Below, piece after piece: positions 1 through 64,000 of a stretch of 64,000 nt of DNA. The stretch covers positions 1 through 64,000 of the forward strand of contig PNKV01000007.1 of the NCBI GenBank assembly GCA_013822685.1, in the 5' to 3' direction. The notes below the pieces were generated by a model. That model was not told the DNA's origin and did no database searches. It saw nothing but the letters and a program-made list of their open reading frames with translations. A program made the position numbers and the translations under genes. This DNA comes from Leptothrix sp. (in: b-proteobacteria). GTDB lineage: Bacteria > Pseudomonadota > Gammaproteobacteria > Burkholderiales > Burkholderiaceae_C. Numbering within the stretch: the first letter of the stretch is position 1; the number at the start of each line of letters is the position of its first letter.

Positions 1-959
1 GCGTTCTGGCAGATGTCGCGCTTTTGCTCGAGCGTGGGCGCGATGTTGATGGCCGCGTCGGTCACGATCAGGGGTTTGTCGTAAGCAGGCACGTCCATGG
101 CGTAGACGTGGCTGATGCGCCGGTCGGTGCGCAGGTTAGAGCTGGCCCCCACCACGGCGCCCAGCAGCTCGTCGGTGTGCAGGCTGCCTTTCATCAGGGC
201 CGCCACTTTGCCGGCCGCCCCCCACTCCGCGGCCAAGGCCGCGGCGGCATGGCTGTGCTCCACCGACTGGATCTCGATGCCCGCGAGGCTGACCTGGGCC
301 GCCTCGGCCGCCGCGCGGATCTTGGCCTCGGGGCCGAACAGCACTGGGTCCAGCAGGCCCTCATCGCGCGCCTCGATGGCCGCCTTGATGGCATCGGGCG
401 AGCAAGGGTGCACGATGGCCGTGCGCAGGGCCGGGAACTCCTGCGCCTGCTTGATGAAGGCTTCGTAGCGGTCATGTCGGCGCACCGAGACCTCGGGCGG
501 GGTCTGGGCCGGCCAGATGATGGGCGCGGCCGGGGCGATCACGGTCGCAGTGCCCTGCAAGACGACCTCGCCGTTCTGGTTGAGGCAACGGGTGTCCAGC
601 AGCACCACACGCTTGTCGGGGTGCTTCTCCTTGACGGTGACCGAAGCGGTGATGGTGTCACCGGGGATGACCGGGTGGCGAAACTGCAACTCTTGCCCCA
701 GGTAGATGGTGCCCGGCCCCGGCAGGCGGGTGCCCAGCAAAGCCGAGATCAGCGAGCCGGTCCACATGCCATGAACGACCACGTGCCCCAACACGTTGCT
801 GGAGGCAAACGCCGCGGCGATGTGCGCGGGGTTGACATCGCCCGACATGGCCGCGAACAGGTCGATGTCGCTCTGCCCGGCGACGCGCACCAGCGACGCG
901 GTTTCGCCGATGCCGAGTTCTTCAAAGGTCCGGTTGCGCAATACAACGCCATCGTTCAT
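1..959 (-). CDS. Bifunctional MaoC-type enoyl-CoA hydratase / phosphate acetyl(butyryl)transferase (partial)
   Basis: The frame opens at an ATG (complement of 957-959) and stays open to the left edge, so the C-terminus is missing; 319 codons are visible. Residues about 10-140 are a MaoC hot-dog domain with the hydratase-2 signature AMSGDVNPAHI, giving the catalytic Asp41 and His46. From about residue 165 the sequence (FPALRTAIVHPCSPDAI onward) matches the N-terminal part of phosphate acetyl/butyryltransferases. This two-domain family is known from proteobacteria, where the gene often sits beside acetate kinase; the neighbour would lie outside the window. The likely role is acyl-CoA/acyl-phosphate interconversion linked to enoyl-CoA hydration. 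The gene is divergent from the HbpS-like gene. Confidence 0.88.
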   Translation of the reverse strand, partial: MNDGVVLRNRTFEELGIGETASLVRVAGQSDIDLFAAMSGDVNPAHIAAAFASSNVLGHVVVHGMWTGSLISALLGTRLPGPGTIYLGQELQFRHPVIPGDTITASVTVKEKHPDKRVVLLDTRCLNQNGEVVLQGTATVIAPAAPIIWPAQTPPEVSVRRHDRYEAFIKQAQEFPALRTAIVHPCSPDAIKAAIEARDEGLLDPVLFGPEAKIRAAAEAAQVSLAGIEIQSVEHSHAAAALAAEWGAAGKVAALMKGSLHTDELLGAVVGASSNLRTDRRISHVYAMDVPAYDKPLIVTDAAINIAPTLEQKRDICQN

Positions 960-1082
960 GGGTCCGCCTTGTGCTTGAGAAACAAGGTTCAGTGTAAGCA
1001 AAGGCGCACAACCCGGCATAGCCCTTGCACATGGCCTCACCGTGTGACCCGATCTGGGGCGCAATCATCAAGGGGTGCAACC

Positions 1083-1493
1083 GTGATCAGCAAAAATGTG
1101 ATGACCAGCGAAGACGCGCTCAAGGCCTTGCAAGCGGCGCAAGAAGAAGCCCGCGCGCACCAGTGGGCCGTGTCGATCGCGGTGTGCGACGACGGGGGCC
1201 ACTTGCTGGGCTTTGTGCGCATGCCTGGGGCGAACATCGCTTCGGCCACCATTTCGCAGTCCAAGGCGGCCACCGCGGCCCACATGAAGCGGGAAACCAA
1301 GGGCATCGAAGAGATGATCAACGGTGGTCGTTTCGCATTCTTGTCGGCGCCCAAGCTGGAGGGTTTGCTGGAAGGCGGTATCCCGGTCATGATGGACGGG
1401 CAATGCGTGGGTGCCGTGGGCGTGAGCGGCGTCAAGCCGGGCGAAGATGCCCAGATCGCGAAGGCTGCGGTGGAGGCGGTTGTCACCAGTTAG
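1083..1493 (+). CDS. GlcG/HbpS family heme-binding-like protein (DUF336)
   Basis: A 136-residue protein of the DUF336 family. Characteristic stretches are the N-terminal helix EDALKALQAAQEEAR, the strand AVCDDGGHLLGFVRM, the SKAATAA segment and the C-terminal GGIPVMMDGQCVGAVGVSG. Members include GlcG of the glycolate operon and the Streptomyces heme-binding HbpS; the cellular role here cannot be told from context. The GTG at 1083 is chosen because AAGGGG lies seven bases upstream and the start MISKNVMTSEDA is usual for the family; an in-frame ATG at 1101 is the alternative. There is no signal peptide. The frame is open much further upstream, but that part is antisense to the MaoC gene and is not coding. 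Confidence 0.85.
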   Translation: MISKNVMTSEDALKALQAAQEEARAHQWAVSIAVCDDGGHLLGFVRMPGANIASATISQSKAATAAHMKRETKGIEEMINGGRFAFLSAPKLEGLLEGGIPVMMDGQCVGAVGVSGVKPGEDAQIAKAAVEAVVTS

Positions 1494-1562
1494 CCTGATT
1501 TTGGGAGGCAGGCACGCTGATTGCCCTTCATGGTGGGTTCACCAGGATTTCAGGAGCATCGC

Positions 1563-2006
1563 ATGACCAAACCTCTTCACATCAACTGGGCTGCGGGACT
1601 GACTGCATCGGTTCTGCTGTTGTCAAGCGCCCAGGCGTGCAGCGGCCAACTCGACGCCCTGCCGGCCGAGAAAACCAGCCTGGGCGTCACTTACGTGAGT
1701 GGCGGGGTCGGCCTGGACGAGTCGGGCGCACTGAAGGTGGCGAGAAAAGATTACTCGCTGGACATTGAAACTTTTCAATTGGCCAACGGCAAGAATGAGT
1801 ACATCGCCGCGGTGCCTTTGACCATCACGCGCCCCAATGGCCAGTTGGTGTTCCAGGCTCCCACCGACGGGCCGTTCACTTTGTTGCGCTTGCCGCCCGG
1901 CACCTACGTGGTCAAGGCCAGCCACCAAGGCCAGACCCAGCAGCGCCAGGTTCAGGTAGGCACGGGCTTGGGCGCCAAAGCGTCGTTCGTTTTCAAACCC
2001 AGTTAA
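1563..2006 (+). CDS. Exported protein of unknown function with a beta-sandwich-like C-terminal part
   Basis: 147 residues. The N-terminus (MTKPLHINWAAGLTASVLLLSSAQAC) is a signal peptide. The SSAQAC junction allows signal peptidase I cleavage after AQA; the Cys is a weak lipobox candidate because the usual Leu and Gly/Ala pattern is imperfect. The C-terminal half (GPFTLLRLPPGTYVVKASHQGQTQQRQVQV) resembles carboxypeptidase-regulatory-like beta sandwiches in which a short periplasmic domain carries the phrase LPPGTY. I do not recognise the family. AGGAG lies about eight bases before the ATG at 1563, which decides the start. The lipocalin gene follows after 35 bases, so the two are probably cotranscribed. 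Confidence 0.75.
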   Translation: MTKPLHINWAAGLTASVLLLSSAQACSGQLDALPAEKTSLGVTYVSGGVGLDESGALKVARKDYSLDIETFQLANGKNEYIAAVPLTITRPNGQLVFQAPTDGPFTLLRLPPGTYVVKASHQGQTQQRQVQVGTGLGAKASFVFKPS

Positions 2007-2041
2007 GCTGGACCAGTCACGGCATTCACCTAAGGATCTCA

Positions 2042-2632
2042 ATGAAATTTCACTTCGCGCACCTGGCCCTGACACTGGCCATCGCCCTGGGCTCTGCCGC
2101 GGCATCGGCCACCGAACTGGCGCCACTGCAATCGGTGGAGTCGGTCAACCTGAACCGCTACCTCGGTCGCTGGTACCAGATTGCCCATTACCCCAACAAG
2201 TTCCAGGCCCAGTGCGTGAGCGACACCACCGCCGACTATCGCCTCCTGTCAACGGGGCGCATTGAGGTGGTCAACCAGTGCAAAACCGCCACGGGCACGA
2301 CCGACAAGGCCGTGGGCGAGGCACGCCTGGCGCAACCTCGCCTCTTTGGCATCCCGGTGGGTAAGGTGGTGAGCACGTCCCAGCTGCAGGTGCGTTTCGC
2401 GCCCGCCGTGCTGGGTTGGGTGCCCGGCGTGTGGGCACCTTACTGGGTGATTCAACTGGCGCCAGACTACCGCTACGCGGTGGTGAGCGAGCCCGACCGC
2501 GAGTACCTGTGGATCCTCTCGCGCACGCCCACCCTGGCCGCACAAGACAGGGCCGCCATCAATGCCCAGCTGCAACAGCAAGGCTTTGATCTGGCACGCC
2601 TTCAAGAAGACCCATACACCGCCCAACCCTGA
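2042..2632 (+). CDS. Lipocalin family protein (Blc-like)
   Basis: 196 residues. After a signal peptide ending near SAAASA, the mature protein carries the lipocalin first motif NLNRYLGRWYQIAHYPNKF (GxW at the start of strand A), a cysteine pair for a probable disulfide (QCVSD and NQCKT), and the YRYAVVSEPDREYLWILSRTP strand pair typical of bacterial lipocalin Blc. Bacterial Blc is normally an outer-membrane lipoprotein, but no lipobox cysteine is visible here, so this copy is probably soluble in the periplasm. Blc-type lipocalins bind lysophospholipids or fatty acids; the ligand here is unknown. AAGGAT precedes the ATG. Confidence 0.9.
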   Translation: MKFHFAHLALTLAIALGSAAASATELAPLQSVESVNLNRYLGRWYQIAHYPNKFQAQCVSDTTADYRLLSTGRIEVVNQCKTATGTTDKAVGEARLAQPRLFGIPVGKVVSTSQLQVRFAPAVLGWVPGVWAPYWVIQLAPDYRYAVVSEPDREYLWILSRTPTLAAQDRAAINAQLQQQGFDLARLQEDPYTAQP

Positions 2633-2642
2633 GCGGATCGGC

Positions 2643-3461
2643 TCAAGGCTTGAGCAACTTGCTTGTCATGGGCCCCAGGTTGCCGGTGTAGTGCTCACCG
2701 TCGTAGTGCAAGGTCGTCACCGTTTTCCTGTGAATCGGTGACTGGCCTTTGTCCTGCCGCCCCGGCCCATGCGATTGAATGCGGGCCGTCACGTTCAGGT
2801 CGCGCCAACCTCGGCTGGTGCCGGTCCCCAGCGTCAGGATCAGATCGGCCTCGTTGATGGTCTCGATGGAGCAGGCGTCGATGTTGTCGGCCAGGTTCCA
2901 CTTGGCCACCGTCCACACGCGCAAGGGTTGTCGGTTCAAGACCGGGCGCAGGCCCTTGCCCTCCGGCACCAGCAGTGTGAGGAAACGGCTGCTGCCCCCA
3001 TCGGCACATTTGGGGCTGTGGCCAATGTCCATGCGCACGCCGAACGCCCGCACCTCGGGGGCCAGCTCGTACCGCCCCGTGTCAATCGACAAGCTGGTGT
3101 CGCTGAGGCGGATGCCAGGATTCAACTCCACCTTCTCCTGATAGAGGTGCTTGACGTTTGCCCGCCGGGTGTCCACCACCGCCACGGTGAAGCCTTTCTG
3201 GTCGGACAGCGTTTGGCCCGCGTCGTCATGCAGGTCGTGGAACAGGGCCACGACGGTCCAGGTGCTGTTCTCGGGGTACACCTTGCACACCAGGTCGATC
3301 ACATCACCGCTTTGGCCCCCTTTGGGGAAGGCGATGCCCAGGGGCTTCTGCAATGCCCGGGCCACCGCAGGCACGTCGCAGCGCTGCGGTTCGCGGGCCA
3401 GCGCCGTCGGGGTGGTCCACCACCCCAAGGCCAGCATGAGGACGGTCAAAGGAGTTCTCAT
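2643..3461 (-). CDS. Exported protein of unknown function
   Basis: 272 residues with a signal peptide (MRTPLTVLMLALGWWTTPTALA) and a mature part containing four cysteines, which suggests disulfides in the periplasm. I recognise no catalytic motif. The sequence is mainly predicted beta strand (for example STWTVVALFHDLHDD and QKGFTVAVVDTRRA). The frame is open 16 codons further upstream, but the ATG at 3461 is the start that places the hydrophobic signal at the N-terminus. The gene is convergent with the lipocalin gene and sits 84 bases from the stop of arsC on the same strand. Confidence 0.7.
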   Translation of the reverse strand: MRTPLTVLMLALGWWTTPTALAREPQRCDVPAVARALQKPLGIAFPKGGQSGDVIDLVCKVYPENSTWTVVALFHDLHDDAGQTLSDQKGFTVAVVDTRRANVKHLYQEKVELNPGIRLSDTSLSIDTGRYELAPEVRAFGVRMDIGHSPKCADGGSSRFLTLLVPEGKGLRPVLNRQPLRVWTVAKWNLADNIDACSIETINEADLILTLGTGTSRGWRDLNVTARIQSHGPGRQDKGQSPIHRKTVTTLHYDGEHYTGNLGPMTSKLLKP

Positions 3462-3545
3462 CGCGCAGATCGTAGCGCCAACCGGGGGCCGGGCGCCCAG
3501 GCAGCCCATTTTGTTCAGACTGCCAGCAGGTTCACACGCACCAGA

Positions 3546-3983
3546 TCAGGACGGGCGTTGGACACGGCGCCCCTCCGCATCGATCACGACTTCACCATCT
3601 TCCTTGGTGAACGCGCCCTGTTGAGGTGTGGGAAGGATGTCGAGCACCAGCTCGGATGGACGGCACAGTTTGGCACCCAAGGGCGTCACCACCACAGGCC
3701 GGTTCAACAAGATGGGGTGCGCCACCACGAAGTCCAGCAACTGTTCATCAGTCCAGTGGGGCGCATCCAGCCCCAGCTCATCGTAGGGCGTGCCTTTGCG
3801 GCGCAGCAGCTCGCGCACCGGGATGGCCAAGGCGGCCACCAGCGCTTGCAATTCTTCGCGGCTGGGGGGCGTCTTCAGGTACTCGATCACCTGCGGCTCG
3901 GCCCCGCTGTTGCGGATCAAAGCCAAGGTGTTGCGGGACGTGCCGCAGGCCGGGTTGTGGTAAATCTTGATCATCGTGTTCAT
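3546..3983 (-). CDS. arsC: Arsenate reductase, glutaredoxin-dependent ArsC
   Basis: 145 residues. The N-terminal KIYHNPACGTSRNTLALIRN carries the catalytic cysteine of the plasmid R773-type ArsC family, which reduces arsenate to arsenite using glutathione and glutaredoxin. The middle region (GTPYDELGL, LLNRPVVVTPLGAKLCRPSE) contains the arginines that bind arsenate in the family. The start overlaps the stop of acr3 by four bases (ATGA), so the two are translationally coupled. With arsR and acr3 this makes a complete three-gene resistance operon: reduce, export, sense. Confidence 0.95.
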   Translation of the reverse strand: MNTMIKIYHNPACGTSRNTLALIRNSGAEPQVIEYLKTPPSREELQALVAALAIPVRELLRRKGTPYDELGLDAPHWTDEQLLDFVVAHPILLNRPVVVTPLGAKLCRPSELVLDILPTPQQGAFTKEDGEVVIDAEGRRVQRPS

Positions 3984-5011
3984 GCGCCTTGCGCTCCTTG
4001 TTCATACCAGCCCTTGCTCCGGTTGACCACGTGGACCACCAGCAGCATCACAGGCACCTCGATCAGCACGCCCACCACGGTGGCCAGGGCCGCGCCAGAG
4101 TCGAACCCAAACAAGCTGATGGCCGCGGCCACCGCCAACTCAAAGAAATTGCTCGCACCGATCAGGGCGGATGGACAAGCCACATCGTGCGATTCACCCA
4201 CCCGGCGGTTGAGCCAGTAGGCCAGGGCCGAATTGAAGATCACCTGGATCAGGATGGGCACCGCCAACAGCGCGATGACCACCGGCTTTTGAAGGATGGC
4301 CTGGCCCTGGAAGGCGAACAGCAGCACCAAGGTGGCCAGCAAGGCGGCAATCGACCAAGGGCCGATCCTGCCTAAGGCGGCCTCCAGTGCAGCAGGGCCG
4401 CGCGCCAGCAAGGCGCGGCGCAACAGCTGCGCCACGATCACCGGGATCACGATGTACAGCACCACCGAGGTGATCAAGGTGTCCCAAGGCACGATGATCG
4501 CCGACATGCCCAGCAGCAAAGCCACGATGGGCGCGAAGGCGAACACCATGATCGCGTCATTCAAGGCCACTTGCGACAAGGTGAACAAGGGGTGGCCGCC
4601 CGTCAGCCGGCTCCACACGAACACCATGGCCGTGCAAGGCGCCGCGGCCAGCAGGATCAGGCCGGCGATGTAGCTGTCCAGCTGGTCGGCTGGCAAGTAG
4701 GGCGCGAACAGGTGCCGCACGAACACCCAACCCAGCAGGGCCATCGAGAACGGTTTGACAGCCCAGTTCACGAACAGGGTGATCCCCATGCCCTTCCAGT
4801 GGCGGCGCACTTGCGACAGGCTGGCGAAGTCCACCCGCAGCAGCATCGGGATGACCATCACCCAGATCAGCAAGCCCACCGGCAGGTTGACCTGCGCGAC
4901 TTCCAGTCGGCCGATGGCCTGGAACACCTCGGGCATGGCCTGCCCCAACCCAATGCCGACCAGGATGCACAGGAACACCCACACCGTGAGGTAGCGCTCG
5001 AACCGGCTCAT
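3980..5011 (-). CDS. acr3: Arsenite efflux permease, Acr3 family
   Basis: 343 residues with about ten membrane segments, beginning MSRFERYLTVWVFLCILVGI. Acr3 signatures are visible: the motif PVGLLIWVMVIPMLLRVDF, the conserved cysteine in GLILLAAAPCTAMVFVWS, and NDAIMVFAFAPIVALLLG. The protein exports arsenite across the inner membrane. The frame is open 14 codons upstream, but the ATG at 5011 overlaps the arsR stop as ATGA and gives the family's normal N-terminus. It lies second in the arsR-acr3-arsC operon. Confidence 0.95.
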   Translation of the reverse strand: MSRFERYLTVWVFLCILVGIGLGQAMPEVFQAIGRLEVAQVNLPVGLLIWVMVIPMLLRVDFASLSQVRRHWKGMGITLFVNWAVKPFSMALLGWVFVRHLFAPYLPADQLDSYIAGLILLAAAPCTAMVFVWSRLTGGHPLFTLSQVALNDAIMVFAFAPIVALLLGMSAIIVPWDTLITSVVLYIVIPVIVAQLLRRALLARGPAALEAALGRIGPWSIAALLATLVLLFAFQGQAILQKPVVIALLAVPILIQVIFNSALAYWLNRRVGESHDVACPSALIGASNFFELAVAAAISLFGFDSGAALATVVGVLIEVPVMLLVVHVVNRSKGWYEQGAQGA

Positions 5012-5325
5012 GGCTTGGCCTTGCGTTGCACAACACAAGGCTGCCCCTGGCAACAGTTGTCATTCAGGTAGGACAGCAAACCGTTCATGTGCTCGAAAGC
5101 AGCGCGGTAGATCAGATGGCGGCCGTCACGCTCCTGGCTGACCAGCTCGGCGTGCAGCAGCTCCTTGAGGTGGAAGGACAAGGCCGAGCCCGGCACCCCC
5201 AGCGATTCGCTCAAGTCGGAAGGCGTCAACCCCGCCGGCCCCGCCACCACCAGCGCGCGGAACACCCGCAGCCTGACCACTTGGGCCAAGGCGGCCAGGG
5301 ATTTCACAACGTCTTGTTCTTTCAT
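5008..5325 (-). CDS. arsR: Arsenical resistance repressor, ArsR/SmtB family
   Basis: 105 residues with a winged helix-turn-helix (SDLSESLGVPGSALSFHLKELLHAELVSQERDGRHLIYR). The usual CVC site of R773 ArsR in the recognition helix is absent. Instead a C-terminal Cys cluster, NCCQGQPC (Cys91, Cys92, Cys97), is the likely arsenite-binding site, as in ArsR proteins where the inducer site has moved to the C-terminus. It should repress its own operon from the AT-rich repeat region just upstream. The gene is first in the operon and its stop overlaps the acr3 start. Confidence 0.93.
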   Translation of the reverse strand: MKEQDVVKSLAALAQVVRLRVFRALVVAGPAGLTPSDLSESLGVPGSALSFHLKELLHAELVSQERDGRHLIYRAAFEHMNGLLSYLNDNCCQGQPCVVQRKAKP

Positions 5326-5362
5326 TGTTCAATTATTAATGAATAATCATTCAATTGCAAGC
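5326..5362 (-). promoter_or_regulatory. Probable ArsR operator/promoter region
   Basis: This short AT-rich gap between arsR and the convergently placed end of the XRE gene stands out from the GC-rich surroundings. It contains an interrupted palindrome, AATGA-4-TCATT, at 5338-5351, and two direct copies of TTCAATT at 5328-5334 and 5350-5356, 22 bases apart. ArsR repressors bind such AT-rich dyads overlapping the promoter. That this is the operator is inference from position. Confidence 0.55.
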
Positions 5363-6175
5363 CTAGGTGCCTTCAGCGGGCACCAGCACGGTGAGCTTCA
5401 GATCGGGGTGCTGCGCCACCCGCAAGGTGAACTGCTCGTACTCGCGCCGGCCTGAACGGGCATGCTCAAAAGCACGCAACCCACCCTCGCGGCTCAGCAC
5501 CTTTTGAGATTGCCAGGCCGCGTCAAAGGCCCGGCTGGCCGAGCGCAACTCATCAACCAAAGCCTGGCGCACCGGGTCATCGCGCCAGGCAGCCGTGTCC
5601 GAGCGGTACTCGGCCACCAGGCGCCGTGCGCGCTCGGGCCAGTGGACGATGAAGCTGGGTGCCTGGGGATTGAGAAACACATACCGCAGCAGATTGCGCG
5701 CGCCAGCGCCCTTGAGCCAGTCCCCGAACAGCACAGCGGCCGGCCTGTTCCAGGCGATGGCATCCCAATGGCGGTCCAGGATGTAGGCCGGCGTGCGGAT
5801 CACCTTGACCAGGTCAGCCAGTTGATGCGGCGCTGCACCCGCCATGGCTTGGTGCTCTGGGTCGGCGCGCGCAGCCAGCTCGAACAGGTAGGCGCGCTCG
5901 GCCTGCGACAAGTGCAGCCCGGTGGCGATGGCACCCAGGGTCTCGGTGGACACGGCCTGCGTGCGGCCTTGCTCGATCCAGGTGTACCAGGTGGGGCTGA
6001 TGTGGCACAGCGTGGCCACCTCTTCACGGCGCAGGCCTGGTGCGCGCCGCCTGAAGCCAGGCGGCAAGCCCACGTCTTCCGGGCGCAATTGATCGCGTTT
6101 GGCGCGCAAGAACTCGCCCAGCTGGTTCTGGGGTGCGGCGGCGGTGATGGGTGCCGAAGGTGGGTGCTTTCGCAT
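5363..6175 (-). CDS. XRE-type transcriptional regulator with MmyB-like ligand-binding domain
   Basis: 270 residues. The N-terminal 25-95 is an XRE helix-turn-helix of the type found in the MmyB family (GEFLRAKRDQLRPEDVGLP, then RRAPGLRREEVATLCHISPTWYTWIEQG). Residues about 110-265 are the MmyB-like PAS-related domain, with ILDRHWDAIAWNRPAAVLFGDW and YRSDTAAWRDDPVRQALVDEL. Family members are usually ligand-responsive repressors next to an oxidoreductase or transferase gene that they control. Here the divergent gene is the methyltransferase starting at 6287, with two direct repeats between them, so it is the likely target. Confidence 0.9.
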   Translation of the reverse strand: MRKHPPSAPITAAAPQNQLGEFLRAKRDQLRPEDVGLPPGFRRRAPGLRREEVATLCHISPTWYTWIEQGRTQAVSTETLGAIATGLHLSQAERAYLFELAARADPEHQAMAGAAPHQLADLVKVIRTPAYILDRHWDAIAWNRPAAVLFGDWLKGAGARNLLRYVFLNPQAPSFIVHWPERARRLVAEYRSDTAAWRDDPVRQALVDELRSASRAFDAAWQSQKVLSREGGLRAFEHARSGRREYEQFTLRVAQHPDLKLTVLVPAEGT

Positions 6176-6200
6176 GCGTTGGGGGCCTCAGCCTGTTGAT

Positions 6201-6237
6201 TCTTGTAATAGGATAAACGCTGATCTTGTACCAGGAT
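6201..6237. promoter_or_regulatory. Direct repeats between the XRE regulator and methyltransferase genes
   Basis: Two copies of TCTTGTA-2-AGGAT occur at 6201-6214 and 6224-6237, spaced 23 bases start to start, so both lie on one face of the helix. The pair is 26 bases upstream of the XRE start and 50 upstream of the methyltransferase start. A regulator binding site is the natural reading; no experiment supports it. Confidence 0.5.
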
Positions 6238-6286
6238 CAATGCACGCTTAAGGTCAGGGCCTCAACCACCGAAAACGGAGCCCGCG

Positions 6287-7996
6287 ATGCGAGACCACCT
6301 TCAGACCAACCTTGAGCAATATGGCACCCAGGCCCAGGCCTACCTGGACAGCCCCGTGCATGCGCAAGGCCCCGACCTGGTCAAGGCACAAGCCCTGGTG
6401 GCGCGGGTTATCGCAGCAGGCGGCCAGGCGCTGGACGTGGGCTGTGGCGCCGGCCACCTCAGCTTTGCGCTGGCACCGCATGTGGCGCGCATCGTGGCGC
6501 TCGACCCATCGGGCCCCATGCTGGACACCGTCCGGCAAGCGGCTGCCGCCAAAGGCTTTCACCACATCGAAACCGCGCAGTCCACCGCAGAAAACCTGCC
6601 TTTCCCGGATGCCAGCTTTGACCTGGTGTGCTCACGCTACAGCGCCCACCACTGGACACAATTGGCACCGGCCTTGCATGAAATGCGGCGGGTGCTCAAG
6701 CCTGGCGGGCACCTTCTCATGATCGATGTGCAGGGCGAGGAAGACGCACTGGTCGACAGCCATCTGCAAGCCATCGAGTTGCTCCGAGACCGCTCGCATG
6801 TGCGCAACCGTTCTGTCTCTCAATGGCATGCCTTGCTGGCCGACGCCGGCTTTGCCGAGGTGGCCCATGACAGCTGGCCGGTGCACATCGATTTTCCATC
6901 ATGGGTGGCCCGGATGCGAACGCCCGCCACGCGCGTGGCCATGATCCGCGAAGTGCAGACCGAGGCGCCCAGGGAGGTGCAAGACGCGCTGGCCATCGAG
7001 CCCGACGGCTCGTTCAAGTTCACGACCGGGCTGTTCTGGGCGCGTTGTCACAACTGGCCCGGCTGCCACGTCTTGTCTCACCACTGCACTATCCTTGCCC
7101 AGAGCACCATGAGCACAGCCACGCCCGCCCCCGACCCCTTCACCGCTGTGCGGCCACGGCTGTTCGCCATCGCCTACCGCATGCTGGGCACGCGGTCGGA
7201 TGCGGAGGACGTGCTGCAAGACGCCTGGCTGCGCTGGCATCAGGTCGAGCAGGCGACGCTGCAATCCGCGGTGGCCTGGCTGGTGACCGTGGTGACCCGC
7301 CTGGCCATTGACCGCCTGCGATCGGCCAAGACCGAGCGCGAGGCTTATGTGGGCTGGTGGCTGCCCGAGCCCCTGGTGCAGCAGGTGGACCACCACACGC
7401 CCGAGGCCGCAGCCGAGCTGGCGGGCGAGTTGTCCGTCGCCTTGATGTGGGTGCTCGAGCGCCTCTCGCCTGAAGAACGTGCGGCCTTCCTTTTGCGGCA
7501 GGTGTTCGACCACGACTACGCAGAAGTGGCCACACTGCTGGGCAAAAGCGAGGCCGCCTGTCGACAGATCGTGCACCGCGCCTCCCAGCGCGTGCAAGAG
7601 GATCGGCCACGTTTCGAGGTGCCCAAGGATGCCCACCGCCGCGTGCTCGAGAAGTTCATGCTGGCGGCCCGCAGCGGCGAACGCGAGACCATGAAGGCCA
7701 TGCTGGCCAGCGATGTTCAACTGATCAGCGATGGGGGCGGCAAGGTGCCGTCGTTTGGCCAGGTCCTACGTGGTGGCGACCGCGTCACCAACCTGTACTG
7801 GGCCTTGTCCAGACGCCTGTTGCCTGAGCAGATCGACTACCGCCCGGCCATGCTGAATGGCGAGCCGGGGTTGCTGCGCTACATCGACGGGCAGTTGGAG
7901 TCGGCACAGGCCTTTGTCACCGATGGCGAGCAGATCGTGGCGATCTACACCGTGCGCAATCCAGACAAGCTGGCGGGCATCTCAAGCAGTATTTGA
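6287..7996 (+). CDS. In-frame methyltransferase::ECF sigma factor reading frame (569 codons)
   Basis: Residues 1 to about 255 are a complete class I SAM-dependent methyltransferase: motif I LDVGCGAGHLSFAL (Asp50-Gly56), motif II IVALDPSG, and the post-I motif FDLVCSRYSAHHW, as in YafE/UbiE-like methyltransferases. The domain should end near GLFWAR (about residue 253), but no stop follows. The frame passes through about 20 odd residues (CHNWPGCHVLSHHCTILAQST) and continues into a complete ECF41 sigma factor whose own Met is codon 275. The odd linker is encoded by an exact ECF41 promoter, so the junction looks like a promoter read as protein. GGAG precedes the ATG at 6287. Either a stop codon was lost and a fusion protein is made, or the sequence has an error at the junction. 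The separate sigma product from 7109 is listed on its own. Confidence 0.75.
   Translation: MRDHLQTNLEQYGTQAQAYLDSPVHAQGPDLVKAQALVARVIAAGGQALDVGCGAGHLSFALAPHVARIVALDPSGPMLDTVRQAAAAKGFHHIETAQSTAENLPFPDASFDLVCSRYSAHHWTQLAPALHEMRRVLKPGGHLLMIDVQGEEDALVDSHLQAIELLRDRSHVRNRSVSQWHALLADAGFAEVAHDSWPVHIDFPSWVARMRTPATRVAMIREVQTEAPREVQDALAIEPDGSFKFTTGLFWARCHNWPGCHVLSHHCTILAQSTMSTATPAPDPFTAVRPRLFAIAYRMLGTRSDAEDVLQDAWLRWHQVEQATLQSAVAWLVTVVTRLAIDRLRSAKTEREAYVGWWLPEPLVQQVDHHTPEAAAELAGELSVALMWVLERLSPEERAAFLLRQVFDHDYAEVATLLGKSEAACRQIVHRASQRVQEDRPRFEVPKDAHRRVLEKFMLAARSGERETMKAMLASDVQLISDGGGKVPSFGQVLRGGDRVTNLYWALSRRLLPEQIDYRPAMLNGEPGLLRYIDGQLESAQAFVTDGEQIVAIYTVRNPDKLAGISSSI
7046..7072 (+). promoter_or_regulatory. 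ECF41-type promoter upstream of the sigma factor gene
   Basis: TGTCACA at 7046-7052 is followed after exactly 16 bases by CGTC at 7069-7072. This is the consensus described for ECF41-dependent promoters. It lies inside the 3' part of the methyltransferase reading frame, 36 bases before the sigma factor ATG at 7109, so the sigma factor should control its own gene. An identical arrangement stands before the ahpD-like gene. Confidence 0.85.
7109..7996 (+). CDS. ECF41-family RNA polymerase sigma factor (SigJ-like) with SnoaL-like C-terminal domain
   Basis: 295 residues from the internal ATG at 7109. Region 2 (about 10-75) contains FAIAYRMLGTRSDAEDVLQDAWLR in part, and region 4 (about 105-165) contains LSPEERAAFLLRQVFD. 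The SnoaL-like domain follows from about 175. The three signatures of ECF41 sigma factors are all present: WLPEP at 84-88 in the linker, DGGGKV at 208-213 and NPDKL at 284-288. In this group the C-terminal domain, not a separate anti-sigma factor, modulates activity. Conserved neighbours are carboxymuconolactone decarboxylase/AhpD-type, oxidoreductase or epimerase genes, and an AhpD-like gene follows here. The Shine-Dalgarno sequence is weak. Confidence 0.93.
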   Translation: MSTATPAPDPFTAVRPRLFAIAYRMLGTRSDAEDVLQDAWLRWHQVEQATLQSAVAWLVTVVTRLAIDRLRSAKTEREAYVGWWLPEPLVQQVDHHTPEAAAELAGELSVALMWVLERLSPEERAAFLLRQVFDHDYAEVATLLGKSEAACRQIVHRASQRVQEDRPRFEVPKDAHRRVLEKFMLAARSGERETMKAMLASDVQLISDGGGKVPSFGQVLRGGDRVTNLYWALSRRLLPEQIDYRPAMLNGEPGLLRYIDGQLESAQAFVTDGEQIVAIYTVRNPDKLAGISSSI

Positions 7997-8003
7997 AGGC
8001 GGC

Positions 8004-8030
8004 TGTCACAAGCGCCCTGGCCGAGGCGTC
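8004..8030 (+). promoter_or_regulatory. ECF41-type promoter upstream of the ahpD-like gene
   Basis: TGTCACA at 8004-8010, then 16 bases, then CGTC at 8027-8030. It matches the site before the sigma gene in both boxes and in spacing, while the spacer sequences differ. It begins eight bases after the sigma factor stop and lies 60 bases before the start at 8091, giving a leader of about 50 bases. This identifies the ahpD-like gene as the target of the neighbouring sigma factor. Confidence 0.88.
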
Positions 8031-8090
8031 TTGATGGGCATGGAAGGCCGCAAAGGGTGGCTTTCCGCATCCCAACCCAAGGATCCCGCC

Positions 8091-8546
8091 ATGAGCACCC
8101 ACACCGCCCGCCTGCCCTACATGAAGCTCGCCCCCAAGGCCTTCAAGGCTTTGTACGACTTGTCCACCGCCGTCAAGAACAGCACCCTGGGCACACGCCT
8201 GGTTGACCTGGTCTTCTTGCACGTGTCGCAGATCAACGGCTGCGCTTATTGCATGGACATGCACTGGGCCGACCTCATCAAGCAGGATGTGGACCCTCGC
8301 CACCTCAACGCCGTGGCGGGCTGGCGTGAAGCGCCTTTTTTCAACGAACGCGAACGTGCCGCCCTGCGTTGGGCCGAGATCATCACCGCCACCCCGCACA
8401 GCGATGCCAATGACGACGAGTTTGCCGTGCTGAAGGCCCAGTTCTCAGACGTAGAAATCTCCGAACTGGGCTTTGCCATCGGGGCAATCAACGCCTGGAA
8501 CCTGCTCAATGTGAGCTTTCGCAATCCCGTGCCCGACATGGCCTGA
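8091..8546 (+). CDS. Carboxymuconolactone decarboxylase/AhpD family protein
   Basis: 151 residues with the AhpD signature NGCAYCMDMH: a CxxC redox pair with a His three residues further, preceded by LVDLVFLHVSQI. Proteins of this family act as alkylhydroperoxidases or thiol reductases; the substrate here is unknown. The ATG at 8091 is preceded by AAGGA seven bases upstream. An in-frame ATG at 8034 lies at the predicted transcription start and so is unlikely to be used. It is the only gene besides the sigma factor with an ECF41 promoter in this window. Confidence 0.92.
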   Translation: MSTHTARLPYMKLAPKAFKALYDLSTAVKNSTLGTRLVDLVFLHVSQINGCAYCMDMHWADLIKQDVDPRHLNAVAGWREAPFFNERERAALRWAEIITATPHSDANDDEFAVLKAQFSDVEISELGFAIGAINAWNLLNVSFRNPVPDMA

Positions 8547-8605
8547 GCAACGATGCCCCAGGCAGGGCTACACTGGGCCAAACAAGCTGAGGAAAGAAGG
8601 CACCC

Positions 8606-8980
8606 ATGCAAGTCCTGCTGAACACCGATACCCACGTTGATGGCCGCCACGGCATGGCCGAGTTCCTCGAAACCGAGGTGAAAGAAGCCCTGAGCCGCTT
8701 CGGTGACCACGTGACCCGCGTTGAGGCCCATGTGGCCGACGCGGTCAGCCACGCCAAGGCCCATCCGGACGACATCCACTGCACCCTGGAAGCCCGCCTG
8801 ATCGGCCTGGAGCCCGTGATCGTGAAAGACCACGCGGCTTCGGCCCACCAGGCCATTCAAGGCGCGGTGGGCAAGCTCAAGCGCGCCGTGGGCACGGCCG
8901 TTGAAAAGCACGCGCCACGGCGTGGCCCCGGCTTGTCCGACATCGCCACGTCCGACACGGCGGGCGCCGACCCGGACTGA
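8606..8980 (+). CDS. HPF/RaiA-like ribosome-associated family protein
   Basis: 124 residues resembling the N-terminal domain of hibernation-promoting factor/YfiA: a beta-alpha-beta-beta-beta-alpha layout with VKEALSRFGDHVTRVEAHVAD and the second helix ASAHQAIQGAVGKLKRAVGTAVEKH. The C-terminus is a short polar tail (DIATSDTAGADPD), and there is no long-HPF dimerisation domain. The sequence departs from classical Hpf, so a role in ribosome hibernation is plausible but not certain. AAGG lies before the ATG. It is transcribed in the same direction as the ahpD-like gene after a 59-base gap. Confidence 0.75.
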   Translation: MQVLLNTDTHVDGRHGMAEFLETEVKEALSRFGDHVTRVEAHVADAVSHAKAHPDDIHCTLEARLIGLEPVIVKDHAASAHQAIQGAVGKLKRAVGTAVEKHAPRRGPGLSDIATSDTAGADPD

Positions 8981-8987
8981 AGCCACG

Positions 8988-9866
8988 TCAAACGGCCAGG
9001 CGCCCCGCCTTGAAGTCTTCCACCGCCTGGAAGATTTCTTCGTTGCGGTTCATCACGAAGGGCCCGTACTGCGCGATGGGTTCGCCAAGCGGCTGGCCCG
9101 CGATCAGCAAGGCCCGCGTGGGCCCCTTCGCGCGCACCACCACACCATCGCGGTCCGGCCCGTTCTTCAAGATGGCCATGCGCTGGGCCGGCACCACCGT
9201 GTCCTCCACCTGCAACTCGCCCCGATAAACGTAGATGAAGGCGTTGTGCGCGGCCGCCAAAGGCTGCGCGAAGCTGGCGCCTTCAGGCAGATGCAAATCC
9301 AGGTACAGCGGCTGCGTGGCCTCGCGCTGCACGGCCCCGGCCACGCCATGGCTGGCACCCGCGATCACGCGCACGGTCACACCTTCACCCGTCGTGAACT
9401 CGGGGATGTCCGCGCTCTGGATGTCGCGGTACCAGGGCGCGCTCATCTTGTCCTTGGCAGGCAGGTTCAGCCACAGCTGGAAGCCTTCCATGCGGCCTTC
9501 GTCCTGCTCAGGCAACTCAGAGTGGATCACACCACGGCCGGCGGTCATCCATTGCACGCCGCCGTTTTGCAGCAGTCCTTCGTGGCCGGCGCTGTCGCGG
9601 TGGCGCATGCGGCCGGCGATCATGTAAGTGACCGTCTCGAAGCCACGGTGCGGGTGATTGGGGAAGCCACCGATGTAGTCGTCGGGGTTGTCGGTGCCAA
9701 AGGCATCGAGCATCAAGAAGGGATCCAGCCGCCGCTGCAAAGGCTGCGTGAGCACGCGGGTCAGCTTAACGCCATCGCCATCGGACGTGGCCTGGCCGGC
9801 GATCAGGCGCTCCACATCGCGAGGATGTGAAACGGTGGGCACGGTGGGGGTCAAAGTGGTGCTCAT
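8988..9866 (-). CDS. Pirin family protein
   Basis: 292 residues. The cupin-1 motif GGFPNHPHRGFETVTYMIAG provides two metal-binding histidines, followed by GGVQWMTAGRGVIHSELPE with a further His and Glu, as in human pirin and E. coli YhhW. The C-terminal pirin domain includes AFIYVYRGELQVEDTVVPA. YhhW-type pirins have quercetin 2,3-dioxygenase activity. It lies 50 bases downstream of azoR on the same strand, divergent from a LysR regulator: a layout suited to detoxification of quinones or aromatic compounds. Confidence 0.94.
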   Translation of the reverse strand: MSTTLTPTVPTVSHPRDVERLIAGQATSDGDGVKLTRVLTQPLQRRLDPFLMLDAFGTDNPDDYIGGFPNHPHRGFETVTYMIAGRMRHRDSAGHEGLLQNGGVQWMTAGRGVIHSELPEQDEGRMEGFQLWLNLPAKDKMSAPWYRDIQSADIPEFTTGEGVTVRVIAGASHGVAGAVQREATQPLYLDLHLPEGASFAQPLAAAHNAFIYVYRGELQVEDTVVPAQRMAILKNGPDRDGVVVRAKGPTRALLIAGQPLGEPIAQYGPFVMNRNEEIFQAVEDFKAGRLAV

Positions 9867-9916
9867 GCGGTGCTCCTTGCTGGCGGTTGGTTAAGCCATC
9901 TGTCCCATCATCCACT

Positions 9917-10519
9917 TCAAGCGGGGATGACTTCCTCGATTTGCGCTTGGGCCGAAGCCAGCGCATCTTGCTCGGCCTGCGGGCCCATGGCGATGCCTTC
10001 GGCGTACACGAACTGCACATCGGTCATGCCCAGGAAGGCCAGCACGGTCTTCAGGTAAGGCACTTGCGTGTCAGCGGGCGTGTTGCGGTACAGGCCGCCA
10101 CGGGTCAAAGCCACATAGACCTTCTTGCCGGTCAGCAGGCCGACGGGGCCCTTCTCGGTGTACGTGAAGGTGACCTTGGCGCGGGCGATGGCGTCGATCC
10201 AGTTCTTGAGTTGGGCGGGCACGCCAAAGTTGTACATGGGCACGCCCAGCACCAGCACATCGGCGGCCTGGATCTCGGCGATCACGGCGTCGTCCACGGC
10301 CACCCGGGCGGCTTGCTCGGGCGTGCGTTGCTCGGCGGGGGTGAACAGCGCCTGCAGAGCGGGTTCGTCCAGCTCGCCCAAAGGTGTGCGGCCCAGGTCG
10401 CGCAGGGTGACCGTGGCGTCAAGCTGGTGGGCACGCAGGCGTTCAACGATGGTGGCGGCCAAGCGGCTGGAGTGCGAAGCGTCAGGGCGCGAGCTGGAAT
10501 TGATTTGCAGGATGTTCAT
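9917..10519 (-). CDS. azoR: FMN-dependent NADH-azoreductase
   Basis: 200 residues of the AzoR/flavodoxin-like fold. It has the N-terminal FMN phosphate loop [11 protein letters not shown], the FMN-contact motif [18 protein letters not shown], and TRGGLY. AzoR reduces azo dyes and quinones with NADH by two-electron steps. It is the first gene of the azoR-pirin unit and is divergent from the LysR gene across a 22-base near-perfect palindrome. Confidence 0.94.
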
Positions 10520-10608
10520 GGTGAGTCCTTCGGAGAAGAGGTTTGTTGAAGCGATGGACTCACTGTAATTATCCCTTCAGCAACGCGGAAGCCCTTAATT
10601 TGGATAAC

Positions 10609-10630
10609 ATTGTTCCACTAGTAGAACAAT
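10609..10630. promoter_or_regulatory. Palindromic operator-like site between azoR and lysR
   Basis: The arms ATTGTTC (10609-10615) and GAACAAT (10624-10630) enclose a centre with the palindrome ACTAGT, with one mismatched pair overall. It satisfies the T-N11-A rule for LysR-type binding sites. It lies 90 bases upstream of the azoR start and overlaps the first possible ATG of the LysR gene, so it is well placed for autoregulation and activation of azoR. Confidence 0.65.
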
Positions 10631-10640
10631 GGTGGCGCCG

Positions 10641-11606
10641 ATGAACGTGGAACCGAACGATCTTTTGCTCTTCGCCCGGGTGGTGGACGAGCACAGCTTC
10701 AGCCGCGCGGCCGAGCGCCTCGGCCTGCCCAAATCCACCGTGTCGCGCCGCGTGTCGGCACTGGAGGCGCAATTGGGTGAACGGCTGTTGCTGCGCACCA
10801 CCCGCCAGCTCACCCTCACCGATTTTGGCCACAGCGTGCTGGAACATGCCCACCAGATCGCCTCTGAAGTGGATGCGGCCGCCCTGCTGGCCCAGCACCG
10901 CCAGGTCCAGCCCAGCGGACGCCTGCGCGTGTCGATGCCGGCGGATTTCGCCAGCAATGTGCTGGCCTCGATGCTGGCCACCTTTGTGCAGAAGTACCCC
11001 GCCATCTCGCTGGAGCTGGACCTGACGCCGCGCCGGGTTGATCTGATCGGCGAGAACTTCGACGTGGCCATCCGCATGGGCGACCTCGCCGACGACAGCA
11101 CGCTTGCGGCCCGGCGCCTGGCCACTTTCACGGCCGGCCTGTATGCCTCACCCAGTTACCTGGCGCGGCGCGGCCAGCCCTCGGAGCCGGAAGCCTTGAT
11201 GGAGCACGATGGCCTGCGCCTGCTGGGCCGCAACGGTGATCCGGTGCCCTGGGTGCTACAGCGCGATCCAGCGCGCTGGGAAGGCATCCCGCCCGGCCGC
11301 GCCACGGCCAATTCGCCCGATGTGCTGATGCGCATGGCCCTGGCAGGCGCGGGCATCACGCTGGTCAGCGATTACTTTGCCGAGCCCCACGTGCGCGCGG
11401 GCACCTTGCTGCCGGTGCTGCCCGATTGGCGCCCGCCCACGACCGATGCGTGGGCGGTGTTCCCGGGCCGGCGCCTGATGCCGGCCCGCACGCGCGTGTT
11501 GCTGGATGAAGTGCAGGCCGCCTTGTCGGGGCCGCAATGCCAGGCTGAAGAGCACCGCATCGAGGAAACCCTGCGCCGCGCGAAGCAGGGCGCCAATCCG
11601 CCTTGA
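10641..11606 (+). CDS. LysR-type transcriptional regulator (azoR-pirin neighbour)
   Basis: 321 residues from the ATG at 10641. The N-terminal winged helix is typical (LLLFARVVDEHSFSRAAERL, then LPKSTVSRRVSALEAQLGERL), and the effector domain covers about 90-300. An in-frame ATG at 10629 lies inside the palindrome and would add only MVAP, so the later ATG is preferred. Neither start has a strong Shine-Dalgarno sequence. It is divergent from azoR and probably responds to a quinone-like or electrophilic effector. Confidence 0.92.
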   Translation: MNVEPNDLLLFARVVDEHSFSRAAERLGLPKSTVSRRVSALEAQLGERLLLRTTRQLTLTDFGHSVLEHAHQIASEVDAAALLAQHRQVQPSGRLRVSMPADFASNVLASMLATFVQKYPAISLELDLTPRRVDLIGENFDVAIRMGDLADDSTLAARRLATFTAGLYASPSYLARRGQPSEPEALMEHDGLRLLGRNGDPVPWVLQRDPARWEGIPPGRATANSPDVLMRMALAGAGITLVSDYFAEPHVRAGTLLPVLPDWRPPTTDAWAVFPGRRLMPARTRVLLDEVQAALSGPQCQAEEHRIEETLRRAKQGANPP

Positions 11607-11652
11607 GCATCAGCTGGCATGATGCCCGGCAAATCCACCCCCGGGGAGCCCC

Positions 11653-12450
11653 ATGAATCACCGCTTCGGCCTGCTGGCCATCGTCTCGTCCATCGCACTG
11701 TCGGGCTGCACCCGCATCGAAACCGGCGAGGTCGGCTTGCGCATCAACTTCGACAAGACCACCGACCCGGTCGAGCGCCTGCCAGGCTCGTTCAACCAGA
11801 CCTTGGTGGGCCGCATCCTCACCTTCAAGATCCAGGACGTGGCCGTGGGCGTGGACAACATGACGCCCCTGGCCTCCGACAACTCCACCGTCAAGGACTT
11901 CGACATGACGGTGGTCTACAACGTGAACCCCTCGGCCGTGTCCGAGTTGTGGACGACCAAGAACCGCACCTTCCACGGCATGGCCGAGCACAACGACGAC
12001 ATCCTGCTGATGCAGAACTACGTGGCGCTGAGCGCCCGCAACGCGGCCTACAAGGTGGCGCGGGGCTATGAGTCGCTCAAGATGTCGGACAACCGCCCGC
12101 TGATCGAACAGCAGATCCGCGAGAACATCATCAAGACGCTGACCGAAGAAAAACTGGGCGACAAAATCACCGTCTCGCAAGTGCAGGTGCGCGCGATCAC
12201 GCCGGCCGATGTCATCGTCAACAGCGCCAACGAGCTGGTCCGCGCGCAGAACGAACTCAAGACCAAGGAAGTGGAAGTGCAGACCGCCAAGAAAGAGGCG
12301 GAGCGCATCGCGGCCTTGAACGCCAACGCTGGCGCCATCGGCTACATGAACGCGATGGCCAACCTGAAGATCGCCGAAGGCGTGGCCTCCGGCAAGGTTC
12401 AGACCATCGTGGTGCCCTACGACTTCAAGGGCATCGTCAATGCGAAGTAG
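11653..12450 (+). CDS. SPFH/band-7 (prohibitin-like) lipoprotein
   Basis: 265 residues. The N-terminus has a lipobox, IALSGCTRIETGEVGLR, predicting a lipid-anchored protein after cleavage before Cys20. Residues about 25-190 are a prohibitin/SPFH domain (TGEVGLRINFDK, DFDMTVVYNVNPSAVSELW). They are followed by a helical coiled-coil stretch rich in Ala, Lys and Glu (VRAQNELKTKEVEVQTAKKEAERIAALNANA). SPFH proteins build large membrane-associated rings. Most bacterial ones have a transmembrane anchor, so a lipoprotein form facing the periplasm is less usual. GGGGAG precedes the ATG. Confidence 0.88.
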   Translation: MNHRFGLLAIVSSIALSGCTRIETGEVGLRINFDKTTDPVERLPGSFNQTLVGRILTFKIQDVAVGVDNMTPLASDNSTVKDFDMTVVYNVNPSAVSELWTTKNRTFHGMAEHNDDILLMQNYVALSARNAAYKVARGYESLKMSDNRPLIEQQIRENIIKTLTEEKLGDKITVSQVQVRAITPADVIVNSANELVRAQNELKTKEVEVQTAKKEAERIAALNANAGAIGYMNAMANLKIAEGVASGKVQTIVVPYDFKGIVNAK

Positions 12451-12459
12451 TACCCGTCT

Positions 12460-13719
12460 TCAATAACCCAGCGAGGCCAGGATGGGGTTGAAGATCGTGC
12501 CCCAAAAGCCCGGAAAGGCGACTTGCTTGACCTGGGCCACCTCGACCACGCGCAAAGGCGTGCCGGTGCCATCGAGCAGGTTGTCGATGAAGCTGCTCAC
12601 GTTCTTCAGGTTCGCCTCCTTGATCGCCGTGCCACCAAAGGTGACCGTGGTCAGGCAGTGCGAGTTGATGATGTCGCGGGCATAGGGCAGGTAGTAGCCC
12701 ACGTTCTGGTGTGGCTGCATGGCGCCCAGCCAGTTGCCGATGTCCTGGCGCCACTTGGCGTTCAGCAACTGGGCCTTGGCCTCACCCGTGGCGGCGGCAA
12801 TCTCAGGGTTGAACTTGGTGTAGGAGAAGTCCGAGTAAATGCCGTCTTGCTGGAACAGCGCATAGCCCAGCCGATCCTGCGGAAAGATCTTGGCCAGGCC
12901 CGTGGTCATCGAGCCCAGGTTGTTGGCATCGCCTGCGCCTGGGTACTGCGTCAGGAGCTTGGTGACCAAACCGTTGGGGCCATCCAGGCCCCAGGCCACG
13001 CGGATCTTGTTCTGCAAAGGCAAGGAGGGGTACTGGGCGGCCGTACCGGCACGCGGCGCCGGGTAAAGCGGGCCCGAGTCGGCCAGCAGGGCAGACTTCT
13101 TCGGGTTCAACGCATCGCGGATCGGGCCGTAATTGGCCGTGGCCCCTGACCCGCCCGCCGAGAACCCGGCCACCAGCAATTGGTCAGGACGCGGCATGTT
13201 GGCCTTGAGCCAGGCGGCCACGCCTTCACTGTTGATTGAGCCCCGGTGCAGATAGGCCAGGGGCTTGCTGGGGTCGGCATCCGAATACACCGCTGTCGCA
13301 TTGCCGGTGTGGACATCGCCAGTGCAGTAAGGCACGAACACAATGTTCCAGCCTTGCGTGCGCACGGTCTGCAGCGGGTTCAGGCGCGAGGTGAAAGGCG
13401 TGGACAGCTGGTGCGACAGCTCGGCCATGTAGTTGCTGGGCACGCCATTGGGGTTCGAGGCTGACAGCAGGTCGCCCCCCAGGCAGGACTTCTGGTCCCA
13501 GCAAGCGCCACCGCCTTCATAAACCACGATGGTGCGGTTGGTCAGCGGGGTGCGGTTCACGAAGAAGCGGTAAGGCGTGCCGTTGCCACACGAAGCGCCC
13601 GAGGCCACCGGCAGCTCGACGGTCTGCCAGGAAAAATAGCTGACCGCATGGGCGGCGAAGGCGGTGCCGGCCAAAGCCAGGGTGCTCAGGCCCCGCGCCA
13701 CTGACTGCTTGCTGATCAT
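12460..13719 (-). CDS. Secreted pectin-acetylesterase/Notum-family alpha/beta hydrolase
   Basis: 419 residues with a signal peptide ending near AAHAVS. Family features are visible: the oxyanion region EGGGACWDQKSC, then VPYCTGDVHTGN, and the nucleophile elbow GFSAGGSGA with Ser187. Cysteine pairs suit an exported protein. Family members deacetylate pectin or, as in Notum, remove acyl groups from proteins; the bacterial substrates are mostly unknown. The ATG at 13719 has GGAG upstream and places the signal peptide correctly; the frame is open 57 codons further but that part overlaps the DUF899 leader. It is divergent from the DUF899 gene. Confidence 0.85.
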   Translation of the reverse strand: MISKQSVARGLSTLALAGTAFAAHAVSYFSWQTVELPVASGASCGNGTPYRFFVNRTPLTNRTIVVYEGGGACWDQKSCLGGDLLSASNPNGVPSNYMAELSHQLSTPFTSRLNPLQTVRTQGWNIVFVPYCTGDVHTGNATAVYSDADPSKPLAYLHRGSINSEGVAAWLKANMPRPDQLLVAGFSAGGSGATANYGPIRDALNPKKSALLADSGPLYPAPRAGTAAQYPSLPLQNKIRVAWGLDGPNGLVTKLLTQYPGAGDANNLGSMTTGLAKIFPQDRLGYALFQQDGIYSDFSYTKFNPEIAAATGEAKAQLLNAKWRQDIGNWLGAMQPHQNVGYYLPYARDIINSHCLTTVTFGGTAIKEANLKNVSSFIDNLLDGTGTPLRVVEVAQVKQVAFPGFWGTIFNPILASLGY

Positions 13720-13867
13720 GGGTGTGCTCCGTTGTGACAAGTGCACGGATTGGATCAGCAACACCGGTATCAGCGTCTGGGGGTTTTTGCGGAAGGCAGG
13801 CCCCGTTAAACGACGACGGGAACAGCGATTGCTGCCAAGGGCTTCGCTTCTTCTGGAGGGACACACC

Positions 13868-14572
13868 ATGACCACACTGCAATCCGCCACCGAACTGGCC
13901 GCCGCCAGCCAGCCCTATCCCAATGACAGCGCCGAGTACCGCCAGGCCCGCACACGCCTGCTGGCGGAAGAGATCGAACTGCGGCGCCACATTGAGCGTG
14001 TGGCCGCCCAACGCCGCGCCTTGCCACCCGGCGGCGAGGCCGGCCCCTACCAGTTCAAGGACGAGAACGGCCAGACCGTGCAACTGGCAGACATGTTCGG
14101 GCCCCACGACACCTTGATCACCTACTTCTGGATGTTTGGCCCACAGCGCGAGCGCCCCTGCCCCATGTGCACTGCCTTGCTGGGCCCCTTGGATGCCACC
14201 ACGCGGGACCTCACCCAGCGGGTGGCTGTGGCGGTGATTGGCCGCTCACCCGTCGAGCGCCAATTGGCCTTCGCCCGCGAGCGCGGCTGGCGCAACCTGA
14301 AGTTCTACGCCTCGGTGGGCGACGACTTCGCGCGCGACTACCGGGGGCTGGCGCCGGATGGCAGCGAATGGCCGGCGATGGATGTGTGGGTTAAGCGCGA
14401 TGGCGTGGTCAGGCACTTCTGGGCGTCGGAAATGGGCGACACACAAGACCCCGGTCAGGACCCCCGAGGCGCCCCGGACCCCATGCCTTTGTGGAACCTG
14501 TTGGACTTGACCCCGGGCGGGCGGGGAACCGACTGGTATCCCAAGCTGGACTACCCGGCCTCGGCAGCGTGA
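13868..14572 (+). CDS. DUF899 family thioredoxin-like protein
   Basis: 234 residues. The region GPYQFKDENGQTVQLADMFGPHDTLITYFWMFG followed by RPCPMCTALLGPLDA matches DUF899, a thioredoxin-fold family with a CxxC-like pair (CPMC). The end, LDLTPGGRGTDWYPKLDYP, is the conserved C-terminal signature. The biochemical function of the family is not established. A strong GGAGG stands eight bases before the ATG at 13868, which decides the start although the frame is open far upstream. Confidence 0.9.
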   Translation: MTTLQSATELAAASQPYPNDSAEYRQARTRLLAEEIELRRHIERVAAQRRALPPGGEAGPYQFKDENGQTVQLADMFGPHDTLITYFWMFGPQRERPCPMCTALLGPLDATTRDLTQRVAVAVIGRSPVERQLAFARERGWRNLKFYASVGDDFARDYRGLAPDGSEWPAMDVWVKRDGVVRHFWASEMGDTQDPGQDPRGAPDPMPLWNLLDLTPGGRGTDWYPKLDYPASAA

Positions 14573-14575
14573 TGC

Positions 14576-15040
14576 TCAACGGCGCTTGCGCTTCGAAGGC
14601 TTGGGCAGCCGCTTGAGCGGCAGCCCCATGGCCTCTCTCGCCAAGGCATCGGCTTGCGCGTTGCGGTGCCGGGGTATCCATCGCAGTTGCGCCTGCTCGA
14701 ACGACGACAGCATAGCGCGGGCCTCGTCGAACATCGCGGCCAGTCGCGCGATGGGCTTGCTGCGCGCATCGGTGAGTTGCTCGACCAGCACGCTGTTGTC
14801 GCTGTAGGCGCAGAGCTTGTTCACCCCGCGCAATTTCAACGCTTCAAGCGCCGCCATCAAGGCGCGCAATTCCGCCTCGTTGTTGCACCCGGTGGCGTGG
14901 GTCGCTTGCGAGAGGGTGTAATGCTGGCCACCAGGGTCGGTCATCACCACGCCCAGGCCCATGCGGCCGGGATTGGGCACAGCGCTGCCATCGACATGAA
15001 CGGTCCAGTGATCAGGGGCGGGCAAAGCGAGGTCGGTCAT
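14576..15040 (-). CDS. rnhA: Ribonuclease HI family protein
   Basis: 154 residues with the RNase H fold. Acidic residues stand at VHVDGSAVPNPGRMGLG (first Asp), NNEAELRALMAAL (Glu), CAYSDNSVLVEQL (second Asp) and RHRNAQADALA (third Asp), giving the full DEDD active site for cleaving RNA in RNA:DNA hybrids. A C-terminal basic tail (KRLPKPSKRKRR) follows. The sequence is closer to the shorter RnhA-like family lacking the basic protrusion than to E. coli RnhA, so the gene symbol is provisional. It is divergent from rluE by 44 bases. Confidence 0.88.
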   Translation of the reverse strand: MTDLALPAPDHWTVHVDGSAVPNPGRMGLGVVMTDPGGQHYTLSQATHATGCNNEAELRALMAALEALKLRGVNKLCAYSDNSVLVEQLTDARSKPIARLAAMFDEARAMLSSFEQAQLRWIPRHRNAQADALAREAMGLPLKRLPKPSKRKRR

Positions 15041-15084
15041 GCCGGCACGCTATCAGAAAAGGGGATGACCGCTAGGATGTCGCC

Positions 15085-15645
15085 ATGAACCCCGCCGCTT
15101 CACGCCTGATCCGTTTCAACAAGCCGTATGGCGTCCTCAGCCAGTTCACCAACGAGGGACGCTGGCGCGGCCTGAAAGACCTCATCGATGTGCCCGGCGT
15201 GTACGTGGCCGGGCGGCTGGATGCCGACAGCGAAGGCTTGCTCTTGCTCACCAACGATGGCCCCCTGCAGGCGCGCATTGCCGACCCCCGCTTCAAGATG
15301 GAGAAAACGTATTGGGTGCAGGTGGAAGGCGTGCCTACCGAGGCCGCCCTGGCCGCCCTTCGGCAAGGCGTGGCTTTGAAGGACGGCATCACCTTGCCGG
15401 CAAGGACGCGCTTGCTGAGCGAGCCACCCGCCATCTGGGACCGAGACCCACCCATCCGCGTGCGCCAGGCCATCCCCACGGCCTGGGTGGAGTTGGTGAT
15501 CCGGGAGGGGCGCAACCGCCAGGTGCGGCGCATGACGGCCGCCGTGGGCTTCCCCACCCTGCGCTTGATCCGCGCGGCCATCGGGCCTTACACGCTGGAG
15601 GGGTTGTCGCCAGGAAGCTGGCTGGACACCCACCCTGTCAACTGA
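15085..15645 (+). CDS. rluE: 23S rRNA pseudouridine synthase, RluE-like
   Basis: 186 residues. The catalytic motif is [18 protein letters not shown], with Asp in the RLD triad, and the C-terminal signature is [22 protein letters not shown] in overlapping pieces. The absence of an S4 RNA-binding domain and the short length match RluE, which modifies U2457 of E. coli 23S rRNA. A TAGGAT hexamer ends six bases before the ATG and no Shine-Dalgarno is seen, so the mRNA may be leaderless. It is followed by the GNAT gene after 27 bases. Confidence 0.9.
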
Positions 15646-15672
15646 AAAAACAGAAATCAAGGAGAGTCCCTC

Positions 15673-16464
15673 ATGCCCGAGCTTGTTGTTTCGCTGGAAA
15701 ACCTGGCCGACCAGAACCTCGCGGAAGCCGCGCGCATCCACCACCGCTGGCAACCCGCAGCCCGACTCGTCGAACAAGGCGGCTTGCTGTGCCACCAGGG
15801 CACGGTGCCCATCCCTGCGCCATTTCAGAACTGCGTGATGCGCACCGACAAAGCCTTGCCCGCAGGCGAAGCGATGGACCGCGCCGACGCCTTCTTCGGC
15901 GCTGCGCGCAACCCCTACGCCGTACACACCTTTGCCCGACGCGATGCGGACCTTGAGCAGGTCTTGTCCGAGCGCGGCTTCATCCGCCAGACCGACCTGC
16001 CCGCCATGTTGGCCGAGCAGCCCGTGACCATGCCCGCCATTGACGCGTCCTGGCGCCTGACGCTGGCCCGATCAGACGAGGACATCGCTGCCTTCATCCA
16101 TGTCTGCGCGCAGGCCTATGCATCGTTGGGGCTTCCCAGCTTTCTCACGCCTTCTTACTTCGTCAAGCAAGACGGGCTGGTGGACCCGCAGGTGTCCATC
16201 GTGATCGCCCGTGACAAGGATGGCACGCCCACCGCCGCCGCCATGGCCCTTCACACGGGCGAAGTGGGTGGCCTGTACTGGGTGGGCACGCTGCCCCAAG
16301 GACGTGGCGCGGGACTGGCCGCCGCCTGCACGGCCATGGCCACCAACTTGGCGTTTGAACGCGGCGCGCGTGCCGTGACCTTGCAGGCCTCGCACATGGG
16401 CGAAGCCATCTACCGGCGCTTGGGCTACCGCGAATACGGGCGCACCGCCCGGTGGAGCCGCTGA
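15673..16464 (+). CDS. GNAT family N-acetyltransferase
   Basis: 263 residues. The C-terminal half has the acetyl-CoA loop GTLPQGRGAGLAAACTAM and the closing strand IYRRLGYREYGR typical of GNAT enzymes. The N-terminal half (about 1-125) looks like a degenerate second acetyltransferase-type domain. The substrate is unknown. AAGGAGAG lies upstream. The stop TGA shares its A with the ATG of the DUF445 gene, so the two are translationally coupled. Confidence 0.88.
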   Translation: MPELVVSLENLADQNLAEAARIHHRWQPAARLVEQGGLLCHQGTVPIPAPFQNCVMRTDKALPAGEAMDRADAFFGAARNPYAVHTFARRDADLEQVLSERGFIRQTDLPAMLAEQPVTMPAIDASWRLTLARSDEDIAAFIHVCAQAYASLGLPSFLTPSYFVKQDGLVDPQVSIVIARDKDGTPTAAAMALHTGEVGGLYWVGTLPQGRGAGLAAACTAMATNLAFERGARAVTLQASHMGEAIYRRLGYREYGRTARWSR

Positions 16465-17771
16465 TGCCATCCCCCAACCCGGCCACTGCCGAAGACCCAC
16501 GCGCCGCGCCGCTCAGGCGCATGCAGGCCCTGGCGCTGGGTTTGCTGTTGCTGGCCATCGCCGGCCTGGCGCTCAGCCAATGGATGGGCGGCCAAGGCCA
16601 TTGGGCTTGGAGCAAGGCCTTTTGCGAAGCCGCGGCCGTGGGTGCCCTGGCAGACTGGTTCGCGGTGGTCGCCCTGTTCAGGCGGCCCCTGGGCTTGCCC
16701 ATCCCCCACACGGCCATCATCCCCAACAGCAAGGGCCGCATTGCCGACAGCCTGGCCACCTTCGTGCGCGACCATTTCCTGGACCCGGCAACGCTGATCG
16801 CCAAGCTGTCGGTGTTCGACCCCGCCGCCCGCCTGGGCCAGTGGATCAGCCAGCCTGACAACGCCCGCCAGCTCAGCGGTTCGGCCCGCGCCATCGCGCT
16901 GGAGGCGCTCGACCTGCTGGACGAAAGCGCCGTGCGGCACGCGATTCACCAGTTCGTGGTGGCCAAGGTGCGCGGCTGGAACGCGGCCTCTTTGGGCGGT
17001 GATGTGCTGGGCCTGCTCACCAAGGATGGCCGCCACCACGAGCTGCTGGACGCAGCCTTGCTGAACCTGGGCAACTACCTGGACAACCCCGAGACGCGGC
17101 AAAAGCTCTCGGGCCTGATGGTCAAGCATGCCCGCAGCGAATGGCCCAAGATCATCAAGGCGGTCAACATCATCAAGTCGGTCGATGACCTGGGTGACAA
17201 CCTGGCCGACCGGCTCGCCGTGGCCATCATCAGCGAGATGCGCGAAGTGATGTCCGATGCCGAGCACCCGGTTCGCGTTCAGTACGAAGCGTGGTTGCAA
17301 GGCTTCATCGAACGACTGCAAAGCGACCCGGCGCTGGTCCAGCGCGTCAACGACATCAAGATGAAAATCGTCGACCACCCGGCGGTGCAGGACTACGTCA
17401 ATGGCCTGTGGGCCGAGATCCACGCGGCGCTCAAGCGGGACCTGTCCAAAGAAACCTCGTCGATCGCCAGCCACCTTGAGCGCGGCCTGCTGCGCATTGG
17501 CCAGAAGCTGGCCGAGGACCGCGATTTGCGCGAAGCCATCAACACCCACGTGCTCTCGGCCGCCGACAAACTGGCCGGCACCTTGCGCACCACCTTGACC
17601 AGCCACATCGCCACCACCGTCAAGGGCTGGGACGAGCGCCAACTGGTCGAGCAGATCGAGCTGAGCGTGGGCCGCGACCTGCAGTTCATCCGAATCAATG
17701 GCACCGTGGTCGGCGGCCTGGTGGGGCTGGCCCTGCACGCGCTGATGACGCTCTTGCTGCCCATCTCATGA
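16464..17771 (+). CDS. DUF445 family membrane protein (YjiN-like)
   Basis: 435 residues. The N-terminus has two hydrophobic segments (LALGLLLLAIAGLALSQWMG and a second around AVGALADWFAVVALF) and the C-terminus has one (VVGGLVGLALHALMTLLLPI). Between them is a long helical soluble region. This matches the DUF445/YjiN family, whose function is not known. The start at 16464 is fixed by TGATG overlap with the acetyltransferase. Its stop overlaps an ATG at 17768, but the tldD start with a proper ribosome site is at 17783. Confidence 0.87.
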   Translation: MPSPNPATAEDPRAAPLRRMQALALGLLLLAIAGLALSQWMGGQGHWAWSKAFCEAAAVGALADWFAVVALFRRPLGLPIPHTAIIPNSKGRIADSLATFVRDHFLDPATLIAKLSVFDPAARLGQWISQPDNARQLSGSARAIALEALDLLDESAVRHAIHQFVVAKVRGWNAASLGGDVLGLLTKDGRHHELLDAALLNLGNYLDNPETRQKLSGLMVKHARSEWPKIIKAVNIIKSVDDLGDNLADRLAVAIISEMREVMSDAEHPVRVQYEAWLQGFIERLQSDPALVQRVNDIKMKIVDHPAVQDYVNGLWAEIHAALKRDLSKETSSIASHLERGLLRIGQKLAEDRDLREAINTHVLSAADKLAGTLRTTLTSHIATTVKGWDERQLVEQIELSVGRDLQFIRINGTVVGGLVGLALHALMTLLLPIS

Positions 17772-17782
17772 GGAACCAAGCC

Positions 17783-19240
17783 ATGCTGGACCAACTCTCA
17801 AACCATGCCCACCAAGCCGCGCCTGCAGGCATCGACCATTGGGCCGTGCGGGGCGTGAGTGAACGCAGCCAGCGCTTGCTGGTCCGACAGGACATCGCCC
17901 AATCGCCCGCCGTGGCGCACGACGAAGGCGCCATGGTGACCGTGATCGCCGGTGGTGGGCTGGGCTACGCAGGCACCAGTGACACCTCGGTGGCCGGGTT
18001 GAAGGCCGCCTTTGCCCGCGCGCGCGACTTGGCCCAGGCCAGCGCCGGCCATACCGTGTTTGACCCCAACCAGTTGCGCATGCCCCGGCCGCAAGGCCGC
18101 TACGACAGCGTGGTGGCGCAAGACAGTGCGCAGATGAGCCTCGCCGACAAGATCGACCTGCTGCGCGCCGCCAGCGCCGCCACCCGCGTGGACGAGCGCA
18201 TCGTTGACTGGCAAGCCAGCTTGTGGACGGTGCAGGTGGACCAACTGCACCTCAGCAGCGAGGGGGCGCACGCCGAGCAACATTGGCAGATGCTGACCCC
18301 GGCCATCCAGGCCACGGCGCAGTGGCAGGGTGTGACGCAAACGCGGTCTTCGGCCGGGCAGTACAACGGCTTCTGCCAGCAAGGCGGCCTGGAAGTGATC
18401 GACCGGTCGGGCTTTCGCACCGACGGCCCGCGAGTGGCGCAACAAGCCATCGAACTGACCTTGGCCGCCACCTGCCCCAGCGGCACCATGGACCTGGTCC
18501 TCATGCCCGATCAGATGATGCTGCAGATCCACGAGTCCATCGGCCATCCGCTGGAACTCGACCGCATTCTGGGCGACGAGCGCAACTTCGCAGGCACCAG
18601 CTTCGTCACGCTCGACATGTTCGGCCGCTACCGTTATGGCAGCGACCTGCTCAATGTGTCGCACGACCCGCACCAGGCGCACGAGTTCGCCGGCTTCGCC
18701 TTTGACGACGATGGCACCAGCGCACAACGCCAGCGCATCATTGAGCGCGGCATCTTGAAGCAGCCCCTGGGCGGCACCATCTCGCAATCGCGGGCCAGGG
18801 CCTTGGGCTTCGATTTGGGCGGCCTGGCCACCACCCGCGCTTCGTCGTGGAACCGCGCGCCCATCGACCGCATGAGCAACCTCAACGTCGAGCCCGGTGA
18901 CGCCAGCCTGGCTCAGATCATCGCCTCGGTGGACCATGGCGTGCTGATGCACACCAACTGCTCGTGGAGCATCGACGACTCGCGCAACAAGTTCCAGTTC
19001 GGCTGCGAGTACGGCCAGATGATCCGCCATGGCCAGCTGGCCGAAGTGGTGCGCAACCCCAACTACCGGGGCGTGTCGGCCACCTTCTGGCGCTCGCTGG
19101 CCATGGTGGGCGATGCCAGCACCTTCCAGGTCATGGGCACGCCGTACTGCGGCAAGGGCGAGCCCTCCCAGATCATCCGCGTGGGCCACGCCGCACCGGT
19201 TTGCAAGTTCGCCAATGTCGCGGTTTTCGGCGGCGCCTGA
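17783..19240 (+). CDS. tldD: TldD-type metallopeptidase subunit
   Basis: 485 residues of the TldD/PmbA (U62) family. The zinc-binding HESIGH at residues 250-255 followed by PLELDRILGDE identifies the catalytic TldD-type subunit, which pairs with TldE to degrade unfolded peptides (in E. coli, microcin B17 precursor and CcdA). AGGA lies eight bases before the ATG at 17783, better than the ATG at 17768 that overlaps the previous stop. The tldE-type gene follows directly, as expected for a heterodimer. Some features (YNGFCQQGG) differ from classical E. coli TldD. Confidence 0.88.
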   Translation: MLDQLSNHAHQAAPAGIDHWAVRGVSERSQRLLVRQDIAQSPAVAHDEGAMVTVIAGGGLGYAGTSDTSVAGLKAAFARARDLAQASAGHTVFDPNQLRMPRPQGRYDSVVAQDSAQMSLADKIDLLRAASAATRVDERIVDWQASLWTVQVDQLHLSSEGAHAEQHWQMLTPAIQATAQWQGVTQTRSSAGQYNGFCQQGGLEVIDRSGFRTDGPRVAQQAIELTLAATCPSGTMDLVLMPDQMMLQIHESIGHPLELDRILGDERNFAGTSFVTLDMFGRYRYGSDLLNVSHDPHQAHEFAGFAFDDDGTSAQRQRIIERGILKQPLGGTISQSRARALGFDLGGLATTRASSWNRAPIDRMSNLNVEPGDASLAQIIASVDHGVLMHTNCSWSIDDSRNKFQFGCEYGQMIRHGQLAEVVRNPNYRGVSATFWRSLAMVGDASTFQVMGTPYCGKGEPSQIIRVGHAAPVCKFANVAVFGGA

Positions 19241-19253
19241 TGAGGACATGCCA

Positions 19254-20588
19254 ATGAACCTGACCGATCGCCACTACATCAACACGCTGGCCGACGCCGT
19301 GCTCGCCGCCACGCCCTCGGGCCTGGAAAGCAGCCTGCACGTCGCCGCCGAAGACAGCACCTTCATCCGCTTCAACCATGCCAAGGTGCGGCAGGCCACC
19401 CAGGTCAGCCAGGCCTATGCCACCTTGAGCCTGAGCCAACACGCGCGCTGCACCGAGAGCACCTTGAGCCTGACGGGTGACATGACTGCCGACACGGCCC
19501 GGTTGCTGGCCGCGCAGACCGAGCTGCAGCACGACCTGCCCTCCTTGCCACCAGACCCTTACCTGTTGCGCCCTGACCAGGTGGTGGACACCTGCCGCGA
19601 TGAGCCCGGCACGCTGCCCAACGCCAGCGAGGTGATCGATGCCGTGGCCACGCAAGCCCAGGGCCTGGACCTGGTGGGCTTCCTGGCCAGCGGCCCGCTG
19701 GTGCGCGCTTACGCCGACAGCCGCGGGCAACGCAACTGGCACCGCGTGGACACCTTCAGCTTTGACTGGTGCCTTTACCATTCCACCGACAAGGCCGTGA
19801 AAGCGGTGCATGCGGGTCAGCATTGGTCTCGCGATGTATGGGCAAGCCAACTCGCGCAAGGCGCGGCGCAAGTGCCGCTGCTGGGCCTGCCGCCCAAGAC
19901 CTTGCCACCGGGCCGCTACCGCGCCTACTTCGCGCCCTCGGCCGTGTCGGATCTGCTGGGCACCCTGGCCTGGGGCGGTTTCAGCCAGAAGGAACAGGCC
20001 GTGGGCACCTCCCCATTGATGCGCCTGCTGCGTGGCGAGGCGGCCTTGCAGGCCAGCGTGCAACTGGCCGAAGACACCGGCCGCAGCATCGCCCCCGCCT
20101 TCACGCCCGAAGGCTTCACCGGGCCCGCGGCCGTGCCCCTGGTGGTGAACGGCCGCCACGCCCACAGCCTGTGTTCACCGCGCTCGGCCCGCGAGTTCGG
20201 CCTGCCCACCAACGGCGCGCTGGCCAGCGAGAATCCGCAAGCTTTGAGCCTGGCCCCCGGCACCCTGCCCGAAGCCGATGTGCTCAAAGCCCTCGGCACC
20301 GGCCTGTACATCAGCAACCTGCATTACCTCAACTACAGCGACCGCCCGCACTGCCGCGTCACCGGCATGACCCGCTTCGCCTGCTTCTGGGTAGAGAACG
20401 GCGAGCTGGTGGCCCCGCTGCAGGTGATGCGCTTTGATGATGACTTGCTGGACCTGCTCGGCCCACGGCTGATCGCGCTGACCGACCGGGCCGAGCTGCA
20501 CCAGGACACCAGCACCTATGGCCAGCGCCAGTTGGCATCGACCACCACGCCCGGCATCCTGGTGGATGGTTTTGAGTTGACCTTGTAA
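19254..20588 (+). CDS. TldE/PmbA-type metallopeptidase partner
   Basis: 444 residues of the TldD/PmbA superfamily without a HExxxH motif, as expected of the TldE/PmbA partner. It contains YRAYFAPSAVSDLLGTLAWGGFS, PLVVNGRHAHSLCSPRSA, and GTGLYISNLHYLNYSDRPHCRVTGMTRFACF (in overlapping parts), which is characteristic of the conserved C-terminal domain. The start at 19254 has AGGA seven bases upstream; the ATG at 19248 is too close to it. It lies 13 bases after tldD and is the last gene of the GNAT-DUF445-tldD-tldE cluster. Confidence 0.87.
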   Translation: MNLTDRHYINTLADAVLAATPSGLESSLHVAAEDSTFIRFNHAKVRQATQVSQAYATLSLSQHARCTESTLSLTGDMTADTARLLAAQTELQHDLPSLPPDPYLLRPDQVVDTCRDEPGTLPNASEVIDAVATQAQGLDLVGFLASGPLVRAYADSRGQRNWHRVDTFSFDWCLYHSTDKAVKAVHAGQHWSRDVWASQLAQGAAQVPLLGLPPKTLPPGRYRAYFAPSAVSDLLGTLAWGGFSQKEQAVGTSPLMRLLRGEAALQASVQLAEDTGRSIAPAFTPEGFTGPAAVPLVVNGRHAHSLCSPRSAREFGLPTNGALASENPQALSLAPGTLPEADVLKALGTGLYISNLHYLNYSDRPHCRVTGMTRFACFWVENGELVAPLQVMRFDDDLLDLLGPRLIALTDRAELHQDTSTYGQRQLASTTTPGILVDGFELTL

Positions 20589-20599
20589 AAAACAGGCAG

Positions 20600-21739
20600 C
20601 TAAGACGAGCCCCCAAGCGGAAGCCGAACCGAGAACTCCGAGCCTTTGCCCAAGCCTTCACTGCGCACATCCACCACGCCCCGGTGAGCCTGCACCAGGT
20701 TCTTGACCAATGACAGGCCCACGCCCAGGCCGCCCTCCGAGCCCGTCACCGAAGCCTGGGTGAACAGGTCAAAGATCTTCGGCAAGAGCGCGCCGTCGAT
20801 GCCCAAGCCGTTGTCTTCAACCCGGATCACGGCCGAGCGGTCTTCCATGGTCAGCTTGACCCAGATTTTTCCACCGGCCGGCGTGTACTTGATGGCGTTG
20901 TGGATCAGGTTGAACACGACCTGGTGCAGGCGCTGGGCGTCGGCCTCGACTGACACGGGCCCGGCCACCATCAGCAGCTCGATCACTTGGCCCTTGTGCC
21001 CCGCCGTGTCCGTCAGGGCCGCGACCACGGTGGGCAACCACTCGTGCAGGTCCAACGGCGCCAGGCACAGCTCGAGTTTCCCGACCTTCATCGTGGCCAA
21101 CTCGGCCGCATCACGGACCAGGTGCGTGAGCACATCGACCTGGCGCCGCGCGATGTCGAGCGCCTGCTCACGGTGTCCTGCCTGGCCGGTGCCAATGATG
21201 GCCAGCGCGTTCTTCACCGGCCCCAATGCGTTTCTAAATTCATGCGCTAGGCCGGCAAAGTATTCCTGAATGTGCTGGCGCTCGCTGTACATCTCGCCGA
21301 TGCGATTCTCCAGGGTGTTGGCCTGCGCCCGCATGTCGGTGCGGTCACGCATGACCTTGCCAAAGCCCAGGAGCTGGCCAGAGACATCCCTCAAAGCCGT
21401 GAGGGTGCCGCTTACCCAGACCTTGGCGCCGTCCTGACGAACATGCCACCGGTCATCCTCGGACGCTCCAGCCGAGGTGGCCACCTGCTGCTCGTGAAGC
21501 GGCGCGCCGGTGGCGTTGTCAAAATCCGTGAAGAGGAATGAGATGTGCTTGCCCAGCACATCTTCTGGCGCGTAGCCAAAGATGCGGTGGGCCGCATGGC
21601 TCCACCGAACGACATGGCCGCCCTGGTCCAGCAGCACGATGGCGTGGTCCATCGACTGCTGCTCAAGCAAGGCGAGCAGCTGGGTGGGGCTGGCCCGCCC
21701 AGCGCCCCCGCCCTCACTTGAACTGGACGGAGCATTCAC
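20600..21739 (-). CDS. PAS-domain sensor histidine kinase, cytoplasmic
   Basis: 379 residues without a membrane segment. Residues about 20-135 are a PAS domain (HAIVLLDQGGHVVRWSHAAHRIFGY) with the PAC tail. The HisKA box is YFAGLAHEFRNALGPVKNAL with His166. HATPase_c carries the N box FNLIHNAIKYTP, G1 DNGLGID, and G2 GGLGVGLSLVKNLVQAHRG. No response regulator is adjacent, so it is an orphan kinase. Its ATG overlaps the stop of the upstream DUF3606 gene by four bases, so that small protein is coexpressed. It is convergent with tldE. Confidence 0.93.
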   Translation of the reverse strand: MNAPSSSSEGGGAGRASPTQLLALLEQQSMDHAIVLLDQGGHVVRWSHAAHRIFGYAPEDVLGKHISFLFTDFDNATGAPLHEQQVATSAGASEDDRWHVRQDGAKVWVSGTLTALRDVSGQLLGFGKVMRDRTDMRAQANTLENRIGEMYSERQHIQEYFAGLAHEFRNALGPVKNALAIIGTGQAGHREQALDIARRQVDVLTHLVRDAAELATMKVGKLELCLAPLDLHEWLPTVVAALTDTAGHKGQVIELLMVAGPVSVEADAQRLHQVVFNLIHNAIKYTPAGGKIWVKLTMEDRSAVIRVEDNGLGIDGALLPKIFDLFTQASVTGSEGGLGVGLSLVKNLVQAHRGVVDVRSEGLGKGSEFSVRLPLGGSS

Positions 21740-21930
21740 TCGCTCTGCACCTGATCGCTGTTGGTGGAGGCGCGGCTGCCTTTCAGGTACAACTCGACAT
21801 CTTCCGGGTGGTCGCCCACCTCCGCCACGGCATCCTGAATTTGTTGCGACGTCGCATTCAATTTTTCTGCCCAGGTTTTCAAAGCCTGGTCACTGTTCAC
21901 ATCGATGCGTTCAAGGGTTTGGTCGGACAT
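21736..21930 (-). CDS. DUF3606 family small protein
   Basis: 64 residues matching DUF3606: RIDVNSDQALKTWAEKLNATSQQIQDAV and GDHPEDVELYLKG. This small family is common in Burkholderiales and has no known function. The stop TGA overlaps the kinase ATG (ATGA). A leader with AGGAGC precedes the start. Translational coupling to a PAS histidine kinase hints at a regulatory link, but that is inference. Confidence 0.85.
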   Translation of the reverse strand: MSDQTLERIDVNSDQALKTWAEKLNATSQQIQDAVAEVGDHPEDVELYLKGSRASTNSDQVQSE

Positions 21931-22003
21931 GGCTGCTCCTGTCGGTTGGTGTCAGTCCAACCGGCAAATGGCATGCCCGCGTGTGCTGGCCAACCCCCTG
22001 CGT

Positions 22004-23221
22004 TCAAAGCCCGCCGCGCCGGCGGTAACCACAGCCCACCACCGCCAAGCCCGCCAGGCACAACACGATGGCTTCTGGTTCTGGCACGGCCGAGCGCGCG
22101 GCCACGCCCGTCGCTGTGTAGTCGGTGAAGACGCCGTCCACGCCCAGCTTCAGGTAGGTGGCGATCTCCTTGGCCGGGTCGGTGAAGCCGTACTTGCCGG
22201 CGTCATCCCGGAAGGTGTAGGCATGCACCAGCAAGCCCGCCTCGTGGGCCGCTTCGATCACGCCGGTGCTGCCATCAACGCGCCGGTCGCCCGCGGTGAT
22301 CACGCCATCGCCATCGCGGTCAACGCCATCGTCCACCGTCTTCAGCAAATAGGGCTTCCAGGGACCGATGCCATCCGCGTAGGTGGCGATCTCGGCCAGG
22401 CCCGCCTTGGTGAGCAGGTCGGCGAAGCTGCGGGGGTCGCCGTCCAGCACAAAGTCGTAGGGCTGCGCGTAAGGCGGCACCAGGCTCACCGAGCCATCCG
22501 CCTTGACATCATCGGCATCAACCAGTTGCACCAGGCGGATGTCGGTGCGGCCATTGAGGTACTTCAGGTTGCTGACCTCGAACGACTGGATGAACACCGG
22601 CGCCTTGGCGCTGTTGCCATAGGCCGCATGCAGGGTGCTGACCAGCTTGTCTTCAATCACCTTGGCACCAAAGAGGGAGGCATGGAAGGCGGAATGCTTG
22701 ATCTCGGGGTAGATGCCGATGGCGCGCCCCGTCTTCACGGATTGGGCCTTCGCCAGGTTCACCACCTCCTGCAGGGTGGGAATCTCGTACAGGCCATTGA
22801 AGCTCTGATCGCGCGAAGCGCGGGGCTGGATGGTGCGCAGTGTCTTGATCTCGGCCAGCGTGAAATCACTGGCGAAGTAGGCCTTGGTCGACACGCCATC
22901 CAGCACACGGGTGGATTGGCGGTCCGCGCCAAACTTGCTGGCCACGTCGGTGGTGCCATCGAGAACGGGCTCATGGCGGGCGATCATCACGCCGTCCTTG
23001 GTCAGCACCACATCGGGCTCGATGTAATCGGCACCTTGCTCGATGGCCTTGGTGTAGGCGGCCAGGGTGTGCTCGGGCAGCAGGCCACTGGCACCCCGGT
23101 GCGCAATGATGATGGGGGCCGCGCCGGTCAAGGTGTTCCAGGTGGCTTGCGCCTGGGCAGGGCCAACGCCTGCCGCCATGGCCAGAGCGGCCACGAGTGT
23201 GGGCTTGAAGAAAAGGTTCAT
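22004..23221 (-). CDS. Glycerophosphodiester phosphodiesterase with PEP-CTERM tail
   Basis: 405 residues. A signal peptide (MNLFFKPTLVAALAMAAGVGPAQA) is followed by a GDPD TIM barrel of the GlpQ type: AHRGASGLLPEHTLAAY supplies the His-Arg and Glu, and DYIEPDVVLTKDGVMIARHEP supplies Glu, Asp and the catalytic His. The enzyme hydrolyses glycerophosphodiesters to glycerol 3-phosphate and alcohols. The C-terminus is a PEP-CTERM sorting signal: SAVPEPEAIVLCLAGLAVVG then a basic tail CGYRRRGGL. The protein is therefore expected to be processed by an exosortase and sent to the cell surface, unlike the periplasmic E. coli GlpQ. Confidence 0.93.
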   Translation of the reverse strand: MNLFFKPTLVAALAMAAGVGPAQAQATWNTLTGAAPIIIAHRGASGLLPEHTLAAYTKAIEQGADYIEPDVVLTKDGVMIARHEPVLDGTTDVASKFGADRQSTRVLDGVSTKAYFASDFTLAEIKTLRTIQPRASRDQSFNGLYEIPTLQEVVNLAKAQSVKTGRAIGIYPEIKHSAFHASLFGAKVIEDKLVSTLHAAYGNSAKAPVFIQSFEVSNLKYLNGRTDIRLVQLVDADDVKADGSVSLVPPYAQPYDFVLDGDPRSFADLLTKAGLAEIATYADGIGPWKPYLLKTVDDGVDRDGDGVITAGDRRVDGSTGVIEAAHEAGLLVHAYTFRDDAGKYGFTDPAKEIATYLKLGVDGVFTDYTATGVAARSAVPEPEAIVLCLAGLAVVGCGYRRRGGL

Positions 23222-23282
23222 GCTGCGGACTCCATCAAAGCTAGCGCCGGTTGGCGGACTGGGCTTTTATAGAGAGGCCAGA

Positions 23283-23298
23283 TGTCAAACCTTTGACA
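23283..23298. promoter_or_regulatory. Palindrome upstream of the glycerophosphodiesterase gene
   Basis: TGTCAAA and TTTGACA flank CC as a perfect 7-base inverted repeat, 62 bases before the phosphodiesterase start. On the minus strand the second arm contains a TTGACA hexamer, with TATAAA 11 bases further, too close for a standard promoter. An operator is more likely than a terminator because no T-run follows. Confidence 0.4.
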
Positions 23299-23334
23299 GT
23301 GGCCGCAGCAGGGTCAAGCGGTGCCTTGATCCAA

Positions 23335-24207
23335 TCAGTACTTCTCGGGCACTTCGCGCAAACGCATCAATCCCTCTTGCGCCACCGTGGCGACCAGCGC
23401 GCCGGCCTGCGTGAAGATGCGCCCGAAGTTCATCCCCCGTGAGGCCGATGCGTTGGGCGCGTCCATGTCGTACAGCAACCATTCGTCGACCCTGAAATCA
23501 CGGTGGAACCACATCGCATGGTCCAGGCTGGCCGACTGCATGTTCGACTGAACATACGACACGCCATGGGGCAGCATCGCGGTGCTCATCAACACGAAAT
23601 CAGAGGCGAAGGCCAGGATGCACATGTGCAGCAAAGGATCGTCGGGCAGCTTGCTCTGCGCCTTCATCCAGTGGCGGCGCTGCGGCTCTTTCTTGACGGG
23701 CGCGAAGGGGTTGACCGGATCGATGGGGCGGATCTCGATGGGCCGCTCACGCTCGAACACCGCGCGGATCTTCTCGGGGATCATGGGGGCGATCATCTTG
23801 CGCAGCTCGTGCTCGCTGGGGATGCCTTCGGGGCCATCGACCTGGGGCATGGGCATCTGGTGCTCCAGCCCATCCTCGTGCACCGCGAACGATGCAGACA
23901 TCAGGAAGATGTTCTCGCCATGCTGGATGCCCTTCACATTGCGCGTGCAAAAGCTCTTGCCATCGCGGATGTTCTCCACCTGGTAAACGATGGGCGCGGT
24001 GACATCGCCCGCGCGCAAAAAGTAGCCGTGCATGGAATGGGGCAGTCGGCCCTCCACGGTGCGCCCGGCGGCCATCAGGGCCTGGCCCAGCACCTGGCCA
24101 CCAAACACATTCTTGCCAAAGAAGTTGCGGCTGGTGCCGCGGTAAATGCCCTGTTCGATGGTTTCCAGATCCAGCAGATCCAGCACTTCTTGCATCACGT
24201 TGCTCAT
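23335..24207 (-). CDS. tesB: Acyl-CoA thioesterase II
   Basis: 290 residues with the double hot-dog fold of TesB. Conserved stretches are FGGQVLGQALMAA, HSMHGYFLRAGD, ILAFASDFVLMSTAMLPHG (Asp of the active site), SLDHAMWFHRDFRVDEWLLYD and the final GALVATVAQEGLMR (Gln). It hydrolyses medium- and long-chain acyl-CoAs. The ATG at 24207 gives the normal TesB N-terminus (MSNVMQEVLDLLDLE) with AGAGGA upstream; the longer open frame runs antisense into the GMC oxidoreductase gene. It is divergent from that gene. Confidence 0.94.
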   Translation of the reverse strand: MSNVMQEVLDLLDLETIEQGIYRGTSRNFFGKNVFGGQVLGQALMAAGRTVEGRLPHSMHGYFLRAGDVTAPIVYQVENIRDGKSFCTRNVKGIQHGENIFLMSASFAVHEDGLEHQMPMPQVDGPEGIPSEHELRKMIAPMIPEKIRAVFERERPIEIRPIDPVNPFAPVKKEPQRRHWMKAQSKLPDDPLLHMCILAFASDFVLMSTAMLPHGVSYVQSNMQSASLDHAMWFHRDFRVDEWLLYDMDAPNASASRGMNFGRIFTQAGALVATVAQEGLMRLREVPEKY

Positions 24208-24388
24208 GTCGCGTCCTCTGGTGAAGTCGGCCTGATTATCGTATCGGCCGAGGGAAAGCCCCAAGCACCCTGCAGACCGGGGACAGGGTTTCCCTGATCG
24301 CTCAAGCCAACACTTGGCCGCGCCGGCTATTGAGCCCGCCGCCCCTCTGGCCAAGAATCGGCCAATACATGGACCTTGAGGGATTGAG

Positions 24389-26026
24389 ATGAACAGATTG
24401 AATCGGCGGAATTTCCTGGGCGGCGCGGCGGCCGCGGTAGCTGGCGCCTCCTTGCCAGCCTCGGCCAACGCCAGCATCCCGGTGACGACGTCGCAAGAGC
24501 GCGTGGTGGTGATCGGCTCCGGCTTCGGTGGTGGCGTCTCGGCGCTGCGTTTGGGCCAGGCGGGCATCAAGGTGCTGGTGCTGGAGCGTGGCCGTTGGTG
24601 GAAGACGGGGCCCAACGCTGAGACGTTTCCCCATGCCACCACGCTGGACAAGCGCGATCTGTTCTACACGGCCTGGCCCGAAGTCAACGGCAAGCGCATT
24701 GGCTGGAATCCTTATGCAGGCTTGCTGGAGCCCTTCGTGGGCCAGGGCATCATCGCGGTCACCCCCGCTGGCGTGGGCGGCGGCTCGCTGATGTACCAGG
24801 GCATGACGCTGCAACCCTCTGAAAGCCTGTTCAAGGCCTGCTTCCCCTCAATCGATTACGCGGAGATGGCGTCCGTCTTCTACCCGCGCGTGGCCCAGAT
24901 GCTGCAGCTGCAGACCGCGCCCGATGCACTGGTCAACACCCCCAACTACCAGGCCGCACGCCTGTTTGCCGCCAAGACCCAGGCCGCGGGTTATGACCTG
25001 CAGAAGATCCCGATGCCGATCGACTGGAACTACGCGCTGGCCGAACTGCGGGGTGAGATGAAGCCCTCGTACACCAATGGCGACTGCGCACTCGGCGTGA
25101 ACAACGGCGGCAAGCATTCGGTGGACGTGACCTACATCGAGCAGGCCATTGCCACGGGCAACGTGACCGTCTCGGCGCTGCACCACGTCACCAGCATTGC
25201 CCGCGCGCGCAATGGCGCCTGGACCATCTACGCCGACCGCACCGACGAGTCGGGCACGGTGCTGGAGCGCAAGGTCATCACCGCCAAGAGTCTGATCCTG
25301 TCGGCCGGCACCATCAACACCTCGAAGCTGCTGGTGCGTGCCAAGGCCCGGGGTGACATCACCGGTCTGCCCGACGGCGTGGGGCAAGGCTACGGCACCA
25401 ACGCCGATCAGATCTATGTCTGGTCGAACGACAACGAAGACTTCGGCACCGTGCAAGGTGGCCCCGTCGTGTATGGCAGCAAGGAGTGGAACAACGCCAG
25501 CCAGCCGGCCAACACGGTGATCCAGGCCTCTTTGCCCCCACCCAGCCAGAGCAGCACCGCCAGCTCGATGCCGCTCGCGATGCTGCCAGCGGCCAAAGCG
25601 GTGTCCGGCGCCACTTCGGAAACAACGCACTCGACCATGCTCGTGGGCTACGGCATGAGCAATGGCCGCGGCAAGTTTGTCTACAACTGGCTGACCGACA
25701 AAGTGGAGTTGAAGTGGCCCTCGGGCGGTGACGCCGCGACCAACAAACGCATCAAGGAACGGATCACCGCCATCGCCGGCCCGGGCGCCAAGTTGATCAA
25801 CACCAATGATTTGATCAACACCACCTGGCACTCGCTGGGCGGTGCGTGCATTGGCGTGGTCTGCGACCAGGAAGGTCGGGTCAAGGGCCAGCGCGGACTG
25901 TATGTGCTGGACGGTGCGCTGATGCCCGGGGCCACGTGCGCGTGCAACCCGTCGATGACGATCGCAGCCGTGGTGGAGCGGGCGCTTGACCGGATCGTGC
26001 GCAACGACATTGGCACGATCATTTGA
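24389..26026 (+). CDS. Tat-exported GMC oxidoreductase, cholesterol-oxidase-like
   Basis: 545 residues. The N-terminus NRRNFLGGAAAAVAGASL is a twin-arginine signal. The FAD-binding Rossmann motif is VVVIGSGFGGGVSALRLGQAG. The segments GVGGGSLMYQGMTLQPSESLF and the C-terminal TWHSLGGACIGVV with CACNPSMTIAAVVERALDRI align by eye with Streptomyces cholesterol oxidase, keeping the active-site His and Asn. The YHPLGGC of that enzyme is changed to WHSLGGA. It probably oxidises a sterol-like or other bulky alcohol in the periplasm. GAGGGAT lies before the ATG. There is no cytochrome or second subunit gene nearby. Confidence 0.88.
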   Translation: MNRLNRRNFLGGAAAAVAGASLPASANASIPVTTSQERVVVIGSGFGGGVSALRLGQAGIKVLVLERGRWWKTGPNAETFPHATTLDKRDLFYTAWPEVNGKRIGWNPYAGLLEPFVGQGIIAVTPAGVGGGSLMYQGMTLQPSESLFKACFPSIDYAEMASVFYPRVAQMLQLQTAPDALVNTPNYQAARLFAAKTQAAGYDLQKIPMPIDWNYALAELRGEMKPSYTNGDCALGVNNGGKHSVDVTYIEQAIATGNVTVSALHHVTSIARARNGAWTIYADRTDESGTVLERKVITAKSLILSAGTINTSKLLVRAKARGDITGLPDGVGQGYGTNADQIYVWSNDNEDFGTVQGGPVVYGSKEWNNASQPANTVIQASLPPPSQSSTASSMPLAMLPAAKAVSGATSETTHSTMLVGYGMSNGRGKFVYNWLTDKVELKWPSGGDAATNKRIKERITAIAGPGAKLINTNDLINTTWHSLGGACIGVVCDQEGRVKGQRGLYVLDGALMPGATCACNPSMTIAAVVERALDRIVRNDIGTII

Positions 26027-26087
26027 CAACGCTTTTCGATGCGTCTTAGGCTGGGATCTCGAAGCCGTCCGGCGGGCATCCAAAACA

Positions 26088-26113
26088 TGTATGATTCATA
26101 TACGTTTCATACA
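26088..26113. promoter_or_regulatory. Inverted repeat upstream of the ParD-like gene
   Basis: TGTATGA (26088-26094) and TCATACA (26107-26113) form a perfect 7-base inverted repeat with a 12-base spacer, ending ten bases before the ParD-like ATG. The location over the expected promoter and ribosome site suggests autoregulation by the small DNA-binding protein it precedes, as is usual for antitoxin genes. Confidence 0.6.
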
Positions 26114-26123
26114 AAGGCCACCC

Positions 26124-26384
26124 ATGGGCATCGTCAAGATTTCAGACCTCATGCACGAGAACCTGCGCGTGGCGGGCAACGCCCTCAGCCGGTCGATCAA
26201 TGCCCAGGCCGAGCACTGGATGCGCGTCGGCATGCTGACCGAGATGCACCCCGAGCTGGACCACCGCGACATCTGCCAGCTGCTGATACGGGCTGAACTC
26301 ACGGGGGGCCTGGACATCACCGCGGCGGCCATGGCACCGGCCAGCAAGCGCCGCGCCACCGCATCACCCATCCGGAAACAGTGA
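26124..26384 (+). CDS. ParD-like antitoxin-family protein
   Basis: 86 residues of the ParD-like family: MGIVKISDLMHENLRVAGNA, then SRSINAQAEHWMRVGML, a ribbon-helix-helix-like N-terminal part, followed by a helix and a basic tail (KRRATASPIRKQ). No ParE-type toxin gene follows. Instead the stop shares its A with the start of a methionine aminopeptidase gene (TGATG). This pairing is recurrent in proteobacteria, so the gene is probably a transcription regulator of the map unit rather than a true antitoxin. The ATG at 26124 follows the inverted repeat. Confidence 0.85.
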   Translation: MGIVKISDLMHENLRVAGNALSRSINAQAEHWMRVGMLTEMHPELDHRDICQLLIRAELTGGLDITAAAMAPASKRRATASPIRKQ

Positions 26385-27166
26385 TGGCCCGCGGCGTTCC
26401 CATCAGGTCCTCGCAAGAGATCGACATGGCGCGCCAGGCCGGCCGGTTGGCCGCCGAGGTGCTGGACATGATCGCGCCGCATGTGGTGCCGGGCGTGAGC
26501 ACGGAAACGCTTGACCAGATCTGCCATGAGCACATCGTGAAGGTCCAGGGCACCATCCCGGCCAACGTGGGCTACCTGGGCTATCCCAAGACCATCCTCA
26601 CCTCGGTCAACGAGGTGGTCTGCCACGGCATTCCCTCACCCGGCAAGATCTTGAAGAAGGGCGACATCGTCAACATCGATGTGGCCGTCATCAAAGATGG
26701 CTGGTTTGGCGACACCAGCCGCATGTACTTTGTCGGCGCCCCCAGTGCGCTGGCCCGCCGCCTGGTCGAGACCACCCGCGAGGCCTTGCTGGCCGGCATC
26801 GCGCAGGTCAAGCCGGGCGCTACTTTGGGCGATGTGGGCCATGCCATCCAGTCGGTGGCCCAACGCGAGCATTTCAGCGTGGTGCGCGAATACTGCGGGC
26901 ACGGCATCGGGCAGGTGTACCACGATGAACCGCAAGTGCTGCACTACGGGCAGCGCGGCCAAGGGCTCAAGCTTGAGGAGGGCATGGTGTTCACGATCGA
27001 GCCGATGCTCAACGCCGGCCGCCGCGAAACCCGGCAGTTGGCCGATGGCTGGACCGTGGTCACGACAGACCGGTCGCTCTCAGCCCAATGGGAACACATG
27101 GTGGCCGTCACACCCCAGGGCCACGAGGTGCTGACCGCCTGGCCCGTGGCCAACTGGCGCAATTGA
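26384..27166 (+). CDS. map: Type I methionyl aminopeptidase
   Basis: 260 residues with all five metal ligands of the family: two Asp in NIDVAVIKDGWFGDTSRMYF, His in REYCGHGIGQVYHDEPQVLH, Glu in EEGMVFTIEPMLNAG and Glu in SAQWEHMVAVT. It removes N-terminal Met from new proteins. The ATG at 26384 overlaps the stop of the ParD-like gene; a GTG one codon earlier is also in frame. The essential map copy of Burkholderiales is usually beside rpsB, so this one is probably a second, separately regulated paralogue. Confidence 0.94.
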   Translation: MARGVPIRSSQEIDMARQAGRLAAEVLDMIAPHVVPGVSTETLDQICHEHIVKVQGTIPANVGYLGYPKTILTSVNEVVCHGIPSPGKILKKGDIVNIDVAVIKDGWFGDTSRMYFVGAPSALARRLVETTREALLAGIAQVKPGATLGDVGHAIQSVAQREHFSVVREYCGHGIGQVYHDEPQVLHYGQRGQGLKLEEGMVFTIEPMLNAGRRETRQLADGWTVVTTDRSLSAQWEHMVAVTPQGHEVLTAWPVANWRN

Positions 27167-27169
27167 GGC

Positions 27170-27649
27170 TCAGCCGCGCAGCGCGGCTTCAATCTTGGCC
27201 ACGTCGATCTTGCCCATCTCCATCATGGCGGTGAACGCGCGCTGTGCAGCCACCCGGTCCGGGTTGGTGATTGCGTGCAGCAACACGCGGGGCGTGATCT
27301 GCCATGACAGGCCCCATTTGTCCTTGCACCAACCGCAGGCACTTTCCTGACCGCCGTTGCCCACGATGGCGTTCCACAGCCGATCGGTTTCGGCCTGGTC
27401 CTCGGTCAGGACCTGGAAGGAGAAGGCCTCGTCGTGCTTGAACTGAGGCCCACCATTCAGCCCCACACAGGGGATGCCCATCACCGTGAATTCCACCGTC
27501 AAGACGTCGCCCTTCTTGCCATCGGGATAGTCCCCCGGCGCGTGGTGCACGGCAGTCACCGAGGTGTCGGGAAAGGTCTCGGCATAAAAGCTGGCGGCGT
27601 CCAGCGCGGTGCCGTCGTACCAGAGGCAAACTGTGTTCTTGCTGGCCAT
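27170..27649 (-). CDS. VOC superfamily protein (PhnB/3-demethylubiquinone-methyltransferase-like)
   Basis: 159 residues of the PhnB-like glyoxalase/bleomycin-resistance fold, with CLWYDGTALDAASFYAETFPDTSV, GKKGDVLTVEFTVMGIPCVGLNGGP and the closing KWGLSWQITPRVLLHAI. Members of this subfamily lack a proven activity. AGGAGAA precedes the ATG. It is convergent with map, with only a three-base gap between stops. Confidence 0.9.
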   Translation of the reverse strand: MASKNTVCLWYDGTALDAASFYAETFPDTSVTAVHHAPGDYPDGKKGDVLTVEFTVMGIPCVGLNGGPQFKHDEAFSFQVLTEDQAETDRLWNAIVGNGGQESACGWCKDKWGLSWQITPRVLLHAITNPDRVAAQRAFTAMMEMGKIDVAKIEAALRG

Positions 27650-27704
27650 GGTCTTCTCCTGGTTGGGATGGGATTGGCAAGCATATGAGAATCTGCCGCC
27701 GCGG

Positions 27705-28718
27705 TCACCTGTGGCTCAGCCGGTAGCTGCTGGGCGCCACGCCCGTCCATGCCTTGAAAGCCCGTGCGAAGTTGGCCGCGTGCCGATAACCCAGTCGTTC
27801 GGCAATGTGCTGCACTTCCAGGTGCGGCTGCATCAGCAGCGCCTTGGCATCTCTGGCGCGGGCCAGGTTCAGCAGTTCAAGGTAGCTGGCCCCTTCATCA
27901 CTCAAGCGCCGCCGCAAGGTGCGCGAGGACAGGCCCAGCGCCTGTGCCACGTGGTCAAGGCCAGGGTAGCCGCCATCACCCAGGGCCAGCAGCTGCTGCA
28001 CCAGGTTGGCCATCCCCGCGCTGGACTGCGATAGCCGTGCCATCTCGTCCTCGCATTGCGCGATGGCCTGGCGCAAGCTCACCGGGTTGGCCATGGGCAA
28101 GGGCTGGTCCAGCCGCGAGTCATCCAAGCGCAGTTGCGTGGCCGGCATGCCGTAGCGCACATCGCCCAGTCGGCGCTGGGCCTGCTGCGCATAAGGCGGC
28201 GGCGCAAAATCAAACCACACTTCGCACGGCAGGGCCGTCACGCCAATCAACGCCATGGTGCTTCGGTACAGGCTGGTGACCACCGTCTCCAGCACCATGG
28301 GCCGAACCGAAGCGGGCACCAGCGCGGGCAAGGTGTTGAACTCCAGCACGCGCAGGCCGGGCTCCACACGCACCGCAAAGGTGATGCCGATACCATAGAT
28401 GGGCCAGTACTTCTCGGCCAAGGCCAGCGCATCACGCACGCTGGCCGATGACAGGATGGCCGTGCCCAGCGCGCCAAAGGCCGTGGGCGGTAATCGCCAA
28501 CCCATCTCGATGCCGATCCCGATGTCGCCCACGGTGTCCCGCACGGCCAACAACAAACGTTCGTACTGCGCCGAGCTGATGCCACCCGCCGCGTTCACCT
28601 CGCGCGCCGTGAGTTCGGCCTTGCGCAGCACATCGCGAACCGAGAAGCCCAGCTCGGACACCAGCTCCAGGTAGGTCTGCGGAAGCACGCGGGGCAACGA
28701 TGGTGGGAGGTGGTCCAT
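27705..28718 (-). CDS. AraC family transcriptional regulator (Arabinose_bd-type)
   Basis: 337 residues. The N-terminal effector domain (LELVSELGFSVRDVLRKAELT to about 230) is of the OruR/ArgR-like type. The C-terminal double helix-turn-helix is seen in LDHVAQALGLSSRTLRRRLSDEG and IAERLGYRHAANFARAFKAWTGVAPSSYR. The start at 28718 gives the usual length; the open frame continues upstream over the amidase leader. It is divergent from the amidase gene by 115 bases, so the amidase is the likely target. Confidence 0.9.
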   Translation of the reverse strand: MDHLPPSLPRVLPQTYLELVSELGFSVRDVLRKAELTAREVNAAGGISSAQYERLLLAVRDTVGDIGIGIEMGWRLPPTAFGALGTAILSSASVRDALALAEKYWPIYGIGITFAVRVEPGLRVLEFNTLPALVPASVRPMVLETVVTSLYRSTMALIGVTALPCEVWFDFAPPPYAQQAQRRLGDVRYGMPATQLRLDDSRLDQPLPMANPVSLRQAIAQCEDEMARLSQSSAGMANLVQQLLALGDGGYPGLDHVAQALGLSSRTLRRRLSDEGASYLELLNLARARDAKALLMQPHLEVQHIAERLGYRHAANFARAFKAWTGVAPSSYRLSHR

Positions 28719-28833
28719 GCGCGAAGCATAGCGGCGCCTTGGCCAAAAATGATTGGCGACTTGCCCAGGGAGGATGCGTGGCCACGTCACCGCCGCCACA
28801 CAATCACGGCACCCTTTAGCCGGAGACGCCCCC

Positions 28834-30327
28834 GTGACCTCACCTGCCCTGTGCGAGCTCAGCGCCAGCCAAGCCCTGGCGCAACTGCGCGCCCAAGAGA
28901 TCAGCTCCCGCGAACTGCTGGAAGCCTGCATGGCCCGCGTTGATGCCCTCAACCCCCAGCTGAACGCGGTGATCGCCCACCAACGCGAGGCCGCCCGCGC
29001 CCTTGCCGATCAGGCTGACCAAGCCACGCGCCGGGGCGAAAACTGGGGCCCGCTGCATGGCCTGCCCATGACCTTGAAAGACGCCTGGGAAGTGCCCGGC
29101 ATGCCTTGCGTTGGCGGCGCACCAGAGTACCGGGATCACCGACCTCAACAGGCCGGGCCCACCATCCAACGCGTGCTGGATGCCGGCGCCATCGCCTTCG
29201 GAAAAACCAATGTGCCCTACAAGTCGCTGGATGTGCAGACCTACAACCCGGTCTTCGGCACCACCCACAACCCGTGGGATGTGCGCAAGACCTGCGGCGG
29301 CTCGTCGGGCGGCGCGGCCGTGGCCTTGGCCACTGGCATGACGCCGTTGGAGATCGGCAGTGACATCGGCGGCTCCATCCGCATCCCAGCGCACTTCTGC
29401 GGCGTGTATGGACACAAGTCCACCCACGGCACCCTGTCCATGCGCGGCCACATCCCCGGCGATCCGGGCAGCCTGAGCGAGCCTCCCTTGGGGGTGGCTG
29501 GCCCCATGGCCCGCACGGCCGAAGACCTGCAACTGCTGTTCGACCTGCTCGTGGGCTCGACGCCCGCGATGCCCTCCGGCTGGACCGCCCACCTGCCACA
29601 GCCCCGCCACGAACGCATCGATCAATACCGCGTGCTGATGTGGGTGGACGACCCGGACTGCCCGATTGATGCGGGCATGGCCGACCTGTACCAGCAGCTG
29701 GGCCAAACCCTGAAAGCCGCTGGCGTGCAAGTGGATGTGGGCAGCCCATTGGGCCTGGGCCTCAAGGACATCTACCCTTTGTACTTCCAACAAATGGGCG
29801 GCGTGATGGGCGCATGGCTGAGGCCGGACGAACGCCGTGCCAAGGGCATGGTGGCACCTCTGGGTGCGGCCACGGCGCCCTTGATGCGGGCCGTCAGCAA
29901 GCTCGTGAGCCTGCCCCACAGCGTGGGCGAGTTCGTCAAGGGCATGACCGGGGGACTGGGCGATTGGTTCAGCGTGGTGGAAGAAAGCAACCGCCTGCGC
30001 GAAACCTTCACCACCGTGTTCAATCGCTATGACGTGATCCTGATGCCCCCCACCTACACGCCGGCCTTCGCGCACAACCATGGCTTCATGCCCACCCGGC
30101 GGATCAAGGTGAACGGCGCACGCCGTCACTACTCCGATTTGTTCATGTGGATCGCGCCGGCCACCCTGATGGGCTTGCCCGCCACCAGCGCCCCGCTGGG
30201 GCAGACGGCGGCGGGCTTGCCGGTGAATGTGCAGATCATGGGGGCACCCTACGAGGACCGCGTGACGATGCACTTCGCCAAGTTGCTGGCCGGCGTGATG
30301 GGTGGGTTTGTGAAGCCAAAGGCCTAG
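28834..30327 (+). CDS. Amidase signature family hydrolase
   Basis: 497 residues starting at a GTG with CGGAG upstream. The Ser-cisSer-Lys triad is visible: Lys in GLPMTLKDAWEVPG, cis-Ser in KTCGGSSGGAAVALATGM, and the nucleophile in IGSDIGGSIRIPAHFCG. It hydrolyses an amide bond; the substrate cannot be deduced. The earlier ATG at 28753 would add 27 residues with no family similarity. It is divergent from the AraC regulator. Confidence 0.93.
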   Translation: MTSPALCELSASQALAQLRAQEISSRELLEACMARVDALNPQLNAVIAHQREAARALADQADQATRRGENWGPLHGLPMTLKDAWEVPGMPCVGGAPEYRDHRPQQAGPTIQRVLDAGAIAFGKTNVPYKSLDVQTYNPVFGTTHNPWDVRKTCGGSSGGAAVALATGMTPLEIGSDIGGSIRIPAHFCGVYGHKSTHGTLSMRGHIPGDPGSLSEPPLGVAGPMARTAEDLQLLFDLLVGSTPAMPSGWTAHLPQPRHERIDQYRVLMWVDDPDCPIDAGMADLYQQLGQTLKAAGVQVDVGSPLGLGLKDIYPLYFQQMGGVMGAWLRPDERRAKGMVAPLGAATAPLMRAVSKLVSLPHSVGEFVKGMTGGLGDWFSVVEESNRLRETFTTVFNRYDVILMPPTYTPAFAHNHGFMPTRRIKVNGARRHYSDLFMWIAPATLMGLPATSAPLGQTAAGLPVNVQIMGAPYEDRVTMHFAKLLAGVMGGFVKPKA

Positions 30328-30349
30328 GGAAGCGCATCGCGGCTCCTCG

Positions 30350-31141
30350 TCAAAACGCGCTCTTGATCAGCCCCCCATCCACGCGAAGGGCCGCGCCGGT
30401 GGTCGCCGAGGCGAGCGGGCTGGCCACATAGGCCACGAGCGAGGCCACTTCCTGCGGCGATGCAAAGCGCTTGATCAGCGAGGTGGGGCGCACGTGCTCG
30501 AAGAACTCCGCCTCGACCTGCTCGAAGCTCTTGTCGGTGGCGCGTGCCATGTCTTGGACAAAGTCGCCCACGCCACGCGACTTGGTGGGGCCGGGCAATA
30601 CGCTGTTGACGGTGATGCCCGTGCCAGCGACCGATTCCGCCAGGCCGCGCGACACGGCGAGTTGTGCGGTCTTGGTCATGCCGTAATGGATCATCTCGGT
30701 CGGGATCTGCACGGCGCTTTCGCTGGAGATGAAGATGATCCGCCCCCAGTCCGCGCGCTTCATGTCGGGCAGCACCAGGCGCGCGAGGCGCACGCCGCTG
30801 AGGACATTGACGTCGAAAAAGCGTTGCCAATCTTCGTCGGGGATGTCCTCGAAAGCCTTGGGTTCGAAGATGCCCAGGTTGTTGACGAGGATGTTGATGC
30901 CCGGAAAGCGCCGCACGGTTTCCTCTGCGGCTTCGGCCTTGCTCAGGTCGGCCGCATGGCCATGCACTGTGCCCTGCGTTTCGGCGCGGATTCGCTCCAC
31001 CGCCTCGTCAACAGCCGCCTGGGTGCGGCCATTGACGATGACTGCGGCGCCCTCCTGGGCCAAGGTGTGCGCAATCGCGTAGCCGATGCCGGCCGTGCTG
31101 CCGCTGACCAAAGCCAGCTTCCCATTGAGTCGAAGGTCCAT
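30350..31141 (-). CDS. SDR family oxidoreductase
   Basis: 263 residues of classical SDR type: cofactor motif SGSTAGIGYAIA, NNLGIFEPKAFEDI (NNxG), catalytic Ser in IFISSESAVQ, and the YGMTK active-site pair. The C-terminal SPLASATTGAALRVDGGLI is typical. The substrate is unknown. It lies 17 bases downstream of the second SDR gene on the same strand, and both are divergent from a LysR gene. Confidence 0.92.
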   Translation of the reverse strand: MDLRLNGKLALVSGSTAGIGYAIAHTLAQEGAAVIVNGRTQAAVDEAVERIRAETQGTVHGHAADLSKAEAAEETVRRFPGINILVNNLGIFEPKAFEDIPDEDWQRFFDVNVLSGVRLARLVLPDMKRADWGRIIFISSESAVQIPTEMIHYGMTKTAQLAVSRGLAESVAGTGITVNSVLPGPTKSRGVGDFVQDMARATDKSFEQVEAEFFEHVRPTSLIKRFASPQEVASLVAYVASPLASATTGAALRVDGGLIKSAF

Positions 31142-31158
31142 GTCGATGCTCCTCGTGT

Positions 31159-31935
31159 TCAGGCTGCAAAGCCGCCGTCGATCAGCAAATCAGCGCCCGT
31201 GACGAACGCCGCCTCCGGGCTAGCCAGATAAGCCACCATACCAGCGATCTCATCGGCCTTGCCGTGGCGTGGGATGGCCATCAGGCCGTGCATCGTGGCG
31301 GCAAAGTCGCCGGTTTCAGGGTTCATGTCGGTGTCCACCGGGCCAGGCGCCACGTTGTTGACGGTGATGCCACGCGGCCCGAGGTCACGGGCCAGGCCCT
31401 TGACCAGGCCCACGAGGGCGGACTTGCTCATCGCATAGGGGGCGCCGCCGGCAAACGGCATGCGCTGTGCATTGGTGCTGCCGATGTTGATGATGCGGCC
31501 GCCTTCCTTCATGTGCTTGGCAGCGGCTTGCGAGGCCACGAACACGGAGCGGATGTTGACGGCCACGGTGCGGTCGAAGTCTTCCAAGGTGAACTGATCC
31601 AGCGGGGCCAGGGCCAGCACGCCGGCGCTGTTGACGAGGATGTCCAGGCGGCCGAAGCGGGCAGCGACGCCATCAATGGCGCTGGTCAGCGCGGCAGCAT
31701 CGAAGGCATCGGCCTTGACGGCGATGGCGTTACCGCCGTTGGCCTTGATTTCTTCGACGAGCGCTTCGGCCGCGATGGCCGAGGTGGCATAGCCAATGGC
31801 GACACTGGCGCCGTCGCGGGCCAGGCGGCGCGCAGAGGCGGCGCCGATGCCGCGCGAGCCGCCATGGATGAAGGCGACCTTGCCGGCGAGGGGCTTGGCG
31901 GCAATGGCGGAGGTGGTGCTGACGGTGGTGCTCAT
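31159..31935 (-). CDS. SDR family oxidoreductase (3-oxoacyl-ACP reductase-like)
   Basis: 258 residues. It has the cofactor motif HGGSRGIGAASARRLA, NSAGVLALAPLDQ, catalytic Ser in IINIGSTNAQ and the active-site pair YAMSK. The C-terminus VTGADLLIDGGFAA is standard for FabG-like SDRs. AAAGGAAA lies before the ATG at 31935; the open frame continues upstream without a better start. It is first of the two-gene SDR unit, divergent from the LysR gene by 115 bases. Confidence 0.92.
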   Translation of the reverse strand: MSTTVSTTSAIAAKPLAGKVAFIHGGSRGIGAASARRLARDGASVAIGYATSAIAAEALVEEIKANGGNAIAVKADAFDAAALTSAIDGVAARFGRLDILVNSAGVLALAPLDQFTLEDFDRTVAVNIRSVFVASQAAAKHMKEGGRIINIGSTNAQRMPFAGGAPYAMSKSALVGLVKGLARDLGPRGITVNNVAPGPVDTDMNPETGDFAATMHGLMAIPRHGKADEIAGMVAYLASPEAAFVTGADLLIDGGFAA

Positions 31936-32050
31936 GGCGTTTCCTTTTGAAGTGGAGGAGTTGATGAGCATCAGTTTGGCTTTTGTCACCTGTTTCCGGT
32001 AGCCATTGAATTGATCATTCAGTTTCAACCATTGGTATAAGATAAAACCC
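31936..32050. promoter_or_regulatory. Divergent promoter region between SDR and LysR genes
   Basis: AT-rich compared with its flanks. It holds two direct copies of CCATTG at 32003-32008 and 32029-32034, with TGATCA between them at 32012-32017, a plausible LysR binding region. A TATAAG hexamer at 32036-32041 ends nine bases before the LysR ATG and could be its -10 element. All assignments here are inference. Confidence 0.4.
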
Positions 32051-32980
32051 ATGATCACCGAGCTGCGCAGCTACCTGGACGCCTTCATCGCCTCTGCCGA
32101 TGAGGGCAGTTTTTCCGCCGCCGCGCGCCTCCTCGGCGTCTCGCCGGCGGCCGTCAGCAAAAGCGTGGCGCAGTTGGAGGCGCGCTTGGGCGTGCGTCTT
32201 TTCCAGCGCAGCACCCGCAGCCTCGCGCTCACCACCGATGGCGATCGGCTCTACAGCCAGGTGCGGCTACCCTGGAGCGAGATCAGCGATGCGCTGACCG
32301 ACCTGCGCCAGGGCGCGGGCAAGCCAGCGGGCACCTTGAAAGTGGCACTCGCACACACGGTGGGGCGCGAGTATGTGTTGCCGCTGCTGGGCGAGTTCGT
32401 TCGCCGCTACCCGGACGTGGTGCCCGACCTGCATTTCGACAACCGCCAGGTCGATCTCGTGGCGCAGGGCTTCGACGTGGCCATTGGTGGCGGCATCGAG
32501 CTGACCGATGCGCTGATCGCGCGCGAACTCTCGCGGGTGCGCATCGTGCTGGTGGCCTCACCCGCCTACCTGAAGGCCCACCGCACGCCCAAGCACCCCC
32601 AGGATCTGGCGCGCCACAGCGGACTGCTGCGTCGCTCGCTGGCCACCGGGCGCCTGGTGCCCTGGACCTTGAAGAACAGCGAGGGCGAGGAGCTGGTGGC
32701 CAACGTGCGCCCAGTGATGGTGCTGGACGATCCCGAAGCCATGGCGCGCGCGGCGGCCACCGGCATGGGCATCGCCATGCTGCCCATGCCGCATGCGCTG
32801 CCGCTGCTCGAGAGCGGCGCGCTGGTGCGCGTGCTGCGCGACTGGCATGCCGAGACGCGGCCGCTGTCCATCTACTACACCAGCCGCAAGCTCGTGCCGG
32901 CCAAGGTGCGCGTGTTCGTGGACTACATCCTCAAGGAATTCCCCGCCAGTGGGCAGGCGGCGCGATTCGGGCAGAAGTAA
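32051..32980 (+). CDS. LysR-type transcriptional regulator (SDR neighbour)
   Basis: 309 residues. The helix-turn-helix is AFIASADEGSFSAAARLLGV followed by SPAAVSKSVAQLEARLGVRLF. The effector domain spans about 90-300 with DLVAQGFDVAIGGGIEL. It resembles the CrgA/AaeR-like group often divergent from oxidoreductase genes. It probably regulates the two SDR genes. No Shine-Dalgarno is seen and a TATAAG hexamer lies nine bases upstream, so a very short leader is likely. Confidence 0.92.
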   Translation: MITELRSYLDAFIASADEGSFSAAARLLGVSPAAVSKSVAQLEARLGVRLFQRSTRSLALTTDGDRLYSQVRLPWSEISDALTDLRQGAGKPAGTLKVALAHTVGREYVLPLLGEFVRRYPDVVPDLHFDNRQVDLVAQGFDVAIGGGIELTDALIARELSRVRIVLVASPAYLKAHRTPKHPQDLARHSGLLRRSLATGRLVPWTLKNSEGEELVANVRPVMVLDDPEAMARAAATGMGIAMLPMPHALPLLESGALVRVLRDWHAETRPLSIYYTSRKLVPAKVRVFVDYILKEFPASGQAARFGQK

Positions 32981-32990
32981 CCCAAGTCCC

Positions 32991-33965
32991 TCACGAGAAG
33001 CAAGCTGACAATCGGCCTTTCACCATGGCCGATGCTTCAGCCATCATCCGATCAATCAACTCCTTGACCGTGGGAATGTCGTTGATCAGGCCCACCGTCA
33101 GACCGCAGCTCCACGCTCCGGCCTCGATCTCGCCTTGCTGCATCACCCGGGGGTACACGCCCGCCACCATCGCAATGATGTCGGTGATCTGGAGGTCGCC
33201 GCCCTTGTCCTTTTCGACTTGGAGCAGCCGCTCAACGCTGTCGTTGTGCAGAACGCGCTCGGTGTTCCGAAGCGGTCTCATGATCAACCTGGTATCGCGC
33301 TCTGTCGCTGCCACAAGGGCATCCTTCACACGTTGGTGCACCGGCGCGTCGCGGGTCGCCATGAACCGCGTCCCCATGTTGACGCCATCAGCGCCCAAGG
33401 CAAGGCACGCGACCAGGCCTCTCGCATCTGCGATGCCACCGGAGGCCACGATGGGCACACTCAACTGAGACGCCGCCAGGGGCAGCAGGATCATGTTGGG
33501 GATGTCGTCCTCACCAGGGTGCCCACCGCATTCAAAGCCATCCACGCTGACCGCGTCACAGCCAATCGTTTGCGCTTTGAGGGCATGGCGTATGGAAGTG
33601 CATTTGTGGATGACCTTGATGCCTGCGTCTTTGAGCAGCGGCATGAATTCTTCGGGGCTGCGGCCAGCCGTCTCCACGATGTGCACGCCACCTTCACGAA
33701 TGGCGCTGATGTACTCGGCATAAGGCGGCACCGCAAAGGCCGGCAAGAAGGTGAGATTCACCGCAAAGGGCTGGTCGGTCATCTCACGGCAGCGCCGAAT
33801 CTCCTTGAGCAGATCTTCGGGCGTGCGCTGGGTCAGTGCGGTGATGGTGCCAAGGCCTCCGGCGTTGGACACGGCTGACGCCAGCTCGGCATAGCCGACA
33901 TGGTGCATGCCGCCTTGCATGATGGGATAGCGGATGCCGAAGAGTTCAGTGATGCGGGTCTTCAT
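32991..33965 (-). CDS. Nitronate monooxygenase family flavoprotein
   Basis: 324 residues. The N-terminal ITELFGIRYPIMQGGMHHVG, VDGFECGGHPGEDD, VPIVASGGIADARGLVACLALGA and GTRFMATRDAPVH (FMN phosphate site) identify the NMO/2-nitropropane dioxygenase TIM-barrel family, close to class II NMO-like oxidoreductases. Its start overlaps the stop of the enoyl-CoA hydratase gene by four bases (ATGA), so it acts in the same unit. Many such pairs belong to acyl or aromatic catabolism, and nitronate need not be the real substrate. Confidence 0.9.
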   Translation of the reverse strand: MKTRITELFGIRYPIMQGGMHHVGYAELASAVSNAGGLGTITALTQRTPEDLLKEIRRCREMTDQPFAVNLTFLPAFAVPPYAEYISAIREGGVHIVETAGRSPEEFMPLLKDAGIKVIHKCTSIRHALKAQTIGCDAVSVDGFECGGHPGEDDIPNMILLPLAASQLSVPIVASGGIADARGLVACLALGADGVNMGTRFMATRDAPVHQRVKDALVAATERDTRLIMRPLRNTERVLHNDSVERLLQVEKDKGGDLQITDIIAMVAGVYPRVMQQGEIEAGAWSCGLTVGLINDIPTVKELIDRMMAEASAMVKGRLSACFS

Positions 33966-34612
33966 GGCTTCAGGCGGCGCAGGCCGCGCTTGATGGTGGT
34001 GTAGGTTGAGCGGTCAAACTCGGCCAGTTGCTCTGCCCTGGCGATGGCAGCGGGCAACACGTCCTGTTCCTGGAGCGCGGCCGAAACCACGCCTCGCGCG
34101 GCGCACTCGTCACCGCCCCAGGCGTCGCCTGTCAAGGCCAGCTCATACAGCGCCCCTGGCGCCGGCAGCAATCGAATCACCTCGAGCAAGGGGGCCGTGA
34201 ATGGCAGGCCCAGCTTGACCTCAGAGAAGCAAAACCGTCCGCGATCGGCCCGCATGTAGCGGAAGTCTGCGGCACATGCCAGCACCGCGCCACCTGCATA
34301 GGCATGCCCATTGATCGCCGCAATGACGGGCATGTTGAGCAGGCTGAGCCGGATGAAGAAGTCTTCCAACTGGCTGACGAAAGGCTTCACGTCAGGCTGC
34401 TGCATCACCCAAGGCACATCCAGCCCGGAGCTGAAGAACTTCGGGTCTTCGCTGGTGATCACCAAGCCTGCTTTACCTGGCGTGTTCTCCAGCTCATCCA
34501 AAACGGCTGACCATTCATCGATGGCGTCGCCGTTGAACACATTGCCCTTGCCGCCGTCGTTCCACGTCAACACCTGCACTTTGCCCACACGGGTGAGCTT
34601 TAAATTGGCCAT
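33962..34612 (-). CDS. Enoyl-CoA hydratase/isomerase family protein
   Basis: 216 residues, short for a crotonase (usually about 260) because the C-terminal helical part is brief. The oxyanion-hole segments are SEDPKFFSSGLDVPWV and AINGHAYAGGAVLACAADFRYM. The catalytic Glu pair of true hydratases is not clearly present in the segment FCFSEVKLGLPFT, so an isomerase or other crotonase activity is possible. The ATG at 34612 is preferred over a TTG three codons upstream. It is the first gene of the pair with the NMO-like gene and is divergent from the second AraC regulator. Confidence 0.88.
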   Translation of the reverse strand: MANLKLTRVGKVQVLTWNDGGKGNVFNGDAIDEWSAVLDELENTPGKAGLVITSEDPKFFSSGLDVPWVMQQPDVKPFVSQLEDFFIRLSLLNMPVIAAINGHAYAGGAVLACAADFRYMRADRGRFCFSEVKLGLPFTAPLLEVIRLLPAPGALYELALTGDAWGGDECAARGVVSAALQEQDVLPAAIARAEQLAEFDRSTYTTIKRGLRRLKP

Positions 34613-34727
34613 CGAGCGCAACCTGAAAGAGTGATTGAGCGCTCATTGTTCGCGGCAGCCTGAATAGTGCCTAGTTCAGCCCATGCCAGAATGCATTCAT
34701 TTCACGCCAACCTTCAGGCCATTGTTG

Positions 34728-35774
34728 ATGAGCCATCAGCTTCTTCCTGCGGCGCCGCAGTTGCCGGGTGCCTACGTCAACTTGCTCACCAAGTTGGTGT
34801 CGCAGCGAGGCGTGTCAACGCAGCTCTTGTTGTCGGGAAGCGGCATCACCTTGAAGAAACTGGACAGGCCTTACTGGCACCTGGATTTCGCCTGCTTTGA
34901 TGCTTTGCTTCGGCGCGCCATCCATCTGACCGGTGAGCCGGATCTGCCGGTGAAGCTGGGGCTGCAGATGACGGTCACCTGCCATGGGCCTCTGGGCTTT
35001 GCGATGCTGGTTTCGCCGGACTTGAGGGCCGCGATCCAGCTGGGGTGCGAGTTGCTGCATCACCAATGCCGTGGCCTGCGCTTCACCCTCCATGAAGGGC
35101 AAGACAAGTCAACACTTCGCCTTGAACAACCGCTGGCTTCTCACCAACTGGGGGACGATGCTTTGATGTTCCTGATGGTCGGCTTGGGAAAGGTGGCAGG
35201 CGCTCTGGCTGGGCGCCCGTGCCCCGCGCGCGCCGAGATGACCATGGCGAAGCCGGACAACGCTCATCGTTTCCTGCGCCGACTTTTTCGCTTCAAGGCG
35301 AAGGCCAACCAGTGGGTGTTCTCGACGGCGTGCCTTGCTTGGCCGCTGCCCAATGCCGACCCGATCGCCGCGCGCCTGGTGGGGGCGCAATGCAAACGTT
35401 TCATCCTTGCCAGGAACCTGCCCGCTGACAGCGTTAGCCAAACGATACGTCAGCTGGTGATGCACACCACCGACGGGCAACCAGGCATCGAACAGGTTGC
35501 CAAGAAGCTCAAGGTTTCAGCCAGGACCTTGCAGCGGCAACTGGCCACCGAAGGCGCGAACTTCTCCGACATCAGTGAGCAAGTGCGGTGCGAGAAGGCC
35601 GCGCAACTGCTGCGGGCCCGAAGGCAGACGGTGTCCAGCATTGCGGAAGAACTGGGTTACGCCAGCGTGGCGAACTTCTGCCGCGCCTTTCGGCGCTGGT
35701 ACTCGTCCACGCCATCCGACTACATCAAGGCCACACGGGATGAGGTGCCTCATGCCCTTGACACCGCGCCTTGA
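34728..35774 (+). CDS. AraC family transcriptional regulator (Arabinose_bd-type), second copy
   Basis: 348 residues from the ATG at 34728 (MSHQLLPAAPQLPGAY); an in-frame ATG at 34683 would add 15 residues. The effector domain covers LLTKLVSQRGVSTQLLLSGSG to about 240. The C-terminal helix-turn-helix pair is IEQVAKKLKVSARTLQRQLATEG and IAEELGYASVANFCRAFRRWYSSTPSDY. It is divergent from the enoyl-CoA hydratase/NMO pair, its probable target. The type I restriction block begins 35 bases beyond its stop. Confidence 0.9.
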   Translation: MSHQLLPAAPQLPGAYVNLLTKLVSQRGVSTQLLLSGSGITLKKLDRPYWHLDFACFDALLRRAIHLTGEPDLPVKLGLQMTVTCHGPLGFAMLVSPDLRAAIQLGCELLHHQCRGLRFTLHEGQDKSTLRLEQPLASHQLGDDALMFLMVGLGKVAGALAGRPCPARAEMTMAKPDNAHRFLRRLFRFKAKANQWVFSTACLAWPLPNADPIAARLVGAQCKRFILARNLPADSVSQTIRQLVMHTTDGQPGIEQVAKKLKVSARTLQRQLATEGANFSDISEQVRCEKAAQLLRARRQTVSSIAEELGYASVANFCRAFRRWYSSTPSDYIKATRDEVPHALDTAP

Positions 35775-35809
35775 GGACTGCGCAGCGGTTGGGGGCATGA
35801 AGCTGAAGT

Positions 35810-38800
35810 TCATTGCCGCAAACTCTGATCGTTGACGCTCTGCTGCCATATGTGCCGATAAATCAAAGCCGCCAATGCCTGCTTGTCTTCGGAGGTATAC
35901 GGCGGGTCAGGCAACTCCTGATAGACACTATCCAGAATGAATGTCTCGACTTCAGCTTGGGTCTGCTCTTTCTCTGTCCAGTGGTCCAAGGGCGCGATCA
36001 CCTTCAACACCCCTGCCAACAACTCGCGGCTGGCTTGCTTGATCCGATCTCGTTCGGCCTTGGTCAGGTTGTCACGCAATAGCAGATCGAACAAGGCCAA
36101 CTGATCCTCGCTCAAGCCCTCGTCCAAGGCGCGGCGTTGCTCGGCATCAAGGCCATTGGCCAAATCCATCAGCCTGGCAAAGGTGTCTTCAATGGTGGCC
36201 CTGTCCTTGTCCTGGTTGTAGGCTGCGATGATCTCCTGGTATTTCTTCTCATAGTTCATGCGCAGCGGATTCAGCGCCAGCATTTGCGCCAGCTTGTCCT
36301 CGACGATCTGGCGGATGTCTTCAATCGCTGTGGCTTTGCGCTTGACCTTCCTGGCGAACTCATCGCGCAGCTTTTCCATGTTGATCTGCGTCAGGTCGAT
36401 GGTCAGGCCTTCGGCCTGATCGACACCTGGCCCCTGCGTCGCAATGGCTTGATTGACAATGCGGTGCAGCACCTTGAGCAACTCGGTCACGTCCGCCGTG
36501 TCGCGTCGTTCAGAGAGCTTTTTGTAAATGGCTTCAAGGTTGTCGTGCCGCTCGGCATACGCCAGTGCGGAAGGCTCGGCCAGCAGGGCCTTGAAACGGC
36601 CGAACACCACCCGGGACAGGATCTCGAACCGCCTCTTAGATTCATCATCGGTGTAGACCGCTTCAACGGCGTCGGCCAATCCCTGGATGCGGGCAAAGCC
36701 CTGGGCACCTGGCAAAGTGGCCGGGTCAAAGCCCAGCCCCTGTAAATGCGCTTCGGTCACGGCAATGGCGTCTTGCAAGGCGGCCACGCGCTCCTCAATC
36801 GGGGCCACGATGTCGGCCTCACCGCCATCGTCACCCAAGGCGTATTGCGCCAGGGCTTCGCGCAAGCTCTTGAGCATGCCGTTGTAGTCCACGATCAGCC
36901 CAAAATCCTTGCCGGGGTAAACGCGGTTGGCCCGCGCAATGGCCTGCATCAGGGTGTGCGCGCGCATGGGCTTGTCGATGTAGAGCGTTGACAGGCATTC
37001 CACATCAAAGCCTGTCAGCCACATGGCGCAAACGATGGCCACCCGGAAAGGGTGTTTGGGATTCTTGAACGCTGTTTCAACGTCCACCCGCTTGCCATCG
37101 GCCGTCTCAAAGCCCAGCTTCATGCGGGCGCGGTGAGGAATGATGTCGCAGCCCCACTTCTTGAAATCGGCTACTTCGTTCTGGGCTTCGCTGATGATGA
37201 TTTCCAGGATGGTTTCATCCATCCAATCGGCCTTGGCCAGCAAGCGGTCGCGCTGTGCGTGAAGCACCTGTCTGCTCTCGTCGTCCGTGGCTGCGGCAAT
37301 GTCCACCAACTTGGCATCGGCCAAAGCCCGAACCATGGCCGCCTTGGCCTTCCACGCAGGTTCGATCAACATCAACATGCGCGCACAGGTGATCTTGTCG
37401 ATGCACACCAGCATGGCCTTGCCAGCCTCCCAGCGTGTGCTGCAATGCTCGACAAAATCAGCCGCCACCTTGGCCAGCCGAGGGTCGGCGGTGATGACTT
37501 CATAGTCCTTGCCCAGCAGCTTTTCCAGCAGGGCGTTCTGATCGGGATCCAGGTCGGCAGCATCCACGGCGGCGGCAATTTTTTCGTTCAAATCCAGGCG
37601 CGCCAAGCCCAGCTTTTCACCCCGGTTTTCATAGACCAGCTTGACAGTGGCGCCATCTTCCTCACTGCGCTTGAAGTCGTAACGCGACACATAGCCGCCG
37701 AAGATGCGCTTCGTCAGTTCGTCGTGCTTGAAAAGCGGCGTGCCCGTGAAGCCGATGAACGCCGCATTGGGCAAGGCCAGCCGCATGTTGCGAGCCAGCT
37801 TGCCCGATTGGGTGCGGTGGGCCTCGTCCGAGATCACGATGATGTCGTCCCGGTCGCTGTAAGGCGCGTCGGGCCTGACCGGCTGGTTGAACTTGTGGAT
37901 CAGGCTGAACACATAGCGGTGGTTCTGCTTGAGCAGTTGCTCCAACTCTTTGCCATTGCCCGCACGCGGCGTTTGGTCGCCCACCACGCCACAGCCCACG
38001 AAGGTCTTGTAGATCTGGCTGTCCAGGTCATCGCGGTCGGTCATCAACACGAAGGTGAAGTTGCCCTCCACCGTACGCCGCACCTTCTCGGCGAAAAAAG
38101 CCATGGAGTAAGACTTGCCGCTGCCCTGGGTGTGCCAGACCACACCCAGGCGGCCCAGATCCGGGTGTGCGCGTTCCACGATCTCAATGGTTTGCGGTGG
38201 GGGCACCGCCTCGCTGATGACCTCGTAGCCGGGCAAAAGTTCTGCGGCTTCCGGGTAGGCGGCCCAAGGCTCATTGGCGGCTTCACCCACGCCCGGCAAG
38301 GGCAGCTCGATCACGCGGTGCGTGAGGCGCTCACCCACCGGGAATCGGCGCTTGAGTTCTTCCTGGCGCACGACCGCCGCCACCGCCTGGTTGACCCCCA
38401 GCAACTGGTGGTTGCGCGCCACGACCTTGCGCACTGCGCCCGCCTTGCTGGCATCGAACAAGATGAAGTTCTCGATGATGTCCAGCAAGCGGTCTTTGTC
38501 CAACATGCCGTTGAGCAGCACCTCGGCGGCCACATTGCCCTTGTCCTGCTCGTGCAGGCGCTTCCACTCGTTGAAGTGCTCCCAGGTGCTGGTGATGGAG
38601 CCATAGCGCGCCTTGTCGCCATTGCTGACGATCAAAAAGGCGTTGTGGTGAAAGGCATGGGCGATGACGTTGTCATCGAGGTAGTCACGCAAGTTGCCAT
38701 CGAAGCCCGCGCGGATGTTCTTGTAAACCGCCTTGAGTTCGATGAACACCACCGGCAGGCCGTTGATGAAGCACACCAGGTCCGCACGGCGGTTGTAGTT

Positions 38801-39244
38801 GGGTGTGCGCAAGCCGGTGATCTTGAGCTCGCGCACGGCCAGGAAGCGGTTGTTGCTGGCCGTGCGGAAATCGATCACCGCTGCCTGCGCGTGGCGTAAC
38901 TGGCCCTGAGCATCGCGGTAACTCACCGGCGCGCCATCGCGCATCAGTTGGTGGAAGGCCTGGTTGTGCTGCGGCAGTGAGCGCGCGTGGTCGTGGTGCG
39001 TCAGCTTGGTGACGGCCTCGTTGATGGCGGCAGGGGGCAGTTGCGGGTTGAGCCGGATCAGGGCTTCGCGCAGATCGCGCACCAGCACCACCTCGCGCTC
39101 ATGGGCGCGGCCCAGGGTGCCAGTGGGGCCAAAGGTTTCCTGGTTCCAGGCGTACACGCTGTCCCAGCCCAAAGCCCTTTCAAGGTGATTGGCAAACGTG
39201 GCCTGCACCAGACGGTCTTCGCTGTTGATGTCGGTGTAGGCCAT
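35810..39244 (-). CDS. hsdR: Type I restriction enzyme HsdR subunit
   Basis: 1144 residues. The N-terminal nuclease domain has the PD-(D/E)xK residues Asp155, Glu169 and Lys171 (RRADLVCFINGLPVVFIELK). The helicase motor follows: Walker A TQGSGKS at 372-378, DEAH at 473-476, and motif III TGTP at 500-503. A long helical C-terminal part serves complex assembly. This subunit translocates DNA and cuts when sites are unmethylated. It is the last gene of the operon and is separated by 132 bases from the AlbA_2-type gene, unlike the other genes, which overlap. Confidence 0.96.
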   Translation of the reverse strand: MAYTDINSEDRLVQATFANHLERALGWDSVYAWNQETFGPTGTLGRAHEREVVLVRDLREALIRLNPQLPPAAINEAVTKLTHHDHARSLPQHNQAFHQLMRDGAPVSYRDAQGQLRHAQAAVIDFRTASNNRFLAVRELKITGLRTPNYNRRADLVCFINGLPVVFIELKAVYKNIRAGFDGNLRDYLDDNVIAHAFHHNAFLIVSNGDKARYGSITSTWEHFNEWKRLHEQDKGNVAAEVLLNGMLDKDRLLDIIENFILFDASKAGAVRKVVARNHQLLGVNQAVAAVVRQEELKRRFPVGERLTHRVIELPLPGVGEAANEPWAAYPEAAELLPGYEVISEAVPPPQTIEIVERAHPDLGRLGVVWHTQGSGKSYSMAFFAEKVRRTVEGNFTFVLMTDRDDLDSQIYKTFVGCGVVGDQTPRAGNGKELEQLLKQNHRYVFSLIHKFNQPVRPDAPYSDRDDIIVISDEAHRTQSGKLARNMRLALPNAAFIGFTGTPLFKHDELTKRIFGGYVSRYDFKRSEEDGATVKLVYENRGEKLGLARLDLNEKIAAAVDAADLDPDQNALLEKLLGKDYEVITADPRLAKVAADFVEHCSTRWEAGKAMLVCIDKITCARMLMLIEPAWKAKAAMVRALADAKLVDIAAATDDESRQVLHAQRDRLLAKADWMDETILEIIISEAQNEVADFKKWGCDIIPHRARMKLGFETADGKRVDVETAFKNPKHPFRVAIVCAMWLTGFDVECLSTLYIDKPMRAHTLMQAIARANRVYPGKDFGLIVDYNGMLKSLREALAQYALGDDGGEADIVAPIEERVAALQDAIAVTEAHLQGLGFDPATLPGAQGFARIQGLADAVEAVYTDDESKRRFEILSRVVFGRFKALLAEPSALAYAERHDNLEAIYKKLSERRDTADVTELLKVLHRIVNQAIATQGPGVDQAEGLTIDLTQINMEKLRDEFARKVKRKATAIEDIRQIVEDKLAQMLALNPLRMNYEKKYQEIIAAYNQDKDRATIEDTFARLMDLANGLDAEQRRALDEGLSEDQLALFDLLLRDNLTKAERDRIKQASRELLAGVLKVIAPLDHWTEKEQTQAEVETFILDSVYQELPDPPYTSEDKQALAALIYRHIWQQSVNDQSLRQ

Positions 39245-39376
39245 GGCGCGGTGCCCTATCGGACAAAGCCAAGGTTCATAAAGGACAAATCAGCGTTTTG
39301 TCCTTTACAAAAATCCATGCAAATCAATGACTTAGCGAAGTCAATTGGTTCATGAAACCCAGCTTTCATAGAAACT
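39245..39376 (-). promoter_or_regulatory. Repeat-rich control region upstream of hsdR
   Basis: This gap is AT-rich and full of repeats. AAAGGACAAA at 39280-39289 and its complement TTTGTCCTTT at 39297-39306 form a perfect 10-base inverted repeat with a seven-base loop. A further direct copy of GGACAAA is at 39261-39267, 22 bases from the next copy. A second dyad, TGACTT-4-AAGTCA, is at 39328-39343. GGTTCAT is repeated directly at 39273 and 39347. No T-run suits an intrinsic terminator. The arrangement looks like an operator array that controls hsdR separately from hsdM and hsdS. Confidence 0.6.
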
Positions 39377-41038
39377 CTACTCCCCGTGTCCTTGATGGCC
39401 CGGCACCGACAACAGGCTGTAACGCCGCCACCGCCGCTCGCCTGCATAGCTTACCTGCCCGGATTCGGCCAAATCGTCCAGCGCCCGCTTGACGGTTTTG
39501 GCGGAGATTTCGGCGCCAATGCGCCGGTTGACGTCGGTGGTGGATGACCCCGGGTAGCGCGCCAGGTCTTCCAGGATCAAGGCCTGCAAGCGGTGCGGTT
39601 CAATACGGCTGAGCGTGGTGGTGTGATCCAACTGCACGCCACGCAAGTGATCCGGCGCCACAAAGTAGCGCATGCCTGATGTCTTGCCCGTGGTGTGCAC
39701 CAGGCTGAAGGCTTGCAAGCGGCCCAGCCACACCACCAGCTCCTCAGGTCCATCCGTTTCAAGCACGGCGCCGAGTTCACGGGCCGTCATGCCTTCGGTC
39801 TGGGCCAGCACACCCAGGGTGATTCGCTCGCGCTGCGTCAACTGAAAGCGCGCATCAGCCTCGGCCATCAGGCGCATCACCTCGGGTTTGGCAATGCGGC
39901 GCTGGATCGTTACCTTCACCCAGTCGATGCCCTCTTCGGGCACGGGCACGGGTCGGCCTTGCGAGAGCAGGCGGTCGTAGATCAGGTCAAAGCCGCTGCC
40001 TTCGCGCTCCATCAGTCCCAGATCATGGAAGACGCGGGCCAGGGCTTCATTGCGGCGGCGGCTGGCGTGCAGGATGTTGCGCGGCGTGACGCCCAAAGGC
40101 AGGCGGCCAGGGTTGACCACCTCCAGCCGCTCAGGGTGCAAGTTCAGGTAGATGTCGCCCTGCTGGGTATAAGGGCGGTGCACCAGGGCATTGACCAGCA
40201 GCTCGCGCACCACCTTCTCGTCATAAGCGGGAACACTGCGACGATACAGGCCCTCGGCCACCTCGTAGCTCTCGCGGAAATCGGGCAGCTCGCGCCAGAT
40301 GACATCGACCAGCTCCACCGGCGAGAGCTCGCTGTCGTCCCACACCCATTTGTTGATCTTCTGGCCCTGCTCGTCGTACTTGATGGCCTGCACCAGCGGG
40401 GCCGTGCCCAAGGCCCGCCGATCAAAGGTGCTGCCCAGCAGCAGCACGCCCAGGCGGGTCAAGGTGGAGCCTTGGGCCAGGGCGTAGTGGCTCAAGAGTT
40501 CGTCATGGGTTTTCTCTTTGACCGAGTCCTTCACGCGGCCTGAGGCACGGATGCCCTGGGCAAAGCGGGCCAGCTTGGTGGCATCTGCCGCTGTGCGGGG
40601 CACGCTGCTGTCCATGGCTTCCCAAGGCTTGCCGGGGCGCTCATTGGCCAGGCGCAGCACGTCGTCACCCAGCACGGGCTGGCAGGTGTCGCCCACGCGC
40701 AGGAAGTAGCGGCCATCGCGGGTGGAAGCCACGCTGCCTGCACGTTCGATGAGCAGCTCAATGAACTCGCCGCCATTGGGCGCACGCTGCAAGGTGGGCA
40801 AGGCCTGCACGTTGACGGTGAGCTCGCCAATGCGTTTGCGCAGGCGGTCCAGCACGTCGGGTGGCACGGTCTGGTCCGCCGGGGGCCAGGTCTGGCCGTC
40901 TTCAATGCCGATCAACAAACGCCCGCCCGCGCCATTGGCAAAGCACACCGCGTCTTTGGCCAGCTCGTCCCACTGGGCCGTTTTGCCGGTGACGGTGCGC
41001 AAGGATTTGCGGTCGGTGTGCTGGTCTTCGAGGCTCAT
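39377..41038 (-). CDS. AlbA_2 (Schlafen-like) DNA-binding / ATP-binding protein within the restriction operon
   Basis: 553 residues. The N-terminal 1-125 is an AlbA_2 domain (ELAKDAVCFANGAGGRLLIGIEDG). It is followed by the COG2865-type HATPase_c_4 region (VVRELLVNALVHRPYTQQGDIYLN and HPERLEVVNPGRLPLG). The C-terminal 430-553 contains winged-helix segments (ITLGVLAQTEGMTARELGAVL and TDVNRRIGAEISAKTVKRALDDLAESGQV). The ATG at 41038 overlaps the hsdS stop (ATGA); the longer open frame runs into hsdS antisense. The position between hsdS and hsdR, with DNA-binding domains at both ends, suggests a regulator or accessory factor of the restriction system. Confidence 0.88.
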   Translation of the reverse strand: MSLEDQHTDRKSLRTVTGKTAQWDELAKDAVCFANGAGGRLLIGIEDGQTWPPADQTVPPDVLDRLRKRIGELTVNVQALPTLQRAPNGGEFIELLIERAGSVASTRDGRYFLRVGDTCQPVLGDDVLRLANERPGKPWEAMDSSVPRTAADATKLARFAQGIRASGRVKDSVKEKTHDELLSHYALAQGSTLTRLGVLLLGSTFDRRALGTAPLVQAIKYDEQGQKINKWVWDDSELSPVELVDVIWRELPDFRESYEVAEGLYRRSVPAYDEKVVRELLVNALVHRPYTQQGDIYLNLHPERLEVVNPGRLPLGVTPRNILHASRRRNEALARVFHDLGLMEREGSGFDLIYDRLLSQGRPVPVPEEGIDWVKVTIQRRIAKPEVMRLMAEADARFQLTQRERITLGVLAQTEGMTARELGAVLETDGPEELVVWLGRLQAFSLVHTTGKTSGMRYFVAPDHLRGVQLDHTTTLSRIEPHRLQALILEDLARYPGSSTTDVNRRIGAEISAKTVKRALDDLAESGQVSYAGERRWRRYSLLSVPGHQGHGE

Positions 41039-42234
41039 GCGATGAAGTCGCCGCTCATGAGGCGAGGGAGCAGGAGGTCGCGGGCGGCGCGGAGTTTTTG
41101 GTTTTGCTGCATGAGCGTCTTTATTTGCGTAAAAACTGGCTGACAAAACTCATCGAAACCTCGCATCAATTGATCCGTGGGACGCAACACGTCCAACTCC
41201 TCAAACTTCCCTTTGCTCACGTTTGCCATGGTGACCCCACCACCAATTGCCTCCATCCGCGGCTTCAAATCCTTCAGGGCGAAATAGCAGAAATATCGCA
41301 ACTCATCACGGCATGGGACGATTGCATTGATTTGTTGATTGAATTGTGATGGCGCTGACGTTATTGACACAACCCCAATAGTCCCGATGCAAGAAACCAG
41401 CAGCGCGCCAGCAGGCAGTAGCTTTCCCGCTTGCATCGAAGATCCCTTTTCAGTCAAGTGACTCTCCGTTTGGATGACAAAGGGATTGCCATGCATGTCA
41501 GGTGTTTTGACGAAGAAAACGTCTCCACCATAGTTCTCAGCCTCTTTAGTCGAAGGCGTCTTCCCTGTGACCACCGTACCTAGGTCACCGACTCTCGTCT
41601 TGGCCCAACCTTGCGGCACACCATCGACGATGGGGGTGTGCTCATGGCCCGGAAAGCGCAGGCGGACAAACCATTCGTTGTAGAGCAGCCGGGCCGACTC
41701 CTCCAGGAGCGCCATGCGGCGACGGTTGTTTTCGATCAGGTCGTCATACGCAATCAAGACATTGGAGATGCACTCCTGTTCAGCTCGGGTCGGAAAGAGA
41801 ACTTCAACCTTGGCAAGGCTTTGCAGCGGCAGGTGCTTGATCGTTGCGCCCGTGAATAGTTGAGCAAACCCTCCGGTACGCCCCATCTGAAGGAAGCTGT
41901 AGAACAAGAAGCGGTGGTCAATGAAGTCAAATGGCCGTATCCGGTGAATAGCTTTCTGGAACATCATTCCAGGCAAAGCGTCCGTCCAAATTGCGCACCG
42001 TCCTGGCTCTCCACCTTCACACATAACAATATCGCCGAGACGCAATCCAAAGCGTTCCAACTCCCCAGGCTCGAAACGCATTTGCCGAAGATTGGCAAGA
42101 TCAAACTCCCCCCATCGAACATTGATGTTCGCCAGATATGGCAACAGATCTCCCCGATTCTTCTTTTCATCGAGCATCTTTCCAAGTGAAAGATCAGCAA
42201 TCTTGCCCAGTGGGAGCTGCTGCCAGTGGGTCAT
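41035..42234 (-). CDS. hsdS: Type I restriction-modification specificity subunit HsdS
   Basis: 399 residues with two target-recognition domains. The first covers about 1-160, ending in the conserved PTRAEQECISNVLIAYDDLIE. A central helical spacer (NNRRRMALLEESARLLYNEW, then FVRLRFPGHEH) leads to the second from about 215, and the closing conserved helix is QNQKLRAARDLLLPRLMSGD. It sets the DNA sequence recognised by the complex. By eye its base composition is clearly less GC-rich than its neighbours, common for hsdS genes that exchange recognition domains. Its start overlaps the hsdM stop and its stop overlaps the AlbA_2 gene start. Confidence 0.95.
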   Translation of the reverse strand: MTHWQQLPLGKIADLSLGKMLDEKKNRGDLLPYLANINVRWGEFDLANLRQMRFEPGELERFGLRLGDIVMCEGGEPGRCAIWTDALPGMMFQKAIHRIRPFDFIDHRFLFYSFLQMGRTGGFAQLFTGATIKHLPLQSLAKVEVLFPTRAEQECISNVLIAYDDLIENNRRRMALLEESARLLYNEWFVRLRFPGHEHTPIVDGVPQGWAKTRVGDLGTVVTGKTPSTKEAENYGGDVFFVKTPDMHGNPFVIQTESHLTEKGSSMQAGKLLPAGALLVSCIGTIGVVSITSAPSQFNQQINAIVPCRDELRYFCYFALKDLKPRMEAIGGGVTMANVSKGKFEELDVLRPTDQLMRGFDEFCQPVFTQIKTLMQQNQKLRAARDLLLPRLMSGDFIA

Positions 42235-44372
42235 ACCCCCAGCTCCTCAAAGTTGGCCTGAATCGTCGCCGCCAGCGCCACCGCCTCGCGGTTTAAATCC
42301 GCCAGCTCCACATGGATGTCGCGCAGGCTCTGCTCAAAATCAAAATCCTCATCCACCTCGGCCGGGGCCACGCCCACAAAGCGGCCGGGGGTGAGGCTCC
42401 AGTCGGCCGCTTCGATGTCGGCGCGGCTCACCACCTTGCACAGGCCCAGCACGTCCTGCATCACCGCTTTGGGGAAGCGCTCATGCAACCAGGTGATCTG
42501 GCGGTGCAAATAGGCAGCCGCTTTGAGTTGCTCCACGGCCCCCTTGCGCGCTTCGTCAAGCTGCTTGATCAGCTTGCTGGCGCTGCGTCGGTCAAAGTAT
42601 TCGGCGGCCGTCTCATCAACCGCCAGTTCTTGCGCCACTTGCGCGGTGCGCGCGGCCAACTTGTAGAGCAGGTCGATCTGCTTGAGCAGGCCGCGTGCCT
42701 TGTCGGCCAAGGGGTCAAAGGCCTGGCGCGCCTGGTGCTGGGCGGCATTGGCGGTGGGCGCGGCTTTGAGCAAGGGCCTGCAAAACGCGGCCAGGCCCGC
42801 CACCAAAGTGCTGCGGTCGGCCGCATAAGCGGTGGCCGCATCCAGCCACTCGGCCAAGGCATCCAACAAGGGTTGCAGCTTTTCAGCCGGTAGCGCCTGC
42901 CCCTCCAGCTCGCTCACGCTGGTGTGCAGCGCGGCCAGCGGCAGGCGGCTGTCGGTCATGGCGGCTTCAAACTGCGTGAGCACCGGGTCGATGGCACTGG
43001 CCTCGGTGGCCAGGCGCGTCACGTAGTCCCGCACCAGGCCCAGAAAACGGGCTTGCTGCCCTCGGTACAGCCAAACGATGGCCGCCAGGTTGGCCTGCTG
43101 CTCGGGGCTGAAATCGTAGATCTTGCGGGTGACCTTGCGGTAGATGCTGCGGGCGTCCAGCATCAGCACCTGGTCCTGGCGCTCAGGCGGTTTGGCCCGG
43201 TCAAAGTGCCACAGCTCGCAAGGCACGGTGCGGGTGTAGAAGAAGTTGGAGCGGATGGCGATCATCACGTCCACATCGCCGGTTTCCACCAGCTTGCGGC
43301 GCACCTCCTTCTCGCCATGGCCTGCGCTGCTGGCTTGTGATGACATCACAAAACCCGCTCGGCCCGTGGGCGAGAGGTAGCTGTGGAAGTACGAGATCCA
43401 CAGGTAGTTGCCGTTGGAGACGCGCTTGTCCTTGTTCACGCCAGGCAGGCCAAAGGGCAGGCGGCGGTCGTCCTTCACTCGTTCGGCATCCACCATGTCC
43501 ACGTTGAACGGTGGGTTGGCCATCATGAAGTCGCAGTGGCCCCACAGAGGGCGGCCATCTTGCAGGCGGTGCACGTCGTCGTAGAAGGTGTTGGCCTCGC
43601 GGATGTCCCCCTCCAGGCCATGCACGGCCAGGTTCATCTTGGCCAGGCGGATGGTGGTGGCGGTTTTCTCTTGCCCGTAGAAGGTGACACGCTTCATCGT
43701 GTCCAGCCCTTCGTGCTCGATGAAGTGGCTGCTTTGCACGAACATGCCGCCTGAGCCGCAGGCCAAATCGGCCACCACGCCGTGGTCAGGCTCGATCACG
43801 TTGACGAGCGTTTGCACCAGCGAGGGCGGGGTGAAAAATTCGCCGTTGTCTTGCGCGCCCTGCATGGCGAACTTCATCAGGAAGTATTCGTAGATGCGGC
43901 CAAACACGTCGCCCGTGGCGTTGCGCAGGGCGTCTGAATCAAAAGCGCGCAGCAGGTCTTCAAGCAGCTTGCTGTCGAAGCGGTCGTAGTCTTTGGGCAG
44001 TTGCCCGGCCAGAGGCTCGAAATCGGCCTCAATGGCGGTCATGGCCTCAACAAGGGCAGCGCCCAAGTTAGAGCCGGACGGAAGGTTCAACAAGGCACCA
44101 TAGCGGGCCGACTCAGGCAGCATCAGCGCGCGGCGTTTGTAGAAATCTGCTTGAATCAGCGGTCGCTTGGGCATCTTGCCTGCGGCCTGCTCTGCCCCAA
44201 TGGCCTTGACTGCATCCTGGTACCGATTGGTGGCGTGGCGCAAGAAGATGACGCCCAGCACCGGCATGCAGTACTCGCTGCTGGTCAGCTTGGAATTGGC
44301 ACGGAGCTGATCGGCGGCTTCCCAGAGGCTGTCTTCAATCTTGGCAATATTGTGGAAAGCGTTGGCGGTCAT
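42231..44372 (-). CDS. hsdM: Type I DNA methyltransferase subunit HsdM
   Basis: 713 residues. The N-terminal HsdM helical domain (IAKIEDSLWEAADQLRAN) precedes the N6-adenine methylase core: SAM motif DLACGSGG at 202-209 and catalytic NPPF at 286-289. The C-terminal helices (about 480-713) are longer than in EcoKI HsdM. It methylates adenine in host DNA. The ATG at 44372 gives the usual start, with GATGACC upstream. It is the first gene of the hsd unit and lies 90 bases downstream of vapC. Confidence 0.95.
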   Translation of the reverse strand: MTANAFHNIAKIEDSLWEAADQLRANSKLTSSEYCMPVLGVIFLRHATNRYQDAVKAIGAEQAAGKMPKRPLIQADFYKRRALMLPESARYGALLNLPSGSNLGAALVEAMTAIEADFEPLAGQLPKDYDRFDSKLLEDLLRAFDSDALRNATGDVFGRIYEYFLMKFAMQGAQDNGEFFTPPSLVQTLVNVIEPDHGVVADLACGSGGMFVQSSHFIEHEGLDTMKRVTFYGQEKTATTIRLAKMNLAVHGLEGDIREANTFYDDVHRLQDGRPLWGHCDFMMANPPFNVDMVDAERVKDDRRLPFGLPGVNKDKRVSNGNYLWISYFHSYLSPTGRAGFVMSSQASSAGHGEKEVRRKLVETGDVDVMIAIRSNFFYTRTVPCELWHFDRAKPPERQDQVLMLDARSIYRKVTRKIYDFSPEQQANLAAIVWLYRGQQARFLGLVRDYVTRLATEASAIDPVLTQFEAAMTDSRLPLAALHTSVSELEGQALPAEKLQPLLDALAEWLDAATAYAADRSTLVAGLAAFCRPLLKAAPTANAAQHQARQAFDPLADKARGLLKQIDLLYKLAARTAQVAQELAVDETAAEYFDRRSASKLIKQLDEARKGAVEQLKAAAYLHRQITWLHERFPKAVMQDVLGLCKVVSRADIEAADWSLTPGRFVGVAPAEVDEDFDFEQSLRDIHVELADLNREAVALAATIQANFEELGV

Positions 44373-44462
44373 CGATGATCTGAAAATAAAGCCGGTCGAC
44401 GTGCGCGCGGGCAAGTCGCTTGTTGGCTGAGGTATGGATTGTGCGGGAGCCTGCAAACCACC

Positions 44463-44861
44463 TCACCTCAGCATCTCAACCGACTCCATCTTGGCCGCGC
44501 GTCGGTCAAACGTCAGCAAAGGCGCATGCCCCAGCGCAGTACAGGCTGCCGCATGCAGGCCATCAGCAAAGTCAGCAGCACCTTCCCGATACAGGTGAAG
44601 CGCTTGCTCAACCAGAGCCTCGTTCTCAAACTCAATCTCTTGCGTTTCAAGCAAGGCGTTGAAGGCCTTGATCACCGTCGGCTTGTCAAAGCCATAGCGT
44701 GAGCGCAGCACCCACTCCAGCTCCAGGATGACAGTGGTGGGCACCAGCAAAGTTTCCGCACGCGACCGCACCTTGGCCAGCAAGGCGCTAACCGCCGCAG
44801 ATTGACGAGCGTTATCGTCCACCAACCACCGCACCAGCACATTGGTGTCCAGGCCAGCCAT
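44463..44861 (-). CDS. vapC: PIN-domain toxin, VapC type
   Basis: 132 residues with the PIN active-site acids: Asp5 in LDTNVLVRWL, Glu47 or Glu49 in ILELEW, Asp97 and Asp100 in ADFADGLHA, and Asp119 in LTFDRRA. VapC toxins are RNases that often cut tRNA or rRNA. The start shares one base with the antitoxin stop (TGATG). It sits between the antitoxin gene and hsdM and may help retain the restriction block. Confidence 0.92.
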   Translation of the reverse strand: MAGLDTNVLVRWLVDDNARQSAAVSALLAKVRSRAETLLVPTTVILELEWVLRSRYGFDKPTVIKAFNALLETQEIEFENEALVEQALHLYREGAADFADGLHAAACTALGHAPLLTFDRRAAKMESVEMLR

Positions 44862-45088
44862 CAGTCGAGCCCGATGTTCATGTCATCAATGGCAACCTTG
44901 GTTGATCCACGGGGCCGCTTGAGCAAGCCCTTCAAATCGGCCATGGAGCGGGTCTTGGCCCGCATCACCACGGTGCCATCTTGCAATGGCGTGAAAACCA
45001 CGCGATCCTGCGTGGACAAGCCCATGGCCTTGCGGATATCGGCAGGGATGGTGATCTGGCCTTTGCTGGTGACGGTTGATTCAGACAT
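44861..45088 (-). CDS. vapB: AbrB/MazE-family antitoxin, VapB type
   Basis: 75 residues. The N-terminal swapped-hairpin DNA-binding domain is VTSKGQITIPADIRKAMGLS, and the C-terminal tail (LKRPRGSTKVAIDDMNIGLD) probably wraps the PIN toxin. AAGGAG precedes the ATG but lies inside a perfect inverted repeat, so antitoxin binding would cover both promoter and ribosome site. It is translationally coupled to vapC. Confidence 0.92.
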   Translation of the reverse strand: MSESTVTSKGQITIPADIRKAMGLSTQDRVVFTPLQDGTVVMRAKTRSMADLKGLLKRPRGSTKVAIDDMNIGLD

Positions 45089-45095
45089 GACAATC

Positions 45096-45121
45096 TCCTT
45101 ACATTCATGAAAATGTAAGGA
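45096..45121 (-). promoter_or_regulatory. Operator of the vapBC unit, overlapping the ribosome site
   Basis: TCCTTACATT (45096-45105) and AATGTAAGGA (45112-45121) form a perfect 10-base inverted repeat with a six-base centre. Its proximal arm contains the AAGGA of the vapB ribosome-binding site on the minus strand. Such dyads upstream of AbrB-type antitoxin genes are usually bound by the antitoxin or the VapBC complex. Confidence 0.75.
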
Positions 45122-45147
45122 ATCCTCAAGTCAAAAGCAAGCCTACC

Positions 45148-47031
45148 TCACTCCACCGTCACCGACTTCGCCAAATTTCTTGGCTTATCCACATCCGTCC
45201 CTTTCGCACAAGCCGTGTGATACGCCAGCAATTGCAGCGGCACCGTATGCAAAATAGGCGACAGCGCCCCATAGTGCTCCGGCAGCCTGATCACATGCAA
45301 GCCAGGCTCGGCCTGGATGTGCGTGTCCGCATCCGCGCACACATACAGCTCACCGCCCCGCGCCCTCACCTCCTGCATATTGCTCTTCAGCTTCTCCAGC
45401 AAGGTGTCATGCGGCGCCACCACCACCACGGGCATCTCTGAGGTCACCAGCGCCAGCGGCCCATGCTTCAACTCCCCAGCCGGGTAAGCCTCGGCATGGA
45501 TGTAGCTAATCTCCTTCAGCTTCAAGGCACCTTCCAGCGCGATCGGGTAGTGCAGGCCACGCCCCAGGAACAAGGCGTTGTCCTTGCGCGCAAACGATTC
45601 AGCCCACGAGATGATCTGCGGCTCCAGCGCCAGCACCGATTGCAAGGCCACGGGCAAGTGGCGCATATCGGCCAAGTGCTCGGCCTCTTGCTCGGGGCTC
45701 AAATAGCCGCGCAGCTTGGCCAGCGTCAAGGTCAGCAAGAACAGGCCGGCCAGTTGCGTGGTGAAGGCCTTGGTCGAGGCCACGCCAATCTCCACGCCGG
45801 CCCGCGTCACGTAGGCCAGTTCGCATTCGCGCACCATGGCGCTGGTGGCCACGTTGCAGATGGTCAGCGTGTGCTTCATGCCCAGGCTTTGCGCGTGCTT
45901 CAGCGCGGCCAGCGTGTCGGCCGTTTCGCCAGACTGGGTGATGGTGACGACCAGAGTGCGCGCATCGGGCACGCTGTCGCGGTAGCGGTATTCGCTGGCC
46001 ACTTCCACCTGCGTGGGGATCTTGGCGATCGATTCCAGCCAGTACTTGGCGGCCGAGCCCGAGTAGTAGCTGGTGCCGCAGGCCAGGATCAGCACGCGGT
46101 CGATCTTGCCAAACACTTCCAGCGCCTTCTCGCCAAACAGATCGGGCGTGATGGCGACCACGCCTTCCAGCGTGTCGGCAATGGCGCGCGGCTGCTCGAA
46201 GATTTCCTTCTGCATGTAGTGGCGGTAGGGGCCCAGCTCGACGGCGCCGCTGTGCACGGTCACCGTGCGCACGGGGCGCTCGGCGGCATCGACGCGCTGG
46301 TGTTCGGTGGCGCCTTGCGCGCGGTTCTCGATCCAGTGGCGGCCAGGTTGCAGGTCGACCACGTCGCCCTCTTCCAAGTAGACGATCTGGTCGGTCACGC
46401 CGGCCAGGGCCATGGCGTCACTCGCCAAAAAGCGTTCGGTGGCGTCCACGCCGCCCACGCCCAAAATCAAGGGCGAGCCTTGGCGGGCGCCGACCACGCG
46501 TTGCGGTTCATCGCTGCAGAACACGGCGATGGCGTAGGCGCCGGTCAGGCGCTGGGTGGCGGCCTTCACAGCGGCAAACAGGTCGCCGTCATAAAGATGG
46601 TCCACCAGGTGGCTGATGACTTCGGTGTCGGTCTGGCTGAGGAACTCGTAGCCCTTGGCTTGCAACTCTGCGCGCAGGGCTTCGTGGTTCTCGATGATGC
46701 CGTTGTGCACCAGGGCGATGTGGCCGGGCTTGGTCTTGGCGGCATCTTTGCCGGTGCCGTGCGAGAAGTGTGGGTGGGCGTTGTGCACTGCCGGTGCGCC
46801 ATGGGTGGCCCAGCGGGTGTGGGCAATGCCCAGGGTGCTGTCGATGCCGTCGGCCTTGGTCAGCGCGTCGAGCTCTGACACGCGCTCGGTGCTGCGCGAG
46901 CGGCGCAGTTGGGCGTCTTGCAGCACGGCCACGCCGCATGAGTCGTAGCCCCGGTATTCAAGGCGCTTCAGGCCTTCGACCAAAACGGGGGTGATGTTGC
47001 GTGACCCAACGGCGCCGACGATTCCACACAT
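45148..47031 (-). CDS. glmS: Glutamine-fructose-6-phosphate aminotransferase (isomerizing)
   Basis: 627 residues. The N-terminus [28 protein letters not shown] has the catalytic Cys (Cys1 of the mature enzyme) of the class II glutamine amidotransferase domain. Two SIS domains (for example [15 protein letters not shown] and [21 protein letters not shown]) and the closing NLAKSVTVE complete it. It makes glucosamine 6-phosphate, the first step to UDP-GlcNAc. The start at 47031 is the only one giving Cys at position 2. The conserved 3' end is the kind of sequence used as the Tn7 attachment site; vapB begins 60 bases downstream. Confidence 0.97.
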
Positions 47032-47202
47032 GCTGATGCTCCCTGAGGCCACACACCGGGCCAATCCAACAGAAGGACCGATGCTAGAAGCTATGCAATG
47101 AAATGTTGTTTTGTTTTAATGGCTTTTTTGATATTTTATTCCAACGATACGTCATGGAAAAATAATCAGATAAATATCGGCATTGATTTGCAATAATCTT
47201 TC
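47032..47202. promoter_or_regulatory. AT-rich divergent promoter region, glmS / Lrp-type gene
   Basis: From about 47085 to 47202 the DNA is strikingly A+T-rich. Two imperfect dyad arms, TATTTTATTCC at 47132-47142 and GGAAAAATAATC at 47156-47167, face each other. AATAAT at 47192-47197 ends five bases before the Lrp-type ATG and could be a -10 element for a leaderless mRNA. Lrp proteins bind AT-rich dyads, so autoregulation is likely. Confidence 0.45.
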
Positions 47203-47706
47203 ATGACCAAGCCTCTGACGCCCTCGCCCATTGACGCCACCGACCTGCAATTGCTCGCCATGTTGCAGAAAGACGCCACGCTGTCCAACCAGGCCCTGGC
47301 CAATTTGGTGAAAGTGTCACCCGCCACCTGCCACCGCCGGGTCAAACGCCTGTGGGATGCGGGCCTGATTGAAAAGCAAGTGGCCTTGCTGTCGCCCGAG
47401 CGCCTGGCCGAGGCGCTGGGCTGGGGCCTGTCGGTCTTGGTCGAGGTGACGCTGGACCAGCAAACGCAGCAAGCGCTGGACGCTTTCGAGGCCAAGGCGG
47501 TGGCCGATGACCGGGTGCAGCAGTGCTGGCGCGTGTCCCCGGGCCCTGATTTCGTGCTGGTGATCCAGGTGGCCGACATGCCCAGCTACCAGGATCTGGC
47601 CCGGCAACTGTTCACCGAAGACAGCCAGGTGCGCAATGTGCGGGCATTTTTTGCGGTCAAGCGGGCCAAGTTCGGCACCGCCTTGCCTTTGCCGCCCGGC
47701 GCTTGA
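47203..47706 (+). CDS. Lrp/AsnC family transcriptional regulator
   Basis: 167 residues. The N-terminal helix-turn-helix is DATDLQLLAMLQKDATLSNQ then ALANLVKVSPATCHRRVKRL, and the RAM effector domain is RVQQCWRVSPGPDFVLVIQVADM followed by FFAVKRAKFGTALPL. It binds a small ligand, usually an amino acid. It is divergent from glmS; whether it regulates glmS is not known. Confidence 0.93.
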   Translation: MTKPLTPSPIDATDLQLLAMLQKDATLSNQALANLVKVSPATCHRRVKRLWDAGLIEKQVALLSPERLAEALGWGLSVLVEVTLDQQTQQALDAFEAKAVADDRVQQCWRVSPGPDFVLVIQVADMPSYQDLARQLFTEDSQVRNVRAFFAVKRAKFGTALPLPPGA

Positions 47707-47719
47707 AGCGCCCGCCGCC

Positions 47720-48610
47720 TCAATGCTTGTGAAGGGCATCCATCGTCAAGGGATCGACCAGCTGGCGCTCTTGGCGCAGATTCAGCGGCTTGCCATCGAG
47801 CGGGTGGTGCTGCGATGAGCTGGCCACCTGTCGCGAGAACGAGCCCTTGGCGGGCTGCAACTCGCCCAGGCTGGGCAAGATGGCCATCAATTGCTCGTCA
47901 GACAACTTGGACAGCTCGGTCACGGTGGGCTGGCGGTCAAAGCTGGGTGGCGGCCGTGGCGCGCTGCTGGGGGACGCATCTTGCTCGGCGGCCTGCAGGT
48001 CATCAGGCGTCTCTGCACCTGTTGAGGCACCTGCTGATTGCGGGCGTGCGAGCGCCAGGGTGGGCGCGGTGGTGGCACTGGCCCCCAGGCCCAATGGGTC
48101 CTCATTCGCACCGCGCTCCGGCGGCAGGGCGGCATATTGGTCAGACAGGGCCTTGTCCATCTGGTGCTGCACCACCACGCTCCACGCCACCCAGATGAAG
48201 GACAGCAACAGCACCCCACCCAGGATCATGGCCGCGTATTTGCGGTTGGCCGTCAAGGGCCACAACGGTGCGGGGCCTGCGGTTTTGGGCGTGGCCCAAT
48301 CGATGTCGACCCGGGTATCTGAAAAGCCGGTGTTGTTGCCCTCGGCCACGTCGGTGTTGAAGCGCGGGTTGGTGTCCACCGGGCGCGCTTGGGCCGCCAG
48401 CATGGCATCGTATTCGGCCCGCAACTCGGGGCTGACCAGCACTTCGTAGGCGGCGTTGATGGCCACCATCTGGTCATGCATCTCGTCATCGCGGCCCATG
48501 GTGCCGCCCTGGCGATCAGGATGGCGCTTGCCTGCGAGTGCCCGATAGGCTGCCCGGATGACCTCGGTGGGTGCATCCGAGGTAACTTTCAAGCAGTCGT
48601 AATGGTTCAC
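47720..48610 (-). CDS. Membrane-anchored J-domain protein
   Basis: 296 residues. The N-terminal J domain begins NHYDCLKVTSDAPTEVIRAAYR and has the HPD motif (GKRHPDRQGG), so it should stimulate an Hsp70. One membrane segment follows at about 130-152 (YAAMILGGVLLLSFIWVAWS). The rest is low-complexity (SASTGAETPDDLQAAEQDASP-like) and of unknown fold. The GTG at 48610 has AGGA upstream and gives the common J-domain start; a TTG at 48628 would add six residues. It is convergent with the Lrp gene. Confidence 0.87.
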   Translation of the reverse strand: MNHYDCLKVTSDAPTEVIRAAYRALAGKRHPDRQGGTMGRDDEMHDQMVAINAAYEVLVSPELRAEYDAMLAAQARPVDTNPRFNTDVAEGNNTGFSDTRVDIDWATPKTAGPAPLWPLTANRKYAAMILGGVLLLSFIWVAWSVVVQHQMDKALSDQYAALPPERGANEDPLGLGASATTAPTLALARPQSAGASTGAETPDDLQAAEQDASPSSAPRPPPSFDRQPTVTELSKLSDEQLMAILPSLGELQPAKGSFSRQVASSSQHHPLDGKPLNLRQERQLVDPLTMDALHKH

Positions 48611-48704
48611 GGCCGGGCGGTCCTGCAAAGGAGATGTACTGCCGTCATGTTAACGACAGCACTGCTCCCTTGTCTGGCGTGAAGGGGCGAGATTGCGATT
48701 ATTT

Positions 48705-50099
48705 TCAGCGTTTGATCTTTTCAGGGCGCTGCCAACCGGCCAATGAGACCTGTTTGGCACGCGCCACGGTGAGCTGCCCTGCTGGCGCATCTTTGCCCAA
48801 GGTGCTGCCACCGCCAATGGTGGCGCCATCGCCCACCGTGATGGGGGCCACCAGCACGCAGTTGGAGCCGACCTGCACATCGTTGCCGATGATGGTGCGG
48901 TGCTTGTTGGCACCGTCGTAGTTGGCCGTGATGCTGCCCGCGCCATAGTTGACACGCTCGCCCACGGTGGCATCGCCCAGGTAGGCCAGGTGGTTGGCCT
49001 TGGCGCCCCGGCCCAGTGTGGAGTTCTTGACCTCGACAAAGTTGCCGATGTGAACCTCGGGGCCCAGTTGCGCACCGGGGCGCAAGCGGGCGAAGGGGCC
49101 GATGATCGAGCCCTCGCCCACCGTGGCGCCCAAGGTGTCACCGTCGATGTGCGTGAAAGGCTGGATGACCACGCCCGCGCCAATCGTGGCATTGCGGATC
49201 ACGCAATTGGCACCGATCTGAACGCGGTCGCCCACGGTCACGGTGCCTTCAAACACGCAGTTGACGTCGATGTCCACATCCTGGCCGCATTGCAGCGTGC
49301 CACGCACATCAAAGCGGGCCGGGTCGGCCAGGCGCACGCCTTGTTCCATCAGGCGCTCGGCCTGCGCGCGCTGGTGGCGGCGCTCCAGCTCGGCCAGTTG
49401 CAGCGGGCTGTTCACGCCCAGCACCTCGACCTCATGGCGCGGCTGGGCGGCCACCACGGCCACGCCATCGGCCTGGGCCAGCGAGACCACATCGGTGAGG
49501 TAGTACTCACCCTGCGCGTTCTGGTTGGTCAGCTTGGACAACCAGCGCTTGAGCTGCGCCGTGGGCGCGGCCATCACACCGGTGTAGACCTCGGTGATGG
49601 CGCGCTGGGCTTCGGTGGCGTCCTTGTGCTCGACGATGGCCAGCACCTTCTGGCCCGAGGCATCGCGCACGATGCGGCCGTAGCCGGTGGGGTCGGGCAG
49701 GTGGATGGTCAGCAAGGCCAGCTTGTCGCCGCCGCTGGCCTCCACCAAGGCGCGCGCGGTGGCGGCCTCGATCAAAGGGGTGTCGCCATTCAGGATCAGG
49801 GTGGTGCCCTCATCGGGCAGCACGGGCACGGCCTGTTGCACGGCGTGGCCGGTGCCCAGTTGCGGCTCCTGCCGCACGAAGCTCAAGGGCAGGCTGCTGA
49901 AGGCCTGGCGCATGGTGGCCTCAACCTGTTCGGCCCCATGCCCGGTGATCACGATCTGCTGCTGGGCCGACAAACCCGCGGTGGTGCTGATGACGTGGGA
50001 CAACATGGGGCGACCGGCGATTTTGTGCAGCACTTTGGGGTGGGCCGACTTCATGCGGGTGCCCTTGCCGGCAGCCATGATGACAATGGAAAGCGACAT
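48705..50099 (-). CDS. glmU: Bifunctional UDP-N-acetylglucosamine pyrophosphorylase / glucosamine-1-phosphate N-acetyltransferase
   Basis: 464 residues. The N-terminal uridyltransferase has [20 protein letters not shown] and [11 protein letters not shown]. The C-terminal left-handed beta-helix of hexapeptide repeats ([20 protein letters not shown]) carries the acetyltransferase with [20 protein letters not shown] and [10 protein letters not shown]. It makes UDP-GlcNAc for peptidoglycan and lipid A. AGGAT precedes the ATG at 50099. The path runs glmS, GlmM (not in this window), then GlmU; lpxC, which uses a product of UDP-GlcNAc, is 5.5 kb away. Confidence 0.97.
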
Positions 50100-50125
50100 G
50101 GGATCCTACTGGTGACTGAGAAAAA

Positions 50126-50770
50126 TTAGGGCTGATTATCCAGTGGGACGGACACGATGCGCGGGCTGATGGCCGGAAGCGGGAAATCTTTGAGCGCGGC
50201 GGCAAACATGGGCGCCATCATCCGCTCGTCCCAACCGCCGTTTTGCTGGCGCACGGCGTGGGTTTCGTACAAGACCTTGGCGGTCTTCTTGTCGCGGATC
50301 AACAGGTCGACCTGCATCTCGCTCAAAGGCGGCTCGAGCGACATGCCCAGGCCAAAGCCAAAGCGGCTGCCCCCGCCGTACCAGCTGCCAAAGCCCACGC
50401 GGCCATACGGCCCATAAGGGCCCCACCGGTCGCGCCAAGGGCGTTGGTACAAGCGAGACTGCATGGCCACCTGCACCATCACATCGGCCGCCTCGGGTTT
50501 GGCGGCGGGTTTGAAGCCGGCGGCGGCCAAGGCCGGGGCCGCGGCGGCTTCCACGTTGGCCTGCAAGGGCGCGTCCAGCTGTTGCGACGGCAGGCGCTCG
50601 AAGGCATAGGTGGTGGCCGAAGGCTGGCGGTCGCCCGGCCAGTTGCCAAAGCTGGAAACCTCGCTGGTCACCGAATGCAAAGCCGCGCAACCGCTGAGCG
50701 CGGCGGCACCCACCACCAACAGCGCGGCGGCGGCTCTTCTCATCCAGCGGTGCGAGGTGTGGTCAGGCAT
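50126..50770 (-). CDS. DUF4136 family lipoprotein
   Basis: 214 residues. The lipobox LSGCAALHS follows a signal peptide ([19 protein letters not shown]), so the protein is lipid-anchored in the cell envelope. The mature sequence ([24 protein letters not shown], then [21 protein letters not shown]) and the Gly/Tyr/Arg-rich middle ([20 protein letters not shown]) match DUF4136. Its function is unknown. Its start overlaps the end of ttcA by eight bases, so the two are cotranscribed. Confidence 0.88.
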
Positions 50771-51731
50771 CTTGGGATCGGGTGTTCACGATGGAGATCT
50801 TGGACTCGCCGACCGGGCCGCAGTTCTCTTCTTCGTCAAAGGCGATGTCGCCGCCCGCGACCGGTTGGCCAGAGGCCTGGATGGTGGTGAAGGGGTAGAG
50901 GCTGCGGTCCATCAGGTGCGAGGGCACGATGTTGGACAAGGCCGTGAACATGTTGTCCACGCGCCCGGGGAATTTGCGGTCCCACTCATTGATCATTTCG
51001 CGCATTTGCTGGCGTTGCAGGCCGTCCTGGCTGCCACACAGGTTGCAGGGGATGATGGGGAACTGACGGTGTTCAGCATAGGTGGCCAAGTCCTTCTCGG
51101 CACAGTAGGCCATGGGACGAATGACCACATGGTCACCGTTGTCAGTGACCAGCTTGGGCGGCATGCCTTTGAGCTTGGAGCCGAAGAACATGTTCATGAA
51201 CAGCGTTTGAAGCATGTCGTCGCGGTGGTGGCCCAGGGCGATCTTGGTGCAGCCCAGTTCAGACGCCACGCGGTACAGGATGCCCCGGCGCAGGCGAGAA
51301 CACAGGCTGCAGGTGGTTTTGCCTTCGGGGATCACGCGCTTGACCACGCTGTAGGTGTCTTGCTCTTCGATGCGGAAAGGCACACCCACCTTGGTCAGGT
51401 ACTCGGGCAGCACGTGCTCCGGAAAACCGGGCTGCTTCTGATCGAGGTTGACGGCCACCAGCTCGAACGCCACAGGCGCGCGCTTTTGCAGGTTCATCAG
51501 CACATCGAGCATGGCGTAGCTGTCCTTGCCACCCGACATGCAGACCATGACCTTGTCGCCGCCCTCGATCATGTTGAAGTCGGTGATGGCCTGGCCCACC
51601 TGGCGGTGCAGGCGCTTGGAGAGCTTTTGCGCCTCGAAAGCCTGCTTCTTGGCCTTGGCGTCTGCGGCCTTGGCTTCGTCGGTGCGGGAGATGAAATCGG
51701 GCGGGTTTTGGGAGAGTACGGCGGCGTTCAT
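50763..51731 (-). CDS. ttcA: tRNA 2-thiocytidine synthetase TtcA
   Basis: 322 residues. The PP-loop SGGKDS is at 66-71 and the CxxC at 141-144 ([12 protein letters not shown]), with a third Cys in [10 protein letters not shown], the ligands of the iron-sulfur cluster. It thiolates C32 of some tRNAs. The ATG at 51731 gives the family start [11 protein letters not shown]. It overlaps the DUF4136 gene downstream. Confidence 0.96.
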
Positions 51732-51862
51732 CCCAGGATTTTCGCCGATCTGGCGCGATCTGGCCAATCCGGGCAGAAAGTCGATGGGGAATACCTTGTA
51801 AAGCTCATTTAACGGCGGCGGTTACATTGCGCCCACGAGCACACACCACAGGGAAGCTTTTC

Positions 51863-53161
51863 ATGCGCATTCACCGCCGCCCCACCGCCCTGGCCGCCTG
51901 GCTGGCCACCACTTTGACCGTGGGCTTCAGCTCCGCTGCTCTGGCCCAATCGGCCTACACCATGACCGTGCTGGGCAAGCCCACTGGCGCCTACTCCTTC
52001 GTGCCGACCACGCTGGACGACCAAGGTGTGGTGCGTGGCGCCATGTATTACAAATCGGGGGTGAAGTTCGTCCGCTTTGCGTTCCTCCCGGCGTATTTGT
52101 ACCAGGCGGTGTCCTGGAGCGGCACCATGGCCACTGCGCCGGCCGCCCTGGGCGGCAAGTACCTCTTCCCCAAGCTCACCAACAACAGCGGCTGGCAGGT
52201 CGGCCCCTTCAGCAAGACCTCGGAGCTTGGCAGCTCGGTGTCGCCTGAGATTTTCCCAAGCACGACCACCATCTATGGCAGCTCTTTCCGCGGCGCCAAC
52301 GTTTATGCATCCGACTTGGTGGGTTCAACCACCATGTTGCGCAAAGGCACCGTTGACACCGACCTGTCGGCGCTGCTGGCCCAGAGCCTGGGCAACTCCA
52401 GCGCCAGTGGCTTCAAAAGCAAGTTTTTCGCCAGGGGGATGAACAATGCCGGCGCGATCGTCGGCACCTTCGATCGCCCCGTGACCCTGAGCGACGGTGC
52501 AGTCGGGTCGGTGGGTACACCGCTGGTGTTCAGCAATGGCAGCTACACCACGCTGGAGGTCGGCCCCTACCAGAGCCTGTATCCCATTGACATCAATGAC
52601 GCAGGCACGGTGGTGGGAACGGTTTCTGGCAAAGACCCTGTCGGGGCCAACAAGAACCTGCCTGCGCTGTGGGTCAACCAACGGCTGACCACGGTGGGTG
52701 ATCTCAGCCTGTCGCGCCACAAGCCTTTGAGCATCAACAACGCTGGACAGGTCTTGCTGGTCGGCGACAACGGCATGTCTTTGACCGTCAGCCCTTACGA
52801 TTTTGAGCGGCAACTGCGATCCAGCAGCATGGTCTGGGCGAACAACAGCGTGACCCCCTTGGTCAGCCCCAACAATGATGGGGTTCGAGCGACGGCCATG
52901 AACGACCAAGGCACCGTGGTGGGTTGTATCTTGAGCGCCGCGGGCCCACAAACGGTGGACGCTCGGCCATTCATCTGGAAAAACGGCGTGCTGCTGGACT
53001 TGACCCAAGAGTGGGCCAGCAAAGGCGTGAGCCTGCCCGCAGGCGCCCGATGGGGCTGTCCCCTGGCCATCAACAACAGTGGCTCGGTCGTCATTTACCA
53101 CTACAACAGCACATCGCCCTACACCACGATCACGTGGGCGCGCATCAACGCCAAGCCTTGA
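51863..53161 (+). CDS. Exported HAF-repeat-like protein
   Basis: 432 residues with a signal peptide ending near SSAALAQ. The mature part has several copies of a repeat centred on (I/M)N-x-x-G-x-V-V-G: GMNNAGAIVGTF, DINDAGTVVGTVSG, SINNAGQVLLVGD, AMNDQGTVVGCI and AINNSGSVVIYH. These match the extracellular HAF-type repeat seen in surface proteins, probably forming a propeller-like fold. No PEP-CTERM or membrane segment is seen at the C-terminus (TTITWARINAKP), so it is likely released. The function is unknown. Confidence 0.78.
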   Translation: MRIHRRPTALAAWLATTLTVGFSSAALAQSAYTMTVLGKPTGAYSFVPTTLDDQGVVRGAMYYKSGVKFVRFAFLPAYLYQAVSWSGTMATAPAALGGKYLFPKLTNNSGWQVGPFSKTSELGSSVSPEIFPSTTTIYGSSFRGANVYASDLVGSTTMLRKGTVDTDLSALLAQSLGNSSASGFKSKFFARGMNNAGAIVGTFDRPVTLSDGAVGSVGTPLVFSNGSYTTLEVGPYQSLYPIDINDAGTVVGTVSGKDPVGANKNLPALWVNQRLTTVGDLSLSRHKPLSINNAGQVLLVGDNGMSLTVSPYDFERQLRSSSMVWANNSVTPLVSPNNDGVRATAMNDQGTVVGCILSAAGPQTVDARPFIWKNGVLLDLTQEWASKGVSLPAGARWGCPLAINNSGSVVIYHYNSTSPYTTITWARINAKP

Positions 53162-53182
53162 CTCGGCCGGGCACTGGGCAAA

Positions 53183-53554
53183 TCACCACTGCCCGGTCTC
53201 CATGCTGATCGCCACTTCGCAGTCGTCAAAGATCTCCAGCTTGGCGATCTTGACGCGCACGCCCAGTACGCCGGGCAGGTCCATCAGGCGCAGGCACAGC
53301 TTGCCGATCATGGATTCGAGCAAGTTGACGTGCGTGGCGGTGCACTCTTCGATGATGATGGTGCGCACGCGGCGGTAGTCCAGCACGTGGGTGATGTCGT
53401 CGTCGCGCGGCATCAAAGGCTGGCTGCCCATGTTCAGCTCGGCATCGACCAGGATGGGCTGCGTGTCGGTCAGCTCGTGGGCCAGCAGGCCCAGCTTGGC
53501 GTCAAAGCGCAAGCCGCGCAGGTTCAGGATCTGGTTGCCTCGGGTCAGCGACAT
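53183..53554 (-). CDS. folB: Dihydroneopterin aldolase family protein
   Basis: 123 residues of the FolB/FolX fold: NLRGLRFDAKLGLLAHELTDTQPILVDAEL, then DITHVLDYRRVRTIIIEE, and the C-terminal VRVKIAKLEIFDDCEVAISM. The Glu/Asp and Tyr expected at the aldolase site are present (YRRV). It acts in folate synthesis. It lies nine bases downstream of a pteridine-reductase-like gene on the same strand, which supports a pterin role. Confidence 0.92.
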   Translation of the reverse strand: MSLTRGNQILNLRGLRFDAKLGLLAHELTDTQPILVDAELNMGSQPLMPRDDDITHVLDYRRVRTIIIEECTATHVNLLESMIGKLCLRLMDLPGVLGVRVKIAKLEIFDDCEVAISMETGQW

Positions 53555-53563
53555 GGCGCGTCC

Positions 53564-54352
53564 TCACATTTTTGAAAAATCGCGGTCGAACCGCTGAAGG
53601 TGTTGGCCGCCATCGACCAGCAAGGTGGTCCCGGTGATGGAGCGGTTGGACAGCGCGAAGGCCACGGTGGCCGCCACATCTTGCGCGGTGGATGAGCGGC
53701 CCAGCGGCGACAGCTTGTGCAATTGCTCGAACTTCTCGCCCTGCAGGGTTTCGCTGGTCAAGGTCAGGCCGGGGGCCACGCCCACCACGCGCACCCGCGG
53801 CGCCAGGCTCAAGGCCAGCAAGGTGGTGGCCGATTCCAACGCGGCTTTCGACAAGGTGTAGCTCAGGAAATCCGGGTTGGGGTTCCACAACTTCTGGTCC
53901 AGCATGTTGACCACGGCGGCGTTGGTGCCAGGCCGCGTGGCCACGTGATCAGCTAAGGCCTGCGCCAGCACGATGGCCGGCGCGGTGTTGGCGCGCAGGT
54001 GGCGCTCGAGCATGGCGTAGGTGAAGGTGGCGCTGTCGTCAAAATCGAAGGTGGAGGCGCTGTTGACCACGGCATCGAGCGAGCCCAGGGCTTGCACAGC
54101 CTGAGGCACCAGCAAACGGCAGGTGGCCTCGACCGACAGGTCGGCCTGAAGCACCACGGCGCGCCGACCCAGGGCCTGGATGTCAGAGGCCGTGGCCTCG
54201 GCATCGGCCACCGAACTGCGGCAATGCACGGCCACATCCCAGCCTTGCATGGCCAGGGTCAAGGCGATGTCGCGGCCCAGGCGCTTGCCCGCCCCGGTGA
54301 CCAGGGCGACGCGCGGCGTTGACGGTGAGGGGAATGCGGTGGAATCGGGCAT
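53564..54352 (-). CDS. Pteridine-reductase-like SDR (FolM-type)
   Basis: 262 residues. The cofactor motif is TGAGKRLG at 19-26, matching TGxxxRxG, which distinguishes pteridine reductases and FolM from ordinary SDRs (TGxxxGxG). The catalytic pair is YTLSK in DFLSYTLSKAALESA, and the C-terminus is ITGTTLLVDGGQHL. With folB adjacent, it probably reduces dihydropterin or dihydrofolate using NADPH. The ATG at 54352 leaves only 19 bases to the divergent MidA-type gene. Confidence 0.88.
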   Translation of the reverse strand: MPDSTAFPSPSTPRVALVTGAGKRLGRDIALTLAMQGWDVAVHCRSSVADAEATASDIQALGRRAVVLQADLSVEATCRLLVPQAVQALGSLDAVVNSASTFDFDDSATFTYAMLERHLRANTAPAIVLAQALADHVATRPGTNAAVVNMLDQKLWNPNPDFLSYTLSKAALESATTLLALSLAPRVRVVGVAPGLTLTSETLQGEKFEQLHKLSPLGRSSTAQDVAATVAFALSNRSITGTTLLVDGGQHLQRFDRDFSKM

Positions 54353-54371
54353 GGACTTTCTACAATGGCGC

Positions 54372-55550
54372 ATGAACCGCCAAGATCCGACTGAGCACAG
54401 TGTAGTGTCCGCCCCCTTGAACGCCCACCCGGTGGCCCGATTGATCCGCGACGAGATCCGCCAGCGCAGCGGCTGGATGCGCTTTGAGCGCTTCATGGAA
54501 CTGGCCCTGTACACCCCTGGCCTGGGCTACTACAGCAGCGGCCGGCGCGTGCTAGGCCACATGCCCCAAGACGGCAGTGATTTCGTGACCGCCCCCGAGT
54601 TGACGCCCCTCTTTGGCCGGACCCTGGCCACCCAGGTGACCGAAGCGCTGGAGGCCACCGGCACCGATGAAGTCTGGGAGTTTGGCGCGGGCAGTGGCGC
54701 CCTGGCCATCCAGTTGCTGGGCAACCTGGGCGACCGCATCCAGCGTTACACCATCGTCGACCTGTCGGGCACCCTGCGTGACCGGCAGCACCACAGCCTG
54801 GTCAAAGAACTGCCCGAGATGGCCCACAAAGTGGTCTGGGCTGACAGCCTGCCCGAGCAATTGCAGGGCGTGGTCGTGGGCAACGAGGTGCTGGACGCCA
54901 TGCCCGTGCACTTGTTGACCTGGACGGGCGAGCAATGGATGGAGCGCGGAGTGGGCCTGGCGGGGACTGAGGACGAGGCCGCTTTTGTGTGGGCCGACCA
55001 GCCCGCGCCCCCGGGTGCCCGTGCGCCCACTGAACGCCCCGACAGCGAGTTTGTGCCCGGCACCGTGGTCGAGACCCATGGCCAGGCCGAGGCCTTCATC
55101 GCCACCCTGGCGCAGCGCATGACACGGGGGGCCGCCTTTTTCATCGACTACGGCTTCCCCGAGGGCGAGTACTACCACCCGCAACGCACCGGGGGCACGC
55201 TGATGTGCCACCAGGGCCACCGCAGCGACCCCGACCCCTTGGCGGATGTGGGCGACAAGGACATCACCACGCACGTGAACTTCACCGGCATCGCGCTGTC
55301 AGGCCAGGAAAACGGTTGGGAGGTGCTGGGCTACACCACGCAGGGGCGCTTCTTGAGCAACTGCGGCTTGCTGGCCCAATTGGGCGACGGCAGCGGCACT
55401 TCGGCAGCCGACTTCAAGACCCGAGCTGCCGCGCAAATGCTGATCGCCGAACACGAGATGGGCGAATTGTTCAAGGTCATCGGCTTTGTCAAAGGCCCGT
55501 GGTTTGACGCCGTGGGCTTCAGCCAGGGCGATCGCACCCACACACTTTGA
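54372..55550 (+). CDS. Class I SAM-dependent methyltransferase, MidA/NDUFAF7 family (DUF185)
   Basis: 392 residues. Features: [34 protein letters not shown] (in overlapping parts), [17 protein letters not shown], the SAM motif [16 protein letters not shown] and [15 protein letters not shown]. Human NDUFAF7 methylates an arginine of complex I; the bacterial target is not established. TACAAT at 54361-54366 ends five bases before the ATG and no Shine-Dalgarno is seen, so the mRNA may be leaderless. An in-frame ATG at 54351 would overlap folM. It is followed by lpxC. Confidence 0.9.
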
Positions 55551-55594
55551 ACGGGCTTGAGCGTGCTTTTCGCACTGAGCCGATAATCACGCCC

Positions 55595-56530
55595 ATGCTG
55601 CAACAACGCACCCTCAAATCCCTGACACGCGCCGTGGGCGTGGGGCTGCACAGCGGCCAGCGGGTCGAACTGACGCTGCGGCCGGCCCCCGTGGACACGG
55701 GCATCGTGTTCCGAAGGGTGGATTTGGCCCACCCGGTGGACATCCCCGTCAACGCGATGGCGGTGTGCGACACGCGCATGGCCTCCACCATTTCACCCGG
55801 GGGCGACCCAGGCTTGCCAAAGGTCAACACGATCGAGCACCTGATGTCGGCCTGCGCCGGGCTGGGGTTGGACAACCTGATCGTGGACATCACCGCCGAA
55901 GAAGTCCCCATCCTGGATGGCTCGTCGGCCGCTTTCGTGTACCTGCTGCAAAGCGCGGGCATCGAGCTGCAAAATGCGCCCAAGCGTTTCATCAAGGTGA
56001 CCAAGCCGGTGGAAGTGCGCGAAGGCGAAGGCCGCACCCTGAAGTGGGCGCGCCTGGACCCGTACCACGGCTACAAGCTGGCTTTCGAGATTGACTTTGA
56101 CCACCCCGCCGTGGACCAGACCGGGCAACGCGTCGAGTTCGACTTTGGCAGCGGCCAGTACAAGCGCGATATCGCGCGCGCCCGCACCTTTGGTTTCGCC
56201 AAGGACTTCGAGGTGATGCGCTCGCGCGGGCTGGGCCTGGGCGGCAGCATGGACAACGCCATCGTGATCGATGACCACCGCGTGCTCAACAGCGACGGCT
56301 TGCGCTACGACGACGAGTTCGTCAAGCACAAAATTCTGGATGCGATTGGCGACCTGTACGTGGTGGGCCGCCCGCTGCTGGCCGCCTACAGCGCCTACAA
56401 GTCAGGACACGCGATGAACAACGTGTTGCTGCGCGCGCTGCTGGCCGACCCATCTTCCTACGAGATCGTCACTTTTGACGACGAGGCCCAAGCCCCCAAG
56501 GGCATGGCCGAGCTGGCCCCCGCCTGGTGA
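55595..56530 (+). CDS. lpxC: UDP-3-O-acyl-N-acetylglucosamine deacetylase
   Basis: 311 residues. The zinc ligands and active site are NTIEHLMSA (His), then [17 protein letters not shown] (HKxxDxxGD). The start [21 protein letters not shown] is standard. This is the committed step of lipid A synthesis. GATAAT at 55582-55587 ends seven bases before the ATG and could be a -10 for a leaderless mRNA. The regulatory C-terminal tail that FtsH recognises in E. coli is not conserved. A small membrane protein follows 21 bases later. Confidence 0.97.
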
Positions 56531-56551
56531 GGCCCGCAAGGTGACTCAACG

Positions 56552-56737
56552 ATGATTCTGTTCCGATGGATGGTGTTGCTGATGGCCCTGGCCATGGTGC
56601 TGTGCCTGGCCGCCTACACCGTGACGGGCCAGGTCATCTGGCGCCAGCGCGCCGTGCAGATGCTCAAGTGGACGGTGGTGCTGGGCCTGGGCTTTTTTGG
56701 CCTGTTGATCCTGCGCCGCGCCGCCGTGTTCATCTGA
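56552..56737 (+). CDS. Small two-segment membrane protein
   Basis: 61 residues. Two hydrophobic helices (WMVLLMALAMVLCLAAYTV and VVLGLGFFGLLILRRAAVF) flank a short basic loop WRQRAVQMLKW. I do not recognise the family. It lies just after lpxC on the same strand and may be cotranscribed. A small gene of this kind is believable here because the frame is fully used and the composition is membrane-like. Confidence 0.6.
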   Translation: MILFRWMVLLMALAMVLCLAAYTVTGQVIWRQRAVQMLKWTVVLGLGFFGLLILRRAAVFI

Positions 56738-56749
56738 GCACCGGGCGCT

Positions 56750-57517
56750 TCAGGCGCGTGCGTGTCGGGCCCTGGCCAGGCCGATGCCAACCAAGCCCAA
56801 GGCCATCAAGGCCAGGGTGGCACTTTCAGGCACGGGGGACACCGACGCAGAGACCGTCATCTTGGTCAACGCAACCTGAAACAGACCTGTGACCGAGGGA
56901 CCATTGTTGGGGTATTGGCCATTGGTCGCATAGCCTTCCCAAGCCAGAGTTGGCGGATGACCCGTGGCCAAATCCGTAGCGCTCGACGTGAACGTCAAGT
57001 CAAATGCGTAGGCTCCTGGCTCGTTGAACGTCAGGTCCGGGCGCTGCAGTTGTCCATAGAACTTGAGATTGGCCGCACCGACGATGGTGGCCACACCTTC
57101 AAATCGAATGGAAACGCTGTTCAGCGTGAAGCCTGGCGCGGCCAACACGTCGAGGTTGGCCACGCCATGGCGCCAATACAAGCCTTCGGAACTGCCGCTG
57201 TAGCCAACGCTCTGGGAATATCCTGGATCGAAGGCAACGCCTTGCCCATTGGCCACTTGCACAACGTCGGCTTGGGGCAGATTGAGCATTCCACCGTCAT
57301 AACTGTCGACGAACACCCGTGTGCTGGGTGCAAGGTTCACACCTTGCGCATTGAAGACGACGTTACCCAGGCTCAGACTGCAGTCGGCATACCCGGGGAC
57401 AGTGGGGCTGCAAACCGTTTGGCTGTTGGCGGCGCTGGCGCTGCCGGTCGCGACCCATAAAGCAGCGTGGACCGCCCAAGCGGCGGGGCGAATGATGTGC
57501 TTGCTCGTGTTGTTCAC
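56750..57517 (-). CDS. PEP-CTERM sorting domain protein
   Basis: 255 residues. A signal peptide (AVHAALWVATGSASAA) and a C-terminal PEP-CTERM signal (VPESATLALMALGLVGIGLA followed by RARHARA) bracket a beta-rich mature domain with a Cys pair. Here VPES replaces the classical VPEP motif. The middle is similar in composition to other exported PEP-CTERM proteins and carries no recognised catalytic motif. It is expected to be processed by an exosortase and released to the cell surface or polysaccharide. It is convergent with the small membrane protein gene. Confidence 0.85.
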   Translation of the reverse strand: MNNTSKHIIRPAAWAVHAALWVATGSASAANSQTVCSPTVPGYADCSLSLGNVVFNAQGVNLAPSTRVFVDSYDGGMLNLPQADVVQVANGQGVAFDPGYSQSVGYSGSSEGLYWRHGVANLDVLAAPGFTLNSVSIRFEGVATIVGAANLKFYGQLQRPDLTFNEPGAYAFDLTFTSSATDLATGHPPTLAWEGYATNGQYPNNGPSVTGLFQVALTKMTVSASVSPVPESATLALMALGLVGIGLARARHARA

Positions 57518-57620
57518 GTGCGCTCCCTGATTTGTATGAATGAGGGGCCACCTTAACGCGCCGATTTTGAGGGCACTGAGCGGGCAAACCCTGAATCAAC
57601 TCATCAGTTCACACTGGCCC

Positions 57621-58871
57621 TCACACCGCCGTCTGGTGAATCACATCCCGCACGCGCGGGTAGATCTCGTTCTGCCAGCGCCGTCCACTGAACACACCAT
57701 AGTGGCCCACGCCGGTCTGCACATGCTGCGTGCGCCAATAGGGCCGCACCGAGGTGCACAGGTCTTGCGCGGCCACGGTCTGGCCCACGGCGCAAATGTC
57801 GTCACGTTCGCCTTCCACGGTGAACAGGGCCGTTCGGCGGATGGCTTGCGGCTCGACCTTGATGCCGCGGTACATCAGCACACCACGCGGCAGGTCATAG
57901 TCCTGGAAGACGGCCCGCACGGTCTCCAGGTAGAACTCGGCGGGCAGGTCACTGACCGCGAAATACTCTTCGTAAAAAGCCTTGGTGTGCGCGGCCTTCT
58001 CATGCTCGCCCAGGGTGATGAAGTGCTGCATGTCCTGGAAGGCCTTGATGTGGCGCTCCATGTTCATGCTCAAGAAAGCCGACAGCTGCACGAAGCCCGG
58101 GTACACCTTGCGGAAGGCGCCCTTCTGCCCCAGCGGCACGGTGTGGATCATCTTGGATTCGAACCAGCTCATGGGCTTGCTGATGGCCAGCTCGTTCACC
58201 GCCGTCGGGTTGACGCGGCAATCGATGGGGCCCGCCATCAGCGTCAGGCTGCGCGGCTGCGCGGGGTGCGCGTCTTGCGCCATCAGTGACGCGGCGGCCA
58301 GCGAGGCCACGCAGGGCTGGCAGATGGCCATCAAGTGGGATCCGGGCCCCATGCGGTCCAGGAACTTGATCAGGTGCTCGGTGTATTCGTCCAGGCCGAA
58401 ACGGCCGTGGCGGATGGGCACGTCTCGGGCGTTGTGCCAATCGGTGATGTAAACATCGTGATCTTGCAACAGCGTTTTGACGGTGTCGCGCAGCAAAGTC
58501 GCAAAGTGGCCCGACATCGGCGCCACCAGCAGCACACGGGGTTGATCCAGGTCGCGGTCTTTCTTGAAGTGCAGCAGGGTGGCAAACGGGGTGACCATGG
58601 CCGCTTCTTCGATGATGCCGCACTCCATGCCCTGGGACATGACGGTGGGCAAGTCGAACGACGGCCGGGCATGGGTCACCCGTTTGCGGGCGAAGACTTC
58701 GCTGGCGGCGGCGAGGCTGCGAACCATCAGGCCACCGGCTGCCATTTCAGACACCGAGTTTTGCGTGGGCCCTTCCGGCAGCACATGGTGCAGCCAGTCG
58801 GTCATGCCTTGGGCCATCACACGCCATGGCTCAAGCATATTTTGCTGAGTCTGATAAGTGGAATACAGCAT
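57621..58871 (-). CDS. phaZ: Intracellular polyhydroxyalkanoate depolymerase
   Basis: 416 residues of the PhaZ1 intracellular PHB depolymerase family. It starts MLYSTYQTQQNMLEPWRVMA. Around Cys184 it has MAICQPCVASLA, where intracellular depolymerases use Cys instead of the Ser of a lipase box. Further conserved parts are DVYITDWHNARDVP and VEGERDDICAVGQT; the final motif GVGHYGVFSGRRW contains the His. It degrades native PHB granules, so the organism stores PHA. The start at 58871 is preferred over a TTG/ATG seven codons upstream. It is divergent from the GST gene. Confidence 0.94.
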   Translation of the reverse strand: MLYSTYQTQQNMLEPWRVMAQGMTDWLHHVLPEGPTQNSVSEMAAGGLMVRSLAAASEVFARKRVTHARPSFDLPTVMSQGMECGIIEEAAMVTPFATLLHFKKDRDLDQPRVLLVAPMSGHFATLLRDTVKTLLQDHDVYITDWHNARDVPIRHGRFGLDEYTEHLIKFLDRMGPGSHLMAICQPCVASLAAASLMAQDAHPAQPRSLTLMAGPIDCRVNPTAVNELAISKPMSWFESKMIHTVPLGQKGAFRKVYPGFVQLSAFLSMNMERHIKAFQDMQHFITLGEHEKAAHTKAFYEEYFAVSDLPAEFYLETVRAVFQDYDLPRGVLMYRGIKVEPQAIRRTALFTVEGERDDICAVGQTVAAQDLCTSVRPYWRTQHVQTGVGHYGVFSGRRWQNEIYPRVRDVIHQTAV

Positions 58872-59003
58872 GAGCGGATCCTGGGTTGGCAACGTTATCC
58901 ACTGACCTGCAAGTTGCGCGCCATGACCTCACCATCGAACATGGCACGTCCCTTGCAGGTTGTGTGCCCCATCGGCTTCGCCACTCGTTCCAACCCACAC
59001 ACC

Positions 59004-59741
59004 ATGGCCACCACCGCCTCAGCCCCCGCGCGCACCCGCACTGCCACCAAGGTTGCCACCAAGTCGGCGGCCAAGGCACCAACCACCTCCACCACGCTGA
59101 CCATCACGAGCAAGAACTACTCGTCATGGTCATTGCGGGGTTGGTTGGTCACGCGCTTTTCAGGCTTGGAATTCGCAGAGAACGTGCTGCCGCCGGATGA
59201 TCCGTCCACGCGGGCCGAGATCCTGCTGCTGTCATCCTCCATCCTGGTGCCCTGCCTCACGCACGATGGCATCAAGGTGTGGGACACGCTGGCCATCGCC
59301 GAATACCTCAACGAGGTGTGCCCAAAAGCCGGCCTGCTGCCCGCCGATGCCAAGGCGCGGGCGCACTGCCGCGCCATCTGCGGCGAGATGCATTCGGGCT
59401 TCAGCGCGCTGCGCTCATCCTTGCCCATGAACTTGAGCGGGCACTTCCCCAATTTCAAGATCTGGTCACGCGCGCAAGCCGACATCGACCACATCTGCAG
59501 CATCTGGCGCGATTGCCTGGACACCTATGGCGGCCCCTACCTGTTCGGCAAGAAGCGCACGGTGGCCGATGCCATGTACGCGCCGGTCTGCACCCGCTTT
59601 GCGACCTATGATGTGAAGCTGGACACCGCCTGCGCCGACTACTGCAACCTCATGCTGCAGGAGCCGGAGATGAAGGAGTGGTTCAGCGCCGCCAAGGCCG
59701 AGAAGATCGACAACATCGACGAACTCGACGTGGAGTTCTGA
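59004..59741 (+). CDS. Glutathione S-transferase family protein with basic N-terminal extension
   Basis: 245 residues. The GST thioredoxin-like domain begins near residue 33 (TLTITSKNYSSWSLRGWLVTRFSG) and the helical domain ends with GPYLFGKKRTVADAMYAPVCTRFATYD. The first 32 residues (MATTASAPARTRTATKVATKSAA) are low-complexity, rich in Ala, Thr and Lys, and not part of the fold. No Shine-Dalgarno is clear at 59004; an in-frame ATG at 58923 would add 27 residues. The substrate is unknown. Confidence 0.88.
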   Translation: MATTASAPARTRTATKVATKSAAKAPTTSTTLTITSKNYSSWSLRGWLVTRFSGLEFAENVLPPDDPSTRAEILLLSSSILVPCLTHDGIKVWDTLAIAEYLNEVCPKAGLLPADAKARAHCRAICGEMHSGFSALRSSLPMNLSGHFPNFKIWSRAQADIDHICSIWRDCLDTYGGPYLFGKKRTVADAMYAPVCTRFATYDVKLDTACADYCNLMLQEPEMKEWFSAAKAEKIDNIDELDVEF

Positions 59742-59748
59742 GCCGCCT

Positions 59749-60171
59749 TTACTTCCAGGGCGTGGGGGCCGGTATGTCGCACACCGGTTCCACGTCGATG
59801 GATTTGAAATCCGCCGGGCCGACGATTTCCAGGTATTCCATGTCGGGCGAATAGTCGAACAGGTAGTGGCGCACGCCCGGGCGCTGGTGCACGCAATCAC
59901 CGGCCTTGACCAGCGTTTCCTGGTCCTCGTACATGAAGCGGGCCCAGCCCTTGGTCATGATCACGATCTGGAACTCGGCCTCGTGCCGGTGCCAACCGGT
60001 GCCTGTTTCGGGCGCGTGGTTGGCTTTCACCAGGTGCGCAATCACTTTCCCGTTGGTGGCATCGGCGATCCCCAGGTCCTTGTAAAGGAAGAAATCCCTC
60101 AATCCGTCGGACCGCCAATCCGTGTCTTCAGGGTGGACGTGGGAAAATTTGGTCGACGTGGTGTCAAGCAT
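59749..60171 (-). CDS. Cupin domain protein
   Basis: 140 residues. The cupin motifs are GTGWHRHEAEFQIVIMTKGWARF (His, His, Glu) and GDCVHQRPGVRHYLFDYSPD (His). It begins MLDTTSTKFSHVHPEDTDWRSDG. A small metal-binding cupin of unknown substrate. AAAGGAT lies upstream. It is convergent with the GST gene. The very long open frame that continues upstream is antisense to the UPF0149 gene and is not coding. Confidence 0.88.
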   Translation of the reverse strand: MLDTTSTKFSHVHPEDTDWRSDGLRDFFLYKDLGIADATNGKVIAHLVKANHAPETGTGWHRHEAEFQIVIMTKGWARFMYEDQETLVKAGDCVHQRPGVRHYLFDYSPDMEYLEIVGPADFKSIDVEPVCDIPAPTPWK

Positions 60172-60279
60172 GGTGCATCCTTTCTGGGCCGTGACGGCGA
60201 CTCCACAGACAACGCATAAAGCATTCCCGGCACAATCCCCCCTTTGGACACCCATCCGCCCCGACCTTTCGCCCCCACC

Positions 60280-61032
60280 ATGACCACGCCTTCCACCCAA
60301 CCCACCAACAAGCCCAATTCGGTCCCGCCCCTGAGCGATGCCGACATCAACGAGCTGGACGACCTGCTCGCCGCCGTGCCCGCGCCGCTCGAGGCGGTCG
60401 ATGCCGTGATGCTGGATGGCTACCTGTGCGGCATCTTGGTGCAGCCGGTGCTGCTGACGCCCGAGCAATGGCTGCCGCCCATCTTTGGTGAGAGCGGCCA
60501 GGTGCCTGCCCCCACCGAGGGCTGGACCGCCGCACAAAACACACGCTTGCTGGCGCTGATCGAGCGCCGCCGCGAAGAGATCCTGCGCGGCATCCTCGAA
60601 AACAGCTGGTTCGACCCCATCGTGCCCCAGCTGGAAGACGACGACGGCAACCTGCTGACCGGCAAAGACGCCATGGAAGGCCTGGGCTACTGGGTGGCTG
60701 GCTTCGAATGGGCGCTGGCCAACTTCCCGCAGCTCGAAGACCTGGGCAAGCCCGGCGTGCCCGACCTGCTCGATTCGCTGTGGCGCCACCTGCCCGAGCA
60801 AGACGAAACCCAGGCCGAGATGACCAAGGCCCTGGACCAGGAACACCCCCTGCGCAACCTGGACGAAGGCATCCAGCAACTGGTGTTTGACGTGGTGGAC
60901 CTGGCCGAAGTGGGCGTGGCCGAGCGCATCAAGGTGACCACCGTGAAGCACGAGACCCCCAAGCTGGGCCGCAACGACCCCTGCCATTGCGGCAGCGGCA
61001 AGAAGTTCAAGCAGTGCCACGGCGCCACCTGA
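60280..61032 (+). CDS. UPF0149/YecA family protein with C-terminal SEC-C zinc motif
   Basis: 250 residues. Residues about 15-190 match UPF0149 ([30 protein letters not shown], then [19 protein letters not shown] and [15 protein letters not shown]). The C-terminus is a SEC-C metal-binding motif: [19 protein letters not shown], with Cys-x-Cys and Cys-His. YecA is thought to bind the ribosome or SecA-related partners; the role here is uncertain. The start ATG at 60280 gives the usual length. Confidence 0.9.
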
Positions 61033-61100
61033 GTTGAGCTGAACCAGCCGCGTGCACAGCTCTTGCTTGTCCGGATGACCGGAACATTCAGGAGCGTGCT

Positions 61101-62351
61101 GTGGCTGATTTCAAGGTTTTCCTGCGCTCAGGACACTGGCCCACCCTCCTGGCCGCCTTCCTGTATTTCGACTTCACCTTCGCGATCTGGGTCTTGAACG
61201 GGGCCATGGCCCCCTTCATTAGCGAGACCTTCAACCTCGACGCCGCCCAGAAGGGCTTCATGGTGTCCGTGCCCATCATTGCCGGGGCGCTCATGCGCTT
61301 TCCGCTGGGCGTGCTCTCGCAGTACATCGGCCGCAAAAACGCGGCCATGGTCGAGATGGCCCTGATCGTCGTGGCCCTGCTGTATGGCTACCTCTTCGTC
61401 AACACGCACGGCGAGGTGCTGGCCATGGGCGTGTTGCTGGGCATCGCCGGGGGCAGCTTCGGCGTGGCGCTGTCATTGGGATCGGGCTGGTTCCCACCCA
61501 AGTACAAGGGCCTGGCCATGGGCATTGCCGGCGCGGGCAACTCGGGCACGGTGCTGGCGGTGCTGTTCGCGCCGCCCTTGGCCGTGCAGTTCGGGTGGAC
61601 CGCCGTGTATGGCCTGGCGGCCGGCACCATGCTGCTGCCCATGATCGTGATGTGGTTCTGCGCCAAAGAGCCGCCTGACATCGAAGAACACCAGACCTTG
61701 CGCGAACACACCGCCTGCTTGTTCGAAAAAGACGGCTGGTCCTTCAGCCTGATCTACGTCATCACCTTTGGTGGCTTCATTGGCCTGGCCAGCTTCCTGC
61801 CCACCTACTTCTACGACCAGTTCAAGGTCACCAAGGTTGAGGCCGGGCAACTCACCATGCTGGCCACCTTGATGGGCTCGGCGGTGCGCATCGTGGGCGG
61901 TTATGTGTCTGACCGCATCGGCGGCATCAACACCCTGAGCGGCGTGCTGGTGCTGGTGTGCATCACGCTGGTCTTGTGCGGCCTGGCGGGCTCGTCCGTC
62001 ACCGTGACCACCCTGCTCTTCATGCTGTGCTTCGCGGCGCTGGGGGCGGGCAACGGGGCCTTGTTCCAGCTGGTGCCATTGCGCTGGCCTTTGACCACGG
62101 CGGTGGCCGGCTCGATGATCGGCGAGATCGGCGCTTTGGGTGGTGGCTTCATCCCCAATGCCATGGGGCAATCCAAACAGCTCACCGGCAGCTACTTGTG
62201 GGGCTTTGTCGCCTTCGCCGTGCTGGCCGCCTTGATGCTGCTGATGCTGCGCACGGTGCAGGTTCGGTGGACGCGCACCTGGGCCGAGAAGGGCGGCCGG
62301 GCGCGGCCCACGGCGGCCCTCAGCAGCCGGGGGAAAAGCAGCCTCGTATAG
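61101..62351 (+). CDS. MFS transporter, NarK/nitrate-nitrite-like
   Basis: 416 residues and 12 membrane segments. The conserved motif GIAGGSFGVALSLGSGWFPP with KYKGLAMGIAGAGNSGTVLA is the nitrate signature of NarK/NasA-type MFS transporters, and the first helix LLAAFLYFDFTFAIWVLNGA is typical. It should move nitrate or nitrite across the inner membrane. The GTG at 61101 gives the family start MADFKVFLRSGHWP. No nitrate reductase or regulator gene is adjacent. Confidence 0.9.
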   Translation: MADFKVFLRSGHWPTLLAAFLYFDFTFAIWVLNGAMAPFISETFNLDAAQKGFMVSVPIIAGALMRFPLGVLSQYIGRKNAAMVEMALIVVALLYGYLFVNTHGEVLAMGVLLGIAGGSFGVALSLGSGWFPPKYKGLAMGIAGAGNSGTVLAVLFAPPLAVQFGWTAVYGLAAGTMLLPMIVMWFCAKEPPDIEEHQTLREHTACLFEKDGWSFSLIYVITFGGFIGLASFLPTYFYDQFKVTKVEAGQLTMLATLMGSAVRIVGGYVSDRIGGINTLSGVLVLVCITLVLCGLAGSSVTVTTLLFMLCFAALGAGNGALFQLVPLRWPLTTAVAGSMIGEIGALGGGFIPNAMGQSKQLTGSYLWGFVAFAVLAALMLLMLRTVQVRWTRTWAEKGGRARPTAALSSRGKSSLV

Positions 62352-62362
62352 ACTGCGGCGCG

Positions 62363-63175
62363 ATGCGCCTACAGTTGATGTCCGACCTCCACCTGGAGCG
62401 ATACCCCGATTTCCAGCCCAAGGCCGCGCCCGGTGCGGAGGTGCTCGTGCTGGCCGGCGACATCGGCTCTTACCAAAGCGGCTCGCGCCTGGCGGACGAG
62501 GATTTCGGGCTGGCCCGTTTTTCAACCCTGGTGCCCAACGCCCCCTGGAAGCACGTGCTCTTTGTGCCCGGCAACCACGAGTTCGATGGCCTGGAGTTCG
62601 ACGACACATATGCGCGCCTGCAGGCCACCTGCCAACGCCATGGCATCACCTGGCTGGACCGCGAAGTGGTCACGCTGGGTTCGGTGCGCTTTGTGGGCAC
62701 CACGCTGTGGAGCGATTTTGATGCCCTGGTCGACCCGCAAGCCCCGTTGACCAAGCAGCTGCAGGTGCGCGACAAGGCCTTCAGGGCCGCCAATTTCTAC
62801 CTGCGCAAGAACACCACGCTCAAGCAAGGCGAGCCCGTGCTGGCCGAAGCCATCCGCGAGATGTCGCTGCAATGCCAGGCCTGGTTACGCCAGGCGCTGT
62901 CGGTGCCGTTCGAGGGCAGCACGGTGGTGGTCACGCACTTCGCGCCCACCTTGCAAAGCGCCGATCCCCGCTACGGCCTGATGCCCGGGACGGCCGGCTT
63001 TTGCAACTCGCACGACGACCTGCTGCCACTGGCCCGGGTGTGGGCGCACGGCCACCTGCATTGCGCTCACGACTACCAGCACCGGGGATGCCGCGTGGTG
63101 GCCAACCCCCGGGGCTATGCCAGCAAGGGCGAGCAGGCCGCTTTCCGCGACGACTTTGTCATCCAGCTGGCCTGA
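62363..63175 (+). CDS. Metallophosphoesterase
   Basis: 270 residues with the calcineurin-like motifs SDLHLERYP, LAGDIGSY, PGNHEFDG, VVTHFAP and AHGHLHCAHD, giving the full dinuclear metal site. It probably hydrolyses a small phosphoester; the substrate is unknown. The stop of the transporter is 11 bases upstream. TATAGA at 62347-62352 ends ten bases before the ATG and no Shine-Dalgarno is clear. Confidence 0.92.
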   Translation: MRLQLMSDLHLERYPDFQPKAAPGAEVLVLAGDIGSYQSGSRLADEDFGLARFSTLVPNAPWKHVLFVPGNHEFDGLEFDDTYARLQATCQRHGITWLDREVVTLGSVRFVGTTLWSDFDALVDPQAPLTKQLQVRDKAFRAANFYLRKNTTLKQGEPVLAEAIREMSLQCQAWLRQALSVPFEGSTVVVTHFAPTLQSADPRYGLMPGTAGFCNSHDDLLPLARVWAHGHLHCAHDYQHRGCRVVANPRGYASKGEQAAFRDDFVIQLA

Positions 63176-63182
63176 AACTATC

Positions 63183-64000
63183 ATGCCGGTGATGAGCACC
63201 GATACCCACTCCATCCGCCGAGCCCGGCTCCTGCCCTGGCTGCTGACCGCCACCCTGCTCACCAGCTGTGCCACCGTCACCAATCCCGTGACGGGCTTGT
63301 CCGAGCGCACGGTGATGGATGAGAAAAGCGAGATCGCCGAAGGCGAAAAAGGCCACCAGCAGGTCTTGAAGGAATACGGCGTTTACGACAACCCCAAGGT
63401 CCAGGCCTACGTCAATGCCCTGGGCCAGCGCCTGGCCCAACAGTCGCACCGCAACACCCTCACCTGGCACTTCACGGTGCTGGACAGCCCCGAGATCAAC
63501 GCCTTCGCCCTGCCCGGCGGCTACGTCTACGTCACACGCGGGATCATGGCCTACATGGACAGCGAGGCCGACCTGGCGGGTGTGATCGGCCATGAGATCG
63601 GCCACGTCACCGCCCGCCATGGCGCACAGCGCGCCACCCGGCAGCAAACCGCCGGCTTTGGCGTGCTGGCCGCCAGCTTGCTGGGCGCCGTGCTCGAAAG
63701 CCAGGGCATGGGCGGTGCGGGCCAACTGGCCAGCCAGTTGTCGCAGAACGTGGCGGCGGGTTACATCGCCTCGTACAGCCGCGACCAGGAAACCCAGGCC
63801 GACCAGCTGGGCGCCGAGTACCTGGCCCGCAACCACTACAACCCGCAGAACATGGTCGATGTGATCAAGGTGCTGAAGGACCAGGAGCGCTTTGCCGACG
63901 ACACGGCACGGGCCGAGGGCCGCACCCCGGGCGCGCACGGCAACTGGCTGTCATCCCACCCCAGCAATGACAAGCGCCTGCAAGACATCACCCAGATCGC
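63183..64000 (+). CDS. M48 family metallopeptidase lipoprotein (partial)
   Basis: 272 codons are visible before the right edge; the C-terminus is missing. A signal peptide ends in LLTATLLTSCATVT, giving a lipobox with Cys29. HEIGH at 137-141 is the zinc motif and YSRDQETQADQLGAEYLA supplies the third ligand. It belongs to the BepA/LoiP-like M48 peptidases that work on outer-membrane proteins in the periplasm. An ATG three codons later (63192) is an alternative start. It follows the metallophosphoesterase gene by seven bases. Confidence 0.92.
   Translation, partial: MPVMSTDTHSIRRARLLPWLLTATLLTSCATVTNPVTGLSERTVMDEKSEIAEGEKGHQQVLKEYGVYDNPKVQAYVNALGQRLAQQSHRNTLTWHFTVLDSPEINAFALPGGYVYVTRGIMAYMDSEADLAGVIGHEIGHVTARHGAQRATRQQTAGFGVLAASLLGAVLESQGMGGAGQLASQLSQNVAAGYIASYSRDQETQADQLGAEYLARNHYNPQNMVDVIKVLKDQERFADDTARAEGRTPGAHGNWLSSHPSNDKRLQDITQI

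Follow-up and report, generated by a model that had tools for sequence, protein, structure and literature searches.

The stretch of DNA analysed here, a window of 64,000 nt from Leptothrix sp. (GCA_013822685.1, PNKV01000007.1 positions 1-64,000, forward strand), very probably contains an ECF41 module in which control resides in a domain fused to the sigma factor, and in which two predicted promoters provide for positive autoregulation and for the expression of an AhpD-like output gene. In the proposed mechanism, the fused SnoaL/NTF2-like C-terminal domain would hold the sigma factor in check and replace a separate anti-sigma protein. A signal, perhaps a small ligand, would alter the contact between the C-terminal domain and the WLPEP linker, and the released sigma factor, together with RNA polymerase, would start transcription at both TGTCACA-N16-CGTC sites. 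The site before the sigma gene would thereby give positive autoregulation and the site before the AhpD-like gene the output. The release step is borrowed from published work on other members of ECF41 and may hold here by analogy, and the use of the two sites as promoters is predicted from their sequence.

Organization of the locus and identity of the sigma factor

Two exact matches to TGTCACA-N16-CGTC were found in the window, both on the plus strand. They are located at 7046-7072 and 8004-8030, and have identical boxes and a spacer of 16 bases, precisely as the earlier note had recorded. The number expected by chance, estimated from 100 dinucleotide shuffles of the window, was 0.03 on average, and none of the 100 shuffles contained two matches. 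Upon allowing up to two mismatches 14 matches were recovered against 19.8 expected, and therefore only the two exact sites stand out in the window. The first predicted promoter precedes the sigma factor gene (7109-7996, plus strand, 295 amino acids), with 36 bases between its CGTC and the ATG at 7109. The second precedes a gene for a carboxymuconolactone decarboxylase/AhpD-like protein (8091-8546, plus strand), with 60 bases between its CGTC and the ATG at 8091. This predicted output gene had been called AhpD-like from the sequence, and the assignment was confirmed by matches over the cut-off to PF02627 (61.6 bits, cut-off 23) and TIGR00778 (40.4 bits, cut-off 27.8) and by a CxxC motif that reads CAYC. 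Upstream of the sigma gene and in frame with it lies a SAM-dependent methyltransferase frame (6287-7108, plus strand), which was taken from the ORF listing and matched Pfam Methyltransf_11 and related models; the first site falls within the linker by which the two frames are joined. Directly downstream of the enzyme gene there is a short S30AE/ribosome-hibernation-like gene (8606-8980). Among the best 80 of 373 related loci a match to it was present in the nearest relative only, from which it differs at 12 of 372 bases, the fewest of the genes compared.

According to Pfam, the sigma protein consists of a sigma2 domain (PF04542, residues 12-74) and a sigma4 domain (PF08281, residues 115-161), with the WLPEP linker motif encoded at 7358-7372. 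The C-terminal extension carries DGGGKV (7730-7747) and NPDKL (7958-7972, all on the plus strand), which we take to be ECF41 signatures. Within an alignment of 26 sequences, made up of this sigma factor and 25 picked from the best 80 of 373 loci, W84-P88, D208-G211, V213 and N284-L288 were invariant and K212 was nearly so. The protein scored 341.0 bits with TIGR02957 (SigX4; cut-off 323.25) and 334.1 bits with PRK09636 (SigJ; cut-off 271), and from the fact that SigJ is an ECF41 member we infer that these two models stand for ECF41. The best relative of solved structure was SigJ of M. tuberculosis (5xe7), which could be aligned over residues 9-290 (E 1.4e-54). A structure predicted from the 26-sequence alignment was of moderate quality (mean pLDDT 72.8, pTM 0.48). 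Its best fold match was SigJ, followed by SigG1, and the later matches included, among other sigma factors and designed proteins, SnoaL-/NTF2-like proteins of 100-143 residues, such as an LEH-like hydrolase and the SnoaL-like CatM. We take these as matching the C-terminal domain, and on the basis of the fold matches of this moderate model the extension would have a SnoaL/NTF2-like fold; Pfam gave no match to a SnoaL domain in the sigma protein. Except for the latter, all sequence tests that were run fit membership of ECF41, and the identity proposed earlier on basis of WLPEP, DGGGKV and NPDKL agrees with the profile models, the likeness to SigJ and the alignment. The genome contained a single gene above the TIGR02957 cut-off and, as far as the accessible text of Wecke 2012 (PMC3426412) goes, there is no obvious anti-sigma gene beside ECF41 genes. 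Calling the module 'self-contained', as had been done, is thus fair.

Conservation of the two sites among relatives

Related loci were the best 80 of 373 from one scan of named genomes. Judging by their titles, the genera and families of nearly all of them presumably belong to the Burkholderiales, and one title says Gammaproteobacteria. L059, L073 and L103, with less than 300 bp of upstream sequence, were left out of the motif counts, so that 77 loci remained. The exact motif was scored as upstream when it lay no more than 250 bases ahead of the sigma gene, and as downstream when it fell in the interval that reaches from 20 bases ahead of the sigma stop to 250 bases beyond it. In this way, it was found upstream in 58 and downstream in 64 of the 77 loci (here and below, from the best 80 of 373), where 53 had it on both sides, five upstream only, 11 downstream only and eight on neither side; these counts are not independent, because the loci were picked by likeness to this sigma factor and are mutually related. 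Other spacer lengths (10-15 and 17-22 bases) occurred in at most one of the 77 loci each. Shuffling the boxes across the 77 loci 3000 times gave a mean of 0.006 loci and a maximum of three, and in 154 stretches of sigma coding sequence, searched in the same manner, nothing with fewer than two mismatches was found. A looser count with a spacer of 15-17 bases and degenerate boxes, in which L038 was misjudged over an in-frame stop, resulted in 60 loci with an upstream site, 63 with a downstream site and 54 with both. Six of the 19 loci that lacked an exact upstream site had a variant, which was a 15-base spacer between exact boxes in L078 and a single mismatch in L065, L071 (17 bases), L077, L080 and L097. 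Likewise, two of the 13 loci that lacked an exact downstream site had one with one mismatch. The distance between CGTC and the assigned sigma start, with start codons of the relatives assigned by a nearest-ATG rule, was 27-47 bases in 39 of the 58 cases, shorter in four and longer in 15.

Given that the boxes and their spacing were kept while the spacers varied across the 77 loci, the sites appear to be under selection, and on this point the earlier note, which had preferred selection over recent duplication, was right. Its choice of the AhpD-like gene as the likely output holds up against the 77 loci and the genome itself as well. In a tree built quickly from 78 sigma proteins, from which the direction of change is not readable, 10 state changes were required for the upstream site, against 17.2 on average with shuffled labels. 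Taken together, the comparison lends strong support to a predicted unit of two promoters that serve autoregulation and one output gene. The positive feedback is something that we infer from the sequences, and 19 of the 77 loci were without an exact upstream site. The second base of the spacer was an A in 77% of the 58 upstream and in 23% of the 64 downstream sites, and this difference in spacer letters perhaps sets different promoter strengths. In a Curvibacter metagenome bin, the sigma gene (L038:3995-4882) is interrupted by a single in-frame stop after sigma4 and before the C-terminal domain.

In 69 of the 80 loci (best 80 of 373) the sigma gene is followed, in the same orientation, by a relative of the carboxymuconolactone decarboxylase. 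In four loci (L087, L091, L098 and L102) the enzyme gene is located directly upstream of the sigma gene; these have neither site around the sigma gene and carry the exact motif 587-735 bases upstream, before the enzyme gene. A protein search of 42 genomes of the genus, including the genome studied, recovered nine further ECF41-like loci that were 37-95% identical. With a spacer of 15-17 bases and partly degenerate boxes allowed, two of the nine had both sites (L037 and L041), two only the downstream site and five neither, so that the upstream site was present in two of nine. Therefore, the double site belongs to close relatives of this sigma factor and not to all ECF41-like genes of the genus. 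In L041/L118, of the same genus, both sites were kept and the gene behind the second is NmrA/epimerase-like (L118 ORF 4313-5068, read by eye); epimerases are one of the three kinds of enzyme tied to ECF41 in the accessible text of PMC3426412. Since many close relatives share this layout, the finding is real but largely ordinary.

The genome scan that the earlier note had proposed resulted in three exact matches and indicated no regulon beyond the module itself. With a spacer of 15-17 bases six matches were obtained, two of which were the sites under study. Those at C26:47177, antisense in a frame read as ribosomal protein L3, and at C1:410971, antisense to the 3'-terminal part of an aroA-cmk-like frame, were rejected as regulon members, and both have identical letters in the nearest relative. 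The remaining two were C4:168504 and C15:68428. When one mismatch was allowed, 27 matches (including the three exact ones) were found against 34 for the reversed pattern, and in the nearest relative 36 against 39. As these numbers do not exceed the controls, no wider regulon is indicated, which is in agreement with the conclusion in the accessible text of PMC3426412 that the targets of an ECF41 factor are generally confined to one gene or operon. One of the one-mismatch matches, L161, lies in the gap that separates a polA-like frame from the following frame of the same orientation. It was rejected as an ECF41 site since by eye it resembles an ordinary sigma-70 promoter (TTGTCA-N17-TACACT). In 200 genomes of the family, 166 occurrences of the exact motif (97 genomes) compare with 104 of the reversed control (76 genomes); a genome match alone therefore means little. 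The aroA-like and cytidylate-kinase-like parts were, by eye, contained in one frame of 504 codons (L001:4-1518), also in the nearest relative (L143).

The joined frame and alternative readings

The methyltransferase and sigma frames form a joined frame of 569 codons (6287-7996) that contains no stop and passes through the first promoter site. In Aquabacterium sp. CECT 9606, which is the nearest relative, the methyltransferase frame closes with ...LFWAQAGV and a stop. This relative has 30 more aligned bases before the promoter, which are absent here along with the methyltransferase stop, and a further in-frame stop immediately ahead of the sigma ATG, which is absent here as well. Considering these stops, the run-together is probably a recent accident, and the joined frame would be recent and probably neutral; an error in the draft assembly or in sequencing is a possible cause of the missing stop. 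Methyltransferase relatives with E 1e-40 or better were present in six of 200 family genomes, including the genome studied, and apart from the latter their open frames measured 265-329 codons (L134 being followed to its stop). In 18 of 80 loci (best 80 of 373) the sigma match is preceded by at least 200 bases of open frame; these were dismissed as fusions because by eye most of them look like out-of-frame translations of GC-rich DNA. L057 was likewise dismissed; it has a response-regulator/HD-type start whose likeness fades before the sigma gene. The missing stop had been overlooked in the earlier note, and the 2012 description of the motif and arrangement went equally unmentioned.

One might suppose that the second site alone matters and that the sigma gene is transcribed from the promoter of the methyltransferase or from another upstream promoter, its own site having little or no use. 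We consider this unlikely, even though in the accessible text of PMC3426412 the enzyme gene was the sole detectable target in the two species studied experimentally, and loci with only a downstream site exist, both among the relatives (11/77 by exact motif, from the best 80 of 373) and in the genus (2/9). Against such a reading, the exact upstream site with its 16-base spacer is kept in 58 of the 77 loci and the genes upstream differ, the methyltransferase query having a match in L037 only (best 80 of 373). In addition, a simple scan of 6100-9050 detected no sigma-70-type promoter, which is weak evidence against it. Slightly less likely still is that the 569-codon frame is a real product, in which the methyltransferase part adds a layer of control and the internal promoter gives free sigma factor. 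The uninterrupted frame would fit this, as would the loss of both stops compared with the nearest species (one of them within the 30 missing aligned bases) and the constraint that the core of the methyltransferase still shows (dN/dS 0.21 versus the nearest relative). However, this constraint is weaker than that on seven neighbouring genes including the sigma gene (0.06-0.10), the fusion is known from one genome only, a methyltransferase lies 5' of the sigma gene in one of 80 loci (best 80 of 373), and the draft genome may contain an assembly or sequencing error.

The titles and abstract openings listed in searches of one open-access library yielded no ECF41-methyltransferase fusion. That such a fusion is expressed while the sigma-dependent promoter within the linker makes free sigma factor seems a shade more doubtful again; if true, one regulator would be made from this DNA both as a fusion and as a free, self-amplifying protein. 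Most likely, translation from the ATG at 7109 continues to yield the free sigma factor, and the internal promoter should still provide for it. By far the least probable reading, to the point of being negligible, is that the paired sites are a product of chance or that one was copied from the other. Some letters are common to both spacers in the window and the motif does arise by chance, as the reversed control in the 200 genomes indicates (104 versus 166). Nevertheless, only 0.03 matches are expected in the window, and over the 77 loci the boxes were kept and the spacers varied. The preferred reading is that of an ECF41 module with a predicted promoter for each of its two genes.

Comparison with known ECF41 systems

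The ECF41 promoter consensus TGTCACA-N16-CGTC is in print (Wecke 2012, PMC3426412). The accessible text of that paper also describes WLPEP as characteristic of ECF41, and a fused C-terminal regulatory extension of around 100 residues with three conserved motifs; in our 26 sequences DGGG, V213 and NPDKL, which belong to the signatures named in the earlier note, were invariant. In B. licheniformis and R. sphaeroides, according to the same text, sigma factors partly truncated in this C-terminal domain showed high activity. Furthermore, it lists carboxymuconolactone decarboxylases, oxidoreductases and epimerases (COE) as neighbours; the gene at 8091 (PF02627), which follows the site at 8004, conforms to this. 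The order sigma-then-enzyme was reported there for 53 loci, with a site before the sigma gene in 14, before the enzyme gene in 24, and before both in 20%. Motif, spacing, linker, extension, enzyme target and double promoters have, in that text, already been described, and the locus adds a new member to this group. It seems less expected that the double promoter would be usual among the closest relatives (53/77 by exact motif, from the best 80 of 373), where autoregulation of the sigma gene looks to be the rule. The difference in sigma-gene sites between our loci (58/77, from the best 80 of 373) and those reported (14/53) had a Fisher p of 4e-8, which is only indicative because the samples differ, ours consisting of similar proteins scored by exact motif and the other of many phyla covered by a motif search. 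Titles and abstract openings listed in searches of one open-access library did not reveal double ECF41 promoters in Burkholderiales. According to the same accessible text, mutant and overexpression strains had no reproducible phenotype and the ECF41 signal was not found. A compact unit of two promoters and one output gene would be a clean place to seek this signal, because self-amplification should enlarge the response.

Four systems can be set beside the module. Aquabacterium sp. CECT 9606 (L037; G038/L117) has the same gene order, both sites and a sigma factor that is 95% identical, and differs in the stops that part the methyltransferase from the sigma gene. SigJ of M. tuberculosis (5xe7) is akin over nearly its whole length and was the best fold match, although its identity in the fold alignment was 36-37%. 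RpoE9 of Sinorhizobium meliloti has, in the accessible part of PMC6180224, a single carboxymuconolactone decarboxylase target and an ECF41-type promoter. Finally, the ECF41 factors of Bacillus licheniformis and Rhodobacter sphaeroides, as described in the accessible text of PMC3426412, have in common with the present one the consensus, the WLPEP linker, the fused extension, a CxxC decarboxylase target and no obvious adjoining anti-sigma gene; in contrast to these, the sigma gene here is followed by the enzyme gene and each has a predicted site of its own.
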